Positions 1 through 64,000 of a DNA stretch of 64,000 bases are shown here, piece after piece. The stretch comes from Bacteroidales bacterium (lineage in GTDB: Bacteria; Bacteroidota; Bacteroidia; Bacteroidales; P3). Where the stretch lies: NCBI GenBank assembly GCA_016283175.1, contig JAEEMK010000038.1:1-64000 (forward strand), given 5' to 3'. Every line of letters begins with the position of its first letter. Position 1 is the stretch's first letter. The translations under genes and the position numbers were made by a program. The notes beneath the pieces are model-generated. The model saw nothing but the letters and a program-made list of their open reading frames with translations, searched no databases and was not told the origin of the DNA.

Positions 1-177
1 ACCACACATTTCGAGGTGGTTTTCACGGATATTGACAGCACCGAGAATGGTCTTTTTGAGGCTAAAACGGAAGATGTCTATTTCGACCATTCCGAACTCA
101 CCGGCGGCGACGGCCACTGGTATGAAGGCTCAGCCACCAAGACTCTAAACGTAACGCTTCAGCGTGTCGAAGAGTAA
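1..177 (+). CDS. C-terminal fragment of an unidentified protein (truncated by window edge)
   Basis: Frame 1 is open from base 1 to TAA at 175-177, giving ...TTHFEVVFTDIDSTENGLFEAKTEDVYFDHSELTGGDGHWYEGSATKTLNVTLQRVEE. Confidence 0.55.
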   Translation, partial: TTHFEVVFTDIDSTENGLFEAKTEDVYFDHSELTGGDGHWYEGSATKTLNVTLQRVEE

Positions 178-223
178 CGACTTGACCATTCCCGGTCCTG
201 CCGGCGGACATTATGGATTCACA

Positions 224-628
224 TTATTCCTGAGTCAAGGAGAACGTCTTGCCTTTGAGGTTGAGAGTCAAAATTGAACCGCTAATCTTAAAAGTGGTTT
301 CAAAAGTGGAAAACGAGGAGAAATCGTTATATAAAGTCATTGTACCGTTGCCTGCCGAGTAGGTATAGGTTCCGTCGTAGAGGTCCTGGGTCAACATTCC
401 ATCGTCCATATACGTCTTGTTGACGTGAACTCTTTTCCAATCTTCGAAATCGACATAGACACTCACATCATCGTCCTCATCTGAATAACTCCAATGTGTG
501 TTTATCAGTTGTGCCCAGTCGTCGGTGGGTTGCTCATTACCTTCTTCTTTTTCGCCGCAGGCGCCAAAAGAGATAACAGTTGCTGCAACAAAGAACAGCA
601 TTGCAATTTTTTTGATTTTTCTATCCAT
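224..628 (-). CDS. small putative lipoprotein
   Basis: Likely start MDRKIKKIAMLFFVAATVISFGAC (lipobox-like); ORF track start is further upstream at 667. Confidence 0.6.
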   Translation of the reverse strand: MDRKIKKIAMLFFVAATVISFGACGEKEEGNEQPTDDWAQLINTHWSYSDEDDDVSVYVDFEDWKRVHVNKTYMDDGMLTQDLYDGTYTYSAGNGTMTLYNDFSSFSTFETTFKISGSILTLNLKGKTFSLTQE

Positions 629-1047
629 TTTTGTATTGTTTATTATTTTTGCAGATTCCTGATTCACATTCTGTTTCGCTGCACGAGACGAACCTGCGAC
701 TTCCCGAATGCAACAAAACAGAGACGACCAACTTTTTGTCTTCTCATTTTTATTGGTAACAAATAATCAAGTTTTTTTACATAATGGAGAGAAAATATTT
801 CAATTATGTTGTATTTACTACAGCTATTCAACGGCATCACTCAACATCACGCATCGAGTATTATCGACTGTAACATACAAGTAAGCAAAATTGATGGTAT
901 AGAGTTGAAAACTCTATAAATGTATAGGAAAAATCACTGTATTATCAAAGAAATGTGTATTTTCGCAAATTTTTTTTCGAAACAATTATTGGACTGGCAG
1001 GCCCTGTTGATGCTCAACATATGACTCTGACAAGGCTGGAGAATGCA

Positions 1048-1088
1048 ATAAAGCGGCAATCCTCAACGATCTGCCGCTTGTTTTTTTT
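1048..1088. terminator. Rho-independent terminator, probably bidirectional, downstream of mnmA
   Basis: AAGCGGCA (1051-1058) pairs with TGCCGCTT (1072-1079), followed by T8; U-rich on the other strand as well. Confidence 0.6.
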
Positions 1089-1103
1089 ATTGCAAGGGTT
1101 TAG

Positions 1104-2204
1104 TCAGATTATCATCCCCGAGGCGACCATCAGATGGGCGTCGTTGTCGTAGATTGATGCATACTGGCCGGCGGCAATGCCCTGAATCTTGGTGTCGCTG
1201 CTCAGGTGGTACAGGGTGCCGTAGACGGGGTCGCTGACGCGGGTCAGGTGACCTTGGGCAAAGTCGGGTGTGTGGCGTATCTTGAATTTCACATCAACGC
1301 TCCAGCCGTCAACGGGGCTGCCGTCGGCGGGTGTGTTCCAGATGTCGGCGCTGAGGTAGTGGAACCCCAGCAGGTTGATTTCCTTGCCGTACTGGGCTTC
1401 GGGCGTGTAGCCTTGACTGACGTATAACACGTTCTCTTCTATGTCCTTTTTTACAACGAACCAAGGACCACCGCTGAGGAACAGTCCTTTGCGCTGTCCG
1501 ATGGTGTGGAACCAGTAGCCTTTGTGGGTTCCAAGCACCTTACCTGTCTCGAGCTCAACAATCTTGCCTTCCTTCTCACCCAGATAGCGACGCAGAAAGT
1601 CGTTGTAATTGATCTTGCCAAGGAAGCATATGCCCTGGCTGTCCTTGCGGTCGGCAGAAGGCAGATGTGCCGCTGATGCAATAGTCCTCACTTCGCTCTT
1701 CATCATATTGCCGATAGGGAACATCGCCTTGGCTATCTGAGGATAGGTTAGCTGAGTAAGGAAGTCTGTCTGGTCCTTGACGGGATCCTTGGCCGTGGCC
1801 AGAAATGTAATGCCGTCAACAGTTTCAGTTGTTGCGTAATGCCCTGTTGCCACGTGGTCGTAGCCTTCACCTCGCTTGTCGATGAAGGCACCGAACTTAA
1901 TCATTCGGTTGCACATCACGTCGGGATTGGGCGTGAGGCCTTTGCGAACCGACTCTATGGTGTAGCTCACCACGTTGTCCCAATACTCCTTGTGCAGGTT
2001 GACCTCCTCAAAGCGGCAGCCGTACTTCTTTGCAATATAGGAAGTAATCTCTATGTCCTCCTCGGCAGGGCAGTCGATATAGCCTTCCTCGTCCTCCATA
2101 CCGATGCGGATATAGAAGATGTCGGGCGTGAAGCCCTGCTCCTTGAGCAGATGCACCACGACCGAGCTGTCAACACCTCCTGAGACCAATGCTGCAATGT
2201 TCAT
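1104..2204 (-). CDS. mnmA: tRNA-specific 2-thiouridylase MnmA
   Basis: N-terminal PP-loop motif [32 protein letters not shown] motifs. Confidence 0.95.
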
Positions 2205-2247
2205 TTTTAATTTCGTTTTTATTTGGCAGACGCTTCTTTATTGATTG

Positions 2248-2300
2248 GGCTTACACGGGGTAAGCCATTATGTTTAGGGATTACACAGGGGTAAGCCCCT
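2248..2300. repeat. two adjacent hairpin repeats containing GTAAGCC(CC)
   Basis: GGCTTAC-ACGGG-GTAAGCC (2248-2266) and AGGGG-TAAG-CCCCT (2287-2300). Confidence 0.6.
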
Positions 2301-2306
2301 ACGGTT

Positions 2307-3422
2307 TCAGCTTTCAGTTTCCTGTTCTTCGTTCTCCGTTCTTCGTTCTCCGTTCTCTTCGTCTTCGGGCAGGCGTATGCTCTTGAAACGGCGCTGACGC
2401 TGTTTCCAGCGTTCACGGGCAAACTGCTGCATATCGCTTACCTCGTCGTTCTCGTCAATGATTTCGAGGCCGAGAATGGTCTCTATGATATCCTCGAGCG
2501 TCAGGATGCCCTGAAATCCGCCGTACTCATCTATAATGATGGCAATCTGCTCCTTGTGCTTGAGCAGTGAGTCCCAAATCTCACTAACAGATTTCTCCTC
2601 GTTGAACAGCGGAATGTCGCGTTTTATGTCCTTCAGACGTTTGTTGAACTTGTCTTCGGCCAGGTCCTCGAGGGCGTCGCTGCGCAGGATGTAGCCGGTG
2701 ATGTATTCGGGATCGTCGGCATAGACAGGAATACGGCTGAAGTGACTGTATTCCTCCACCTTGTAGAACTCCTTGAGTGTCATCGACTCGGGCGCGACAG
2801 CAGCCACCGAGTGGGGTGTCATCACGTCGTATGCCTTCACGTCGTCGAGCTTGATGACATTCTGTATAATCTTGTTCTCGTCCTCGTCCAGAACGCCTTC
2901 GTCCTCGCCAACGTCAGCCATTGCGGCCACTTCCTCGCGACTGACGGTGGTCTCGTCTTCTCCGCGACGCGAGAAGAGTTTGGTGAGCAGGCCAATCAGC
3001 AGCACCAACGGATACATCAGCACTATCAGAACCCTTATCGTGCGTGCCGTGAAGCCCATCAAACGTTTCCAGTAGGTCGTACCTATGGTCTTGGGTATGA
3101 TTTCGGAAAAGATAAGAATCAGGATTGTGGTGAGCGCCGACATAATGCCGAACCAGTTACCACCGAAGGTTGCGGCCTGTGCACCCACGCCGGCGGCACC
3201 TATGGTGTTGGCTATTGTGTTGAGCGACAATATGGCGGCAATAGGCTTGCCGTTGTCGGTCTTGTATTCCTTGAAACGCTTGGCGGGCTTGAAGCCAGCG
3301 TCCTCACGCATCGTGATGTACGACAGCGGCGTAGACATCAGCACCGACTCAAGGATGGAGCAGAGGAACGAGATGCCCATTGCGCCAAGAAGGAATATCA
3401 GTAGGAGGGTTATATGTGACAT
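2307..3422 (-). CDS. CNNM/CorC (HlyC-type) transporter-associated protein with DUF21 and CBS domains
   Basis: Four-TM N-terminus followed by CBS-pair motifs (VMTPHSVAAV..., IAIIIDEYGGFQGILTLEDIIETILG). Confidence 0.9.
   Translation of the reverse strand: MSHITLLLIFLLGAMGISFLCSILESVLMSTPLSYITMREDAGFKPAKRFKEYKTDNGKPIAAILSLNTIANTIGAAGVGAQAATFGGNWFGIMSALTTILILIFSEIIPKTIGTTYWKRLMGFTARTIRVLIVLMYPLVLLIGLLTKLFSRRGEDETTVSREEVAAMADVGEDEGVLDEDENKIIQNVIKLDDVKAYDVMTPHSVAAVAPESMTLKEFYKVEEYSHFSRIPVYADDPEYITGYILRSDALEDLAEDKFNKRLKDIKRDIPLFNEEKSVSEIWDSLLKHKEQIAIIIDEYGGFQGILTLEDIIETILGLEIIDENDEVSDMQQFARERWKQRQRRFKSIRLPEDEENGERRTENEEQETES
2324..2351. repeat. 7-bp tandem minisatellite (GTTCTTC/GTTCTCC)x4 inside the CorC-family 3' end
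   Basis: Direct reading: gttcttc gttctcc gttcttc gttctcc; encodes ENGERRTENEEQ. Confidence 0.85.
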
Positions 3423-3492
3423 TTATGGTGGGTGATAAAAAAGTTTATATTAAGGAGGTTGAATGGAGTTAAAGTGAACAATTAAGATTATT

Positions 3493-4380
3493 TCAACTTA
3501 ACGTCGTCTTTTCTTTTTTATTGCTTTTGAGGGCAATAATGATTACCGCTGCGAAGATTAGGGCTATGCCGATGGCCAAGCGCGAGGTGAACGGCTCGCC
3601 GAAAAGGAATATGCCTATCAAGACAGCTGTTGTCGGTTCAAGGGCACCCATAATGGCGGTAGGCGTCGAGCCTATGTACTTGGCGGCATAGACCATCATC
3701 ACCAGCGCCAGTATGGCAGGCACCACAGCAAGCCAGCTGACACACAGCCAACTTGTCGCATTTTGAGGCACCTGAAGTCCTCCATTGCAGAGAGCCATAG
3801 CGAGATTGCCCAGTGCGCAATAGATAAGCACATAGAAATTGATTTTGAACGACGACATATTGAGCTTGGCACGGTTCATCACAATGATGTAGACGGCGTA
3901 GGTGAGGGCCGATATCAGCACAAGCACAATACCTGTCGCCGACAGGCGTGTCCCATCGGGGTTCCAGTAAAGGAGCAGGACACCGACGAACGAGAGCACG
4001 ATGGACAATATGGTGGTGAATGTCAGCCGCTCTTTGAAAAACAGAGCCATTATGCCGGCGGTAAGTACCGGATAGACGAACAATATGGTAGAGGCAACGC
4101 CTACGGCCATCAGTTTAAAACTCATATAAAGCGTCAACGACGATGCCAGGAAGAGCAACCCCAAGCCTGTCAGGGCACCGAATTCGTGTCGGTTAATGCG
4201 CAGGCTCTCCTTGCGGAACAGCATTACTATGGCTATGATGATGAATGCCAGACCAAAACGCCAGAAGAGCACGCTTGCCGGCTGCATTCCTTCGCTGTAC
4301 AATTGTGCCCCGAGAGGGTTGGTGCCGTAGCACACCGCAGCGCCAATTCCACAAATTGTGCCAAAAAACTTTTTATTCAT
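3493..4380 (-). CDS. EamA/DMT-family transporter
   Basis: About ten hydrophobic helices; duplicated EamA pattern with GALEPTTAVLIGIFLFGE. Confidence 0.88.
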   Translation of the reverse strand: MNKKFFGTICGIGAAVCYGTNPLGAQLYSEGMQPASVLFWRFGLAFIIIAIVMLFRKESLRINRHEFGALTGLGLLFLASSLTLYMSFKLMAVGVASTILFVYPVLTAGIMALFFKERLTFTTILSIVLSFVGVLLLYWNPDGTRLSATGIVLVLISALTYAVYIIVMNRAKLNMSSFKINFYVLIYCALGNLAMALCNGGLQVPQNATSWLCVSWLAVVPAILALVMMVYAAKYIGSTPTAIMGALEPTTAVLIGIFLFGEPFTSRLAIGIALIFAAVIIIALKSNKKEKTTLS

Positions 4381-4622
4381 TTATATGTAATCCTCTGATT
4401 CTATAACACTAACACGCAAACCACGCCAGCTTGCGCAGTTGCAAAAATACAAAGAAACGTCGGGTTACAAAAATATTTTTCAGCAAGAAACACACGACAT
4501 TCAACTTTTTTCGTATCTTTGCCACTCGCTACCACATTGTCCGGAGAGGCAAAAACACTCCGAACGATTTGGTTTGTAGTTATATACGAATAAATAATAA
4601 AAATAAAACATAGTTAAAAACA

Positions 4623-6755
4623 ATGAAGATTTACCAGACCTCTGACATCCGAAACATTGCCCTGGTGGGTGGTGCCAAATCGGGAAAGACAACGATGGCC
4701 GAAGCAATGGCCTTTAACGGCGGTATCATCAATCGCCGTGGAACCGTAGACGGAAAGAACACTATTAGCGACTACCGCGACATTGAGCTCGACCGCAAAT
4801 ACTCGGTCGAGACGACACTGATGTACACCGAATTCGGCGGAAAGAAAATCAACATCCTCGATGTGCCTGGCTTCGCCGACTATCAGGGCGAGCTGGACGC
4901 TGCACTGAACGTGGTGGAGGCCGCCGTGGTGGTGGTCAACGCACAGAGCGGTGTCGAGGTCGGCACCGAAATAGCCAACCGCTATGCTGCCAAGCTGAAC
5001 ACTCCTATGATTTTTGTCGTCAACCATCTCGATGCCGAAAAGGCAAATTTCGACGACAGCGTCAACCAACTTAAGGACTTCTTCGGTGGAAAATGCACCG
5101 TGCTGCAGTTCCCCACCAACGCCGGTCTGGGCTTCAACCAGATTATCGATATTGTCTCCAACAAGATGTACACCTTCAACGGCGACAAGATGGAAGCCGC
5201 TGACATTCCTTCGCAGTATGCCGACAAGGCTGAAGAGATGCGTATGGCCCTCGTCGAGGAAGCTGCCGCTGCCGACGACGCTCTGATGGAGAAATATTTT
5301 GAAAACGGCGACCTCACCGCCGAAGAGCTGACAAAAGCCCTCAAGCTGGCTATCGACAAGCGCGACCTGTTCCCCATCCTCTGCACCAGTGCCAAGGAAA
5401 ATATGGGTGTTGCACGTCTGCTTGAATTCATCGGCCAGAATGTCCCCGCCCCCAACGAGGTAGCCGACACCAAGAAGACCAAGGACGGCAAAGAGCTGAA
5501 ATGCGACGCTGCTGCTCCGACAGTTGCCTTCGCTTTCAAGAGCTCGAAGGACAAAAACCTCGGCGAAATCACCTATCTGCGTCTCTACAACGGCGAACTG
5601 GCAGAAAGCCAGGATGTCGTCAACGCCAACAACCAGAGCAAGGAGCGCGTCAGCCAGGTGCTCGTGTGCAGCGGCAAAGACCGTCAGCGTGTCGAGAAAG
5701 CCGTGGCCGGCGATATCGTCTGTACCATCAAGCTGAAAGACGTCAAGATCAACCATACTCTCACCACCGCCAAGAATACTGACGATGCTGTCGAGGAAAT
5801 CGAATTCCCGACCCCGATATACCAGGTTGCCGTCAAGGCCGCCAACAGCAACGACGACGAGAAAGTCGGTGCCGCTCTGAAAGACCTTGCCACCTACGAC
5901 CGTAGCCTCTCGCTCGAGAACAGCCGCGAACTGCGCCAAGTCATCCTCGGCACCCAGGGCGAGCTGCACCTCAACACCGTGAAATGGTACTTTGAGAACC
6001 AGTACAAGCTGGCCGTCAACTTCACCGCTCCCAACATCCCCTACCGCGAGACCATCACCAAGAGCGCCGAAGCTATGTACCGCCACAAAAAACAGTCGGG
6101 TGGTTCCGGCCAGTTCGGCGAAGTCCATATGCTCATCGAGCCTTACTATGACGGTATGCCCAACCAGACCAAATACCCCATCCGCGACACCCAGGAATAT
6201 CCGCTGGAATGGGGCGGCAAGTTGGTCTTCAACAACTGTATCGTTGGTGGTAGCATCGATGCACGCTTTATGCCCGCCATCCTCAAGGGTATTATGGAGA
6301 AGATGGAGCAGGGTCCTCTGACCGGTTCCTACGCCCGCGACATCGTCGTCAACATCTACGATGGTAAAATGCACCCGGTAGACTCGAACGAGACTGCCTT
6401 CAAGATTGCCGGCCGTACTGCCTTCCGCGAGGCCTTCAAGCTGGCCAACCCCAAGATTAAGGAGCCTATCTACGATGTCGCCGTCACCGTTCCGACCGAG
6501 AGCCAGGGAGGTGTTATGACCGACCTGCAGGGCCGTCGCGCTATGGTGCTTGGTATGGATGCCGAGGGCAAGTACACCACCCTCCGCGCCAAAGCCCCGT
6601 TGGCCGAGATGAACCGCTACTGCACCGCTCTGAGCTCCCTCACCAGCGGCCGTGGCACATTCACGATGACCTTCAGCGGCTACGAGCTTGTCCCGACCGA
6701 CGTCCAGCAAGCCCTCCTCAAGGCCTACGAGGAAGCCGCCAACGAGGAAGAATAA
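4623..6755 (+). CDS. elongation factor G-like GTPase (EF-G paralogue)
   Basis: Translation-factor GTPase layout: P-loop-like GGAKSGKTT, DVPGFADY, VVNHLDAEK, then EF-G domains III-V; divergent G1 compared with canonical AHIDAGKTT. Confidence 0.85.
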   Translation: MKIYQTSDIRNIALVGGAKSGKTTMAEAMAFNGGIINRRGTVDGKNTISDYRDIELDRKYSVETTLMYTEFGGKKINILDVPGFADYQGELDAALNVVEAAVVVVNAQSGVEVGTEIANRYAAKLNTPMIFVVNHLDAEKANFDDSVNQLKDFFGGKCTVLQFPTNAGLGFNQIIDIVSNKMYTFNGDKMEAADIPSQYADKAEEMRMALVEEAAAADDALMEKYFENGDLTAEELTKALKLAIDKRDLFPILCTSAKENMGVARLLEFIGQNVPAPNEVADTKKTKDGKELKCDAAAPTVAFAFKSSKDKNLGEITYLRLYNGELAESQDVVNANNQSKERVSQVLVCSGKDRQRVEKAVAGDIVCTIKLKDVKINHTLTTAKNTDDAVEEIEFPTPIYQVAVKAANSNDDEKVGAALKDLATYDRSLSLENSRELRQVILGTQGELHLNTVKWYFENQYKLAVNFTAPNIPYRETITKSAEAMYRHKKQSGGSGQFGEVHMLIEPYYDGMPNQTKYPIRDTQEYPLEWGGKLVFNNCIVGGSIDARFMPAILKGIMEKMEQGPLTGSYARDIVVNIYDGKMHPVDSNETAFKIAGRTAFREAFKLANPKIKEPIYDVAVTVPTESQGGVMTDLQGRRAMVLGMDAEGKYTTLRAKAPLAEMNRYCTALSSLTSGRGTFTMTFSGYELVPTDVQQALLKAYEEAANEEE

Positions 6756-6776
6756 GCTACAGCTTCTCATTATTGA

Positions 6777-6812
6777 CAAACCGAACCGTCCGATTGGACG
6801 GCTCGGTTTTGT
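6777..6812 (+). terminator. Rho-independent terminator
   Basis: AACCGAACCGTCC-GATT-GGACGGCTCGGTTTTGTTTT. Confidence 0.75.
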
Positions 6813-6869
6813 TTTACTCCTATTAAATATTATTACTTATAACAAAAATTCGAAAGGAGATACATAAAA

Positions 6870-7682
6870 ATGGCAACAAACAAAGAATTAGCATTACAAA
6901 TGTTTCCCCATCTGATACGATGGGCGCAGGGCGCTTGGAATATTCCTCATTATTATTCTGACCTTGCAGCCTGCATTAATCATCATTCAAATCAAATAGG
7001 GGCACCATTGGGGATTGTGCAAGATATTTTGGATGAACTCGCTTCAAAACATCATAAGACTAATGTGCCAACTCTGAACTGTTTGGTCCAAAGCAAAAAA
7101 AATGGAGTACCGAGCTATGGGTTTGAATATGTTACCAAAAGATATAATGATTTATCCGACGAAGAGAAAAAGGCCTTGGCGGCAGCAGAGAACAAAAAAG
7201 CACACGACTACGATTGGTCTTGGGTTATTGACGAATTGAATCTCAAGATAATCCCGTTTCAAAATAACACAGAACCATTCATATTCCACAAAAACAGCAA
7301 AGGAGGTGAAGGTGCAGAACACAAAGCTATAAAGGAGTATGTAATGAATCACCCAACAAGTGTTGGCATTAGAATTATAAAAAATCGGGAAAAAGAACAC
7401 CCTCTATTGTCTGGGGACAGGGTTGATGTTTATTTTGAATGTGGTAACAAAAAGCACTATGCCGTAGAAATAAAGCCATCTTCTTCAGATGAAGCAGATA
7501 TTCTCCGCGGAATACTCCAGTGTGTAAAATATAAGGCAGTGATGGATGCAGAGCGCGTCCGTTATGGAGGCAATTACGAAAACGACGCGTTGCTTGTTAT
7601 TGCAGGAACAATGTCAAGTGAAAATAAGCAAACTGCCATTGATCTAGGTCTGAAATATATTGAAAACTTCAAATATAATTGA
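6870..7682 (+). CDS. putative PD-(D/E)XK-fold nuclease-like protein of unknown function
   Basis: Candidate catalytic series GAEHKAIKEYV ... GDRVDVYFECGNKKHYAVEIKP ... RGILQCVKYKA; RBS aaaggag upstream; visibly AT-richer than neighbours. Confidence 0.6.
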   Translation: MATNKELALQMFPHLIRWAQGAWNIPHYYSDLAACINHHSNQIGAPLGIVQDILDELASKHHKTNVPTLNCLVQSKKNGVPSYGFEYVTKRYNDLSDEEKKALAAAENKKAHDYDWSWVIDELNLKIIPFQNNTEPFIFHKNSKGGEGAEHKAIKEYVMNHPTSVGIRIIKNREKEHPLLSGDRVDVYFECGNKKHYAVEIKPSSSDEADILRGILQCVKYKAVMDAERVRYGGNYENDALLVIAGTMSSENKQTAIDLGLKYIENFKYN

Positions 7683-7724
7683 ATTCCAAAGAACAAGAAT
7701 ACCATAAGACATTATAAAACAAAC

Positions 7725-7752
7725 CAAGCGCCAGCCTTATGGCTGGCGCTTG
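7725..7752. terminator. hairpin terminator between convergent genes
   Basis: CAAGCGCCAGCC-TTAT-GGCTGGCGCTTG, 12-bp perfect stem. Confidence 0.75.
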
Positions 7753-7784
7753 CAATTATACTTATAACGCTATAGGAATCCGAC

Positions 7785-8336
7785 TTATTCGTTGCGCTGG
7801 AAAACCAGAGTGAGGTTGATCGGAGTTTCGTCCTCGGCGAAAAACATAGGCAGTACGAAGGTAATGGCATCGTCTACATCGTCGTAGGTGAACTGCAGAT
7901 GGGCAATTGTATCGTTGCCATTGCTGTCCTCGGCTACGCCGTCAAGGTAGCCAGTATGGGTGGAGCCGTCGTATGAGTAGGCATAGGATACACCGTAAAT
8001 CTGCTCAAGCATACCTTCATCGCCACCGTAAGCTTCAATATTATTGGGGAAAGAGAAGTGGGCATAGGTACCATCGAAGTTCAATCCAAAAGTCATAGTC
8101 TCGTCTTCGATGCCGGTCATACAAGTAGTGTCCAGACCGAGAAGATTGCTCAGAAACTCAGTGTAGGTGATGCTATAGGTCCAGTCAGTGTTGTGAAGAT
8201 CGGAAGTGCTCTTTACGCGGGGAGAAGCTTCAGTGTTGCTATTGTTGTTGTCGGCAACGATAGTTTCGTCTTTCTGGCAGGCAGTGAAGGTGAGGACGAG
8301 AGCTGCGAGGGCAGCGAAAAAAATGTTTTTCTTCAT
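7785..8336 (-). CDS. putative lipoprotein, unknown function
   Basis: Signal peptide/lipobox MKKNIFFAALAALVLTFTAC. Confidence 0.7.
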   Translation of the reverse strand: MKKNIFFAALAALVLTFTACQKDETIVADNNNSNTEASPRVKSTSDLHNTDWTYSITYTEFLSNLLGLDTTCMTGIEDETMTFGLNFDGTYAHFSFPNNIEAYGGDEGMLEQIYGVSYAYSYDGSTHTGYLDGVAEDSNGNDTIAHLQFTYDDVDDAITFVLPMFFAEDETPINLTLVFQRNE

Positions 8337-8554
8337 TGTAGGAATTGTTTTAAATTATTAATTGATTTTGTTTTGATTCGTTTTCACCTATAAGAACGAT
8401 AGAAAGGAACGAAAAACTACAAACGGGATGAAAAAAATATCCCACAATTTAGCAACACGTTTAAAATCAAATCAATAATTTTATGAAAAATTTCTTTTTT
8501 TCCGCGGTTGTATCGACAAGAAAACACTTCCGTGCCGGGAAAAACAGGATTCCG

Positions 8555-9388
8555 CTACAGTTTCGCGATAATCTCTATGGGATAGTGGTCGGAAATGAAG
8601 GGCACGCCGTAGTTGCCGTTGAGGGTGCGGAAACGGCGTATTTTGAAGCCACGGACAAAGAAATGATCGATGACGGTTCCATCAGACTTGCCGAATGCGT
8701 TGTAAGTGATGGCGTGGCTGGTGCGGAAAGTCATAGAGCGTGCAGCGCTCAGACCACCCATATAGAAAGCATCGAAAATAGTATCGTTGATGGTCGAATT
8801 CATATCGCCGCCCACCACCACCGGTGTGCCGTCGGCCGACATCGTGGCGGCAATTTTGGCTATCAGCTGTGCAGACTTGTCCCTTGCCTTGGCCCCAACG
8901 TGGTCAAGATGCGTGTTGAGATAAACAAACTCGCGCCCGCTTTCCTTCACGCGGAAACGCGCTATGGTGACAGTGCGTCGGCAGGCGGCATCCCACCCCA
9001 GCGAAGGCCGGCAAGGAGTCTCGCTGAGCCAGCGCGTCTTTGACGATACCAACTCAAGCTTGTCAACATTATAATATATGGCCATAAACTCGCCCTCGTC
9101 GATGCCATTGTCACGTCCCACGCCGACACGGCGATAGCGTGGCAACTGACGATCGAGGTATTCAAGTTGGTCGCTCAAAGCCTCCTGCAGTCCTATGGCG
9201 TCGGGACTTTCATCAAGAATCATTTTGACCACAGCTTCGCGACGGTTTTCCCAAACATTATCGCCATCTATAGGTACAACAGAATTATATCGAATATTGA
9301 ACGAAACAAGTTTAACCTTCTGCGCCTGTGGCACAAACGTCAGCATCAAAAAGACAGACAAAACAAAGAGTTTTATATGTTTCTTCAT
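8555..9388 (-). CDS. endonuclease/exonuclease/phosphatase family protein
   Basis: SFNIRYNS, GLQEAL, NTHLDHVG, GGDMNST, ISDHYPI motifs; probable start MKKHIK inside the ORF-track start. Confidence 0.88.
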   Translation of the reverse strand: MKKHIKLFVLSVFLMLTFVPQAQKVKLVSFNIRYNSVVPIDGDNVWENRREAVVKMILDESPDAIGLQEALSDQLEYLDRQLPRYRRVGVGRDNGIDEGEFMAIYYNVDKLELVSSKTRWLSETPCRPSLGWDAACRRTVTIARFRVKESGREFVYLNTHLDHVGAKARDKSAQLIAKIAATMSADGTPVVVGGDMNSTINDTIFDAFYMGGLSAARSMTFRTSHAITYNAFGKSDGTVIDHFFVRGFKIRRFRTLNGNYGVPFISDHYPIEIIAKL

Positions 9389-9616
9389 TACTAGCATATC
9401 ATAAACAGAAATTAAAAACGCCAAAAATGTTTATTTAGTATACGAATTCTAAAAAAAAAATATTTCATTGTGCATCCGTATCGGTGGAAGGGGGAAAGGA
9501 CAGAGTGTCTGCACCCTGTCATACAAGCTATTAAGATATGAAAGTCAACCACTTGAAGATGTTTGTATTTCAAAGTGTTTCTTTCATATAATATATGTTA
9601 AAAAAAAGTGCTTTCT

Positions 9617-9726
9617 GTATACTTTCCCTGGCATATGTACAGTATATGTACAGTATTTGTACGCTTCTAAAGCGTACAAATACTGTACATATACTGTACA
9701 AATACTGTACATATGCCAGGGAAAAC
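9617..9726. repeat. palindromic TGTACA-array element, copy 1
   Basis: GTATACTTTCCCTGGCATATGTACAGTATATGTACAGTATTTGTACGCTT-CTA-AAGCGTACAAATACTGTACATATACTGTACAAATACTGTACATATGCCAGGGAAAA; 11-bp units, right arm has one more unit than left. Confidence 0.95.
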
Positions 9727-9881
9727 AGGGGGGAGGAACGTTGAACCAGGCTGCCACACACAAGGCTTCTCCACGCGCTCCACAGGAGCTTGTGACATAT
9801 GCCAGGGAAAACAGGGGAGAGGAACGTTCAACCGGGCTGCCACGCTCAAGGCTTCTCCACGCGCTCCACAGGAGCTTGTGA
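9710..9881. repeat. 86-bp tandem duplication (two near-identical units)
   Basis: Units 9710-9795 and 9796-9881, both starting CATATGCCAGGGAAAACAGGG and ending CCACAGGAGCTTGTGA; a third start CATATGCC follows at 9882. Confidence 0.95.
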
Positions 9882-9993
9882 CATATGCCTATGCTGGTGG
9901 CAGGAAAGGCTGTGCAAGATGTATAATATTTTTTCGCGTGGAACCATAATAAATCTGACGTTTGGCAGTTATCAATAGTAAAAACAGACTACT

Positions 9994-11460
9994 ATGAACA
10001 CTCAACGACAGAAGATGAAAATGCAGCAGAAGCTGACGCCGCAACAACTTCTGCTGATGCGACTGCTGCAACTACCCGTGACCCAACTCGAGCAACGCAT
10101 AAAGGAAGAGGTGGAGAAAAATCCAATGATTGAGGTCGACAGCGAGCCTGCCGACGAGATGAGCGAACAGCCCGACGAAAACGAATACGACGATGCGCCT
10201 GAAAACAACGATTTCAAGGGCATAGACATTGATGAATACTATGACGACGACGATTACAGCTACCGCGAGCGGCTGGAGACCGACCGCAACACCGAACAGC
10301 GCCAGTACGATTTCTCGGACGGTGTGTCGTTTACGGAATCGCTGATGCGGCAGCTCACATTGCTCAACCTCAGCGAGCGCGACCGCACCATCGGCAGCGA
10401 AATCATTGGCAGCATAGACGGAAGCGGCTATCTTGGCCGCGACACACAGCTTATTGCCAACGATATGGCCTTCCGGTCGGGTATGGAAGTGGAAAACGAC
10501 GAGGTCGAGAAAGTGCTGAAAGCGATACAGACGTTCGACCCTGCCGGTGTCGGAGCCCGCAACCTTCAGGAATGCCTGTCGCTGCAACTGCACCGCCGTG
10601 AAAAGCCCGACGACGACACACGCCTGGCAACAACCATCATCGACCGCTATTTCAACCAGCTCACCAACAAGCACTACGCTTCGCTGATGACACTGCTGAA
10701 AATCGACGAGCGCCAGTTGAACCGCGCCCTGGCCGTGATACGCAAACTCAACCCCAAACCCGGCTGGGGACGAGAAGAAGAGAACAAAGGGGCTCACTAC
10801 ATCATTCCCGACTTCATAGTGACGCGCGAAGACGGCCGTCTTGCCTTCACCCTCAGCAGCCGCAACCGTCCACAGTTGCGCATCAACAGTGAATACACCG
10901 AGATGATGCAGCAGCTCAGCACCCGCAAATCGCTGAACAGCAGCGAGCGCGAGACGCTCAACTTCATAAAGGAGAAAAGCGACGCGGCACACTGGCTGAT
11001 CGACACCCTCGACCAACGACAGAACACGCTGGCAACGACGATGGAGGCAATACTGAAATACCAGCAGAACTACTTCCTGTCGGGCGACAACAGCGAACTG
11101 CGGCCTATGCGCTTAAAGGACATCGCCAACGCTACAGGATTCGACGAGTCGACAATATCGCGCGTTGTCAACGAGAAATATGTCCAGACCGATTTCGACA
11201 CCGTACTGCTGAAAGACCTATTCACCAAGGCTGTCGTCACCGAGCAAGGCGAAACGCTGGCAACCGAACACATAAAAGAGGCTCTGCGCCAGACCATCGA
11301 CAACGAGGACAAAAGTTCGCCAATGACCGACGAAGCCCTTGCCGAAGCTTTGCAGGCCAAAGGTTTCCGCCTGTCGCGACGCACCGTGACAAAATACCGC
11401 GAAAGTATGGACATCCCCGTGGGACGTCTGCGCAAAGAACTGAACAGCAACACCGATTGA
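9994..11460 (+). CDS. rpoN: RNA polymerase sigma-54 factor
   Basis: N-terminal Q/L-rich activator region (QKLTPQQLLLMRLLQLP), core-binding domain and RpoN-box-like SRRTVTKYRESMDIP. Confidence 0.95.
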   Translation: MNTQRQKMKMQQKLTPQQLLLMRLLQLPVTQLEQRIKEEVEKNPMIEVDSEPADEMSEQPDENEYDDAPENNDFKGIDIDEYYDDDDYSYRERLETDRNTEQRQYDFSDGVSFTESLMRQLTLLNLSERDRTIGSEIIGSIDGSGYLGRDTQLIANDMAFRSGMEVENDEVEKVLKAIQTFDPAGVGARNLQECLSLQLHRREKPDDDTRLATTIIDRYFNQLTNKHYASLMTLLKIDERQLNRALAVIRKLNPKPGWGREEENKGAHYIIPDFIVTREDGRLAFTLSSRNRPQLRINSEYTEMMQQLSTRKSLNSSERETLNFIKEKSDAAHWLIDTLDQRQNTLATTMEAILKYQQNYFLSGDNSELRPMRLKDIANATGFDESTISRVVNEKYVQTDFDTVLLKDLFTKAVVTEQGETLATEHIKEALRQTIDNEDKSSPMTDEALAEALQAKGFRLSRRTVTKYRESMDIPVGRLRKELNSNTD

Positions 11461-12381
11461 ATGAAGTCCTTCCGCCCAGCAATCCACCGCATCACCCGAC
11501 ATCTTGCCGCAATGGCCGCCAGCCTGCTCCTGCTTGCCGCGCTGCCGCTTTCGGCACAGACTGATGTCGCAGAGCGCCGCTCCGCCGAATTCTACAACGG
11601 CGACGGCAACGAGGTGGCTATGTGGCGGCTCTTCTATCGTGACGGCCTGTCAGGAACACTGGTACGCCAGCGCAACCTGCCGCTCGACTCGCTGCCCGAC
11701 GAGATAAACCTGCGCCTTCTGAAGGACAGCGCTACATTCTGTTTTCCGATAAAAAACATCATCACGTCGCCCTACGGCTGGCGCGAGCGCTGGCAGCGTC
11801 CGCACCGCGGTGTCGACATACTGCTTCGCACCGGCGACCCCGTGCGGGCGTGCTTCGACGGAGTGGTAAGAATAGCGCGGCCGATGGGAGGCTATGGCAA
11901 CCTGGTGGTGCTGCGACACGAAAACGGCCTTGAAACAGTGTACGGCCACCTGTCAAAGATAATGGTCAAGCCTCGACAGAAAGTCAACGCCGGCGACATC
12001 ATAGGCCTCGGCGGCAGCACGGGGCGCTCGACAGGACCGCACCTACACTTCGAAGTGCGTTTCCAATACGAGCCCTTCGACCCGGAATGGATTCTGGACT
12101 TTTCGAACTACACACTTCGCACACGACGACTGCACCTCGACAAGACCTATTTCGGCATCAGCCGCCCCAAAGGCAACAAACACCCCATATTCAAGGCCGA
12201 CAAAAGCATCATCAAGGAACGACCTTTGCGCGACAAACCGCGCGAGATATACTACGAAACAAAGCGCGGCGACACACTGGAACGCATAGCTATGATGCAC
12301 AGCACCAGCGTGGAACAGATCAAGGAACTGAACCCAAAGCTACGCAAAATCAAGCCCGGTCTGCGCATAAGAGTGCGGTGA
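11461..12381 (+). CDS. M23-family metallopeptidase with C-terminal LysM domain
   Basis: HRGVDI, GNLVVLRHENGLETVYGHLS, GPHLHFEVR; LysM-like YYETKRGDTLERIAMMHSTSVEQIKELNP. Confidence 0.9.
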   Translation: MKSFRPAIHRITRHLAAMAASLLLLAALPLSAQTDVAERRSAEFYNGDGNEVAMWRLFYRDGLSGTLVRQRNLPLDSLPDEINLRLLKDSATFCFPIKNIITSPYGWRERWQRPHRGVDILLRTGDPVRACFDGVVRIARPMGGYGNLVVLRHENGLETVYGHLSKIMVKPRQKVNAGDIIGLGGSTGRSTGPHLHFEVRFQYEPFDPEWILDFSNYTLRTRRLHLDKTYFGISRPKGNKHPIFKADKSIIKERPLRDKPREIYYETKRGDTLERIAMMHSTSVEQIKELNPKLRKIKPGLRIRVR

Positions 12382-12440
12382 CACCGGCGACATACAGACA
12401 ATCGACCCAACGCAAACCCTTTCAAACAACATATACAAAA

Positions 12441-12935
12441 ATGAAGAAGACCAATCTTTCAGACTACGACCCATCGCAGGTGCCTTCTGGCAAAAACTAC
12501 ACCGTCGGCATCGCCGTGGCAGAATGGAACAAAGAGATAACCGACGCACTGGCCGAGGGAGCCATCGAGACGCTGCGAAAATACGATGTAGAAGAAGCCA
12601 ACATACGCGTTGTGCACGTTCCAGGCAGTTTTGAGCTGACCAGCGGGGCTGACCTGATGTTGCGCAACGACAAAGAACTTGACGCAGTGATTTGCATAGG
12701 CTGCGTGATACAAGGCGAGACCCGCCACTTCGATTTCATATGCGAGGCTGTGTCGCAAGGCATAACCAATGTCGCTCTGAAACACGAAAAACCAGTAATC
12801 TTCAGCCTTTTGACCACCAACAACAGCGAACAGGCCTATGACCGTGCCGGCGGCCGCCACGGCAACAAGGGCGTGGAAGGCGCCGTCACAGCCTTGAAAA
12901 TGATACACCTGCAAAAAGAACTGGAAAAGAAATAA
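12441..12935 (+). CDS. ribH: 6,7-dimethyl-8-ribityllumazine synthase
   Basis: VPGSFELTSGADLML, CIGCVIQGETRHFDFIC, GRHGNKGVEGAVTAL; start MKKTNLSDYDPSQ at 12441. Confidence 0.94.
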   Translation: MKKTNLSDYDPSQVPSGKNYTVGIAVAEWNKEITDALAEGAIETLRKYDVEEANIRVVHVPGSFELTSGADLMLRNDKELDAVICIGCVIQGETRHFDFICEAVSQGITNVALKHEKPVIFSLLTTNNSEQAYDRAGGRHGNKGVEGAVTALKMIHLQKELEKK

Positions 12936-12948
12936 AACAACGACAACA

Positions 12949-13896
12949 ATGAGCAGAAAAATAGTCTTTATGGGCACACCCGACTTTGCCGTCGCATCGC
13001 TCGACGCCATTGTCAAAGCCGGATACGATGTCGCCGCTGTCGTCACTGTGCCCGACCGTCAGACAGGCCGCGGGCTGAAAGTCACTTTCTCGCCGGTCAA
13101 GGAATACGCCCTTCAGCACAGTATCCCACTGCTGCAGCCCGAAAAACTGCGCGACCCCAACTTTCTCGACGCCCTGAAAGCCATTGGTGCCGACCTGTTT
13201 GTTGTAGTAGCCTTCCGTATGCTGCCTCAAGTGGTGTGGGCAATGCCGCCCCTGGGCACCTTCAACCTCCACGCCTCGCTGTTGCCACAATACCGAGGTG
13301 CAGCGCCCATCAACTGGGCCATCATCAACGGCGAGAAGGAAACCGGCGTGACCACTTTCCTCCTAAACGAGAAAATCGACGAAGGCAAAGTGCTTATGCA
13401 ACGGCATACACCCATAAATGACAACGACACCGCTGAGACGCTGCACGACAGGCTGGCCGAAATGGGCGCCAAACTAACCGTCGAAACACTGGAAGCACTA
13501 TTCGAAGGCACCATCGAGCCAAAACCACAGACAATTCCCGACACTCTGAAAGCAGCGCCAAAGATTTTCAAGCAGGACTGCGCCATAGACTGGAGACGCG
13601 ACGGCAAATACATCGTAAACTTCGTCCGCGGCCTATCACCCTACCCTGCCGCGACAACAACAATGACCGACACAAAAGGTGAAAACATTTCGATGAAAAT
13701 CTTCGCAACCGAATTTGAAAAGGCAGAAAACAGCATTGCAGGAGAGATAAAAAGCGATGGCAAAAAGATGTTAAAAATCGGCGTAAATGACGGATTTATA
13801 AAAATTTTAAGCCTTCAAATCAGCGGCAAGAAGAAAATAAGTGTGGATGAATTTTTAAGAGGATATAATGTATCTGATTGGAAATTAAATGTTTAG
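12949..13896 (+). CDS. fmt: methionyl-tRNA formyltransferase
   Basis: VFMGTPDFAV, FNLHASLLPQYRGAAPINWAIINGE. Confidence 0.96.
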   Translation: MSRKIVFMGTPDFAVASLDAIVKAGYDVAAVVTVPDRQTGRGLKVTFSPVKEYALQHSIPLLQPEKLRDPNFLDALKAIGADLFVVVAFRMLPQVVWAMPPLGTFNLHASLLPQYRGAAPINWAIINGEKETGVTTFLLNEKIDEGKVLMQRHTPINDNDTAETLHDRLAEMGAKLTVETLEALFEGTIEPKPQTIPDTLKAAPKIFKQDCAIDWRRDGKYIVNFVRGLSPYPAATTTMTDTKGENISMKIFATEFEKAENSIAGEIKSDGKKMLKIGVNDGFIKILSLQISGKKKISVDEFLRGYNVSDWKLNV

Positions 13897-13960
13897 TAAT
13901 TGAGGTTAATTTTTTAACATATTTTTTTCAAAAAAAAGTATTTTTTTCAAAAAAACTGTT

Positions 13961-13968
13961 TATATTTG
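13961..13968 (+). promoter_or_regulatory. Bacteroidota-type -7 box (TATATTTG) for the HU gene
   Basis: TAnnTTTG match shortly upstream of the 14010 start. Confidence 0.55.
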
Positions 13969-14009
13969 CAGCGTCAAAATCATAATGTTTAACCCTCAAA
14001 TTCACAACA

Positions 14010-14267
14010 ATGAACAAAACTGAATTAGTTGCAGCTATTGCAAAAAAATCTGGTATGACCAAAGTTGACAGCGCTAAAGCTTTCAACGCTCTTATGGAAG
14101 TAACCAAAGAGGAGCTCAAAAAAGGCAACAAGATTGCTCTCATCGGCTTCGGTACTTTCGCAATGCAGAACAGACCCAAACGCAAAGGCAAAAACCCGCG
14201 CACTGGCAAGTCGATCACCATCCCTGCAAAGAAAGTTCTGAAATTCAAAGCCAGCAAGAAGTTCTAA
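14010..14267 (+). CDS. HU-family DNA-binding protein
   Basis: MNKTELVAAIAKKSGMTKVDSAKAF..., GFGTF, RNPRTGKSITIPAKKVLKFKASKKF-like. Confidence 0.95.
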   Translation: MNKTELVAAIAKKSGMTKVDSAKAFNALMEVTKEELKKGNKIALIGFGTFAMQNRPKRKGKNPRTGKSITIPAKKVLKFKASKKF

Positions 14268-14290
14268 ACTTCCCTCTTTATCTACAGAAA

Positions 14291-14324
14291 CAAAAACATC
14301 CCTGCAATCGGGGATGTTTTTTTG
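14291..14324 (+). terminator. Rho-independent terminator after HU gene
   Basis: AAAACATCCC-TGCAATC-GGGGATGTTTTTTTG. Confidence 0.75.
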
Positions 14325-14327
14325 TTT

Positions 14328-15758
14328 TCACTCGGCAAAAAAGCGGTCGTTGAAATTTAGCAGATATACACGTTCGGTGGCGCGAGTCAGAGCCGTATAG
14401 AGCCACCGTAGATATTCGCGGTCAATCATATCGTCGGTCAGATAGCCCTGGTCGATGAAGACAACCGGCCACTGCCCACCCTGTGTCTTATGGCAGGTCA
14501 AAGAATAGGCAAACTTCACCTGCAAGGCATTGTAATACGGATTGCTTCGAACGCCATTCAACTGTTCTGCTTTGGTGGGGAGATCGGCATAATCGGCCAA
14601 CACCTCGGTGAAGAGCCGCTGCGACTCGTCGCGAGTGAGCGATGGTGATTCTGAATGGAGAGCCTCGAGCAGCAGCTTGCATTCCAGCGGCGCAGCATCG
14701 GCATAGTCAACGAAACGAAGTGTTACATCGACAAAATGGAAACCGTATAATTCTTCAAAATTGCGAGCAGCAAGAACCTCAACGATGTCGCCATTGGCAA
14801 TAAAACCCATCTCGGAGTCATCGTCAAGCCAATGGTAGTTGTTTTTTACCACCATCAGGTAGTCGCCCGTCCCTATCTCATCGTCGCGCATAAGTATCCT
14901 ATTACGGATGCCTTGGTTGAAAAGGTTTGCGCGCTTGTTGCTGCGACATATAAAAGCAACATCCTCCGTCTGGCCGGAGGAAAACTCGCTGTTGAGCGTT
15001 TCTTCAAGATCAGCACCCGGCAAGCGCACGACATCGTCAATACCTTCAAGGTCGAAGAGCGGCATCTCGACACTATCGTCGCTCTGCATCTCTATAATGC
15101 GATTGCGAACCAAAGTGGCGCAAGCCAGTATGCCAGATTGGCGTTCCTGTCGAACCACTTCGGTCAACTCCGCCTCGTGAATATTCAAATCAGCAATGGA
15201 CTGCAGATAGTTAGCCGACAACGCCGGACTTTCGGCAGAGCCCACTGGCGGAAGCTGCGCTCCGTCGCCAATAAGCATCAACCGACAATGGGAACCGTCA
15301 TTTACATAGTCTATCAAATCCTCCAGCAACGAATGACGACCGGCATAGGAGTTCTCGTCCGGCGTGGCACTGATCATCGATGCCTCATCGACAATGAAAA
15401 GCGTATAGCTGTGTTTGTTCTGCGCCCTGACGCTGCGCACAACGCCAGTAGCGTCGGTAACGGAGACATAGATTCTTTTGTGTATGGTATAGGCTTTGCG
15501 ATTCGAATAACCCGACAGGACCTTTGCCGCTCGACCCGTAGGTGCCAACAGTACGGTTTTTATTCGCAGACGCGGTGCTGCCTTTATCAAGGCCGACACG
15601 AGCGATGTCTTGCCAGTACCGGCATAGCCACGCAGCAAAAAAGCCGAATGAGGATCGTCGTCGAACAAAAAATTCACCATCTCAGCACACGCTTCGCGCT
15701 GCCCGGCAGTGGGTTCGTGTGGAAAGAAAGAAAATATAAGCTGTTCGACCCTATTCAT
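14328..15758 (-). CDS. RecD-like ATP-dependent DNA helicase/exonuclease
   Basis: LLRGYAGTGKTSLVSALI, APTGRAAKVL, IVDEASMIS, GDGAQLPPVGS, YSLTCHKTQGGQW, YTALTRATE; start MNRVEQ chosen because a terminator lies upstream. Confidence 0.88.
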   Translation of the reverse strand: MNRVEQLIFSFFPHEPTAGQREACAEMVNFLFDDDPHSAFLLRGYAGTGKTSLVSALIKAAPRLRIKTVLLAPTGRAAKVLSGYSNRKAYTIHKRIYVSVTDATGVVRSVRAQNKHSYTLFIVDEASMISATPDENSYAGRHSLLEDLIDYVNDGSHCRLMLIGDGAQLPPVGSAESPALSANYLQSIADLNIHEAELTEVVRQERQSGILACATLVRNRIIEMQSDDSVEMPLFDLEGIDDVVRLPGADLEETLNSEFSSGQTEDVAFICRSNKRANLFNQGIRNRILMRDDEIGTGDYLMVVKNNYHWLDDDSEMGFIANGDIVEVLAARNFEELYGFHFVDVTLRFVDYADAAPLECKLLLEALHSESPSLTRDESQRLFTEVLADYADLPTKAEQLNGVRSNPYYNALQVKFAYSLTCHKTQGGQWPVVFIDQGYLTDDMIDREYLRWLYTALTRATERVYLLNFNDRFFAE

Positions 15759-15773
15759 ACTATAGTAGAATAA

Positions 15774-15806
15774 AAAAGAGATTTGCCTGAGGACAAATCT
15801 CTTTAT
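15774..15806 (-). terminator. terminator of secG
   Basis: On minus strand AAAGAGATTTG-TCCTCAGG-CAAATCTCTTTTTT. Confidence 0.7.
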
Positions 15807-15830
15807 TGTTGACCATACATTCAGCAATTA

Positions 15831-16166
15831 CTATTCCTGAACGGGAACAGCAGGAGCTTGCTGTCCGCCCATAGCATCGGCAGCAGAAGGCAACTCAACC
15901 TGCTCGGCGTTGACGGCATTTTTCACTGCCGACGACGATTTGCCGCTGTTGATGGTGATGGTGGCGATAAGACTCAGCACAACCAAGGCAATGGCAAGAC
16001 CCCAGGTGAGTTTCTCGAGGAAATCAGTGGTTTTGCGGACACCCATAATCTGGTTGGGAGCAGAGAAGTTGGCAGCAAGACCGCCGCCCTTCGAGTTCTG
16101 AACCAACACAACCAAAGCCAAGACAACGCTGACAATCAGAATAAGTATTACAATAAAGTTGTACAT
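15831..16166 (-). CDS. secG: preprotein translocase subunit SecG
   Basis: LVVLVQNSKGGGLAANFSAPNQIMGVRKTTDFLEKLTW. Confidence 0.92.
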   Translation of the reverse strand: MYNFIVILILIVSVVLALVVLVQNSKGGGLAANFSAPNQIMGVRKTTDFLEKLTWGLAIALVVLSLIATITINSGKSSSAVKNAVNAEQVELPSAADAMGGQQAPAVPVQE

Positions 16167-16172
16167 AATTTA

Positions 16173-16844
16173 TTACTTTTTATTATTTTCTATTTTAAGT
16201 TTAAGTTCCGAAATTCGAATTGCAAAAGTACTACTTTTTTCGGGATATTTAGCAATTAATTTTTCATACACACTTATAGCCCGTTCGAATTTACCCTGCT
16301 TTTCAAGCACAACTGCAAGAGTTTCAGTCTCTAATGACTCATCTTTGGTTATACTCTTTTTTCCTAGAACCTCGACCGGCACCTCTTCATTATCGCCCAA
16401 TTCGTCGGCATTATAGTTACCTGTTTCGAGAAATTTGGACAGAATAACACTCTTTGGTGCCGTTTTGAACGAGACTTCCTGATATGCGTTTATCTCCTTC
16501 ATAATGTCGAAGGAATCCTGACCAACAGACTCATCCTCTTGGCTCTTTGGCTGTTCCTCGTGCTTCTGAGTCTTGATGTCGACGGGAGTTTGGATTTCCG
16601 TGTATGTCGCACGTTCAAGATAGTCTTCAAATCTGGATTTGTCAAAAAGATAAAGCGATACTTTGGGCAGGTAACGTTCTTCCCATCCCGATGTGCCAGT
16701 AGCCTTGTCGCTAAGGATGTCCATAACCTGCAATAAAGAACAAAACGGGAAACGGTTTTTTTCGGTCTGTATTTCCGTCTTGTCCAACATTGAATACCGG
16801 CACAAATCATCCAACTTGACATTAAACGCTGATTTATCCATCAT
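16173..16844 (-). CDS. hypothetical protein with C-terminal TPR-like segment
   Basis: ETETLAVVLEKQGKFERAISVYEKLIAKYPEKSSTFAIRISEL. Confidence 0.65.
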   Translation of the reverse strand: MMDKSAFNVKLDDLCRYSMLDKTEIQTEKNRFPFCSLLQVMDILSDKATGTSGWEERYLPKVSLYLFDKSRFEDYLERATYTEIQTPVDIKTQKHEEQPKSQEDESVGQDSFDIMKEINAYQEVSFKTAPKSVILSKFLETGNYNADELGDNEEVPVEVLGKKSITKDESLETETLAVVLEKQGKFERAISVYEKLIAKYPEKSSTFAIRISELKLKIENNKK

Positions 16845-17009
16845 TTTACAATATTAGTGTCCAAAATTCAAATTGCAAATGTACAAGTTTTTTTTGAAAT
16901 GAAAAAATATCACATCACAATTTTTAATTATATGACTGTACGACAATAAATTAAATATGCAATTAAAAAGTTTTAAACATTTTTATGTTTCTATGTCAAA
17001 AATTATGTG

Positions 17010-17017
17010 TACTTTTG
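17010..17017 (+). promoter_or_regulatory. -7 box (TACTTTTG) for rpmH
   Basis: TAnnTTTG match 22 nt upstream of the rpmH ATG. Confidence 0.5.
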
Positions 17018-17038
17018 CACTTCCAAATTTGAGTAAAA

Positions 17039-17185
17039 ATGAAGAGAACATTTCAACCATCACGCAGAAAAAGAGCAAATAAGCACGGTTTCCGTCAGAG
17101 AATGTCGACGGCAAATGGCAGAAAAGTGCTGTCCGCACGTCGCAGAAAAGGCAGAAAGAAATTGTCCGTTTCCGACGAACGATAA
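17039..17185 (+). CDS. rpmH: 50S ribosomal protein L34
   Basis: [48 protein letters not shown]; absent from the ORF track because it is 48 aa. Confidence 0.97.
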
Positions 17186-17238
17186 CAATCGTGCCGGTAT
17201 CCTCATTTTTTAGGAGGAACTGTTTGCAAACAAAATTT

Positions 17239-17270
17239 AAGAAGTATTGTAGTCAATACTTCTTTTTTAT
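17239..17270 (+). terminator. terminator after rpmH
   Basis: AAGAAGTATTG-TAGT-CAATACTTCTTTTTT. Confidence 0.8.
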
Positions 17271-17291
17271 TATCATCTCCTGCAGAAAACG

Positions 17292-18722
17292 ATGAAAATG
17301 AGAAAAACCAAACAAGAAATCATCATTAACGATGTTGCAGTCAGCGACGCCGGTGCCGAAGGCAAAGCCATAGTACGCATCGACGGGATGGTCGTTTTTG
17401 TTCCATTTGTGGTACCTGGCGACATCATCGACTTGAAAATAATCAAAAAAAAGAAAAACTATGCCGAAGGACGTGCGCTGGCTATCAAACAGCCGTCGCC
17501 ACAGCGTGTTGAAGCACACTGTCCTCACTTCGGTATCTGCGGAGGATGTAAATGGCAAACAATGGAATATAGTGCCCAGCTGCGTTGCAAAGAGCAGCAG
17601 GTGCGCGACAACCTTGAACGGCTGGGTCATATCGACACATCGGCAATGCGACCCATATGCGGTTCGGACGACAAATTCTACTATCGCAACAAACTGGAAT
17701 TCACTTTTTCGTCCAAACGATGGCTCAACGAGGGCGAGACTCGCGATGAAAACGACCCCGGTGCTGTAGGCTTTCACGTGCCGACAGTGTTCGACAAGGT
17801 TCTGCCCATCGAGCATTGCGCTTTGCAGAGCGAGCCTTCCAACCGCATACGCCTTGCCTTGCGCGACTACGCACTTAGAGAGAATCTACCATTCTACGAT
17901 ATACGAAACCACACAGGCTTCATCCGCAACCTCGTCGTCCGCAACACAACAACAGGGGAATGGATGGTAATAGTCATTGTTGCCCAGAAAAACGACACAC
18001 TATTGATGCCGATGATGGAATTTCTCAAAAAGGAATTCCCTGAAATCACTTCGTTGCTTTATATTGTGAATGAGAAAATGAACGACTCATACACAGACCT
18101 CGATGTTGTAACCTATAGCGGTCAAGACTATATCACAGAGCAAATGCCACGATACAACGGTGGGAATCCGCTGCAGTTCCGCATCAACCCCAAGTCGTTC
18201 TACCAGACCAATTCCAAACAGGCATACAAACTCTACAGCTACGTGGCTGAATTCGCGCAGCTGCAAGGCCACGAAAACGTATACGACCTCTATACCGGCA
18301 CTGGCACAATTGCCCAGTTCCTGGCAGGAATGTGCCGCCACGTGACAGGCATCGAATATGTCGACGAAGCCATAATCGACGCACGTCTCAATGCCAAACT
18401 CAATGGTTTCGACAATTGCACCTTCTTTGCCGGCGATATGGCCAAAGTGCTGACCGACGACTTTGTTACCGCCAACGGCCGTCCCGATGTTGTCATCACC
18501 GACCCACCGCGTGCCGGAATGCACGAAAAAGTAGTTGAACAATTGCTTGCAATTGAATCCAGACGAATTGTCTATGTCAGCTGCAACCCCGCGACACAAG
18601 CCCGCGATCTGCAAATGTTGAGCACGAAATACAACATCGGACGCATTCAGCCCGTCGATATGTTCCCCCACACACAGCACGTAGAAAACGTTGTTGAACT
18701 CATATTAAAAGATAAAAAATAA
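17292..18722 (+). CDS. 23S rRNA (uracil-5-)-methyltransferase, RlmD/RumA-like
   Basis: TRAM-like N-term, Fe-S motif CPHFGICGGCKWQ, LYTGTGTI, DPPRAGMHEKV, YVSCNPATQARDL. Confidence 0.92.
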   Translation: MKMRKTKQEIIINDVAVSDAGAEGKAIVRIDGMVVFVPFVVPGDIIDLKIIKKKKNYAEGRALAIKQPSPQRVEAHCPHFGICGGCKWQTMEYSAQLRCKEQQVRDNLERLGHIDTSAMRPICGSDDKFYYRNKLEFTFSSKRWLNEGETRDENDPGAVGFHVPTVFDKVLPIEHCALQSEPSNRIRLALRDYALRENLPFYDIRNHTGFIRNLVVRNTTTGEWMVIVIVAQKNDTLLMPMMEFLKKEFPEITSLLYIVNEKMNDSYTDLDVVTYSGQDYITEQMPRYNGGNPLQFRINPKSFYQTNSKQAYKLYSYVAEFAQLQGHENVYDLYTGTGTIAQFLAGMCRHVTGIEYVDEAIIDARLNAKLNGFDNCTFFAGDMAKVLTDDFVTANGRPDVVITDPPRAGMHEKVVEQLLAIESRRIVYVSCNPATQARDLQMLSTKYNIGRIQPVDMFPHTQHVENVVELILKDKK

Positions 18723-18872
18723 AAAAAAATCATTCATTTAAAAAAAAAATACTATCTTTGCATATTGATATTTTGACGCGGCAAGCCTCAAATTATCATT
18801 TAGATTATTGAATGTTAATTTTATATAGAAAATAAATAATAATAGTATAACAATATTAATTCCAACTGCAAG

Positions 18873-20237
18873 ATGAAAAAAAGAGTATTCTTTCTCCTTT
18901 TGGCTGCAATGATGATGCCGCTGGCAATGAATGCACAGTACAACGCATCAATTCACATTGACTCTACCGTCAATGCGTGTGTCTCCTACACTTGGTCCGT
19001 CAATGGAGTGACTTATACCACTTCGGGCGTTCACACAGTCACTGTCAACGACACACTTTACATACTGGACCTCACCATCAATCCAGTATACAACGAGACA
19101 ATAACCACTCCCATCCAGGGAGGCTGCACATATACGTGGGGCGACAGCGTATTCACCACCAGCGGTGCACACACACAGACTTTCCAGTCCATCGCAGGAT
19201 GCGACAGTACCGTGACCATCACCCTTGCACTGGCCACCGCTGCTTCAAAGACCTACGATGTCACAGCCTGTGAGTCCTACATCTGGAAAGGCGACACTCT
19301 GACTTCTTCGTGCAACATCTTCATTACCGACACCACTAACCCACAATGCGATTCGTTGCTGAACCTCAACTTGACCATTATCAATCCCGTTCAGAAGAGC
19401 TACGATTCCGTCATCACCGCCTGCGAGAGAACCCGTTTCCGCTGGTCGGCAACATCGTCGTGGATTACAGTGACTCAGGATGGCTACACCATCACCTCTG
19501 AAGCCTATTCCCAGACATCCGCTGCCACTCGCGCAATCTTCCATCCCCGCACGGTGGAACAGTGCTTCGACAGCACCGTCACCATCCAGTTCAACATCAA
19601 CAGCAACAGCGTAACCAATATTGTTGAAAAAGCCTGCGACAGCTACATACTCAATGTCAACGGCACCGACTACGAATACACCTACAGCAAACTGGACACC
19701 ATTTCAGGTCTTAAAGCTGCCAATGGTTGCGACAGCCTTATCATCCTCAACTTAACCATCAACCGCACCCCAGATGTCTTCATTACTGGTGACCTCCGCG
19801 TGGCTCCGGGTTCCGATGCAACTCTCAAGGCAAACAGCAACCAGAACGTCAGCTTCCTCTGGAGCAACGGTTCTACCAACGAGACCATCACACTGACCAA
19901 CATTCAGGGCAATACCGACGTATGGCTCACCGGCAAGAACAACAGCACTGACTGCGAGAACACCGCTCACGTTACCGTTATGGCCAACCTGGCTATCGAC
20001 GGCACCAACGACGAAATCCTGCAGCTCTATCCCAACCCGACAACAGCACAGGTCAACATCAACTGCAGCGAGCCTCTCAAGAGCGTCAGCGTCTTCAACC
20101 TGATGGGACAGCAAATCATCAATGCCGGCACTGCCAACGTTGTCGACCTTGGCAACCTCAGCAACGGCTCATACGTAGTACGCATCGAAATGCAGAATGG
20201 CACCGTGGCAACACGCACCGTCATCCTTTCGAAATAA
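18873..20237 (+). CDS. secreted protein with repeated Cys/Trp modules and T9SS type A sorting domain
   Basis: Signal peptide; about five modules of the type (A)C.SYTW...TTSG....GCDS...LNLTI; C-terminal LYPNPTTAQVNI...SNGSYVVRIEMQNGTVATRTVILSK. Confidence 0.85.
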   Translation: MKKRVFFLLLAAMMMPLAMNAQYNASIHIDSTVNACVSYTWSVNGVTYTTSGVHTVTVNDTLYILDLTINPVYNETITTPIQGGCTYTWGDSVFTTSGAHTQTFQSIAGCDSTVTITLALATAASKTYDVTACESYIWKGDTLTSSCNIFITDTTNPQCDSLLNLNLTIINPVQKSYDSVITACERTRFRWSATSSWITVTQDGYTITSEAYSQTSAATRAIFHPRTVEQCFDSTVTIQFNINSNSVTNIVEKACDSYILNVNGTDYEYTYSKLDTISGLKAANGCDSLIILNLTINRTPDVFITGDLRVAPGSDATLKANSNQNVSFLWSNGSTNETITLTNIQGNTDVWLTGKNNSTDCENTAHVTVMANLAIDGTNDEILQLYPNPTTAQVNINCSEPLKSVSVFNLMGQQIINAGTANVVDLGNLSNGSYVVRIEMQNGTVATRTVILSK

Positions 20238-20253
20238 AGCATTCTCCTTTCTT

Positions 20254-20287
20254 AAAAAAAGCGTTCGGAGCACCGAACGCTTTTTTT
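20254..20287 (+). terminator. Rho-independent terminator
   Basis: AAAAAAAGCGTTCGG-AGCA-CCGAACGCTTTTTTT. Confidence 0.9.
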
Positions 20288-20309
20288 ATAACTGAACACA
20301 CTCACCAAA

Positions 20310-21344
20310 ATGCTCATCCGCAAACAATACATAAGCCACTTGCTGCCAGTCGTCATACTGCTTGCCACAGCCTGCTCGCGACAAGCGCAGCCCATACGCC
20401 TGCAAGGCCAGGCACAAGGCACAACCTATTCCATAACCTACTATGACCCACAGCAACGCAACCTGCAAAGCGCTATCGACTCACTGCTCGACGACTTCGA
20501 CCAGACAGCATCATTATGGGTCGACAGTTCGCTGATACGCAGAGTCAACGACAATAGCGACAGCGTTGTCAACGAGCTCTTTGCCACACTCGTCGACCTC
20601 TCTGTCCTGATGCACGACTTCACCGGCGGAGCCTTCGACTGCACCGTCGGCAAGCTTGTAAATGCCTGGGGGTTCGGATTCTCAAAACGCGAGACATTGG
20701 ACAGCAGCACCATTGACAGTCTGCTACGATATGTGGGGCAGCAGCCTGAAATCACACGCACATCCGATGGGCTGCCGAAAGTGTGCAAACCATATCCCGA
20801 AACAACATTCGACTTCAACGCCATTGCGCAAGGCTACTCCACCGATCTTGTCGCGCGCTTCCTCGAGCAACAAGGCATAGACAATTATCTTGTCGACATT
20901 GGAGGCGAAGTCTACGCCAAAGGCTGTAAAGCCGACGGCACAGCCTGGCGCATCGGCATAGAACGTCCCGCTGAAAACCGTTACAGCAGTCCCGAAGTGG
21001 AGACTGCCATCGAACTACACAACCTGTCGGTGGTGACATCAGGCAGCTACCGCAAATATTACGAGAAAGACGGTCTGCGCTACTCCCACACCATCGACCC
21101 CTCAACAGGCCGTCCTGTTGAACATAGCCTGCTCAGCGTATCGGTCGTCGACACAGCAGCCTGGCGTGCCGACGCACTGGCGACAGCCTTTATGGTTATG
21201 GGTCTCGACCGCGCAAAACAGTTCATCGAAGAGCACCCCAACGACTCTGGAACACAGGCTGTATTCTTCATTTACAGCGACGGCGACGGCTACAAGACCT
21301 ACGCAACAAATAAATTCAATAAGCTAATAAAGGGAAGTAAATAA
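20310..21344 (+). CDS. FAD:protein FMN transferase (ApbE family)
   Basis: GQAQGTTYSITYYD, FDFNAIAQGYSTDLVARFL, NYLVDIGGEVYAKG, YSHTIDPSTGRPVEHSLLSVSVV. Confidence 0.93.
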   Translation: MLIRKQYISHLLPVVILLATACSRQAQPIRLQGQAQGTTYSITYYDPQQRNLQSAIDSLLDDFDQTASLWVDSSLIRRVNDNSDSVVNELFATLVDLSVLMHDFTGGAFDCTVGKLVNAWGFGFSKRETLDSSTIDSLLRYVGQQPEITRTSDGLPKVCKPYPETTFDFNAIAQGYSTDLVARFLEQQGIDNYLVDIGGEVYAKGCKADGTAWRIGIERPAENRYSSPEVETAIELHNLSVVTSGSYRKYYEKDGLRYSHTIDPSTGRPVEHSLLSVSVVDTAAWRADALATAFMVMGLDRAKQFIEEHPNDSGTQAVFFIYSDGDGYKTYATNKFNKLIKGSK

Positions 21345-21359
21345 TAAAATCATAGGAAT

Positions 21360-22229
21360 ATGAAATCAATGACAGGATTTGCCAAACGGCAAAGCATAAT
21401 CAACGAGAAGAAATACACCATAGAAATAAAGAGTCTCAACAGCAAGCAGATGGACGCCAACGTGAAAGTACCGTCCATTATCAGGGAACACGAGCTTGAG
21501 ATACGCTCATTGCTTAACCGTCTGGAGCGCGGCAAGATAGACTTCATCATCAGCGAGGAAAAAGGCAGCGCCAACGCCCCTAAACTCGACAACGACCTGG
21601 CACAACAGCGCTACGAAGAGCTCAAAGCCCTCGCAGCCAACGTTGGCAGCAGCGCCGACGAGAAGATGCTGCTGGGCATAGTGCTTCAGCAACCCGAATT
21701 GTGGATTGGCAACGACGAACAAAGTCTTGGCGATGACGAGTGGAGACAGTTGTCCGACAGCATAGCCGAGGCCATAGCCGAACTCGACAACACCCGCATT
21801 CACGAAGGCACCATACTCAAAGCCGACTTCATCAAACATCTAGACCTGATAGAGAACTATCTGAACCAAATACCCCAATACGAGTCCGAACGCATCGCCA
21901 CGGCCAAGGAGCGTATGCGTACAATGCTCAACGACGCAGCTGTCAAAGAGGTGGACGAAAACCGCTTCGAGCAGGAACTCATCTACTACTTCGAGAAACT
22001 GGACATCACCGAAGAGAAAGTGCGTTTAAAGAAACACCTTGACTATTTCCGCGAGGTGATGGACAACGAAGAGGGCAGCGGCAAGAAACTAGGATTCATA
22101 GCCCAGGAGATGGGGCGCGAAATCAACACCACAGGTTCAAAGGCCAACCACATAGAGATACAGCGTCTCGTTGTGGCAATGAAAGACGAGCTGGAGAAAA
22201 TAAAGGAGCAGCTGGGAAATATCCTGTAA
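21360..22229 (+). CDS. YicC-family endoribonuclease-like protein
   Basis: MKSMTGFAK start, EIKSLNSKQMD, C-terminal GKKLGFIAQEMGREINTTGSKA. Confidence 0.93.
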   Translation: MKSMTGFAKRQSIINEKKYTIEIKSLNSKQMDANVKVPSIIREHELEIRSLLNRLERGKIDFIISEEKGSANAPKLDNDLAQQRYEELKALAANVGSSADEKMLLGIVLQQPELWIGNDEQSLGDDEWRQLSDSIAEAIAELDNTRIHEGTILKADFIKHLDLIENYLNQIPQYESERIATAKERMRTMLNDAAVKEVDENRFEQELIYYFEKLDITEEKVRLKKHLDYFREVMDNEEGSGKKLGFIAQEMGREINTTGSKANHIEIQRLVVAMKDELEKIKEQLGNIL

Positions 22230-22243
22230 GCGTTCCAGAGTTT

Positions 22244-22315
22244 CTAGTCTATCTAGAGATTCTAGAAATTCTAGAAATTCTAGAAACTCTAGAAATTCTA
22301 GTCAATCTAGTCAAA
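22244..22315. repeat. 9-bp tandem array with invariant CTAG (8 units)
   Basis: CTAG at 22244, 22253, 22262, 22271, 22280, 22289, 22298, 22307. Confidence 0.95.
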
Positions 22316-22316
22316 T

Positions 22317-22348
22317 AAAAAAAAAGCCCGCAGACTGCGGGCTTTTTT
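22317..22348 (+). terminator. Rho-independent terminator
   Basis: AAAAAAGCCCGCA-GAC-TGCGGGCTTTTTT. Confidence 0.9.
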
Positions 22349-22379
22349 ATTGCTAGTTCCCTTCGGAACTCATAGTAAA

Positions 22380-25007
22380 TTAGCGAACGATGAGTTTCTC
22401 GATCTTGCTGAACTTGTTGTTGGTGATGCGTACAAAGTAAGCACCCTTGGCAAGGTTGGAAACATTGATGGTGGTACCGTTCTCAGCATTGAACTGCGAG
22501 GTGGTGACAACACGGCCGCTCATATCGATAAGAGCCATATTGACATTGCCGGTAACGCCCTTCATAACAACGCGGACATTCGAGGTGGCCGGGTTGGGCT
22601 GCAGACGCATAGAGACGCTGGCAACAGGATCGAATCCAATATCCTGTTTGAAGGTGCAACGCAGAGTGGTGGCAGCCACGACATTCTCAAGGGAGACAAC
22701 GCCATACTTGTTGCTGTCGGCATCGGTACGCTCTTCGTATTCGATTTCGACACCGTCACGATAGACCTTGTCAATCTTGTAGCCGGGCTGCGGCATAACC
22801 AAGTAGGAGCAGGAGCCGTTGACGGGCACGCTATCGACCATACCGCAGAGGTCATCATAGTTGCCGTTCATAAAGCCACCGAAATCGGGGTTGTCGCACT
22901 CGAGGCTGACAGCAACCTTGGGAACATAGTAGTAAGGTCCGACAAGGAGACGGATCATAGGATACTGGGAAGTGTTGAACATATGGATTTTACCATCGTA
23001 CGGGTCAGCGACCATAACAGTGTAGCGGTTGACGATGCCAAGAGCATTGCCATAGGAAGCCATACCGGGCTCATCGTAGAAACCGGTAGCAGTACCCTCT
23101 TCGTTGTAGAAGTAGTTGCCGCTGGTAGCGACAGCAAACTGAGCCTCTTCAGCCAGGCTGTAACCAACGCGATAGGAGGTGTTGGCTTCGAGTTCGGGCT
23201 GGTTGAGGAACATAATCTTGATGGTGGGGTTGGTGGCTTCACCATAGAGCTCATAGGTCAGAGGAGTGACGGTGTCGGCAAGGATAGTGTTGCTGATAAC
23301 GTCGGTCGGTTGGACAACATAGGTGCTTGCACCGTGGTCGATACCGTAGAAGTGGAGAGTTCCGGCGGAGTCGCAAACATCCTGATAGAGGATCGGCTCA
23401 AGACGAGAACCGGGGGACTGGAAGCCGACTCTGGTAGAAGGAGTCATTTCCATACCGAGGATGCGCCAGGGATTGCCATTGCCGTCAACGGGAACCTGCG
23501 AACCAGTGACATAGGATACAAAGACGCTGTAACCAGCCTGATCCCACATAGGATTGGTGGCGTCGTTGGGGTCGACAGTCGAGGAGAAAGTGCCGGCGCT
23601 GACAAGACCGGCAGCATAGTAGGAACCACTGCGGATAACACCGTGGTCGCGAGCCCAAACGCCATAGGGGTGACCTTCGGGGGTGGTGTTCCAGTTGACC
23701 TTGTAGAGCAGGGTGTCGAACGTACCGGTGTCGCCAAAGAGGTGGACACTGTAGTGGTCGGTGGTCAGGTCGCTGAAGAAGTGGCGGTTGCCAGTGGTAG
23801 CAGTGGGCAGGCAGGCATAGGTGCCAGTTGCGTAGCTGCCGTTCTGATAAGCCCAGCCGTGACCGTCAGCGGTGCTGTCATACCATCCGAGGGGGTCGAT
23901 AACAACCGAACGAATATTCAAAGGATCGGGAACAACAGTACCGATGTTCTTGTTTACGAGTTCAACAGCGTTGGCGTCGCCATCGGCAAAGGTGTAGAGG
24001 TGACCGGTGAAGTCGTTCTGGGTGTTTCTACCGTCGTTGGCAAATTCAGCAGCCCAAACAACGGGAACCTGCAGGTTCTGAGGCATCATCTGATAGAAGC
24101 CTTCGAAATACTGGTTGGATTGCAGCCTCAAGCTGTTCTCGAGAGCGGGGATAACCATAAAGTCGTCGACAAGCCAGAAGTAGCCATAAGCGCCATTGCT
24201 TTCGGTGCAGCTCCAACGGATACGGAAGTCGACAGAATTCTGGTTGGCGACAGCGGTGGGCATAGTGATGGTTTTCCAACCTTTGGTGTTGCCATTGACG
24301 GCCACATCGACGCGGGCGACGTTGATTTCAATACCGCTCCAGGCGCCACCGTTGGCACGGTAGTCAATCCAGCACTGGTCGCTGTTGAAGCAGCGATAGA
24401 ACTGATAGAAACGCACGCGAACGAGAGGCTCGCCGACAGTGCTGATGCCGCTGAACTGGATGTAAGCGTCAAAGTTGCCGGTAGTACCGTGACCACCCCA
24501 CCCGCCCTGGGAGATCTGGTCCATCATAGTCATAATCATAATACCGTCTTCGGCAGTGTTGCTGGCAAAGGGAGTGCCACCGTCAGTACCGCAAACGATC
24601 CAACCCCAGCCCCACAAATTGGGGTTAGCCGTTGCCGGATAGTTGGTAGTACCGAAAGAGGGGTTAGCGTTGATTGCCGACTCGACATTGCCGGGCAGAC
24701 GACGCCAGGTAGAGTGGAAAGCAGTCTGCTGATGCTGGGGGATGGCAGTACCGTTGACCTGCTCGCCGGCACCTACAGCAGCGGGGGAGTAGATGTTTGA
24801 ATCAGCAGTGGTGAAGCCACAAACGAAAAGCTCGTCGTCCTTAGTGAAAATCGAGCCAGTGTAGCCAGCCTGTTTGGCGACAACCTCTTCAGAGACAGCC
24901 ACGGAAGCTCTGTCGGCAACCTTAGCTTTGGTTACCGATTTGTTTGTCTGTGCGAAAGCAAAAGTAGCGCACAAGGCAAAACTGAGAACCATTAATGTTT
25001 TTTTCAT
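22380..25007 (-). CDS. large secreted T9SS-sorted surface protein
   Basis: Signal peptide MKKTLMVLSFALCATFAFAQ; C-terminal RLQPNPATSNVRVVMKG...LAKGAYFVRITNNKFSKIEKLIVR. Confidence 0.85.
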   Translation of the reverse strand: MKKTLMVLSFALCATFAFAQTNKSVTKAKVADRASVAVSEEVVAKQAGYTGSIFTKDDELFVCGFTTADSNIYSPAAVGAGEQVNGTAIPQHQQTAFHSTWRRLPGNVESAINANPSFGTTNYPATANPNLWGWGWIVCGTDGGTPFASNTAEDGIMIMTMMDQISQGGWGGHGTTGNFDAYIQFSGISTVGEPLVRVRFYQFYRCFNSDQCWIDYRANGGAWSGIEINVARVDVAVNGNTKGWKTITMPTAVANQNSVDFRIRWSCTESNGAYGYFWLVDDFMVIPALENSLRLQSNQYFEGFYQMMPQNLQVPVVWAAEFANDGRNTQNDFTGHLYTFADGDANAVELVNKNIGTVVPDPLNIRSVVIDPLGWYDSTADGHGWAYQNGSYATGTYACLPTATTGNRHFFSDLTTDHYSVHLFGDTGTFDTLLYKVNWNTTPEGHPYGVWARDHGVIRSGSYYAAGLVSAGTFSSTVDPNDATNPMWDQAGYSVFVSYVTGSQVPVDGNGNPWRILGMEMTPSTRVGFQSPGSRLEPILYQDVCDSAGTLHFYGIDHGASTYVVQPTDVISNTILADTVTPLTYELYGEATNPTIKIMFLNQPELEANTSYRVGYSLAEEAQFAVATSGNYFYNEEGTATGFYDEPGMASYGNALGIVNRYTVMVADPYDGKIHMFNTSQYPMIRLLVGPYYYVPKVAVSLECDNPDFGGFMNGNYDDLCGMVDSVPVNGSCSYLVMPQPGYKIDKVYRDGVEIEYEERTDADSNKYGVVSLENVVAATTLRCTFKQDIGFDPVASVSMRLQPNPATSNVRVVMKGVTGNVNMALIDMSGRVVTTSQFNAENGTTINVSNLAKGAYFVRITNNKFSKIEKLIVR

Positions 25008-25325
25008 TGTAATTGAATTTTGATTAATAAAAAATTTTCTTCATTTACAGCCACAAACCTCTTGTTTTCAGAACAGTTATCATTCTTAAACAACAGATAT
25101 GCGGTATTATTATTCGGATGCAAATTTACCACAAAAAACAATACTGGCAAAAAAAAATTAAATATTTTTGTTTTTTTAAGAGTTTCCCGGCCTCAGCGGA
25201 GTCCATCCGCAGAGCCACAGATTATGGGCTTTAGGGGGCATTTCCCGCCTGCAATGCCCTAACAGGAAGCTGCAAAGCGACAATTCGGCATTCCACACCC
25301 CTGCAGAAAAAAGGGTTCTGCATAG

Positions 25326-25436
25326 GCATATGTACAGTATATGTACAGTATTTGTACAGTATATGTACGCTTACGAAGCGTACAAATACTGTACATATAC
25401 TGTACATATACTGTACATATGCCAGGGAATGTATAC
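25326..25436. repeat. palindromic TGTACA-array element, copy 2
   Basis: GCATATGTACAGTATATGTACAGTATTTGTACAGTATATGTACGCTT-ACG-AAGCGTACAAATACTGTACATATACTGTACATATACTGTACATATGCCAGGGAATGTATAC; six TGTACA. Confidence 0.95.
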
Positions 25437-25492
25437 GGAATGCAACCTCTATGCAACTAAAAGCGACATAAGAGACACTATGCAACACAAAA

Positions 25493-25606
25493 ATGCGTAT
25501 CTCACTTACCGACAATGCATTGGATGCCGCTCTGTCGGAATGGCTGGCGGCAAGTCAGGGGGTGGGCTGCAGCTGCATAGGACACGAGCCGCGTTATGAA
25601 GAATAA
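25493..25606 (+). CDS. possible 37-aa small ORF
   Basis: MRISLTDNALDAALSEWLAASQGVGCSCIGHEPRYEE*; GC-richer than surrounding intergenic DNA; no clear RBS. Confidence 0.25.
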   Translation: MRISLTDNALDAALSEWLAASQGVGCSCIGHEPRYEE

Positions 25607-25681
25607 ATTTTCGACAGTATATAATAAAACAATACTAATTTAGTTATAACAGTCGATTGAAAAAGCGAAAAACCACATTCT

Positions 25682-27358
25682 ATGCAACATATAAAAACTC
25701 ACAAAGTCGCTGAGCATCTGTGTTTTGCGGCTTTATGCCTGGTTTTGGCGGTGCTTGCCGCCGGCTGCAAGGCATCAAAGCCATCGACCGACAAAGCCAC
25801 GACGAAACGCTACGAGCGCAAGCCGATAGTGGAACGCAGCGACGAGCAGCTTAAGACCGAGTCGATGCTCATCGACGCCAAGATGCTGCAAGAGACCGGC
25901 CAGGAGGATGCCGCTGCACAACGATACAGCGACATATTGGCCCGCGACCCCGGCTGCACGGCGGCAATGTACGAGTTGAGCCGTCTGGCAGCACAGAAAG
26001 GTATGGCCGACAGTGCCATAACACTGTCGCGGCGCGCCGTGGAAGGCGACCGCAGCAACGTGTGGTATGCGCTGCATCTGGCCACGCTGTACCGGCTGAC
26101 GAACCATCCAAAGGAATACATCGACACGTGGGAAGGCATCGTGGCGCTGCGCCCCGAGGTACTTGACTACTATTACGAGCTCAGCAATGCCTACCTGCTC
26201 AACAAGGACTATAAAAATGCCATCGCAGTACTGAACCGCGTAGAGAAGAAAGTGGGCGTCACCGAGCAGGTGTCGACCCAGAAGGCGAAACTGTGGACCG
26301 CTATGGGGCGCGAGGACAAGGCGCTGCAGGAGTTTGAAGCCCTGGCCAAAGCAATGCCGCAGGAAAGCCGCTACAACGGCATACTGGCCGAGGCCTATAT
26401 GGCGGATGGGAAATACGACAAGGCCAAAGAGTGCTACGACCGTGTGCTGGCAGCCAACCCTGACGACGAATACATACACATATCGCTGGCCGAATACTAC
26501 AAAGCCACCAAGCAGCCCCGCAAAGCCTACGAGGAACTGCGCATCGCTATGGCACAAAAGAACCTTTCGACCTCCAACAAGCTGCACATACTCACCAACT
26601 TCTACACCGCCGAGGAGTTCTACGGCATCTATTCGCAATATACCTACGACCTGCTGGAGGTGGCAATGCGCGACTGCGACGACAGCACCACCTTCGCCGC
26701 ACTATACGGCGACGTGCTGATGCGACAGAAGAAATATGAAGAGGCCGTGCACCAATTCACGATGTCGCTCAGCGTCGACAGCAGCAAATACGAGATATGG
26801 GAGGCCCTGCTGGTCGCCGAGCTGTCGTCGAACAGCGACACAGCACGTATGGGACGCGACGCACGACGTGCATCGACCCTGTTCCCCCTGCACACCCTGC
26901 CCTACTACATACAGGCCATCGTGGAGCACGACAACGGCCGCTACGAACGCTCCATCGAGCTGGCGCACCACATCGAAAAGCTGGGATTCGAAAAAGGCTA
27001 CCTTGAACCAGACGTCTATATGCTGCTGGCCGAATGCTACAACCGATTGGAGGACAGCCGCAGCTATGAATACTACGAGAAATTTCTGAAGATTTACCCC
27101 AACGACGCACAGGCAATGAACAGCTACGCCTACCGGCTGGCACTGGACAAGAAGGATCTGGACAGGGCCGAGCAGATGTCGCGACGCACCATTGAAGCAG
27201 AGCCCGAGAACCCCTTCTTCCTTGACACCTATGCCTGGATACTGCACCAGATGGGACGCGACAAAGAGGCACGCCCGTACATTGAGAAAGCCCTGAAACG
27301 CGACAGCACGTCGGACGAAGTCAGGGAGCACTACAACGCAATAATGAAAGGACAATGA
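25682..27358 (+). CDS. TPR-repeat lipoprotein
   Basis: Lipobox LAVLAAGC; multiple TPR motifs (AYMADGKYDKAKECYDRVLAANPDDEYIHISLAEYY). Confidence 0.88.
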   Translation: MQHIKTHKVAEHLCFAALCLVLAVLAAGCKASKPSTDKATTKRYERKPIVERSDEQLKTESMLIDAKMLQETGQEDAAAQRYSDILARDPGCTAAMYELSRLAAQKGMADSAITLSRRAVEGDRSNVWYALHLATLYRLTNHPKEYIDTWEGIVALRPEVLDYYYELSNAYLLNKDYKNAIAVLNRVEKKVGVTEQVSTQKAKLWTAMGREDKALQEFEALAKAMPQESRYNGILAEAYMADGKYDKAKECYDRVLAANPDDEYIHISLAEYYKATKQPRKAYEELRIAMAQKNLSTSNKLHILTNFYTAEEFYGIYSQYTYDLLEVAMRDCDDSTTFAALYGDVLMRQKKYEEAVHQFTMSLSVDSSKYEIWEALLVAELSSNSDTARMGRDARRASTLFPLHTLPYYIQAIVEHDNGRYERSIELAHHIEKLGFEKGYLEPDVYMLLAECYNRLEDSRSYEYYEKFLKIYPNDAQAMNSYAYRLALDKKDLDRAEQMSRRTIEAEPENPFFLDTYAWILHQMGRDKEARPYIEKALKRDSTSDEVREHYNAIMKGQ

Positions 27359-28221
27359 AAGTGAACGGAGTTTTTGACAATAAATGCGGACTGCACAGCG
27401 AGTGCAACACACCCCGTCGCTTCGCGACACCCCTCTCCGAGAGGGGATGGCTGACGCAATGCTTTGACCGCCACCGTGCCAACGCATACATAGTTTTTCT
27501 GCTAATAATATTGTTCACCGGCTGCCGGTCGCACAAGGATTTGCAGCGCACCGATGTCGGCAGAACCGACAGTACGGCAGTGACTTCAAAGCCCAATCCG
27601 CCAGCCACCGAGAACCTCGATTTCATAGCCGGCAGCGACTATGCCAGCTATCGCGCCAATTTCAGCTGCACGGTGAACGGCATAACGGTGAGCGGCCAGA
27701 TAAGGATAGCCAAGGACAGCATCGTGTGGGTCAGCGTCAACAAAGTCATAGAAGTGGGCCGCGCCAAACTGACACCCGCCAGAGCGCAAGGCTACGTGAA
27801 ACTGATAGGCAAACAATATGACGGCGACTACGAAGGGCTGAAAAAACGATGGAACATAGACGCCGACTATGCTACACTCGAGGCATTGCTGACCGGCAAC
27901 TGCCCTCCGGACTGCCGCAAGCTGAAAGAGCCCAAACGCACAGGCGACACAGTTACACATTGGTTCAGCCAAGGCAAAGCGCAGCGACAACTGACAATGA
28001 AGAAAAGCCACACAACAAGCCTGCCGACAGAGGTCGACCTCTACAGTCCATCGGCAGGGCAACGGATACACATCGTCTATGGCCAGCGCCAGAATGTGGC
28101 CGGACGCCAGCTGCCTTCCAGCATCGACATAAGGATTCAAAGCAAGGGGTTCAACGAACAAACCATTATAAAACTGGAAAAAATAAAACTGGACGAGCAA
28201 CAAACTTATCCGTTTAAATAA
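27355..28221 (+). CDS. DUF4292-like lipoprotein with anomalous N-terminal extension
   Basis: ATGA overlap with upstream TPR gene; lipoprotein signal IVFLLIILFTGC only begins about 47 codons in. Confidence 0.7.
   Translation: MKVNGVFDNKCGLHSECNTPRRFATPLSERGWLTQCFDRHRANAYIVFLLIILFTGCRSHKDLQRTDVGRTDSTAVTSKPNPPATENLDFIAGSDYASYRANFSCTVNGITVSGQIRIAKDSIVWVSVNKVIEVGRAKLTPARAQGYVKLIGKQYDGDYEGLKKRWNIDADYATLEALLTGNCPPDCRKLKEPKRTGDTVTHWFSQGKAQRQLTMKKSHTTSLPTEVDLYSPSAGQRIHIVYGQRQNVAGRQLPSSIDIRIQSKGFNEQTIIKLEKIKLDEQQTYPFK
27391..27446. repeat. cluster of three short hairpins inside the 5' coding end of the DUF4292-like gene
   Basis: TGCAC-AGCGA-GTGCA; GTCGC-TTC-GCGAC (27416-27428); CCCCTCT-CCG-AGAGGGG (27430-27446). 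Confidence 0.75.
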
Positions 28222-28273
28222 AGGAAAGTCAAACGGGGCAATTGCATTGTTATAGATTGATTATATAAACGTT

Positions 28274-29026
28274 ATGAAAAAGGCAACGATAATTCTCACT
28301 ATACTGCTGGCAGGATGGCTGGGAGCAAGCGGACAGAACAGCCGCAACGCCGTCGACACGGCAGAGGCCGTGGTGCAGCGCTACTACGACCTGCTCAACA
28401 TAGAAGGCATACGCCGCGACAGCATACTGTATATGGAGACCGTTTCATACAAACGGTCGAACCCCTCGGACACGGCAATACTGAAACGCTGGTTTCTGCC
28501 ACCCAACCGCTTCCGCGCCGAGCTGTGGCACGGCGACACGCTGCTGGAAGGTTGCTATACCGACGGCAAAGGCATTTACAAGGAATACCATCTGGGCGTT
28601 ATCGAAGGCTGGGTCACAGTGGCACAGTCGCGCTATTATGCCCTTGAGCCCGGCTATGACTTCCGCGGCGCACTGTATCACCGTCAAGCCGACGGCACCG
28701 TGCTGACATACAATGGTTCCTGGAACTACAACGGCCAGGCAGTGGATCGCGTATACGCAGACACACCGATGCAATACTGCCGCAACTTTTTGTTTGAGAA
28801 AGACAACGGACTGCTGTTTTTCATTGAAGTGACCAACAAACACTCGGAGTATACCAACCACCAAACCTACGACCATCCCGACTGGCACGCCTTCCACGAA
28901 TACCAACCCGTGGGGAACGTGCTGCTGCCAAGTGTGGAAAGCTACCAAATGAACAACGATGTGGTGTACCATTTCACAAAATACAGATACATACCGCTGA
29001 AGGCAAAGACTTTTACCGAGAACTGA
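28274..29026 (+). CDS. secreted hypothetical protein (LolA-like size and layout)
   Basis: Signal peptide MKKATIILTILLAGWLGASGQ; VVQRYYDLLNIEGI...FLPPNRFRAELWHGDTLLEGCYTDGKGIYKEY. Confidence 0.6.
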   Translation: MKKATIILTILLAGWLGASGQNSRNAVDTAEAVVQRYYDLLNIEGIRRDSILYMETVSYKRSNPSDTAILKRWFLPPNRFRAELWHGDTLLEGCYTDGKGIYKEYHLGVIEGWVTVAQSRYYALEPGYDFRGALYHRQADGTVLTYNGSWNYNGQAVDRVYADTPMQYCRNFLFEKDNGLLFFIEVTNKHSEYTNHQTYDHPDWHAFHEYQPVGNVLLPSVESYQMNNDVVYHFTKYRYIPLKAKTFTEN

Positions 29027-29028
29027 CT

Positions 29029-29475
29029 ATGAGCATTTTCGACAACGAGGACGAATTCTATATGCAGCAGGCACTGCGCGAGGCCCGCACGGCCAGGGAC
29101 GAAGACGAGGTGCCGATAGGTGCCGTCATTGTATGCGACGGACAGATAGTGGCGCGGGCGCACAACAACACCGAACGGCTGGGCGACGTGACAGCACACG
29201 CGGAGATGATAGCCTTTACAGCGGCAGCCAACACTTTAGGCAGCAAATATCTGCCCGACTGCACACTGTATGTCACCGTTGAGCCCTGCCCTATGTGCGC
29301 CGGCGCGGCGGGATGGCTTCAAATAGGCCGCATAGTATATGGCGCCAGCGATCCTAAAAAAGGGTTTGAGAGACTGGAACACAAGATGCTGCATCCCAAG
29401 ACAGTGGTGCAGAAAGGAGTGATGGAGGAAGAGTGCAGCGAACTTATGAAGGAGTTTTTCAAAAGGAAAAGATAA
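29029..29475 (+). CDS. tadA: tRNA-specific adenosine deaminase / nucleoside deaminase
   Basis: HAEMIAF and PCPMCAGA zinc motifs. Confidence 0.9.
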   Translation: MSIFDNEDEFYMQQALREARTARDEDEVPIGAVIVCDGQIVARAHNNTERLGDVTAHAEMIAFTAAANTLGSKYLPDCTLYVTVEPCPMCAGAAGWLQIGRIVYGASDPKKGFERLEHKMLHPKTVVQKGVMEEECSELMKEFFKRKR

Positions 29476-29518
29476 TTATCCGAGACAAAATCAAGTAATA
29501 ACATAAAAGTATAAAATT

Positions 29519-30409
29519 ATGCAACCTACATTATTAGTTTTGGCAGCCGGTATGGGCAGCCGCTATGGTGGACTGAAGCAGATGGACGGCGTCGGACCCA
29601 ATGGCGAAATCATTATGGACTATTCGATTATGGACGCTATCCGCGCCGGTTTCGGCAAAGTGGTGTTTGTAATCCGCCACAGCTTTGAGCAGGAGTTCAA
29701 AGCCAAAATCAACGCCGAGCATTTTGGCAACAAAATCAAGGTAGAGTATGTGTTCCAGGAACTCGACAACCTGCCGGCAGGTTTTAAGGTTCCCGAAGGA
29801 CGCGAGAAACCTTGGGGCACCAACCACGCCATCCTTATGGCCAAAGACGCCATCAAAGAGCCCTTTGCCGTCATCAACGCTGACGACTTCTACGGTGCCG
29901 ACGCTTTCAAGGTCATCGGCGACTATCTGCGCAGCCTGGAAGGCAAGAAGGGCGACTACTGTATGGTAGGCTACAAACTGGAGAACACCCTGTCGGAGAA
30001 CGGCACGGTAAGCCGCGGCGTATGCGAGGTGGACGAAAAAGGATATCTGAAAGGTATGACCGAGCGCACCAGCATCGGACGCACCGCCAATGGCATCGAA
30101 TACAAAGACGACGATGGCTCTATGCATCCGCTGCCGGCAGACGCAACGGTATCGATGAACCTGTTCGGCTTCACACCCGACTATTTTGCAGAGAGCGAGA
30201 AGTTGTTTGTCGACTTCCTGAAGGCTCGCGGCACCGAGATGAAGTCGGAATACTACATCCCCTTCGCCGTCAACACCTTCCTTGCCAACGGCTACGCCAC
30301 AATGCGTGTGCTGAAAACCACGGCGCAGTGGTTCGGCGTGACATACAAAGAAGACCGCCCGATGGTGGTGGACCGCCTGAAAAAACTGCACGAACAGGGA
30401 GTGTATTGA
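29519..30409 (+). CDS. NDP-sugar pyrophosphorylase-like nucleotidyltransferase
   Basis: LVLAAGMGSRYGGLKQMDGVGPNGE, NADDFYG. Confidence 0.9.
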   Translation: MQPTLLVLAAGMGSRYGGLKQMDGVGPNGEIIMDYSIMDAIRAGFGKVVFVIRHSFEQEFKAKINAEHFGNKIKVEYVFQELDNLPAGFKVPEGREKPWGTNHAILMAKDAIKEPFAVINADDFYGADAFKVIGDYLRSLEGKKGDYCMVGYKLENTLSENGTVSRGVCEVDEKGYLKGMTERTSIGRTANGIEYKDDDGSMHPLPADATVSMNLFGFTPDYFAESEKLFVDFLKARGTEMKSEYYIPFAVNTFLANGYATMRVLKTTAQWFGVTYKEDRPMVVDRLKKLHEQGVY

Positions 30410-30436
30410 TAACCTAAACGTTAACTTTTATAGCGT

Positions 30437-31672
30437 TTGGACTCCGAAAGACTTATAGAATTCGTCAAGCAACACAAGGACGAAGACCCGCTGAAGCTGC
30501 TGCTGCAACAGAAGAAATATCCCGACGTGGATATGGATGCCGTAGCACAGCAGATTGAAGGACAGAGGCAAGCGTCGGCCAAGTGGCCGACGCTTGCAGG
30601 CTGTCAGTGCTTCCTGTATCCGCCACGCCTCAACAGAGAGCAGAGTTCGTCGGAAGAAACTGCTTTCCTCAAAGCAGACATCATTCAGAGTATATACGGC
30701 GAAAGGCAACATCAACTGAGAATCGCCGACCTTACAGGCGGAATGGGGATAGACAGCATCGCCTTTGCGAAGATGCCAGACACAGAAGTCGACTATGTGG
30801 AATGCAACACAGAACTGTGCCGGCTGATGGAGCACAACTGCAGCGTTCTCGGGCTGAACAACACAGCGGTACACTGCGGTGACGGCATAGAATGGCTTCG
30901 CAATAGTAAAAAGAAATACAATATTATATATATTGATCCCGCGCGTAGAGACACGCACGGCAAGAAGGTGGCGGCATTCGAAAACTGCACACCCAATATC
31001 TTAGAGCACAAGGAACTGCTGACAGAGCACTGCGACTTCCTAATGGTCAAAGCGTCGCCTATGATGGATATTGACAAGGGAACAGAACAACTGGGCAACG
31101 TGAGTGACGTATATGTTGTGGCAGTAAGAAACGAATGTAAAGAACTGGTTTTCATCTGTGGCAAAAGCGGAGTGGAGACCAGAATACATTGCACCGACAT
31201 TATTCCAGGTGACAGGGTATACAACAACGACCCGTTCACCCGCAGACAAGAGGCTCAAGCAGAATGTATTTATTGCAAGAGCGTGGGGTGCTATATATAT
31301 GAGCCCGACGCGTCTCTGATGAAAGGCGGTCCATTCAAACTGCTGAGCGAGGAAAGGGGTATGCAGAAACTGGCTCGCAACACACACCTTTACACAAGTG
31401 ACCACTTGCACGACTGGATGGGACGCACCTTCTGTGTGCTGAAAGAAGTTTCGCTCAACAAAAAAGCCATTACATCACTCATACACGACGGCAAAGCACA
31501 CGTGATTGTTAGAAACTACCCTGTACGTGCCGATGAACTGCAACGGCAATTAGGTCTGAAAGAAGGCGGCGACCTCTTCGTTATAGCCACCACCGTCGGT
31601 ACCAAGAAGACAGGTTTCGTTTGTTGCGATCAAAAAAATTATCAACATTTTTTAGAAGAAATGAACAAATAA
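30437..31672 (+). CDS. THUMP-like class I SAM-dependent methyltransferase (TTG start)
   Basis: ADLTGGMGIDSIAFAK, YIDPARRDTHGKKVAAFENCTPNI, C-terminal GGDLFVIATTVGTKKTGFVC. Confidence 0.82.
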   Translation: MDSERLIEFVKQHKDEDPLKLLLQQKKYPDVDMDAVAQQIEGQRQASAKWPTLAGCQCFLYPPRLNREQSSSEETAFLKADIIQSIYGERQHQLRIADLTGGMGIDSIAFAKMPDTEVDYVECNTELCRLMEHNCSVLGLNNTAVHCGDGIEWLRNSKKKYNIIYIDPARRDTHGKKVAAFENCTPNILEHKELLTEHCDFLMVKASPMMDIDKGTEQLGNVSDVYVVAVRNECKELVFICGKSGVETRIHCTDIIPGDRVYNNDPFTRRQEAQAECIYCKSVGCYIYEPDASLMKGGPFKLLSEERGMQKLARNTHLYTSDHLHDWMGRTFCVLKEVSLNKKAITSLIHDGKAHVIVRNYPVRADELQRQLGLKEGGDLFVIATTVGTKKTGFVCCDQKNYQHFLEEMNK

Positions 31673-31674
31673 AT

Positions 31675-31705
31675 TTGGTCAGTTCCAAAATTGTTTGTAA
31701 TTTTG
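31675..31705 (+). promoter_or_regulatory. Bacteroidota promoter for rplM operon
   Basis: TTG (31675-31677) - 20 nt - TAATTTTG (31698-31705). Confidence 0.75.
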
Positions 31706-31708
31706 CAC

Positions 31709-31823
31709 CCTCTTAAAGTGATGTCAAAAGGAATGATTACCCGTTCAATACCTTTTGCATCAGATAGATAGGTGTGTGCAAGGAATATCCGTCAACCGAA
31801 CCATACACCCTGAAATCAAGAGG
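31709..31823 (+). promoter_or_regulatory. structured 5' leader upstream of rplM (candidate L13 autoregulatory leader)
   Basis: Three-way-junction reading: CCTCTT/AAGAGG closing stem, GATG..AAAAGG/CCTTTT..CATC, GGTGTGTG/CATACACC. Confidence 0.65.
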
Positions 31824-31896
31824 AAAAGGAATCGGGCTGCAGCAAAAACTGCCGCCAAAAAACAAAAATTTAAGAACATCATCGTAAAAAAATAAA

Positions 31897-32352
31897 ATGA
31901 GTACGTTAAGTTACAAGACAGTATCGGCCAACAAAAAAACCGTTACCAAAGAATGGGTTCTGGTTGATGCAGAAAATCAGACCGTAGGACGTTTGGCCAC
32001 CCGCGTTGCCAACATCCTCAGAGGCAAGACCAAACCTTGCTTCACCCCGCACGTTGATTGCGGCGACAATGTTATCATCATCAATGCAGAGAAGGTCGTC
32101 TTCACCGGCAAGAAAGAGACTGACAAGATCTATCAGCGCTATACTGGATATCCCGGTGGCCAGCGTGAGACCACTCCTGCAAAGGTTCGCGCCACCCATC
32201 CCGAGCGCATTCTTGAGCACGCTATCAAAGGTATGCTTCCGAAGAACCGTCTCGGTGCTGCTCTCTACCGCAACCTGTATATCTATGCCGGCAGCGAGCA
32301 TCCGCATCAGGCTCAGAATCCCAAAGTCATCAACATTAACGATATAAGATAA
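31897..32352 (+). CDS. rplM: 50S ribosomal protein L13
   Basis: [37 protein letters not shown]. Confidence 0.97.
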
Positions 32353-32357
32353 TAGCA

Positions 32358-32747
32358 ATGGAGCAAGTAATCAACACTATAGGTAGAAGAAAGACCGCTG
32401 TTGCCCGCGTTTATATGAAACCCGGTAGCGGTAAAATCACCGTCAACAACAGAGATTATAAAGAATATTTCCCCACTGGTCCGCTGCAGTTCATCGTCAA
32501 CCAGGCTTTCCAGATTGTCGATGCAGAAGGCAAATGGGATGTCAAAGCCAACCTTGATGGTGGTGGTATCACCGGACAGGCCGAAGCTCTGAGAATGGCT
32601 ATTGCACGCGCACTCTGCGAGAACAACGCCGAGGATCGTCCTGCACTGAAAGCCAAGAGCTTGCTGATGCGTGACCCGCGTATGGTCGAGCGTAAGAAAC
32701 CCGGTCAGCCCAAAGCCCGCAAACGCTTCCAGTTCAGCAAACGTTAA
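32358..32747 (+). CDS. rpsI: 30S ribosomal protein S9
   Basis: GRRKTAVARVYMKPGSGKITVN, C-terminal KARKRFQFSKR. Confidence 0.97.
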   Translation: MEQVINTIGRRKTAVARVYMKPGSGKITVNNRDYKEYFPTGPLQFIVNQAFQIVDAEGKWDVKANLDGGGITGQAEALRMAIARALCENNAEDRPALKAKSLLMRDPRMVERKKPGQPKARKRFQFSKR

Positions 32748-32780
32748 AAGAATAATCAGTTTAGTATCCAAATTGCGGAG

Positions 32781-32883
32781 ACTCTGTCCGGTTGCCAGTT
32801 CGGCAGCATAGGACTGCTGAAAAACCGGGCCTTAAGGACTACTCGGCAATTGGTATCAAGGAACGTAAACAAATCAATAAACA
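32781..32883 (+). promoter_or_regulatory. structured intergenic leader upstream of rpsB (candidate S2 leader)
   Basis: CCGGTT (32788-32793) pairs with AACCGG (32823-32828); nested CAGC...GCTG hairpin. Confidence 0.5.
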
Positions 32884-33711
32884 ATGACAGAATTAAAATT
32901 CGAAGAATTACTCGACGCAGGTTGTCACTTTGGACACCTGAAAAGAAAATGGAATCCCAAAATGGCTCCCTATATTTTCAAGGAGCACAACGGCATTCAC
33001 GTTATTGACCTGCAGAAAACCATCGCCAAAGCCGAAGAGGCTGCCACGGCGCTGAAGCAGATTGCAAAATCCGGCAAGAAAGTCCTTTTCGTGGCTACCA
33101 AAAAACAAGCCAAGGACGTTGTCGCCGAAATGGTCAAAGCAGTAGATATGCCTTTCGTCACCGAGCGTTGGCCTGGCGGTATGCTGACCAACTTCACCAC
33201 CATCCGCAAGGCTGTCAAGAAAATGAACAACCTTGACCAGATGATGCACGACAAGGATTTCAACAACATCTCCAAACGCGAACGTCTGCAGGTGCAGCGT
33301 GAACGTGCAAAACTGGACAAGAACCTCGGCAGTATCGCCGACCTGACCCGTCTGCCCAGTGCATTGTTCATCATCGACATCAACAAAGAGCACATTGCCG
33401 TTGCCGAAGCACGCAGACTCAACATTCCCACTTTCGCTATCGTCGACACCAACTGCAACCCCGATCTTATCGACTTCCCGATTCCTGCCAACGATGATGC
33501 TTCGAAGTCGATTGCAGCTATTCTTAAATATATGATCGAGGCTATCCAGGAAGGTCTCAATGAGCGTATGCTCGACAAGGAAAACAATGTCGAGGAAGAG
33601 CCCGAGACCGACAACGTCGAGAATAACGACGAAGAGGCCAAGAGCGAAAACCGCGACGAAGCTCGTCCGCGCCGTCCGAGAAGAAAGACAAATCCTGCTA
33701 ACAACCAATAA
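32884..33711 (+). CDS. rpsB: 30S ribosomal protein S2
   Basis: LLDAGCHFGHLKRKWNPKMAPYIF, VTERWPGGMLTNF. Confidence 0.97.
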   Translation: MTELKFEELLDAGCHFGHLKRKWNPKMAPYIFKEHNGIHVIDLQKTIAKAEEAATALKQIAKSGKKVLFVATKKQAKDVVAEMVKAVDMPFVTERWPGGMLTNFTTIRKAVKKMNNLDQMMHDKDFNNISKRERLQVQRERAKLDKNLGSIADLTRLPSALFIIDINKEHIAVAEARRLNIPTFAIVDTNCNPDLIDFPIPANDDASKSIAAILKYMIEAIQEGLNERMLDKENNVEEEPETDNVENNDEEAKSENRDEARPRRPRRKTNPANNQ

Positions 33712-33727
33712 TTAAGGAGCAAATACT

Positions 33728-34717
33728 ATGGCAAATATCACCGCAAAACAGGTTAATGAGCTGCGCCAGCTGACCGGCGTGGGTATGATGGACTGCAAAA
33801 AAGCCCTCGTAGAGTGCGACGGCGACGTGCAGAAAGCCATCGAACTGCTGCGCCAGAAGGGCCAGAAAATGGCCGCAAAGCGTGCTGACCGTGATGCCAA
33901 CGAAGGTTGCGTACTGGCAAAGAGCACTGGCAAATACGGTGCCATCATTATGTTGAGCTGCGAGACCGACTTCGTGGCTACCAACGCCGATTTCGTTGCC
34001 TTCACCACTTCCATCCTCGATGCCGCTATGGCAAAGCACCTCACCACCAAGGATGAGGTTATGGAAATGGATCTCAACGGCCGCAAAGTCAGCGACAGCA
34101 TCACCGACCAGATTGCCAAGATTGGCGAGAAAATCGAACTGGCACACTTCGAGGCTATCGACGCTGAGGCTGTCTATGCCTACATCCACCCGGGCAACCG
34201 TATGGCTTCCATCGTAGGTATGAACAAAGCTGGTTACGATGAGGTTGGACACAATGTTGCTATGCAGGTTGTCGCTATGCGCCCTGTGGCTCTCGACGAG
34301 AAGAGCGTACCTCAGAGCGTTATCGACAGCGAGCTTAACGTCTATCGCGAGAAGACCAAAGAAGAACTCGTCGGCAAAGCCGTCGAAGCTGCCCTCAAGA
34401 AGGCTGGCATCAACCCCGCACACGTCGACAGCGACGACCACATCAACTCGAATATGGCTAAGGGATGGATCACTGAGGAGCAGGCTAATATGGCCCGCGA
34501 AATCAAGGAAAAAGTCGGTGCAGAAGCTGATGCCGCTCTTCCCGAAGGCAAGATTGAAGGCATTGCCAAAGGTCGTTTGAACAAATTCTTCCAGGAAAGC
34601 ACCCTGATGAATCAGGAGTACATTATGGAAAGCAAGGTCAGCGTCAAAGATTTCATTGCCCGCACGGACAAGGAACTCTGCTGCACCGGTTTCAAACGCC
34701 TCGAGCTCGGAGCATAA
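33728..34717 (+). CDS. tsf: elongation factor Ts
   Basis: VNELRQLTGVGMMDCKKALVECDGD. Confidence 0.97.
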   Translation: MANITAKQVNELRQLTGVGMMDCKKALVECDGDVQKAIELLRQKGQKMAAKRADRDANEGCVLAKSTGKYGAIIMLSCETDFVATNADFVAFTTSILDAAMAKHLTTKDEVMEMDLNGRKVSDSITDQIAKIGEKIELAHFEAIDAEAVYAYIHPGNRMASIVGMNKAGYDEVGHNVAMQVVAMRPVALDEKSVPQSVIDSELNVYREKTKEELVGKAVEAALKKAGINPAHVDSDDHINSNMAKGWITEEQANMAREIKEKVGAEADAALPEGKIEGIAKGRLNKFFQESTLMNQEYIMESKVSVKDFIARTDKELCCTGFKRLELGA

Positions 34718-34738
34718 TACAACTTGTAAGGTTACAGA

Positions 34739-34776
34739 CAAGAGCGGTTGTGTAGTTACGCAACCGCTCTTTTTTC
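34739..34776 (+). terminator. Rho-independent terminator after tsf
   Basis: AGAGCGGTTG-TGTAGTTACG-CAACCGCTCTTTTTT. Confidence 0.85.
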
Positions 34777-34785
34777 TAAACAGCT

Positions 34786-35454
34786 ATGGCCAAGAAACAG
34801 AAATACTACGTCGTCTGGCAGGGCAACCAGCCCGGCATCTACGACAACTGGGGCGACTGCGAGAAGCAGATAAGAGGCGTGGCCGGTGCCAAATACAAAT
34901 CCTATGAGAGCCGTACCCTCGCCGAACAGGCTTTCCGCACAGGTCCCGACCTCGCCGCGTCGGTCGTCGAGCAGCAGACCAAAGGGCTGCCGATAGTAGG
35001 CATCGACAGCGAGGGGATGACCGTCGTCAGACCTGACGCACAGGGACCCACACCCATCCTTGATGCCATTGCCGTCGACGCCGCCTGCAGCGGCAATCCC
35101 GGTGTGATGGAATACCAGGGCGTGTACATCGCCAGCCGCACACAGCTGTTCCACTTCAGCGCACCCGTGGGAACCAACAACATCGGCGAGTTCCTTGCCA
35201 TCGTACACGGACTGGCATATTTGAAAAAAAACAATATGAATCAGCCCATCTATTCCGACTCTGTCAACGCCATCAACTGGGTCAGGGCGAAACAGTGCCG
35301 CACAAAGCTGCCGCTCACAGATGACACCGCCAAACTCTACGAGATAATACGCCGTGCCGAAGCCTGGCTGCACAACAATCGCTACACGACGCAAATCCTG
35401 AAATGGAACACCGAGCGCTGGGGTGAGATACCCGCCGACTTCGGAAGGAAATAA
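34786..35454 (+). CDS. rnhA: ribonuclease H with N-terminal viroplasmin/HBD domain
   Basis: KYYVVWQGNQPGIYDNWGDCEKQIRGVAGAKYKSY; DAACSGNPGVMEYQG; TNNIGEFLAIVHGL. Confidence 0.92.
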   Translation: MAKKQKYYVVWQGNQPGIYDNWGDCEKQIRGVAGAKYKSYESRTLAEQAFRTGPDLAASVVEQQTKGLPIVGIDSEGMTVVRPDAQGPTPILDAIAVDAACSGNPGVMEYQGVYIASRTQLFHFSAPVGTNNIGEFLAIVHGLAYLKKNNMNQPIYSDSVNAINWVRAKQCRTKLPLTDDTAKLYEIIRRAEAWLHNNRYTTQILKWNTERWGEIPADFGRK

Positions 35455-35462
35455 GCAACGTT

Positions 35463-36377
35463 ATGAACACCACCGACATACACTTTGCCTCGAACAAGGT
35501 GAGAGACATAGAACGCCTCTTCAAAACCGAACTGGCGTCACTCTACCCTGACGGCGAAACACGTATGTTCGTCCGAATGCTGTTCGAGGCCTATCTGGGC
35601 TGGAGTTATGCCGACCTGCTCACACATCGCGACGAGACAGTCGACCAGTCTGATTTGCTGCGTTTCCACTGGGCCTTGCAGGATTTGAAACGACACCGCC
35701 CCATACAGCACATCATCGGCTGGACCGACTTCTGCGGCTGTCGCATCAGCGTAAACGAGAACACACTGATACCCAGACCAGAAACCGAAGAAATAGTCAA
35801 CTGGACCATCAACCACATTTCAAAATTCAAAATTCAAAATTCAAAATTCAAAGCCCTCGACCTCTGCACCGGCAGCGGCTGCATAGCCATAGCACTCGCA
35901 AAGCAATGGCCCGAGGCAGAAGTGACGGCAGTGGACATCTCCGAGAAGGCACTCAACATCGCTAAACACAATGCCGAGGCCAACAACGTTGAAATCAACT
36001 TCCTCCAAGCCGACATCCTCTCACAATTCAAAATTCGATATTCAAAATTCGATATTCAAAATTCGATATTCAAAATTATAATTAGCAATCCGCCATACGT
36101 GATGGAAAAGGAGCGTTCCGCTATGCAGCCAAACGTTCTCGACTGGGAACCATCCAACGCACTTTTCGTGCCCGACGCCGACCCGCTGCTTTTCTACCGC
36201 GCCATCGCCGAATTTGCGACAAAGCACCTTGCCACAGACGGAATGCTCGTACTAGAAATCAACGAAACGCTGGGACAGGATACGCTGCACCTGTTCGAAA
36301 AAAGCGGCTTCACGGGGGACATCCACAGCGACTTCCACGGCAAGGCCCGTATGATAAGCCTGCATTTCCAATCCTGA
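35463..36377 (+). CDS. prmC: peptide chain release factor N5-glutamine methyltransferase with two repeat-encoded insertions
   Basis: LIPRPETEEIV, DLCTGSGCIAIALAK, IISNPPYVMEKER. Confidence 0.93.
   Translation: MNTTDIHFASNKVRDIERLFKTELASLYPDGETRMFVRMLFEAYLGWSYADLLTHRDETVDQSDLLRFHWALQDLKRHRPIQHIIGWTDFCGCRISVNENTLIPRPETEEIVNWTINHISKFKIQNSKFKALDLCTGSGCIAIALAKQWPEAEVTAVDISEKALNIAKHNAEANNVEINFLQADILSQFKIRYSKFDIQNSIFKIIISNPPYVMEKERSAMQPNVLDWEPSNALFVPDADPLLFYRAIAEFATKHLATDGMLVLEINETLGQDTLHLFEKSGFTGDIHSDFHGKARMISLHFQS
35819..35852. repeat. 7-bp minisatellite TTCAAAA x ~4.9 inside prmC
   Basis: Direct reading; encodes SKFKIQNSKFK just before DLCTGSG. Confidence 0.95.
36027..36078. repeat. 14-bp minisatellite TTCAAAATTCGATA x ~3.6 inside prmC
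   Basis: Units at 36027, 36041, 36055, partial at 36069; encodes QFKIRYSKFDIQNSIFKI just before ISNPPYV. Confidence 0.95.
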
Positions 36378-36476
36378 CAATCCAGTCATTATGTACAGTT
36401 TTTTTTTACAAAGGTATAATAAAACAGTGACCCTAAACGTTTATTTACAAAGACGACAAAATAACACCAACAAAAG

Positions 36477-36872
36477 ATGAAAAAACTCGGCATTTTGATT
36501 GGCATAGCATCGATGATGCTGTTCGCTGCCTGCGACCCCGACAACTACCAGCACCCCGCCGTGCTGGTGGGTAACTGGGTCAGCGTTTCCAACGCCAAGG
36601 ACCCGGCTCTAAACCTGTATTTCGACGGCGAATATGTCGTTGTCAACAACGGTTCGTGGAACTACCGTCCATTCACTTCCGACGTTGAATGGTCGTACTA
36701 TATGACAAGGGACTCTGTCCTCTGCATATCACGCACCGAATACGATGGCGAAGACTATGACTCTGAAAGCTACGAACTCGACCTCAGCTTCAGCGACTCC
36801 TACAACACGCTGACGCTTTGGTACGACCCGCCTTTCAGCTCGGTGCGCAAATACACACTTATCCGACGTTAA
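36477..36872 (+). CDS. small lipoprotein, unknown function
   Basis: MKKLGILIGIASMMLFAACDPD lipobox. Confidence 0.7.
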   Translation: MKKLGILIGIASMMLFAACDPDNYQHPAVLVGNWVSVSNAKDPALNLYFDGEYVVVNNGSWNYRPFTSDVEWSYYMTRDSVLCISRTEYDGEDYDSESYELDLSFSDSYNTLTLWYDPPFSSVRKYTLIRR

Positions 36873-38135
36873 ATGCGTCCAAGACTCATTGCCACAGCAC
36901 TTTTCCTACTCTCTGCAGCGTATGCCTGCGCGCAGCAGAGCGACGGGCATTTGCGGCTTGTCTTTGCCGGCGACCTTATGGGGCATATTCCGTTGCACAA
37001 GGCAGCACAGCAGCCCGACGGCAGCTACGACTACGAGCCCTGCTTCCGCTATGTGCGTGAATATATTGAGTCGGCCGACATCGCCGTCGTCAACCTTGAG
37101 GTGACCCTTGCCGGCAAGCCCTACACAGGCTTTCCCTGTTTCTCGTCGCCAGACGCCTACGCTGCGGCAGCCAGAAATGCCGGTTTCGACATCTTTGCCA
37201 CCGCCAACAACCATTGCGTCGACAAAGGCCGTCGCGGCATAGAGCGCACAATCCGCATCCTCGACTCGCTCGACATCATTCATCTAGGCACCTACACCGA
37301 CCTCCAGCAACAGATTGAGAACCATCCGCTAATCATCACTTGTAACGGCATCCGTCTGGCACTGTTAAGCTACACCTACGGCACCAACGGCATAGCCGTG
37401 CCGAAACCCAATGTGGTCAATTTTATTGACACCGTCCAGATGCTTAACGACATCAAGACGGCACATCGGTGCGGCGCCGACTTTGTCATCGCCCTGATGC
37501 ACTGGGGCGTTGAATACCAGAAACACAGCAACCGCGAACAGGAACGGCTGACACGGTGGCTGTTCGACAACGGCTGCGACGCCGTCATTGGCGGCCATCC
37601 CCACGTGGTGCAGAACCTCACCATCGACGCTAACCCCGACAATGACCGCTATCCCGAGCCTGTGGTCTATTCGATGGGCAATTTCTATTCCAACCAGCAC
37701 GACGAAGGCTGCGAAGGCGGTATTATGGTCGAGCTTGAACTGCTCAAAACCAACAACAAAACAGAAGTCTACAGCTGCTCATATATGCCTGTGTTTGTGC
37801 ACCGTGCCACCGTCGACGGACGACGCCAGTACCAGCTGGTGCCTTCGACCGACGCCCTTGCCTACCCTAACTCCTACGGCATCACAGCCGCCGAGATGGC
37901 CAGCCTGAAGCGTTTCGACAGCGCCACACGGACACTGCTGCAGAAAGGTCAAAATACCTTTGAAGCCTACCAAATACAGGAGAGACGCTTCTACGAGAAC
38001 CGCCGTCCTGTCACTTGGAGCAGGAACGGCGGATATCAATTGTTTTTCGGCAACCCGCTGTCGGGGCCACCGTTGAGAACGGCAGCGTGGAAGACACCAT
38101 TGCGTCCGTCGCCACTGGCACCACGCAACAAATAG
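36873..38135 (+). CDS. CapA-family (poly-gamma-glutamate synthesis-like) metallophosphatase
   Basis: FAGDLMGHIPLHKAA, NLEVTLAG, ATANNHCVDKGRRGIERTI, LMHWGVEY, GGHPHVVQ. Confidence 0.9.
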   Translation: MRPRLIATALFLLSAAYACAQQSDGHLRLVFAGDLMGHIPLHKAAQQPDGSYDYEPCFRYVREYIESADIAVVNLEVTLAGKPYTGFPCFSSPDAYAAAARNAGFDIFATANNHCVDKGRRGIERTIRILDSLDIIHLGTYTDLQQQIENHPLIITCNGIRLALLSYTYGTNGIAVPKPNVVNFIDTVQMLNDIKTAHRCGADFVIALMHWGVEYQKHSNREQERLTRWLFDNGCDAVIGGHPHVVQNLTIDANPDNDRYPEPVVYSMGNFYSNQHDEGCEGGIMVELELLKTNNKTEVYSCSYMPVFVHRATVDGRRQYQLVPSTDALAYPNSYGITAAEMASLKRFDSATRTLLQKGQNTFEAYQIQERRFYENRRPVTWSRNGGYQLFFGNPLSGPPLRTAAWKTPLRPSPLAPRNK

Positions 38136-40871
38136 CTATGCCCTGCGACGGCTCAAAATGCGCAGGCATCTCACCACTTCGCCGACAAGGAGTATTGGTG
38201 ATGTTATGAGCAGCATCCACGCCCAGTCGGCAAACGACAGCGGCGACACACCGAATGCTTCACCAAAGAGATTCACAATCAGCACCTGCCCCAACAATAT
38301 AACAGAGACTATCAGCAGGAAACCACGGCTGAAAGCCTTGTGGAACCAGTTATGGTCGCGCAGGCTTCTGACAATGTCCTGGGCCAGCGTCCTGCCGGTT
38401 CTGAAATAACGGGCGTTGAAGATGTTCCAGAACTGCATCAGCACAAAGAATGTGAAGAAAAGACCCAGTTCATAGCCGTTGAGGTGTGCCTTATGACTCG
38501 AAAAGTCGAGGAAATTGCTGAAATAGATATGCCACACCTCCCTATCGAACAGGTCGCTTACCTGACTGATGCTGCAATGCCACAGCAGCTGCCACATACC
38601 GAACAGGATAAAGAAGAACATTGTTCCTGTCAAAACGATGCGCAACGCCATAAAACGGTCGATTATCTGACTGTTCGGATGGCGGGGCTTGTCGCGCGTA
38701 ACCCTTTCGTCGGCAGGCAGTGACGACAGCGCCATCGCTGCAAACGTGTCCATAATAAGGTTGACCCAAAGCATCTGGGTGACGTTGAGCGGCGAGTCCA
38801 GACCTGTGAAGGCACCCAGAAGCACTATCAGACAGGCACAGATATTGACAGTCATCTGGAAGATGATGAAACGTCTGATGTTCAGATACAGCGAGCGACC
38901 CCAAAGGATTGCCTTGTTGATGCTGCTGAAAGAGTTGTCGATAATGGTTATGTCGCTGGCCTCCTTGGCGCGAGCGGTGCCGTCACCCATCGACAAGCCC
39001 ACGTGCGCCTTCTTCAAAGCTGGAGCATCGTTGGTGCCGTCGCCTGTCACAGCCACCACCTCGCCGCGTTCCTGCAACAGTGTTACTAGACGCGCCTTGT
39101 CGGACGGCCGTGCGCGCGACATCACCTTCAGATGCGGCAGGATGTCGCGTTTCAACTCCTCGTCGCCCATCTCGGCAAACTCCGTTCCGGTGATGCTGCC
39201 AAACTCCTTCTCGTCGGTTATTCCCGACTGGCTGGCTATCTCGTTGGCCGTCAACGCCGTGTCGCCAGTGACCATTATCACGTTAACGCCGGCGTTATGA
39301 CAGGTGTCAATGGCATCGCGCACATCGCTGCGCACAGGATCCATCATACCAATGAAACCAATGAAGACCATCGGCTTGTCTTCGCCGTCGTCCATTTCCT
39401 TGACACTGAACGCCAGAGTGCGCTGGCCACGGCGTTGCAGTTCCTGCAACCGTGCGACAATCTCCTCGCGTGAGTGGTCACCTGCTACAACGTCGCTGCG
39501 CTGAAGGATTATCTCCGGCGCGCCCTTGACATACAGCAGTTTGCGTCCCGACACCTTGTCCTGGACGTATGTGGACATCTGCTTCGTCTCGCTTGAGAAA
39601 ACATCCTGTCCCAGCACCGTCACCTCATCGCGTAAATCCTGATAGTCTATGCCTTTCTTCTCTTTCAGCCAGGTCAGTAATGCACCCTCGGTGGGGTTGC
39701 CAATAACCTTGCGGGCCGAATCGCCGTCGCACAGCTCCGCCGTGGAGTTGACGGCTATGCTGCGGGCAAGGATGTCTGCATCCGTGTAACATTCAACACT
39801 CTCCTCGACAACGTGCAGCTCGTTCATTGTCAGCGTACCCGTCTTGTCGGTGCAGACCACCGTGGCGGCACCCATCGTCTCACAGGCGTGCAGTTTGCGC
39901 ACCAGGTTGTTCTCCCTCAACATATTGCGCATACTCAATGCCAGGCTTATCGTCACACTCATCGGCAGACCTTCTGGCACGGCGACGACAATTAGCGTCA
40001 CGGCAATCATCACCGAATTGAGCGTAAAGGTCACAATGTCGAGTATGTCGCTGTTGTTGGCTGCATTGCCGTCAAAGAAGAAATAGTACAGCAAACGGCC
40101 GACAACAATAAACGCTGCAATTATGTAGCTGCCGAGGGTAATCCAGCGTCCCAGACTGTCGAGCTGCTTGTTGAGCGGTGTCTTGACATTGTCCTCTTCC
40201 TGAATGATTTTCGCGCCCTTGCCCTCTTCAGTGTCCATACCTATGGCCGTCACCTTGTACAGACAGTGGCCGCCTATGACCGTGCTGCCACGCAACAGGA
40301 AGTCAGCAGGATAGGCACCCTCGTTGTCGTCGCTGTCAAGACTTTTGTTGGCATACATTTCACCCGTGAAAGCCGACTCGTCGACCATCAGCGACTCCGT
40401 CTCGAACAGCGTTCCGTCGGCAGGCACCTCGTCTCCGCTCTCCAGGCTCACAACGTCACCAACCACCACATCGCTGCGTTTGATTTCCAACATCTGCGGA
40501 CGTTTTGAGTTTCGCATCCAGCGCAAGACCTTCACCGGCCGCTCGTCCTTTTTGGTGTTGAGAATCTTGAACTCGCGCTCAGCCTTGACCTCGAAGATAA
40601 AGCCCACGCCCGTTGCCAGCAGCAGTGCAGCCAAAACACCGAGAGGCTCGATGATTGTCGACCAGTCCTTGCCGGCAAAGACAATCTCGTACAACGCCAC
40701 ACACATCGACAGCACAAAAACCACAAGCAGAACAATAATCAGCGGATCCTTGAACTTTTCCACGTATCCTGCCCACAACGACTTTTCCTTTGGCGGCAGA
40801 ATAATGTTTTTTCCACGGCCCTCTATCGCCTCATCAGAGTTGTTGTCTATATAGAAGTCTCTGTTTTTCAT
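38136..40871 (-). CDS. calcium-translocating P-type ATPase (PMCA-type)
   Basis: CTDKTGTLTMN, VAVTGDGTNDAPALKKAHVGLSMG, VPEGLPMSVTISLALSM. Confidence 0.94.
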   Translation of the reverse strand: MKNRDFYIDNNSDEAIEGRGKNIILPPKEKSLWAGYVEKFKDPLIIVLLVVFVLSMCVALYEIVFAGKDWSTIIEPLGVLAALLLATGVGFIFEVKAEREFKILNTKKDERPVKVLRWMRNSKRPQMLEIKRSDVVVGDVVSLESGDEVPADGTLFETESLMVDESAFTGEMYANKSLDSDDNEGAYPADFLLRGSTVIGGHCLYKVTAIGMDTEEGKGAKIIQEEDNVKTPLNKQLDSLGRWITLGSYIIAAFIVVGRLLYYFFFDGNAANNSDILDIVTFTLNSVMIAVTLIVVAVPEGLPMSVTISLALSMRNMLRENNLVRKLHACETMGAATVVCTDKTGTLTMNELHVVEESVECYTDADILARSIAVNSTAELCDGDSARKVIGNPTEGALLTWLKEKKGIDYQDLRDEVTVLGQDVFSSETKQMSTYVQDKVSGRKLLYVKGAPEIILQRSDVVAGDHSREEIVARLQELQRRGQRTLAFSVKEMDDGEDKPMVFIGFIGMMDPVRSDVRDAIDTCHNAGVNVIMVTGDTALTANEIASQSGITDEKEFGSITGTEFAEMGDEELKRDILPHLKVMSRARPSDKARLVTLLQERGEVVAVTGDGTNDAPALKKAHVGLSMGDGTARAKEASDITIIDNSFSSINKAILWGRSLYLNIRRFIIFQMTVNICACLIVLLGAFTGLDSPLNVTQMLWVNLIMDTFAAMALSSLPADERVTRDKPRHPNSQIIDRFMALRIVLTGTMFFFILFGMWQLLWHCSISQVSDLFDREVWHIYFSNFLDFSSHKAHLNGYELGLFFTFFVLMQFWNIFNARYFRTGRTLAQDIVRSLRDHNWFHKAFSRGFLLIVSVILLGQVLIVNLFGEAFGVSPLSFADWAWMLLITSPILLVGEVVRCLRILSRRRA

Positions 40872-40946
40872 CGCATTTAATCATTATCTGTTAATCGGAA
40901 ACACAATGCAAAATTAGTTCTTCCTCGACATACAGGGACAAAAAAA

Positions 40947-40998
40947 CTACGTTGTAAACGATTATGACCTCTTTGGTCGGGCATCGTTTGCAACGTAG
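40947..40998. terminator. nested hairpin between 41014 gene and Ca-ATPase gene
   Basis: CTACGTTGTAAACGAT (40947-40962) pairs with ATCGTTTGCAACGTAG (40983-40998), with an inner GACC-TCTTT-GGTC. Confidence 0.5.
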
Positions 40999-41013
40999 AG
41001 GGCATCAACACCT

Positions 41014-42414
41014 TCAATCAACAAATTGAATATACTCCTTTTGCGCGCCGATGCGATAAAACGACATCCTGCCCTCCTTTATATGATGGGGGATAAACAT
41101 ATCGACATTGGCCAGTTCGGACAGTGACTCGATACGCTTCTTTATGTGGTATATCTGCGCACGGTCTTTATAGTCCATCGATTCTCGTCCGTGGGATATC
41201 TGCCTGTAGACACTGTTGTATTCCTCCAGGCAGCGCTTTTGTTCGGCACTGCCTGTAGGCAGGCTGCGCCAGTCCAAACCTCCACCTTCCAATGACTTGC
41301 GGGCAACCAGGAAATACAAGGCCGTCTCCTGTGGGTTAAGTTTCAGCGAAATAGTCTTTTGTTCATCATCCACGGCAACGAAAAGCACCTCTCTTCTGCC
41401 ATCTTTTAAGTTGAAGACAAGACGGTATTCATCCTTAGATTTGCCAAAAGCTATAAGGTCGAACAAAGAACGGTGGAACCCGAAGTATTTGAACTTCGAG
41501 GACTCAAGCTTATTGTGGACAACAATCTCCTCATCCACCATAGCCCTGTATCGTTCAACCAAGCGTCCAACATTCTGGGTCAGATTGTTTTCCGACAGTT
41601 CTATCAATAGGAAATTGGCAAAGCTCTTGCGCTCGGCATCGTCGGCACCATACTTGTCGACAACGTCAGATTCATTGATTTTTATCAGCAACGAGGGCCC
41701 CACATCCGCCAACTGAATACCCAGCTTCTTGTACAGCAGATTCCTGCAGAATTTAGAAGTGGTCATCTCGCATAACTCGCTGCATATCCGCACAATCTTT
41801 TCGTCAGAGACCATCGGGATCATATATTTCACCACCTTCTTAAGGTATGATGGTTTCATACGGCGATAGTCCTCAACGACTTGAGGGATGAAAACAAATT
41901 CCATACCGACCATTGCGAAGTCGTTGCGAAGACGGGCATAATCGTTCTTTATCTTTCTGTCAGTCCTCGTGTTGTCCTGATTCTCAATATATATCGCCTT
42001 GAGATTATCGATACCGGCCTCGCCGGCGGGAATGGAAAAAAGTCTGGAACCATAATCCAATGCCTGCTCGAGGGCAAAAATCTGTATAGCCTCCTGATGG
42101 GCGCAGCTGCCGTCCGACAGAGCCATATCCTTCAGCGTCTGCACAATGGCACTGCGCGTATCACCGTCGGCAGCCTTCAGCACACCCACGGCCGTGGCGT
42201 AGTCCATCTTCTTGGCCTCGCTGAGCATCGCCTGGCTGATGTTGTAGCCTTCCTTCGAGATGGTCTTCTCATAGAAATCCATCTCACCTTCATCGACGAT
42301 GAAATCAGCCTCTATCAAGTCGCTGACAATGCGCGCCAGCGCTATCTTCTGATATCTGTCAAGCCGTACTTTCCCCATTGTCACAATGCACAAAGGCAGT
42401 CTCTCAAACAGCAC
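41014..42414 (-). CDS. TerB-like helical domain protein, unknown function
   Basis: KIALARIVSDLIEADFIVDEGEMDFYEKTI...LSEAKKMDYATAVGVLKAADGDTRSAIVQTLKDMALSDGSCAHQE matches TerB-type layout. Confidence 0.6.
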   Translation of the reverse strand: MLFERLPLCIVTMGKVRLDRYQKIALARIVSDLIEADFIVDEGEMDFYEKTISKEGYNISQAMLSEAKKMDYATAVGVLKAADGDTRSAIVQTLKDMALSDGSCAHQEAIQIFALEQALDYGSRLFSIPAGEAGIDNLKAIYIENQDNTRTDRKIKNDYARLRNDFAMVGMEFVFIPQVVEDYRRMKPSYLKKVVKYMIPMVSDEKIVRICSELCEMTTSKFCRNLLYKKLGIQLADVGPSLLIKINESDVVDKYGADDAERKSFANFLLIELSENNLTQNVGRLVERYRAMVDEEIVVHNKLESSKFKYFGFHRSLFDLIAFGKSKDEYRLVFNLKDGRREVLFVAVDDEQKTISLKLNPQETALYFLVARKSLEGGGLDWRSLPTGSAEQKRCLEEYNSVYRQISHGRESMDYKDRAQIYHIKKRIESLSELANVDMFIPHHIKEGRMSFYRIGAQKEYIQFVD

Positions 42415-42451
42415 CGCTGCCGGAGAGACTACACACCTGTAAATCTAATTG

Positions 42452-42832
42452 TCAACCTATAGCTTTGTAAAACTGCTGATAGGCATACTGAAGGATTCTC
42501 AGTGCGCGGGGCAATACCGTCTCAATCTGCGGAGTGTAGTCCAGAATGCTCTCGATAAACAGCCATACACCGTTGTCAAGCACACAGGCCTTCACAACCT
42601 TGGTGTTCAGGTTCACCTTGTTGGCAGCCTCGATGCACATATCGCGGTTGTCCTCGGTCACCGCGTAAATCTGAGGCATAATCAGTTGGAAATATTCCTC
42701 ATCCTCGTCATTGTTGATGAAGAGGAAATTCTTCATTTCATACTTAAAATCGATGTTTCCGTTTTCGCTGTTCTCCTCGAAAAAGAAACCTTGCTTCCGC
42801 AGGAAGTCTTTTACTAATTGTGTTGTTGCCAT
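42452..42832 (-). CDS. YbjN / type III secretion chaperone-like (TY-chap-like) protein
   Basis: 126-aa acidic alpha/beta protein: LRKQGFFFEENSENGNIDFKYEMKNFLFINND...EAANKVNLNTKVVKACVLDNGVWLFIESIL. Confidence 0.5.
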   Translation of the reverse strand: MATTQLVKDFLRKQGFFFEENSENGNIDFKYEMKNFLFINNDEDEEYFQLIMPQIYAVTEDNRDMCIEAANKVNLNTKVVKACVLDNGVWLFIESILDYTPQIETVLPRALRILQYAYQQFYKAIG

Positions 42833-42849
42833 AATTTGTGTGTGTGTGT

Positions 42850-44661
42850 TTAATTGTTTATGATAAAACCTATTTTATGCGTCAACGCGTTGCGACGCTC
42901 GGTGTTTTCCATCATTTCGTGAATATGGTCGTAGAACGACATAGTGTCCTGCCGCAGCGACGGTCGTATGTTCTGCACCGCGCTCTCAAGAATCGCCTCG
43001 GTGATGTCCTGCTGCGAGAATGCCGCCACCAACGCAGCGTCGTTGACAACGTATGCTATATCGCTGGCGATGTATCCATCGGTCATCTCCGACAATTTTC
43101 CAAGGTCAATCTCTTTCTCGTTGAACGGACGCCCTTTCAGGTGTATGGCGAACATCTCACGTCTCGCCTCGGCATCCGGCAGCGGGATGTAGACCTGGCG
43201 GTCGATACGTCCTGTGCGCAATGCCGCGGGGTCTATCTTGTCTGGGCGGTTGGTGGTGCCGATGACGAAGATGCCGCGCTTCGAGCAGTTGTTGAGCTGC
43301 GTGAGGAATTCGTTGACCTCGCCGGCCTGGTACTGGTTGGCAGGAATCGAACGGTCGGGTACCAGAGCGTCGAACTCGTCAAAGCAGATCACCACCGGAG
43401 CATCCTTCTCAGCTGTAGCAAAAAGCTTGGCAATCTTCTCCTGCGAGCCGTGCACGAACGAGCTGCCCACATCCGAAGCCTTGACAAGTATGAAGTTGAA
43501 ACCCGTCTCTTCGGCGAATTTCTCGGCCATAAAGGTCTTGCCGCATCCCGGAGGACCGTAGAAAAGCATACCGTTGGGCGGCGTAAGGCGGTATTTGGCA
43601 GCCATCTCCTTGTTCTTGATGACAAAAATCACCCTCTCGGTAAGGAAGCGTTTCAGCTCGCCCATACCGGCAATGTCGGCAAAACCGTTGCCGCCGCCGC
43701 GCTTCACCTCAAACTCCGTCTCGTTGGGCGAATGCAGCAGTGAGTCCTCGCTGTCAGGTTTGTGGCGCGAGTCGGCACCGGGAGTGTCCGACGGCTTTAT
43801 CGGCGGCACCTCGCTCGAGGCATCCAAATCTCTCAATATCTGGTCTACAGACTTGTAGCGGTCGCCATATGCCAGCGACAGGCCTTTGGACAGCACCGCC
43901 TTGATACGGTCGTCAACAGACAAAGCGCCGAAATCGATAGGGTTGGCGGCACGTTTCTCTTTCATCAGCATAGCGGCCCTGCCGCGCTTGACACCCTCCG
44001 GAGCCTCGCTTTTCCACGGTGCGTCGCCAAACAGCATAGCGTACAGCACCGCGCAGGCCGAGAAGATGTCGCTCTGCTCGTCGAAAATGCTTGCAAAAGT
44101 CTCGTTGGCACAGTATTCTATATCGAGGTCCGCCGTGTCGAACGGCACCTTGCCGGAACAGCGTTTCGAGATATGCCCCGGATCGATAATCTTTGCCATT
44201 TTGTCAAGACGCGGCAGCATAATGTTCCTGGAAGTAATGTCGTTGTGGCACAAACCTTCGTTGTGAAGGTACTTCAGGCCTTCAAGTATGTCTTTGAAAA
44301 TCGCTATGGCGGTTTCCTCGTCCAGCTTCCCTTCTTTGCGTATCGTTTCCGAAAGGAGCGTACCGTCCATATATTCCGTCACATAGTACTGACATTTAAT
44401 ATCGCCGCTCTCGTATGTGCCGTCGTCGATATGACTCAGATAATGAACGTTGTGTATGCCTTGGCTGAGCTCTGTTTCAGTCACTTTGCCCGTCTCTTTG
44501 TCCAGCAGTCGTTCGGGCAGACGCTCCAGAACGAAAAGCTTCAGGAAAAAATCGTCCTTGTCCTCGCTCTTGACGTGGTACGATTCAGTATAGATGTTTT
44601 CCTTTATAAGGTTCAGCACCTCATATCTGCCTATTGTCTGTCCTGTTGTCAGAATTGCCAT
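42850..44661 (-). CDS. Ser/Thr protein kinase - AAA+ ATPase fusion
   Basis: Kinase: IGRYEVLNLIKEN, FFLKLF, LCHNDITSRNIML, IIDPGHIS. AAA+: MLFYGPPGCGKTFMAEKFA, VVICFDEFDALVPDR, GTTNRPDKIDPAALRTGRIDRQVYIPLPD. Start MAILTTGQ at 44661. Confidence 0.88.
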   Translation of the reverse strand: MAILTTGQTIGRYEVLNLIKENIYTESYHVKSEDKDDFFLKLFVLERLPERLLDKETGKVTETELSQGIHNVHYLSHIDDGTYESGDIKCQYYVTEYMDGTLLSETIRKEGKLDEETAIAIFKDILEGLKYLHNEGLCHNDITSRNIMLPRLDKMAKIIDPGHISKRCSGKVPFDTADLDIEYCANETFASIFDEQSDIFSACAVLYAMLFGDAPWKSEAPEGVKRGRAAMLMKEKRAANPIDFGALSVDDRIKAVLSKGLSLAYGDRYKSVDQILRDLDASSEVPPIKPSDTPGADSRHKPDSEDSLLHSPNETEFEVKRGGGNGFADIAGMGELKRFLTERVIFVIKNKEMAAKYRLTPPNGMLFYGPPGCGKTFMAEKFAEETGFNFILVKASDVGSSFVHGSQEKIAKLFATAEKDAPVVICFDEFDALVPDRSIPANQYQAGEVNEFLTQLNNCSKRGIFVIGTTNRPDKIDPAALRTGRIDRQVYIPLPDAEARREMFAIHLKGRPFNEKEIDLGKLSEMTDGYIASDIAYVVNDAALVAAFSQQDITEAILESAVQNIRPSLRQDTMSFYDHIHEMMENTERRNALTHKIGFIINN

Positions 44662-45007
44662 AAATGGAAGAGTGTATTGTGAATTTAAAAATATGTTAAT
44701 CAGCAAAATGCAAAAACAGAGTTTCAAAAACACTGTGATCGAATTATTATGCAAAGTTAATTTTTTTTCCCGAATCATCAAAAAATTTCGGACCTGTTTT
44801 TTTGTTTTTATTTTCAAACATCTGTTATACAGCGATATTTCTTTCATCCAACACACGGTCCACATTGTCTTTGGACTGCCTGAACACTTTTTTTTTCGAA
44901 AAAAAACGCTCAGATATTTGCATAACTTTCATTGTTTTACTACTTTTGTTGTGCTTTTCGCAAAGCGCATTATCGTTGCAAATTATTAATCCATAGCATA
45001 CTATCTT

Positions 45008-48000
45008 ATGTACAAAATTGAAAAACACCCCATTCTCGACATTCCACAGAGTGAGATTGTGGAGTTTGTGTTCAACGGACAAAAGGTTCAAGGCCGCAAA
45101 GGATACACCGTTGCCGCTGCGCTGCATCAGGCTGGATACCCTGTCCACAGCCACAGCATAGACGGCAAGCCTCGCAGCCTAGAATGCGGCATCGGCAAGT
45201 GCGGTGCCTGCGAAATGCTGGTCGACGGCAAGATACGCCGCATCTGCATCACGCCGGTCGACAACGTCAGGGAAGTCAAGGAACTGACCAAGGACTATAT
45301 GCCCGAAGCATTGCCGGTGGTTCCCCGCGAAGTGAAAATATACAAAACACAAGTGGCCATCATCGGTGCCGGCCCGGCAGGTCTGGCTTGCCGCGAGCAG
45401 CTCAACGCCTTTGGCATCGACAATATCGTTGTCGACAGCAATGCCCGTATCGGTGGCCAGTTCAATATGCAAACCCATCAATTCTTTTTCTTCGAGAAGG
45501 AGAAGAAATTCGGTGGTATGCGTGGATTCGACATCGCCAAAACCCTTGCCGGCGACGACCATAGCGGCATCCTGCTCAACACCACAGTGTGGGATCTGCT
45601 CGAAGGCAGACGCATAGCCGTGAAGAACATCGAGTCACAGGAATCCGCATACATTGATGCCGACCATCTTGTCGTTGCAACTGGTGCCGTGCCCTTTATG
45701 CCCACATTCGAGAACGACGATGTGCCGGGTGTTTACACCGCAGCAGTGTTCCAGAAGATGATGAACCAAGAGCACACTCTGCTGGGCAAGAACGTTCTGA
45801 CCGTCGGCGCCGGCAACATCGGCTACCTGACCTCCTACCAAGGTATGCAGGCCGGAGCCAACATTCGCGCCATCATAGAGGCTATGCCCCGCGAAGGCGG
45901 CTTCCCCGTTCAGGCCAACCGTGTGCGCCGTCTGGGCATACCCATTATGACGGGCTACACACTGGTGCGTGCCATCCCCAATGCCGACCGTACAGGCATC
46001 ACTGGCGCTGTTATCGCAAAATGCGAGAACTTCAAGGCAATACCAGGCACTGAACAGATTCTCGATGGCATCGATATCATCAACATATGCACCGGACTTG
46101 TACCCGACAACCAATTGCTCACCAAGGGCAAAGACGTTTTCGGCATCAACACCTACGGTGCCGGCGACGCCATCCGCATCGGCGAAGGCACCAGCGCAGT
46201 GCTTCGCGGCCGTCAAGTGGCCTACGAGGTAGCGCAGAATATGGGCATCCGCTTCAACTACGACGAATATCTGGAGATTTCGCGCCAGTACATCGATTCG
46301 CAACAGCACCCTGTACGACTGCTCGACAATCCGCGTCTGCCCAGTGAGGAGCGTATGAAGCTCAAACCCTTCGTCCAGATGGACTGCCTCTACGGCTTCG
46401 CTTGCAATCCCTGCTCGTTCAGCTGTTCGCAGGGAGCCATCAGCAAAGCCTCTACATCATCGACACCCGTTGTCGACTACGACAAGTGCATAGGCTGTAT
46501 GGAGTGCGTCTACCAGTGCCCCGGCCTTGCCATCTTCGGCTTCAACACCGAGAAACAGTGGTGCTTCCTGCCGATAGAATACGACATCGAAGAAAACACT
46601 GCCGTCTACTTGGTCGACAACAACGGCGCCAAAGTTGGCGAGGGCGTCATCGAAAAGATACTGCGCAAACCCAACAAGACCAACGTTGCTCGTGTACACG
46701 TCGACAAGTTGAATGCAAACACGCTGACCGACGTCAAGGGCTTCATCGCCAAGGATAAATACCCTGCCCCATTAAACCTCACAAGCCTTTCAAACCTTTC
46801 AAGCGCCGACACCTACGTCTGCCACTGCGAGGATGTGAAGCTCGACGAACTGCTGGCCGTAATAGGAGACCGCAAGTACATATCGGTCGATGAACTGAAG
46901 CACATCACCCGTATGGGTATGGGTCCCTGCCGTGGCAAGCGTTGTGTGCCCCGTGCACGCCAGATACTGCGCGCCTACGGCATCGAGGTTACCGGCGACG
47001 CCACACCGCGCGCACCACTTTCTGCCCCCGTCACACTGGGCGACGTATACACCGAAGGCAGCAAAGAGGTCTTTGTATTCCCCAAGAACAACAACGTCAC
47101 CCGCGAAGAGGTGCGTGTCCTCATCGCTGGCGGCGGCATCGCAGGCAGCGGACTCTTCCGCTACTTCTCCGAGGCAGGTATGAAGCCAGTCCTCATCAAC
47201 TGGAGCCGCGGTGCATCGTGGCGCAACATCGGTGGCGGACGTCCCGCTTTCTCCAACCCCGACATCGCCGACATCGCAATGCACAACCGCGAGATATTTA
47301 TGTCCATCCAGAAGGTACACAACATCAACTTCAAGCCCACACGCTACGTCAACCTCGTCCACGACGACGCCACCTATCGTTCGCTCGATGCTTCGCGCGC
47401 CTGGAGCGACGCCTATATGGTCGACCGCAAAGACTTCAAGAAAGAGATTTCGCCCCTCTGGGACGACAGCAAGACCACCTACAGCCACGCCCTGATGACA
47501 CGCGACTGCTGGCAAGCCACGCCAGGCCGCGTCATCGACTACATCCGAGGCATCGGCAAGTCACTGGGCGGACGCTTCTATGAAGACTGCGAGCTGCTCC
47601 ACGTGCAGCGCAACGGCAACCGCACAATAGCGCTGGTGCGCAACCACGAAGGCCGCTACATCGAATACAGCTGCGAGCACTTCGTCAACTCGATGGGCTG
47701 GGGTGCAGAGCGCTTCACCGATATGCTGGGCATCGACACCGGACTCTATCCCGTCAAGCACCAAGCCTTCATCACAAGACGTCTGCCGTTGATGGGCGTT
47801 GGCGGCGACGCACTCGATATGATCATCGACCGCCGTCACTACAAAGGCTTCAGCGCCGTTTACGGCCAGCAGTTCGCCCACACCGGACAGATCATAGGCT
47901 GCGCCAGCCCCGACACCGACGCCTACGAGACACGCCAGAACATCAAATACAACAGCAAGGAGTTCCTCGAAATCGTCAGCGAAGTCTTTGCCGAGTGGAT

Positions 48001-48235
48001 ACCCAACCTGCGCGAGGTGGGCTTCCACGCCGTCTGGGCAGGCCGCTACACAGAGCCGCGCTACATCGTCGACCCCGAGGTGGGACTGCTCACCGGTCTG
48101 CGCGGACACGGCTTTATGCTCGGCCAATACCTCTCCAAGCTCTATGTCGAGAAATACCTCGGACACGAAGTGCCCTCCTATATGAAAGACCTTGCACTCA
48201 GCGGCAAGGGTCTCAGCGAGAACGCCTTCAAGTAG
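45008..48235 (+). CDS. multi-domain FAD/Fe-S oxidoreductase (2Fe-2S + pyridine-nucleotide disulfide-type FAD + 4Fe-4S ferredoxin + BFD-like + DAO-type FAD domain)
   Basis: CGIGKCGAC (2Fe-2S), AIIGAGPAGLACREQL, CNPCSFSC..CIGCMECVYQCPG, CHCEDVKLDE...GPCRGKRC, then VLIAGGGIAGSGLFRYF with DAO-like C-terminus. Confidence 0.88.
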   Translation: MYKIEKHPILDIPQSEIVEFVFNGQKVQGRKGYTVAAALHQAGYPVHSHSIDGKPRSLECGIGKCGACEMLVDGKIRRICITPVDNVREVKELTKDYMPEALPVVPREVKIYKTQVAIIGAGPAGLACREQLNAFGIDNIVVDSNARIGGQFNMQTHQFFFFEKEKKFGGMRGFDIAKTLAGDDHSGILLNTTVWDLLEGRRIAVKNIESQESAYIDADHLVVATGAVPFMPTFENDDVPGVYTAAVFQKMMNQEHTLLGKNVLTVGAGNIGYLTSYQGMQAGANIRAIIEAMPREGGFPVQANRVRRLGIPIMTGYTLVRAIPNADRTGITGAVIAKCENFKAIPGTEQILDGIDIINICTGLVPDNQLLTKGKDVFGINTYGAGDAIRIGEGTSAVLRGRQVAYEVAQNMGIRFNYDEYLEISRQYIDSQQHPVRLLDNPRLPSEERMKLKPFVQMDCLYGFACNPCSFSCSQGAISKASTSSTPVVDYDKCIGCMECVYQCPGLAIFGFNTEKQWCFLPIEYDIEENTAVYLVDNNGAKVGEGVIEKILRKPNKTNVARVHVDKLNANTLTDVKGFIAKDKYPAPLNLTSLSNLSSADTYVCHCEDVKLDELLAVIGDRKYISVDELKHITRMGMGPCRGKRCVPRARQILRAYGIEVTGDATPRAPLSAPVTLGDVYTEGSKEVFVFPKNNNVTREEVRVLIAGGGIAGSGLFRYFSEAGMKPVLINWSRGASWRNIGGGRPAFSNPDIADIAMHNREIFMSIQKVHNINFKPTRYVNLVHDDATYRSLDASRAWSDAYMVDRKDFKKEISPLWDDSKTTYSHALMTRDCWQATPGRVIDYIRGIGKSLGGRFYEDCELLHVQRNGNRTIALVRNHEGRYIEYSCEHFVNSMGWGAERFTDMLGIDTGLYPVKHQAFITRRLPLMGVGGDALDMIIDRRHYKGFSAVYGQQFAHTGQIIGCASPDTDAYETRQNIKYNSKEFLEIVSEVFAEWIPNLREVGFHAVWAGRYTEPRYIVDPEVGLLTGLRGHGFMLGQYLSKLYVEKYLGHEVPSYMKDLALSGKGLSENAFK
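46776..46802. repeat. 9-bp in-frame minisatellite (3 units) in oxidoreductase linker
   Basis: acctcacaa gcctttcaa acctttcaa, encoding LNLTSLSNLSS. Confidence 0.7.
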
Positions 48236-48261
48236 ACCCTGAAAACAACATCCAATTACGA

Positions 48262-48300
48262 GGTCGGAATGATGCTTGGAACATCATTCCGGCCTTTTTT
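48262..48300 (+). terminator. Rho-independent terminator
   Basis: GGTCGGAATGATG-CTTGGAA-CATCATTCCGGCCTTTTTT. Confidence 0.85.
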
Positions 48301-48640
48301 TTGAAATAAAAAACCTAAAAATAATTAACAGATATAACTTTGAGACCATTTTCACGCCCTAAACAAATTTTCTTGCTATCTTTGCAAAATGCTGTTGCAT
48401 TATGATGTTGAGTCTACAGTTCAGAATGGTGATACATTGTGAAATAACGACGGTATAAGGATACGCAAGGAGTGGTTTTGGGCTACGCAGTGCGACACAC
48501 TATAATAGCGACGATGATGTGTGTCGTAGCGATAAGGCAGCTTTTGAGGGCTTCTGACTATAAACCAATACATTGTGGCGGTTGGTGTTTCAAGGTGTGT
48601 TTTATTGTGCAAAAAAGGTACATAGCATATACCAGCAAAG

Positions 48641-48746
48641 GCATTTGTACAGTACTTGTACAGTATATGTACAGTATATGTACGCTTTAGAAGCGTACAT
48701 ATACTGTACAAGTACTGTACATATACTGTACATATGACAGGGAATG
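48641..48746. repeat. palindromic TGTACA-array element, copy 3
   Basis: GCATTTGTACAGTACTTGTACAGTATATGTACAGTATATGTACGCTT-TAG-AAGCGTACATATACTGTACAAGTACTGTACATATACTGTACATATGACAGGGAATG; six TGTACA. Confidence 0.95.
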
Positions 48747-48972
48747 TTTATCGGAAACAACGTTTTTATACCTTAATGAACCTTGTGAATCAAAGCGAAA
48801 CAGAAATCCTTGCAGTGCATTAGGTTTCAATGCTTTTACTTTAGCTTGGGGGTGTTTTGTCATTAAGTCAAAAAAAGGGCCGATCCGGTCTGCAATTCTT
48901 CGGGAACCAACCATTTTGACTGTTGCCGGCAGAGAGTCTGTAATTGCTGTCATATACAATGAAAGTTGTTTT

Positions 48973-49005
48973 TTGTGTGCGTTTTTGAGAAAAAATGTAT
49001 CTTTG
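48973..49005 (+). promoter_or_regulatory. Bacteroidota promoter for 49088 gene
   Basis: TTG (48973-48975) - 22 nt - TATCTTTG (48998-49005). Confidence 0.6.
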
Positions 49006-49087
49006 CACCGCTAAAATCTTGGGCAAGGACGAGAAAATAAAGATTAAGTATATAAACACCAAATAATTAAGAATAAAAAATAGTATT

Positions 49088-50134
49088 ATGAACAAAAGTT
49101 TTTTGAAAATGTGCGGTATTGCTTTGGCAGTCATTGCCGCCGTCGCTGTGATGGCTTCGTGCGGAGGCAAGAATTCGGACAACCGTTATACGATTTCGGG
49201 CAATGTGCCTGCCAATGTGACGGCTGAATGGATATACCTTTATGATGTCAGCGGCGCCGAGCCTGAACCTGCTATCATCGACTCGGCGAGGATTGAGAAC
49301 GGCAAGTTCTGCTTCAAGGGCGTTGCCGGCGACACTGTAGTTATGGCCGTTGTGCATCCGGGTTCGCAGAACGACTACCCTGCCCTTGCCTGGACGGTTC
49401 TTATCGAGAAGGGCGACATCGTTGTCGACACGGCATCGATGTGCGGCACAGGCACTCCGTTGAACGACGGATTCAACGACTGGATGATGCAGCTGCAGGA
49501 TATCTTTATGACCGCCGAAGGCCCCGATGAGCTGAAGACGTTCTTCGACCGGCACTGGCAGGAGCACTCGTCGGACTTTGTCGGCACATACGTGCTGAGC
49601 TTTGTGGCGCCGATGCTGGAGTTTTCATATGTGGACTCGCTGGCGTCGCAGATTCCCGCCGAGATGCGCGGCTATGCCGCCTTCAAGCCTTTCTTCGAGC
49701 AGCTGGAGGCTATGCGCAAGATGCAGCCCGGACAGATGTTCACGGACGTGGAGATTGCCGAACCTGACGGCAACGCTGTGAAACTGTCGGACTATGTCGG
49801 CAAGGGCGAATGGGTGCTTGTCGACTTCTGGGCTTCGTGGTGCGGTCCCTGCCGACAGGCAACTCCGGCGTTGCAGGCCGTGGTCAAGAAGCACAAAAGC
49901 CTGAAGGCTATAGGCATAGCCGTGAGCGACAAACTTGAGGACACCAAGAAGGCTGTAAAAGATTTGGGCATCAAGTGGATCGTGCTGATCGACGAGAAGG
50001 CTGTGTCGGCCAAGACTTACGGCATCAACGCCATACCGGCAATGATTCTGTTTGCCCCAGACGGCAAGATTGCCGCACGCGACTTCAACGTCGACACTCT
50101 TGACGACCTGCTTGACGAGAACAGCATAAAGTAG
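49088..50134 (+). CDS. thioredoxin-like lipoprotein (DUF4369-like N-term + TlpA-type thioredoxin fold)
   Basis: Lipobox VAVMASC; VLVDFWASWCGPCRQATPAL. Confidence 0.92.
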   Translation: MNKSFLKMCGIALAVIAAVAVMASCGGKNSDNRYTISGNVPANVTAEWIYLYDVSGAEPEPAIIDSARIENGKFCFKGVAGDTVVMAVVHPGSQNDYPALAWTVLIEKGDIVVDTASMCGTGTPLNDGFNDWMMQLQDIFMTAEGPDELKTFFDRHWQEHSSDFVGTYVLSFVAPMLEFSYVDSLASQIPAEMRGYAAFKPFFEQLEAMRKMQPGQMFTDVEIAEPDGNAVKLSDYVGKGEWVLVDFWASWCGPCRQATPALQAVVKKHKSLKAIGIAVSDKLEDTKKAVKDLGIKWIVLIDEKAVSAKTYGINAIPAMILFAPDGKIAARDFNVDTLDDLLDENSIK

Positions 50135-50203
50135 CATTTGTAGCACAAAACAAACGAGGAGGCTCTGAACGGAGCCTCCTCGTTTGTTTTGTGCTACAAA
50201 TGC
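50134..50203. terminator. bidirectional terminator: 32-bp perfect inverted repeat with 6-nt loop
   Basis: GCATTTGTAGCACAAAACAAACGAGGAGGCTC-TGAACG-GAGCCTCCTCGTTTGTTTTGTGCTACAAATGC. Confidence 0.9.
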
Positions 50204-50213
50204 GTGAGGAGTG

Positions 50214-51026
50214 TTATTTTTCCTCGACCGGTTGGTCTTCTTTGTAGGCTTTTTTCTTGCGGGCCTTGGCCTGTGTGAGGAATGCGGCAAGAAGGACTAT
50301 GAAGGCCACGCATCCGCGCAGGCACTCGAGGGTGAGCATATAGCATATCGTGATGCCGGCAAAATAGACAAGGCCTGTAAGCAACGACCATCCGAACTTG
50401 CGGCTGCGGACGGTGTCGGCGATGATTTTGTAGACGACGAACAGGGTTATCGCCACCTCGCCGACGATGAGCAGCCACGACGAAACGGTGTAGCTGGCAA
50501 AGAGTGCCACAGTGGCCAACAGGGCACCAATGATCATAATGAAGACGCATATCTTCCACTCTTTCCAGGGCTTGCCTTCGGTGAACGACGCTTCGACATT
50601 GAGCTGCGCGACGGTCTGCATAAGGGCGGAGATGATGCAATAGATGACGTGGGTGAGCAACACAAGAAGCACCAGCGCCAGAGGCCAACCGACGATGTTT
50701 GGCATACAGAACCACCCGATGAAGGGACGCGGGTCGATTTCGGGCCAAATCTTGTACTCGGGGAATATGCACTGGAAGCAGTAGTAGCCGCAGGCCAGCA
50801 GGGTAACGCCCAGCAGGGTGTAGAGCAACGGATAGTACTGCGACTCGCCTTTGTGGCGGACACGCCAGTTCACAAAACCCATAGTTTCTGTCAGTACAAA
50901 TATTATGACCAGTTGAAGCCACAACGGCAGACCGAGAGGATTGTCGTGTTGCAATGCCGACAGCCCGGGCAATTCGTGCAGATTGGTGATGGGAGCGTTC
51001 TCTGCAATGTATTCTACTAAGCTCAT
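50214..51026 (-). CDS. polytopic membrane protein, unknown function
   Basis: Six or more hydrophobic segments; acidic/basic C-terminal tail KARKKKAYKEDQPVEEK. Confidence 0.7.
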   Translation of the reverse strand: MSLVEYIAENAPITNLHELPGLSALQHDNPLGLPLWLQLVIIFVLTETMGFVNWRVRHKGESQYYPLLYTLLGVTLLACGYYCFQCIFPEYKIWPEIDPRPFIGWFCMPNIVGWPLALVLLVLLTHVIYCIISALMQTVAQLNVEASFTEGKPWKEWKICVFIMIIGALLATVALFASYTVSSWLLIVGEVAITLFVVYKIIADTVRSRKFGWSLLTGLVYFAGITICYMLTLECLRGCVAFIVLLAAFLTQAKARKKKAYKEDQPVEEK

Positions 51027-51288
51027 AATGATTGTTGTTTTTTAATTTGAGACTGCAAAGGTACACAAAAAAAATATTCTATAGCAACAAATAATAATCA
51101 AACACATTAAGGTATTGTTAGACAATATATAAGCAAGAGAACGCCTTTTAAATTCCGTATCGTTTTTTTTGCCTAAGCTTTAGCAAATCATATTTTTTCG
51201 TAAATTTGCAAGGTCGTATACTATGCGACAGGCAGTTCAATATACCATTAATTATGTATGTAACAAGTAAATAAATACAGATTTCAAT

Positions 51289-53157
51289 ATGGGGAAAAGG
51301 TCTTTTTCACGTCGGTTGAGTTGGCGCATCATAGGCATTGCGTCGGCAATTGTTGTCACGATGCTTTTGACAGTGGGCATTGTTTCGAATAACATAATTG
51401 CCGACGAGGCCACGCGAGCAGCACAGCATATACTGCACGGCACCATCAGCGAGATTGAGCGTCCGCTGGGCCACGTGGAGATTATTACGGCCACGGTGGC
51501 TGCCCACGCCGCCCCGATTGCCGCAAGCGGCAAGCCCTCGGCCGAGGCAATTCATTCGCTATTGCAGCAGACTGTGCGTTTGGACACGCTTGTCACTGGC
51601 TGTTCAATGATTGTGCCTGGCAAAACGGGCAACACAACCTACTATTGCTTTGCCGACGCCGAGGGAACGATGCACAGCGGCATTCTCGACACCATACGCG
51701 CCGAGGCAAGGTATATCGACGCTATGACGGCTGCTGTCGCCAAGAAGGGTCAGGCGCTATGGACCGACCCGCACCGGCAGCTGGGCTTTCAGGATGCCCG
51801 TTCCATTACGTACTGCTATCCTGTGTATGCCGAAGGCCGTTTGTTGGCCATCATCACTTCCGACCTGTCGATTGAATGGATGGAGCACAAGGTTGAGTCG
51901 CTGCGTCCCTACAAGAACTCGCTGACGTCGATTCTGTGCAGCGGAGGAGGGGTGATAGGAATCAAAGACACCAATATGCTGGCACAGATACGTAAATCGT
52001 TTGCCGAGGACAAAGAATTGGCATCGCTAGGCGAGGATCTGCTGTCGGGCAAGGACAGCCTGCGACGCAAAATAGGCAGAGGCAAAAACATCTCGTTTGT
52101 GGTCTTCGGCCCATTGCACAACGGATGGACGCTGAGTTTGACGTGCCTGTATCGCGACGTGCTGTCGAGGGTGGCGAAGATGCAGATGAATCTTCTGATT
52201 ATAGGTGTGCTTGGCCTGCTCATCCTGTTCATTGTCTGCCGTCTTGTTATACGTCGCCTGTCGATGCCTATCACGCAGCTGTCGGAGTCGGCACTGAATA
52301 TGGCCAAGGGCGACTTCAAGGCCGAGCTGCCTGAGATAAAGAGCCAGGACGAGATGAAAAACCTCAGGGACAGCTTTGTCTTTATGCAGAACTCCATAGC
52401 CGACTACATCGAGGAACTGAAGACCACCACGGCCGCCAACGAGAGAATGGAGTCGGAACTGGGCGTGGCACGCAACATACAGATGGGTATGCTGCGCACC
52501 GACTTCCCACCGCAGCTCCACGCACTGCTCAACCCTGCCAAGGAGGTGGGTGGCGACCTGTATGACTATATCCTCAAGGACAAGACCCTCTATTTCGCCG
52601 TGGGTGATGTCAGCGGCAAGGGTGTGCCTGCATCGCTGATGATGGCCATCACGAGGGCGGCACTGCGTTTCGTGTCAAGCCTCAACCTGCCTATGAACGA
52701 GACGATGAACCGCATAAACAGCAGCGTGTGCGACATCAACAGCAACAATATGTTCGTCACCCTCTTCGTGGGCCGCATTGACCTGACGACGGGACATATG
52801 GAATATTGCAACGCCGGTCACAACCCGATAATGATACTGCCCGAGGGCGGCAAGCCCTATTTTCTGAAGGCAAAGCCCAATCTGGCCGTAGGCCTGTTCG
52901 AAGACTTCCCCTACCAGTCGGAATGCATCGACATAGCGACCGGGACCCGCATCGTGGCCTATACCGACGGCGTCAACGAGGCAGAGAACGCCGACAAGGC
53001 GCTGTTCGGCAACGACAGACTGCTGCAGTGGGCCGAAGGAGTGGATGGCAACGACAGCGAACAGGCCGTGGTAGAAAGTCTTTACGACGCCGTGAAGGCC
53101 TTTGCCGCCGCCAATCCGCAGAACGACGACATAACGATTATGAGTATCAAACTCTGA
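51289..53157 (+). CDS. membrane sensor SpoIIE/RsbU-family PP2C phosphatase (Cache-like sensor + HAMP)
   Basis: N-terminal TM, extracytoplasmic sensor, second TM with HAMP-like RRLSMPITQLSESALNMAKGDFKAELP; PP2C motifs EVGGDLYDYILKDKTLYFAVGDVSGKGVPASLMMA, GHNPIMI, YTDGVNEAEN. Confidence 0.9.
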   Translation: MGKRSFSRRLSWRIIGIASAIVVTMLLTVGIVSNNIIADEATRAAQHILHGTISEIERPLGHVEIITATVAAHAAPIAASGKPSAEAIHSLLQQTVRLDTLVTGCSMIVPGKTGNTTYYCFADAEGTMHSGILDTIRAEARYIDAMTAAVAKKGQALWTDPHRQLGFQDARSITYCYPVYAEGRLLAIITSDLSIEWMEHKVESLRPYKNSLTSILCSGGGVIGIKDTNMLAQIRKSFAEDKELASLGEDLLSGKDSLRRKIGRGKNISFVVFGPLHNGWTLSLTCLYRDVLSRVAKMQMNLLIIGVLGLLILFIVCRLVIRRLSMPITQLSESALNMAKGDFKAELPEIKSQDEMKNLRDSFVFMQNSIADYIEELKTTTAANERMESELGVARNIQMGMLRTDFPPQLHALLNPAKEVGGDLYDYILKDKTLYFAVGDVSGKGVPASLMMAITRAALRFVSSLNLPMNETMNRINSSVCDINSNNMFVTLFVGRIDLTTGHMEYCNAGHNPIMILPEGGKPYFLKAKPNLAVGLFEDFPYQSECIDIATGTRIVAYTDGVNEAENADKALFGNDRLLQWAEGVDGNDSEQAVVESLYDAVKAFAAANPQNDDITIMSIKL

Positions 53158-53183
53158 CTAAAACATTAACCATAATTTAGCCA

Positions 53184-53585
53184 ATGAAAAAACGATTCAA
53201 TCCAATCAAAGACAAGAGTAGCGAGATTATAGAGTTCCTGATGGCATCGCCCGATATGCCCGACGATGAGGCACTGTGTTTCAAGTTGCGTCTCTCAATC
53301 GAGGAAGCCGTTGAGAATGTGGTGCGCTATGCCTACGACGGTGGCATAGGCTGGCTTGAGGCCGGCACCAGCCTTGACCACGACTCGCTCATCCTCACCA
53401 TCGAGTTGCGCGACGCCGGCGTGCCGTTCAATCCGCTCGAGAAAGACGACCCCGACATCACCCTATCGGCCGAGGAACGCGAAATCGGCGGACTCGGCAT
53501 TTTCCTCTGCAAGAAGATGATGGACAGCATCCAATATCGCTATGAGGACGGCAACAATATTCTTACTATGACTAAAAAAGTTTGA
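53184..53585 (+). CDS. HATPase anti-sigma/switch kinase (RsbW-like)
   Basis: LSIEEAVENVVRYAY, IELRDAGVPFNP, GGLGIFLCKKMMD. Confidence 0.88.
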   Translation: MKKRFNPIKDKSSEIIEFLMASPDMPDDEALCFKLRLSIEEAVENVVRYAYDGGIGWLEAGTSLDHDSLILTIELRDAGVPFNPLEKDDPDITLSAEEREIGGLGIFLCKKMMDSIQYRYEDGNNILTMTKKV

Positions 53586-53890
53586 CAATGAACGTAACAA
53601 TAACCAACCAAGACAATAAGACTCTTGTGGTCCTCGACGGCAGGCTTGATACAAGCAATGCCGACCAGTTTCAGCAGGACATAGCGCCACTGATGGAAGG
53701 CGACAAACCCGATATCGACATCGACTGCGCAGCTATGAGCTATACCTCGTCGCAGGGACTGCGTCTGTTCCTGATGCTGCAGAAAAGCGTTATGGCCCGT
53801 GGCGGAAAAATGGTGATGCGCAATATGAACCCGCAGGTCAAGGAGGTGTTCGACATCACCGGTTTTTCAAACATTATAACCATCATATAA
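53582..53890 (+). CDS. STAS-domain anti-sigma factor antagonist-like (RsbV-like)
   Basis: VVLDGRLDTSNADQF...IDCAAMSYTSSQGLRLFLMLQKSV; phospho-acceptor-like SYTSSQGLR. Confidence 0.9.
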   Translation: MTMNVTITNQDNKTLVVLDGRLDTSNADQFQQDIAPLMEGDKPDIDIDCAAMSYTSSQGLRLFLMLQKSVMARGGKMVMRNMNPQVKEVFDITGFSNIITII

Positions 53891-53898
53891 AGCAACCT

Positions 53899-54993
53899 AT
53901 GAAGCTCGATATGCACTGCGAGATGATTCTTGACGAGTATCGTGAGCGCCTGCCGCTCTTCGAGCGAATCAAGAACCTCATTATTGAGCAGCTTCGCGCT
54001 TGTCTCGACGAGAACCACATAGTTGTGGCGGGTCTTGAAGCACGCATAAAGACGGAGAAAAGCCTGACAGGCAAACTTGAACTGAAAGGCTACAAGTATC
54101 GCACCATCGACGATATTACCGACATTCTCGGGGCACGCATCATCACCTTCTTCAGCGACGAGGTCGACATCATATCGGCACTAGTTGAAAAGATGTTCGA
54201 CATTGACTGGGACAACTCGGTCGACAAACGCAAAATGCTTGAAATAGACCGCTTCGGATATATGTCGCTCCACTATATCTGCCGCATTCCGCCATCGATG
54301 TGCAGCGACCCGGCAGTGCCTGAACTCAACCAGATACGTTTCGAGATACAGATGCGCAGCACCCTGCAGCACGTGTGGGCCAATATGCAGCACGATATGG
54401 GCTACAAAAGCGACGTAGAAATACCTGTAGAATACCAGCGCAATATGAGCCGTCTGGCAGGTATGCTCGAACTTGCCGACGAACAGTTCAGCCGCATCCG
54501 CAAGGAGATTATTGACTATCGCCGCAACGTGCAATCACTCGTGGCTAGCGGCAACTTCGACGAGGTGCCCCTCAACGGCGACACTTTCCGCAGTTACTGC
54601 GAACTAAAGCCCTTCCAGCGCCTGGCTGACAAGATTGCCACCATCAACCAGGCCGAGATGTATGAAGACAGTCTAATGCCATACTACAACGTCCTGATAC
54701 ATATGAATATGAAGACCATCGGCGACGTGGAACGTATGCGCATTGATTGCAGCGACGGAGCCTACCAACTTGCTTTGATACAACTGGCTGGCACGGGGCT
54801 TGACATTGTGGCTTACTCGGTGGCGCTGCAAAACATCTGCATTGTACAGATACTAAAGCAGGGTTTTGGAGAAGCCGGCCTGGTGCGCCTATTCGCCGGG
54901 CTTTACGGCGAGACACCCTACAACGCTCAACGTGCCCACCGCATTTTTGAACAGGCACAGAAGATTAACTTAATCAATTGTGAATCACTATGA
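53899..54993 (+). CDS. RelA/SpoT-type (p)ppGpp synthetase domain protein
   Basis: VAGLEARIKTEKSLTGKLELKGYKYRTIDDITDILGARIITFFSDEVD... RFGYMSLHYICRI ... FEIQMRSTLQHVWANMQHDMGYK. Confidence 0.88.
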   Translation: MKLDMHCEMILDEYRERLPLFERIKNLIIEQLRACLDENHIVVAGLEARIKTEKSLTGKLELKGYKYRTIDDITDILGARIITFFSDEVDIISALVEKMFDIDWDNSVDKRKMLEIDRFGYMSLHYICRIPPSMCSDPAVPELNQIRFEIQMRSTLQHVWANMQHDMGYKSDVEIPVEYQRNMSRLAGMLELADEQFSRIRKEIIDYRRNVQSLVASGNFDEVPLNGDTFRSYCELKPFQRLADKIATINQAEMYEDSLMPYYNVLIHMNMKTIGDVERMRIDCSDGAYQLALIQLAGTGLDIVAYSVALQNICIVQILKQGFGEAGLVRLFAGLYGETPYNAQRAHRIFEQAQKINLINCESL

Positions 54994-56426
54994 ACAATCC
55001 ATTAGAAACCTCTTTATTCGACAAAGCCGCACACTTCGCCATCGATGCCCACAGCGGTACTGAACGGCGCGGCAAGGGCTTCCCCTACATCCTTCACCCG
55101 ATGGAGGCAGCATCGATAGTGGCAACCATCACCGGCGACCCTGAAATGCTGGCAGCTGCAGTGCTGCACGACGTGGTCGAAGACACCGACGTTACCATTG
55201 AGCAGATACGCGATACCTTTGGCGACCGCGTAGCACAACTGGTGCAACACGAAACGGCACCCAAAGACAAAAGCCTCAGCTGGCAGCAAAAGAAGCAGAA
55301 ACAGCTTGAGCAGCTTATGGCTGCCGACCGCGACAGCAAGATTGTGGCCATAGGCGACAAACTGTCGAATATGCGCGGCGTGGCCAACGACTACAGCCTG
55401 ATTGGCGAGAAATTATGGAGCCGATTCCACGCGCCTGGTGGCAAGAAGGACATAGAATGGTACTATCGTGGATTGGCCGGGGCACTCTTTGAACTTTCCG
55501 AAACACTGCCTTACCAGGAGTTTCTGCGCCTGCTCGACAACACTTTCGGTCCAATGGACTATGAGACGGCTGTGCACGTCGACCTCAACGACTACGAAGA
55601 AAGCGGTGGCGGCTATTTCGCCACAAGCTACAACCATCGCGACGGCCAGACAATGGTGAAATTCTATAATGCCGACGTCGACAAGTCCATACCACAGACC
55701 GAGTTGCAGATGGCATACGCAGTGATGCGTATGGGACTCCCTACGCCAACACCAGGACGTTTCGTTACCGACGGCACACGCTTCGGCGCCGAATTCCGCC
55801 GCATCAATCCTAAAGAGTCCTTCTCGCGCTACGTAAGCAACCGTCCCGACAGTTACGAGCAGATAGCTCACCGCTTTGCACGTATGTGCCGCCAGCTGCA
55901 CAGCACACCTTGCAACACTGCAGTATTCTCCTCGGAAAAGGAAAACGCAATCCGCGAAGTGATGCAGAGCCAGCGCTTCAACGAGGCAGAGAAACAGAAA
56001 GTCATCGACTTCATCAGTCAGGTGCCAGACAGCCAGACCTGTCTGCACGGCGATATGCATATCGGCAACGTCATAACCACAGCACTCGGCGAGGACGACC
56101 CGTCCTTGGTTCACGACTTCTGGATTGACCTTGGCGACTTCCGTTGGGGCAACCCATTCTTCGACCTCGGAATGTTCTACTTTACCTGCTCAAACAACGA
56201 GACGGAAATCACGCAACACTTGTTCCATCTTGACCCATCGATGATGCGTCGCATCTGGAATGTGTTTATCCGCGACTATTACGGCATCAGCAGCGACGAC
56301 GAACAACGTGCCGCAGAGAAAGCTATAGAACCATTCGCAGCCCTCAAGATGATTCATTTCGACACCATCAAGCCTATGCCCGACGGCCTCATTGCCTTCG
56401 TACGCCACGCTTTGGGGCTGGATTAA
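54990..56426 (+). CDS. HD-domain (SpoT-hydrolase-like) fused to APH/ChoK-like phosphotransferase
   Basis: HD: ILHPMEAA, AAVLHDVVEDTDVT, KIVAIGDKLSNMR. APH-like: CLHGDMHIGNV, WIDLGDFRWGNPFFDLGMF. Confidence 0.88.
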   Translation: MNNPLETSLFDKAAHFAIDAHSGTERRGKGFPYILHPMEAASIVATITGDPEMLAAAVLHDVVEDTDVTIEQIRDTFGDRVAQLVQHETAPKDKSLSWQQKKQKQLEQLMAADRDSKIVAIGDKLSNMRGVANDYSLIGEKLWSRFHAPGGKKDIEWYYRGLAGALFELSETLPYQEFLRLLDNTFGPMDYETAVHVDLNDYEESGGGYFATSYNHRDGQTMVKFYNADVDKSIPQTELQMAYAVMRMGLPTPTPGRFVTDGTRFGAEFRRINPKESFSRYVSNRPDSYEQIAHRFARMCRQLHSTPCNTAVFSSEKENAIREVMQSQRFNEAEKQKVIDFISQVPDSQTCLHGDMHIGNVITTALGEDDPSLVHDFWIDLGDFRWGNPFFDLGMFYFTCSNNETEITQHLFHLDPSMMRRIWNVFIRDYYGISSDDEQRAAEKAIEPFAALKMIHFDTIKPMPDGLIAFVRHALGLD

Positions 56427-56645
56427 TGAGTTCTGGAAATAGAATTCTTTATTAAAAATCGGATCAATATCAGGTTCGAAAGTTGACTTTTATGCCAAAT
56501 ACCTACGTTTATGCATAATAGTATGTCAACCATTTTGTTCTTATGGTTGAAAAGCGACGTTTTTTTTGCATTGATGGACTATCGGCTATAACCTTTGCAA
56601 TAATATAAATTTATGAAAAATTTACAAAAAAAATCTCCGAAAAAT

Positions 56646-56676
56646 TTGGTGGATATAAAAATTACTCGTAATTTTG
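56646..56676 (+). promoter_or_regulatory. Bacteroidota promoter for 56704 gene
   Basis: TTG (56646-56648) - 20 nt - TAATTTTG (56669-56676). Confidence 0.75.
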
Positions 56677-56703
56677 CACTTTGGAATCCAAATCTTTAGA
56701 GCT

Positions 56704-58806
56704 ATGAAAAAATCTTTATTTCTTTTGTTTTGCCTGACGCTTCTTGTGTCGGGAAGGGCAGTTGCCGATGTGGGCGACACGCTTTCGTATTGCGGCAATA
56801 GCACTTTAGCTACACGTATTGGTGTGAACAACACTACAACCACTATCTATTGGGGCATTATGCTGCCAGCAAGCCAGCTGACTGGACACGACTCGGTGAT
56901 GAGTGTTTTGCTCTATGTCGCAGCGTCCGACACCGGCACCTACACCGTTTCGCTTTATCAGGGCGGCACTACGGCACCTCAGACGCAGATCCGCACCCAA
57001 ACGTTCAACATCAATTCATCTGTTGCCGGAGGCTGGGTCAATCTTGCGTTTACCAACCCCGCAGCCATTGTTTCCGGTCAAAACCTATGGGTTATCGCTT
57101 CGAACACTGATGTGCTGTACCCAGCTGCGGCTTGTGCATATACCGGTGATCCCAACAGCAATTTCCTTTCGACCAATGGCAGTTCGTGGATGCACGCGAC
57201 ATCCGATGTCGGCCTTCCGCAAAGCTATTCGTGGCTTATCAAATGTGTGACTCACACATCGGCCAATCCCGCTCCTACTATAATCGCCAGCGGCCCTGCT
57301 ATGGGTGCCGTGGGCGAGCAGCTTACCTTTACAGCTATTGCGAGCACGGGCGCCAACGTGACTTGGCAGCTCAACGGAGGCACCCCTTCGACGGCTACAG
57401 GCAATACGGCTACCGCCACGTGGAACACTCCCGGCACTTATAATATTATTGCTACTGCCACTAACGCCAATGGTGCATCGAGTGACACGGTGGTTCTTTC
57501 TGTTTTCGACTGCCCGGAAATCACTGCTTTCCCCTACACGATGGGATTTGAGAGCACCGACCCTGTTGCCTGCTGGACAGTGCTTGATGCCGACGGCGAC
57601 GGATACTCGTGGGATCCGTTGACCTTCTCAACGACCGAACAGGCACACACTGGCTCGGGATGCATCAGTTCGGCTTCGTATATCAATGGTCCCGGAGTGC
57701 TCGAGCCCGACAACTGGCTTATTTCACCGCAGATATATCTACCTCAGGGTAATGGATTTACACTTTCCTTCTTTGTCGGTGCCGTGGACCAGAACTATTA
57801 TGCCGAGCACTATGGCGTATATATTTCCACTACGGGAATGAATCCGTCGGATTTTACACTCCTGCAGCAATACGACGTTACCACTGTGGATTGGACGCAG
57901 AAAACAATCAACCTCGACAACTATGCCGGACAGCACGTTTATATTGCTTTCAGGCACTTTGACGTGAGCGATATGTACTGGATGAAGATTGACGATGTCA
58001 CTATTACAATGCAGCAACCGAGTACATATCCTGTATCGTTCGTCTGCGAAGGAAGTATTGTGGGCACTGTAAGTACATCTGCTTCGGACAACAACACCCT
58101 CTGCGGGCAGCAGCTTGCAATGGATTCTGAACACCCGACCAATATCTACATCACTTGCCAGAAGTTTGAATACCACCTTGAAGCCTTGTACGTTAACGAT
58201 GTAAACCGTATGAACGATGTGCAAATCAATACTGGCGACGTGGAGGATGTCTATGTCTTCGCTTTCCAACCTGTCGAGGCTTCGACTATTCGTGCGGTCT
58301 TTGTGGGACGTAATGTGACTGTCACTGTAAATGCCAACCCAGCACAAGGCGGCACTGTAGAGGGTAGCGGAACATACCACTATATGGATACTGTTGAAAT
58401 AAAGGCTATACCCAACCAAGGCTACGTTTTCACCGGATGGAACGACGGCAACAACAGCAATCCGCGCCAGGTGGTGGTTACGACAAACGTTACATACACC
58501 GCAAATTTCCAGCCGACTTCTGACATTAATACTACGGAAGAACAGACACTGGCTTTGGATATCTATCCTAACCCCGCCTCGGATGTGGTATGTGTCAACG
58601 TGCAAAACTCGAGCCTTATAGCTGGCAAATACGAAGTAGCAATTATAGACCTTAGCGGACGCATATGCCAAACGGCATCTGTCAATGGTGGCAACAGCAA
58701 TGTGGACATTATTCGTTTGGATGTTTCAGGTTTGCCAAAGGGATCCTATTTCATTCGTATCCAAAATAACGGTGTAAACCTTGTACGCAAGTTTGTCAAG
58801 AAATAG
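56704..58806 (+). CDS. secreted T9SS-sorted surface protein (choice-of-anchor-J/cleaved-adhesin-like and repeat domains)
   Basis: Signal MKKSLFLLFCLTLLVSGRAVA; FPYTMGFESTDPVACWTVLDADGDGYSW; C-terminal LDIYPNPASDVV...LPKGSYFIRIQNNGVNLVRKFVKK. Confidence 0.88.
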   Translation: MKKSLFLLFCLTLLVSGRAVADVGDTLSYCGNSTLATRIGVNNTTTTIYWGIMLPASQLTGHDSVMSVLLYVAASDTGTYTVSLYQGGTTAPQTQIRTQTFNINSSVAGGWVNLAFTNPAAIVSGQNLWVIASNTDVLYPAAACAYTGDPNSNFLSTNGSSWMHATSDVGLPQSYSWLIKCVTHTSANPAPTIIASGPAMGAVGEQLTFTAIASTGANVTWQLNGGTPSTATGNTATATWNTPGTYNIIATATNANGASSDTVVLSVFDCPEITAFPYTMGFESTDPVACWTVLDADGDGYSWDPLTFSTTEQAHTGSGCISSASYINGPGVLEPDNWLISPQIYLPQGNGFTLSFFVGAVDQNYYAEHYGVYISTTGMNPSDFTLLQQYDVTTVDWTQKTINLDNYAGQHVYIAFRHFDVSDMYWMKIDDVTITMQQPSTYPVSFVCEGSIVGTVSTSASDNNTLCGQQLAMDSEHPTNIYITCQKFEYHLEALYVNDVNRMNDVQINTGDVEDVYVFAFQPVEASTIRAVFVGRNVTVTVNANPAQGGTVEGSGTYHYMDTVEIKAIPNQGYVFTGWNDGNNSNPRQVVVTTNVTYTANFQPTSDINTTEEQTLALDIYPNPASDVVCVNVQNSSLIAGKYEVAIIDLSGRICQTASVNGGNSNVDIIRLDVSGLPKGSYFIRIQNNGVNLVRKFVKK

Positions 58807-58828
58807 CCATTCTCGAAACGCTAAAATC

Positions 58829-58866
58829 AAAGCGACTCATCGGTCTTAAGCCTTTGAGTCGCTTTT
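58829..58866. terminator. terminator between convergent genes
   Basis: AAAGCGACTCA...TGAGTCGCTTTTT. Confidence 0.8.
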
Positions 58867-58890
58867 TATATGGATAAAAATCGTAGTTTA

Positions 58891-60525
58891 TTAGCAGTTC
58901 TCAAGTTCGGCAAGGTGCTGGCTAACTTGTCCGATGCTTTCCTTGACGAAGTACTTGCAGGAGTTGAGTAAGCGTGCATCGCGCTGGCTGTCGAGCAGCA
59001 GCAGGTAGCCCATAATGATATTGCTGAGCACCTCGGTGAGGGCACGGGTGCTGTGTTCGAAACGTTCGCTAGTGGTGCCTTCGGCAGCGGCAAGCTCATA
59101 TAGCTTGCTGTAAAGACCGGTGGCTTTGCGCAGCACTTCCTGGCAGTGTTTCATTTCATCGTTCATCTCGCCTTCGCTGACCTTGGCGTCATAGCTCTCG
59201 ATCTGCTTGAGATAGGCGCCGCTGGCGATGCCTTTCATTGCCGCCACAACCTGCAACTGGCTAGTACCCTCATAAATGGAGAGGATGCGGGCATCGCGAT
59301 AGAGACGTTCGCAGGCGTATTCTTTCATAAAACCGCTGCCGCCGTGTACCTGAATGCAGTCGTAGGCGCAACGGTTTGCGAACTCACTGGCATTGAGTTT
59401 GACGAGCGGCGTAAGGATGTCGGCCACGCGCGAGGCGGGTTTGGACGATGCCGACAGGTCTACGTAGCGAGCTGTTTCGTACATCAGGCTACGTGCGCCG
59501 TCGGTGCGTGCGCGCATCTGATAGAGAAGGTCTTGTACAGCAACGAATTTATCGATGGTATGTCCAAACTGTTCGCGGCTGGCAGCGTAGGCCTCGGCCT
59601 CGCGGCAAGCGGCCTCGCAAAGACCTATGGACTGTGCTCCAACACCAAGGCGGGCACCGTTCATCAGCGACATCACGTATTTTATGAGACCAAGGCGGCG
59701 TTCGCCGACAATCTGGCAGGGTGCGTTGGTGAACTGCAGCTCGGCAGTAGGCGAACCTTTGATACCCATCTTATTCTCGATGCGGCGAACTATCATTCCG
59801 CCGTCGGCTTTGTCAAAGACAAAGTAGGAAAGACCTCGACCGTCGTTGGTGCCTTCTTCACTGCGTGCAAGGACGAGGTGAAGGTCGGCATCGCCGTTAG
59901 TGATAAAACGCTTGACACCATTGAGGCGCCAGCATTTGTTAGCCTCGTCGTAGGTTGCCTTGAGGCGCACCGACTGCAGGTCGCTGCCTGCATCGGGTTC
60001 AGTGAGATCCATTGAGCAGGTGGCACCTTCATAAATACGAGGCAGATATTTGTTCTTAAGTTCCTCGTTGGCAAACTGCTGAATGGTGTCGGCACAGTCC
60101 TGCAAGCCCCAGATAGTGGCGAAACCCACGTCGGCGCGGGCTATGATTTCGGCTGCCATAACTGCGGCCACACGCGGAAAATTGAGGCCGTTGTACTGGC
60201 GCTCGAGAGTCATTCCATAGAGGCCAGACTGGATAAGGGCGTCAAGGTTGCGGCGTGTGCCAGGGGCGTAGTTGACGTGGCCGTCGACGAGCGACGGGCC
60301 TACGTGGTCGACCTCTTCTGCATTGGGAGCGATGACTTCGCCGGCTATCTCGCCAAGGAGATTCATTACGGTGTCATAGTTCGACACGGCTTCTTCGGCA
60401 TTGGCAGGAGCTTCGGGGTGTTTGCCGGCCTCGGCATAGTCTTTTTCCTTGACGGCGACTACCTGCTCCATCTCAGGATGGTGGAGGTAGAATGAAAGAT
60501 TATCGTTATCGGTATAGAAATTCAT
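58891..60525 (-). CDS. acyl-CoA dehydrogenase (long form)
   Basis: GLNFPRVAAVMAAEIIARADVGFATIWGL, TEPDAGSDLQSVRLKA, REQFGHTIDKFVAVQDLL, QVHGGSGFMKEYACERLYRDARILSIYEGTSQLQ. Confidence 0.92.
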   Translation of the reverse strand: MNFYTDNDNLSFYLHHPEMEQVVAVKEKDYAEAGKHPEAPANAEEAVSNYDTVMNLLGEIAGEVIAPNAEEVDHVGPSLVDGHVNYAPGTRRNLDALIQSGLYGMTLERQYNGLNFPRVAAVMAAEIIARADVGFATIWGLQDCADTIQQFANEELKNKYLPRIYEGATCSMDLTEPDAGSDLQSVRLKATYDEANKCWRLNGVKRFITNGDADLHLVLARSEEGTNDGRGLSYFVFDKADGGMIVRRIENKMGIKGSPTAELQFTNAPCQIVGERRLGLIKYVMSLMNGARLGVGAQSIGLCEAACREAEAYAASREQFGHTIDKFVAVQDLLYQMRARTDGARSLMYETARYVDLSASSKPASRVADILTPLVKLNASEFANRCAYDCIQVHGGSGFMKEYACERLYRDARILSIYEGTSQLQVVAAMKGIASGAYLKQIESYDAKVSEGEMNDEMKHCQEVLRKATGLYSKLYELAAAEGTTSERFEHSTRALTEVLSNIIMGYLLLLDSQRDARLLNSCKYFVKESIGQVSQHLAELENC

Positions 60526-60527
60526 AA

Positions 60528-61550
60528 CTACTTCAGATTATTTTTGTAACAAGCCATAAATTGTGGTATGACGGTCATCACGTCACCAATGATGGTGTAG
60601 TCGGCGATGGCGTTGATGGGAGCCTCAGGATCGGTGTTGATGCTGATGATCTTGGCACTCTGTTCCATACCTGCGCGGTGCTGGACGGCGCCACTGATAC
60701 CACAGGCGATGTAGAGCTTGGGGCGCACGGTGACACCGGTCTGGCCAATCTGACGCTCGCCTTCGGCAAAGCCTGCGTCGACAGCTGCACGGGTGGCTCC
60801 AACACTACCGCCAATAAGGTGTGCAAATTGGTGGAGCAATTGGAAGTTTTCTTTGCTGCCCATACCGTAGCCGCCGGCAACGATGATTTGGGCTCCCTTG
60901 ATGTCGATCTTCTGCTCTTCGATTTCGCGGCTGAGGATTTCGACAGCTTTGTCGGCCTTGTCAAGCGACGGTCCAACAGCGACAGGGATAATGGTTCCCT
61001 TGTAGTTGGGGTCGAGGATTTCTTTCTTCATCACGCCCTCGCGCACAGTAGCCATCTGCGGACGTGTCTCGGGGCAGACGATGGTGGCAATGATGTTGCC
61101 GCCAAAAGCGGGACGCATCTGGAGCAGGATGTTGTCATAGGTCTTGCCGGCCTTGACATCCTGATGTGAACCTATTTCTAGTGATGTACAGTCAGCGGTA
61201 AGGCCACAGCGCAGGAACGATGCAATGCGCGGTGCCAAGTCACGGCCTACGCTCGAGGCTCCAAAGAGCACAATGTCGGGTTGCTGGTCTTGTATGAGTT
61301 TGGAAAGTACGTCGAAATGTGGCAAGGTGCGGTATGGTGACAGACGCTTGTCGTCGGCCAGGTATACGTCGTCAACACCATAAGGATAAAGCGACTCGGC
61401 AGCGGCCTTAACGTTGCTGCCCAGCACTGCCGCCTGAAGGCGGCATCCCAGCTTGGTGGCGAGCTGGCGTCCTTTGGTGCAGAGTTCCAGGCTGATGTCG
61501 GCAATGGTGTTCTTCTCCGACAACTCGCAATATACTAATACATTATTCAT
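60528..61550 (-). CDS. etfA: electron transfer flavoprotein alpha subunit
   Basis: VAGGYGMGSKENFQLL, GATRAAVDAGF, GQTGVTVRPKLYIACGISGAVQHRAGM, ISINTDPEAPI. Confidence 0.94.
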   Translation of the reverse strand: MNNVLVYCELSEKNTIADISLELCTKGRQLATKLGCRLQAAVLGSNVKAAAESLYPYGVDDVYLADDKRLSPYRTLPHFDVLSKLIQDQQPDIVLFGASSVGRDLAPRIASFLRCGLTADCTSLEIGSHQDVKAGKTYDNILLQMRPAFGGNIIATIVCPETRPQMATVREGVMKKEILDPNYKGTIIPVAVGPSLDKADKAVEILSREIEEQKIDIKGAQIIVAGGYGMGSKENFQLLHQFAHLIGGSVGATRAAVDAGFAEGERQIGQTGVTVRPKLYIACGISGAVQHRAGMEQSAKIISINTDPEAPINAIADYTIIGDVMTVIPQFMACYKNNLK

Positions 61551-61569
61551 TTGTTTTCGGCTTTCAAAA

Positions 61570-62370
61570 TTACAAAATATGTTCTTTTATGAGCGTTGCG
61601 GAGAGCTCGTTGAGTGCTTCATCGGTGGGCTGCAATACCACGGACTCCTTATGGGCAAGCACCACGTTCTCAATCTTTTTTACCTTTGTAGGCGAGCCTT
61701 TCAGACCGAGGCGCTCCATATCGGCATCGATGTTGTCGGCATTGATGAGACGAGTCTCGTCCTTGGCCTGGCGCAGCAGACGATGGGCGTTGGGAAAACG
61801 GCAGTCGTTTGCAGCCGAGGTGACGGTAACAAGCACCGGCAGGGTTGCCTTTACGCACTCGGTGCCACGCTCAAGGCGACGGCGGATGGTGATGGACGTT
61901 GCATTAACGTCGATAAGCTCCTCGGCATAAGTAATTTGCGGTATCTCCAGTTTCTCAGCGACCTGCGGACCAACCTGGGCGGTGTCACCGTCGATGGCCT
62001 GGCGGCCACCGAAGATAAGGTCCACCTTGCCCAGTTGCTTGATGGCCTGCGAAAGCGCATAGGAAGTAGCCAGAGTATCGGCACCGGCAAAGCGCATATC
62101 GCTCAACACGAAGCCGTCGTCGGCGCCGCGCGAACAGGCGTCTTTTATGATCTCGGCGGCACGCGGAGGACCCATAGTCACAACAGTTACAGTGGCATCC
62201 TGCATACGGTCTTTGACGCGCAGTGCCATTTCGAGGGCCTTAAGGTCTTCGGGATTGAAGACTGTAGGCAGCGCGGCGCGGTTCACAGTTCCGTCCGCAT
62301 TCATTGCATCGGCACCGACATTGTGAGTGTCAGGCACCTGTTTTGCCAAAACTACTATTTTGAATGACAT
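61570..62370 (-). CDS. etfB: electron transfer flavoprotein beta subunit
   Basis: IVVLAKQVPDT, NPEDLKALEMALRVKD, GRQAIDGDTAQVGPQVAEKL. Confidence 0.94.
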   Translation of the reverse strand: MSFKIVVLAKQVPDTHNVGADAMNADGTVNRAALPTVFNPEDLKALEMALRVKDRMQDATVTVVTMGPPRAAEIIKDACSRGADDGFVLSDMRFAGADTLATSYALSQAIKQLGKVDLIFGGRQAIDGDTAQVGPQVAEKLEIPQITYAEELIDVNATSITIRRRLERGTECVKATLPVLVTVTSAANDCRFPNAHRLLRQAKDETRLINADNIDADMERLGLKGSPTKVKKIENVVLAHKESVVLQPTDEALNELSATLIKEHIL

Positions 62371-62397
62371 AGTATCTTCTGTTATCGTGTTTTACAA

Positions 62398-62649
62398 TCA
62401 ATTACCCTTGACGTAGTTGATGATGTCGCCTACAGTCTTAATATTCTCGGCAGCTTCTTCGGGAATGCTGATGTCGAACTTCTGTTCGATGGACATAATC
62501 AGTTCCACGCTGTCGAGCGAGTCTGCACCAAGGTCGTTGATGAGGTTCTTCTCGGGGGTGATGTCAGCAGCGGCAACGCCCAGACGCTCCTCTATTATGG
62601 CACAGATTTCTTCGGTCAATTGTTCTGTTGTTAATTCTTTAACGTTCAT
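62398..62649 (-). CDS. acpP: acyl carrier protein
   Basis: [45 protein letters not shown]. Confidence 0.97.
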
Positions 62650-62688
62650 TTCTTATGCTTATTTTATTTCGTTACTATTCTATAGAAA

Positions 62689-63438
62689 TCAGTTAATTGC
62701 CAAGCCTCCGTCGCAGCTTATGACCTGTCCGGTGACATACGAAGCCAGGTCGCTGGCGAGGAAGAGCGATACGTGGGCGACATCTGTATCGAGACCGCCG
62801 CGACGCAGCGGAATCTTTGTCATCCAATCTTTGCGCACGTCTTCGGGAAGCTGCTGCGTCATAGGTGTCTCAATGAATCCGGGAGCCACAGCATTGCAAC
62901 GTATGTTACGCGAGCCCAGCTCCTTGGCAATCGAGCGAGTAAAACCAATGATACCGGCTTTCGAAGCCGAGTAATTGCACTGGCCGGCATTGCCGTTGAG
63001 ACCGACGATAGAACTGATATTGATAATCGAACCAGCACGCTGCTTCATCATCATCGGAGCGAAAGCCTTTGTATAGTTGAATACCGAGCGCAGATTGACA
63101 TCCATCACGAGGTTCCAGTCCTCAACACTCATACGCAAAATCAGCTGATCCTTGGTGATGCCGGCGTTGTTGACCAGAATGTCGAGACGACCATAATTGT
63201 CAGCTACCCATTTAGCCACATCGTTTGCCTGCTCGTTGTCGGCGGCATTCGATGCCAGAAAATCGGCACGCACACCTTTGGCACGAAGTTCGGCCAACAG
63301 CGAGTCGCTGTTCTCGTTGGCTTTGAGGTCAGTGAAAATAATGTTTGCACCTTCTTCGGCAAAAAGAAGAGCGTGGCTGCGTCCGATGCCGCGGGAAGCA
63401 CCGGTGATGAGAGCTGTTTTATTCTCTAAAAGTTTCAT
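62689..63438 (-). CDS. fabG: 3-oxoacyl-ACP reductase
   Basis: TALITGASRGIGRSHA, NNAGITKDQLILRM, YSASKAGIIGFTRSIAKELGSRNIRCNAVAPGFIETPMT. Confidence 0.95.
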   Translation of the reverse strand: MKLLENKTALITGASRGIGRSHALLFAEEGANIIFTDLKANENSDSLLAELRAKGVRADFLASNAADNEQANDVAKWVADNYGRLDILVNNAGITKDQLILRMSVEDWNLVMDVNLRSVFNYTKAFAPMMMKQRAGSIINISSIVGLNGNAGQCNYSASKAGIIGFTRSIAKELGSRNIRCNAVAPGFIETPMTQQLPEDVRKDWMTKIPLRRGGLDTDVAHVSLFLASDLASYVTGQVISCDGGLAIN

Positions 63439-63469
63439 ATTCTGTATTATTCTTTTTTTGTTTGTTGAA

Positions 63470-63886
63470 TTATTGTTTGTCGGCTAACATAAAAATCAGA
63501 CTGCCCTTGGCACAGAGTTTACCCTCCACCTTGGCCTCGGCATCAACAAAGAATGTCAGGCCACGTTTGGCAGTAATCTTGCCGGTGACGATGATATCGT
63601 CGCCTGGACGAACTTGATTTTTAAAGCGCACTTTGTCCATACCAGCATAGAAGGTAAGACGTCCAGGCAGTTCCTCGAGCATCAGCGTGCAGCAGCACTG
63701 GCCCATAATCTCGCAAAGTATTACACCAGGCACAACAGGATAGCCAGGGAAATGGCCTTGCAGAAAATATTCGTCACCACGCACGTGGTAGTGTCCCACA
63801 GCGGTATCGCCTTCCATACGAACATCGTCAACAAGCAGCATAGGCTCACGATGAGGCAGGTATTGTTTGATTTCTTCTCTGTTCAT
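63470..63886 (-). CDS. 3-hydroxyacyl-ACP dehydratase (FabZ-like)
   Basis: LPHREPMLLVDDV, LQGHFPGYPVVPGVILCEIMGQ. Confidence 0.92.
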   Translation of the reverse strand: MNREEIKQYLPHREPMLLVDDVRMEGDTAVGHYHVRGDEYFLQGHFPGYPVVPGVILCEIMGQCCCTLMLEELPGRLTFYAGMDKVRFKNQVRPGDDIIVTGKITAKRGLTFFVDAEAKVEGKLCAKGSLIFMLADKQ

Positions 63887-63930
63887 ATCATTAATGATTT
63901 ACCTATTAATAATTGGATTTATGGATGTTT

Positions 63931-64000
63931 TCAGATTTTACGCAGTGCCACACAGGCGTTCTGGCCTCCGAAACCGAACGAATTGCTGATAGTCAGGTCG
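63931..64000 (-). CDS. fabF: 3-oxoacyl-ACP synthase II, C-terminal fragment (truncated by window edge)
   Basis: Reverse-strand reading DLTISNSFGFGGQNACVALRKI* . Confidence 0.85.
   Translation of the reverse strand, partial: DLTISNSFGFGGQNACVALRKI

Follow-up and report, generated by a model that had tools for sequence, protein, structure and literature searches.

Dispersed palindromic arrays of phased 11-bp units in a Bacteroidales genome: a proposed MITE/REPIN-like element with a possibly architectural role

Palindromes that are dispersed over bacterial chromosomes are usually viewed as short parasites that are placed randomly. REP/REPIN/BIME palindromes are known to bind proteins, and parC-type centromeres carry 11-bp repeats that are bound by ParR. 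REPs are described as 20-40 bp long with GTAG/CGTC tags (PMC3733652), and REP/REPIN/BIME and MITE repeats are the closest kinds to the element described here (PMC3733652, PMC2817692, PMC3116915). We show here that the MAG of a gut Bacteroidales bacterium (G000; 2.25 Mb, 111 contigs) carries at least 97 copies of a palindromic array, 91 strict cores and at least six partial copies. Three of these lie in the 64,000-nt stretch of DNA that was analysed as a whole and is called the window below. Our favoured reading, which we hold tentatively, is that of a MITE/REPIN-like, gene-free dispersed element with a selected, probably architectural and putatively protein-binding array.

The array studied here spans window positions 9623-9724. 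Its 11-bp units, of which the left arm has two and the right arm three, form a palindrome that is nearly perfect (all features are unstranded). A preliminary description of positions 9617-9726 proved accurate for the sequence, the 11-bp repeats on both arms, the near-perfect hairpin with its CTA loop and the extra unit in the right arm. The arms pair over 40 nt at 95% and over 34 nt at 97% complementarity. The left end box TTTCCCTGGCATATG (9623-9637) recurs in inverted copies at 9710-9724 and 9796-9810. It is followed by the left arm with two TGTACAGTATN units plus the GTAC of the core (9635-9662), the core GTACGCTT-CTA-AAGCGTAC (9659-9677) with the 3-nt loop CTA at 9667-9669, the right arm with three mirrored 11-bp units (9674-9711) and the right end box ACATATGCCAGGGAAA (9709-9724), and the whole is bounded by CATATGCCAGGGAAA in inverted copies. 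An 86-bp tail repeat runs on in about two tandem copies (9709-9889), each with the inverted repeat CACAAG..CTCC / GGAGCTTGTG inside and CATATGCC at its end; in the examined sequence of the same genome this tail is confined to array flanks. The gene upstream encodes an Exo_endo_phos protein and the gene downstream is rpoN, confirmed as sigma-54. Array neighbours in the window are rpoN, exo/endo, TPR, oxidoreductase and thioredoxin-like genes.

As single-stranded DNA the studied array folds with z = -17, and its RNA folds reach about -69 kcal/mol on both strands. Such folds would suit a long transcript hairpin that acts in mRNA stability, processing or attenuation. Rfam, however, returned only generic microRNA hairpins below threshold, no family reaching its gathering score, and half of the classified copies have divergent genes on their two sides, so that no mRNA 3' end lies there on either strand. 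A terminator-like T-tract is also absent. A structured RNA, which had been offered earlier as one of three readings, is therefore in our view the least probable of the explanations considered. The accompanying statement that the array is no simple terminator stands: the locus has no terminator-like sites, and only 3 of 68 copies are placed between convergent genes. Short tandem repeats of several periods are frequent across these genomes, and the window holds 7- and 14-bp repeats at 2324-2357, 35819-35852 and 36026-36077. A 9-bp TCTAGAAAT array at 22251-22310 lies directly before a terminator-like hairpin between convergent genes. At 50140-50196, again between convergent genes, a long GC-containing hairpin (AGCACAAAACAAACGAGGAGGCTC...) is probably an ordinary bidirectional terminator.

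Within the window, TGTACAGTAT occurs 15 times, against 0.09 expected from shuffles, at three places (9.6, 25.3 and 48.7 kb). The second copy (25325-25430; 3+3 units, loop ACG) has divergent genes on either side. The third (48640-48745; 3+3 units, loop TAG) belongs to a subfamily with about 95 bp of imperfect, diverged inverted arms on each side. In the standard form, a GTACGCTT-NNN-AAGCGTAC core has three 11-bp units on one side and three in mirror image on the other, with GTAC-to-GTAC steps of 11-11-11-15-11-11-11. Exactly 3+3 units are present in 61 of 68 parsed copies, so the studied 2+3 copy is a minority form, and the earlier suggestion that unit number varies is correct only in part. The end boxes are more variable than the preliminary description suggests (CCAGGGAA, CCTATGCTGGT and others). 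Loops of 3 nt differ as well, with CTA/TAG in 31 and CAG/CTG in 27 of the 68 parsed copies. The variable bases of the two arms match within a copy above shuffling (for example 0.95 against 0.64 in the outer unit); the arms are unequal in 19 of 58 copies. As in MITEs, the end boxes are inverted copies, that is, terminal inverted repeats, and no called gene lies inside the arrays (genes were called with a purpose-made codon-based caller). Because end boxes and flanks are repeated, the element was evidently copied around the genome. A TCAGTNCTTTACAAGG-like motif on the A side was considered as an independent target motif; its matches away from arrays are at chance level, so it belongs to the element itself.

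The geometry recurs within one genus, whose related species build it from other units: TGTACAATATN, TTGTCCGCTTG, TTGTCCAGTYG, TTCTTATATCG and TTGTTCTTTCA. The 3-core-3 layout with different units occurs in G002, G104, G118, G135, G136 and G183. Only 10 of the 120 genomes examined in the genus fit a general GTAC-array pattern. Each has a dominant unit of its own, for example TGTACAATATN in G002 and G183, TGTACGGTAT/TGTACGCTAT in G104 and G136, and TGTACGATAST in G118. Several unit families may coexist in one genome: a further family, of the TTCTTATATCG type, is present in G104 and G136, and a TTGTTCTTTCA family in G118. When about 800 kb of contiguous sequence from G002 was scanned for palindromes with 44-bp arms at 80% or more, only 11-bp arrays came up. 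At least three families are found there (GTACAATA; GTCCGCTT; GTCCAGTY with a GTCCGATT variant), and they share the 3-core-3 plan and the outer end box ACCAACWCYGG. Scans for long palindromic arrays were negative for G151, G128 and G123 (100 kb per genome) and for G045, G141 and G166 (60-80 kb per genome). G154 is counted among the array-bearing genomes, and G167, like G151 and G128, among the array-free close relatives. Given these six sampled relatives and the 10 of 120 matching genomes, any function of the array would be dispensable. A TGTMC pattern reached high copy numbers in this genus only, among 394 genomes of the order. G135 (L416, L401), a distant relative whose rpoN is 47% identical, has TGTACAGTAST arrays, possibly by horizontal transfer or MAG contamination. 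In Flavobacterium, arrays of GGTACAAATAA or a close variant adjoin mnmE or dnaK (L175, L200, L207), and one such array adjoins an integrase gene.

Several dedicated partners were considered. Linkage to RAYT genes, one of the possibilities in the preliminary description, fails: no array stands within about 1.5 kb of a PF01797 locus, G136 is array-bearing but lacks a PF01797 match, and G151 and G128 have PF01797 while no arrays were found. The REP/REPIN palindrome itself, 20-40 bp with a GTAG or CGTC tag, differs from an array of about 95 bp that ends in ACATATG/ACAACG plus end boxes and has no constant tag. A dedicated tyrosine integrase, the recombinase side of the same proposal, is likewise disfavoured by only two PF00589 genes in the genome, both Xer-like, while arrays stand at about 97 other places. 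In G002 no gene repeatedly adjoins the arrays, and neither arrays split around a gene nor half-arrays flanking a gene were found. Replication iterons or a parC centromere in the strict sense are not supported, since initiator or ParR/ParM genes are not among the array neighbours in the window and there is no recurrent neighbour gene. A derivative of iterons could still be imagined, with the arrays serving as captured sites, or as decoys, for initiators of phages or plasmids whose targets are 11-bp GTNC iterons. Viral TTGTCCNNTNG 11-bp direct arrays are indeed located within genes that look like phage replication initiators and give weak winged-helix/RepL/Phage_rep_O matches, and some viral TGTACNNTANN arrays adjoin primase-like genes. 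This resemblance is selected, because the viral scan patterns were derived from the units of the own genome. Moreover, the viral arrays are direct and not palindromic, blastn against 50,697 phage and 72,556 plasmid records gave no relatives, and the spacing described below would be left unexplained. We regard such an origin as very unlikely. Among the viral contigs, L356, L361, L378, L384 and others have TTGTCC 11-bp direct-repeat arrays in phage replication-initiator-like genes.

The arrays are intergenic. Among 68 classified copies of the own genome, 36 are divergent, 29 tandem, three convergent and none inside genes; in G002, 22 of 52 divergent, 13 of 353 tandem and 3 of 53 convergent gaps hold an array. 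Positions are partly conserved. G002 has an array in 8 of 13 orthologous gaps with a G000 array and in 1 of 16 without (Fisher p=0.003), and two of the eight conserved gaps contain the GTCC family in G002 where G000 has GTAC. When only gaps of at least 150 bp in both genomes are compared (6/11 against 1/4), the excess is not significant with these numbers, and a preference of both genomes for long divergent gaps may account for part of the position conservation. At the site of the studied array, upstream of rpoN, G002 likewise carries one, from the GTCCGCTTG family; where the sequence was checked, in G104, G167, G154 and G151, this site has none. Downstream of xerC-hpf, GTAC arrays are present in G000, G104 and G183 and a TTCTTATATCG array in G136. 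The xerC-hpf neighbourhood was rejected as a source of the cognate gene, as xerC is also found in array-free relatives. For this reason, and because three species have the array downstream of hpf, we read it as a conserved site.

A further property of the arrays is their regular distance. In the own genome the 40 within-contig spacings range from 7.6 to 46 kb, and none of 36 testable spacings is below 7 kb, where 14 would be expected at random placement. The F1 family of G002 alone gives 44 spacings with a minimum of 8.3 kb. Across all three families on contigs C1 and C3 (620 kb), 38 arrays give 36 spacings with a mean of 15.2 kb and a minimum of 6.4 kb, and neighbours from different unit families are likewise kept apart. 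In the strongest null, which drew an equal number of gaps per orientation, length-weighted, in 3000 draws, about 9 of 36 spacings below 6 kb were expected and none observed; no simulation reached the observed minimum (P<1/3000). Other tandem repeats on the same contigs behaved as random (14 of 37 spacings below 6 kb, 11.6 expected). We read the spacing as maintained by selection or by insertion immunity, between which spacing by itself cannot discriminate.

Immunity would be the natural explanation for a purely selfish, MITE-like element without host function, in which the arms would resemble transposon ends with arrayed transposase sites, and an element, once bound, would keep new insertions several kilobases away. 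Target immunity of this kind is known from Mu and Tn7. Several observations speak for it: exclusion in G002 has a hard limit, with stretches in which arrays follow one another densely at 7.5-13 kb; many unrelated sites, and different unit families too, carry the same end boxes and flanking modules; the distribution across the genus is patchy; and the dominant unit is private to each genome. However, exclusion also operates between families of different unit sequence, and conserved positions with a changed unit family are unlike blocking by a resident element. Furthermore, neither clean target-site duplications nor clean empty sites came to light in the comparison of G002 with G183, which yielded shared sites or rearranged loci only, and, as described above, G002 has neither a gene recurrently beside the arrays nor half-arrays flanking one. 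We consider a purely selfish element possible, though on the unlikely side.

Exclusion that is independent of family would also follow if the structure itself mattered. In the highly negatively supercoiled DNA that separates divergent promoters, cruciforms or hairpins might be extruded, and close pairs might be lost through supercoiling competition or because two neighbouring breaks of the SbcCD type could not both be mended. Cleavage of palindromes by SbcCD is known in E. coli (PMC3315005). The preference for divergent gaps, the within-copy agreement of the arms and the very stable hairpins (DNA z -12.5 to -17) fit this idea. Selection for pairing alone, in contrast, needs neither an 11-bp period nor fixed 3+3 units, many F1 copies of G002 with eroded outer ends still follow the spacing, and the unequal arms in a third of the copies scored (19/58) do not fit either. 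Structure as the sole explanation thus appears improbable.

Of the three readings offered earlier, the phased binding array remains the best fit, because the geometry is conserved while the unit sequences change between families and species. An 11-bp period, a 15-bp core step and dyad symmetry are expected of several protomers that sit on one DNA face, mirrored about the centre. Since copying accounts for the repeated end boxes and flanks but not for cross-family spacing and recurring positions, we argue that more than copying is involved and favour the dispersed element with a selected array. Its working part would be the array, in which each arm has three 11-bp sites that contain GTNC; the layout is dyad-symmetric, with the arms head to head across the 19-bp core and all sites on the same helix face. 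We infer that an oligomerising DNA-binding protein coats both arms and that the resulting complexes may serve as chromosome-wide punctuation, marking boundaries, topological or regulatory, that often separate divergent transcription units, while selection would keep the arrays intergenic and several kilobases apart. The search for a cognate protein found none, which counts against this explanation. A more far-reaching version, which we regard as doubtful, is a hitherto undescribed bacterial chromosome-organising system. Arrays would stand at intervals of about 15 kb and never come closer than about 6 kb, a fast-evolving family of DNA-binding proteins would read them, and their sequences would be exchanged across the genome at unchanged sites and in unchanged geometry.

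How does this element compare with the known systems? Like REP/REPIN/BIME repeats, the arrays are short intergenic palindromes in about 100 copies per genome, without a gene inside, that form composite mosaics with other repeats. In contrast to REPs, their palindrome measures about 95-120 bp and is made of phased 11-bp sub-repeats, and they combine a lack of Y1 transposase linkage with a multi-kilobase exclusion distance. With MITE, ERIC, RUP and Correia elements they share the character of non-autonomous, intergenic, dispersed inverted-repeat elements. They differ by an internal phased array, by unit families that are swapped within the same end boxes and by over-dispersed spacing, and no parent transposase was found in searches that covered PF01797, PF00589 and the genes adjoining arrays. 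The arm-type sites of tyrosine integrases (lambda, Tn916-like) are also short helix-phased repeats near attachment sites, and the 11-bp array next to an integrase in Flavobacterium recalls them, but about 97 palindromic chromosomal copies in a genome with XerC/XerD-like recombinases only are a different situation. Iterons and parC offer 11-bp phased repeats for an oligomerising DNA-binding protein, which is putative for the arrays; the arrays, however, are dispersed chromosome-wide with head-to-head arms and no partition or replication gene adjacent. In the literature searched we found no description of 11-bp phased palindromic arrays in Bacteroidales, nor of a phased internal array, family turnover within one geometry or an exclusion distance. 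Compared with the usual picture of randomly placed parasites, this family maintains a strict geometry despite changing sequence, and its copies avoid one another across unrelated sequence families. Thus, it represents either a new architectural element of the chromosome or a mobile element with multi-kilobase exclusion across families.
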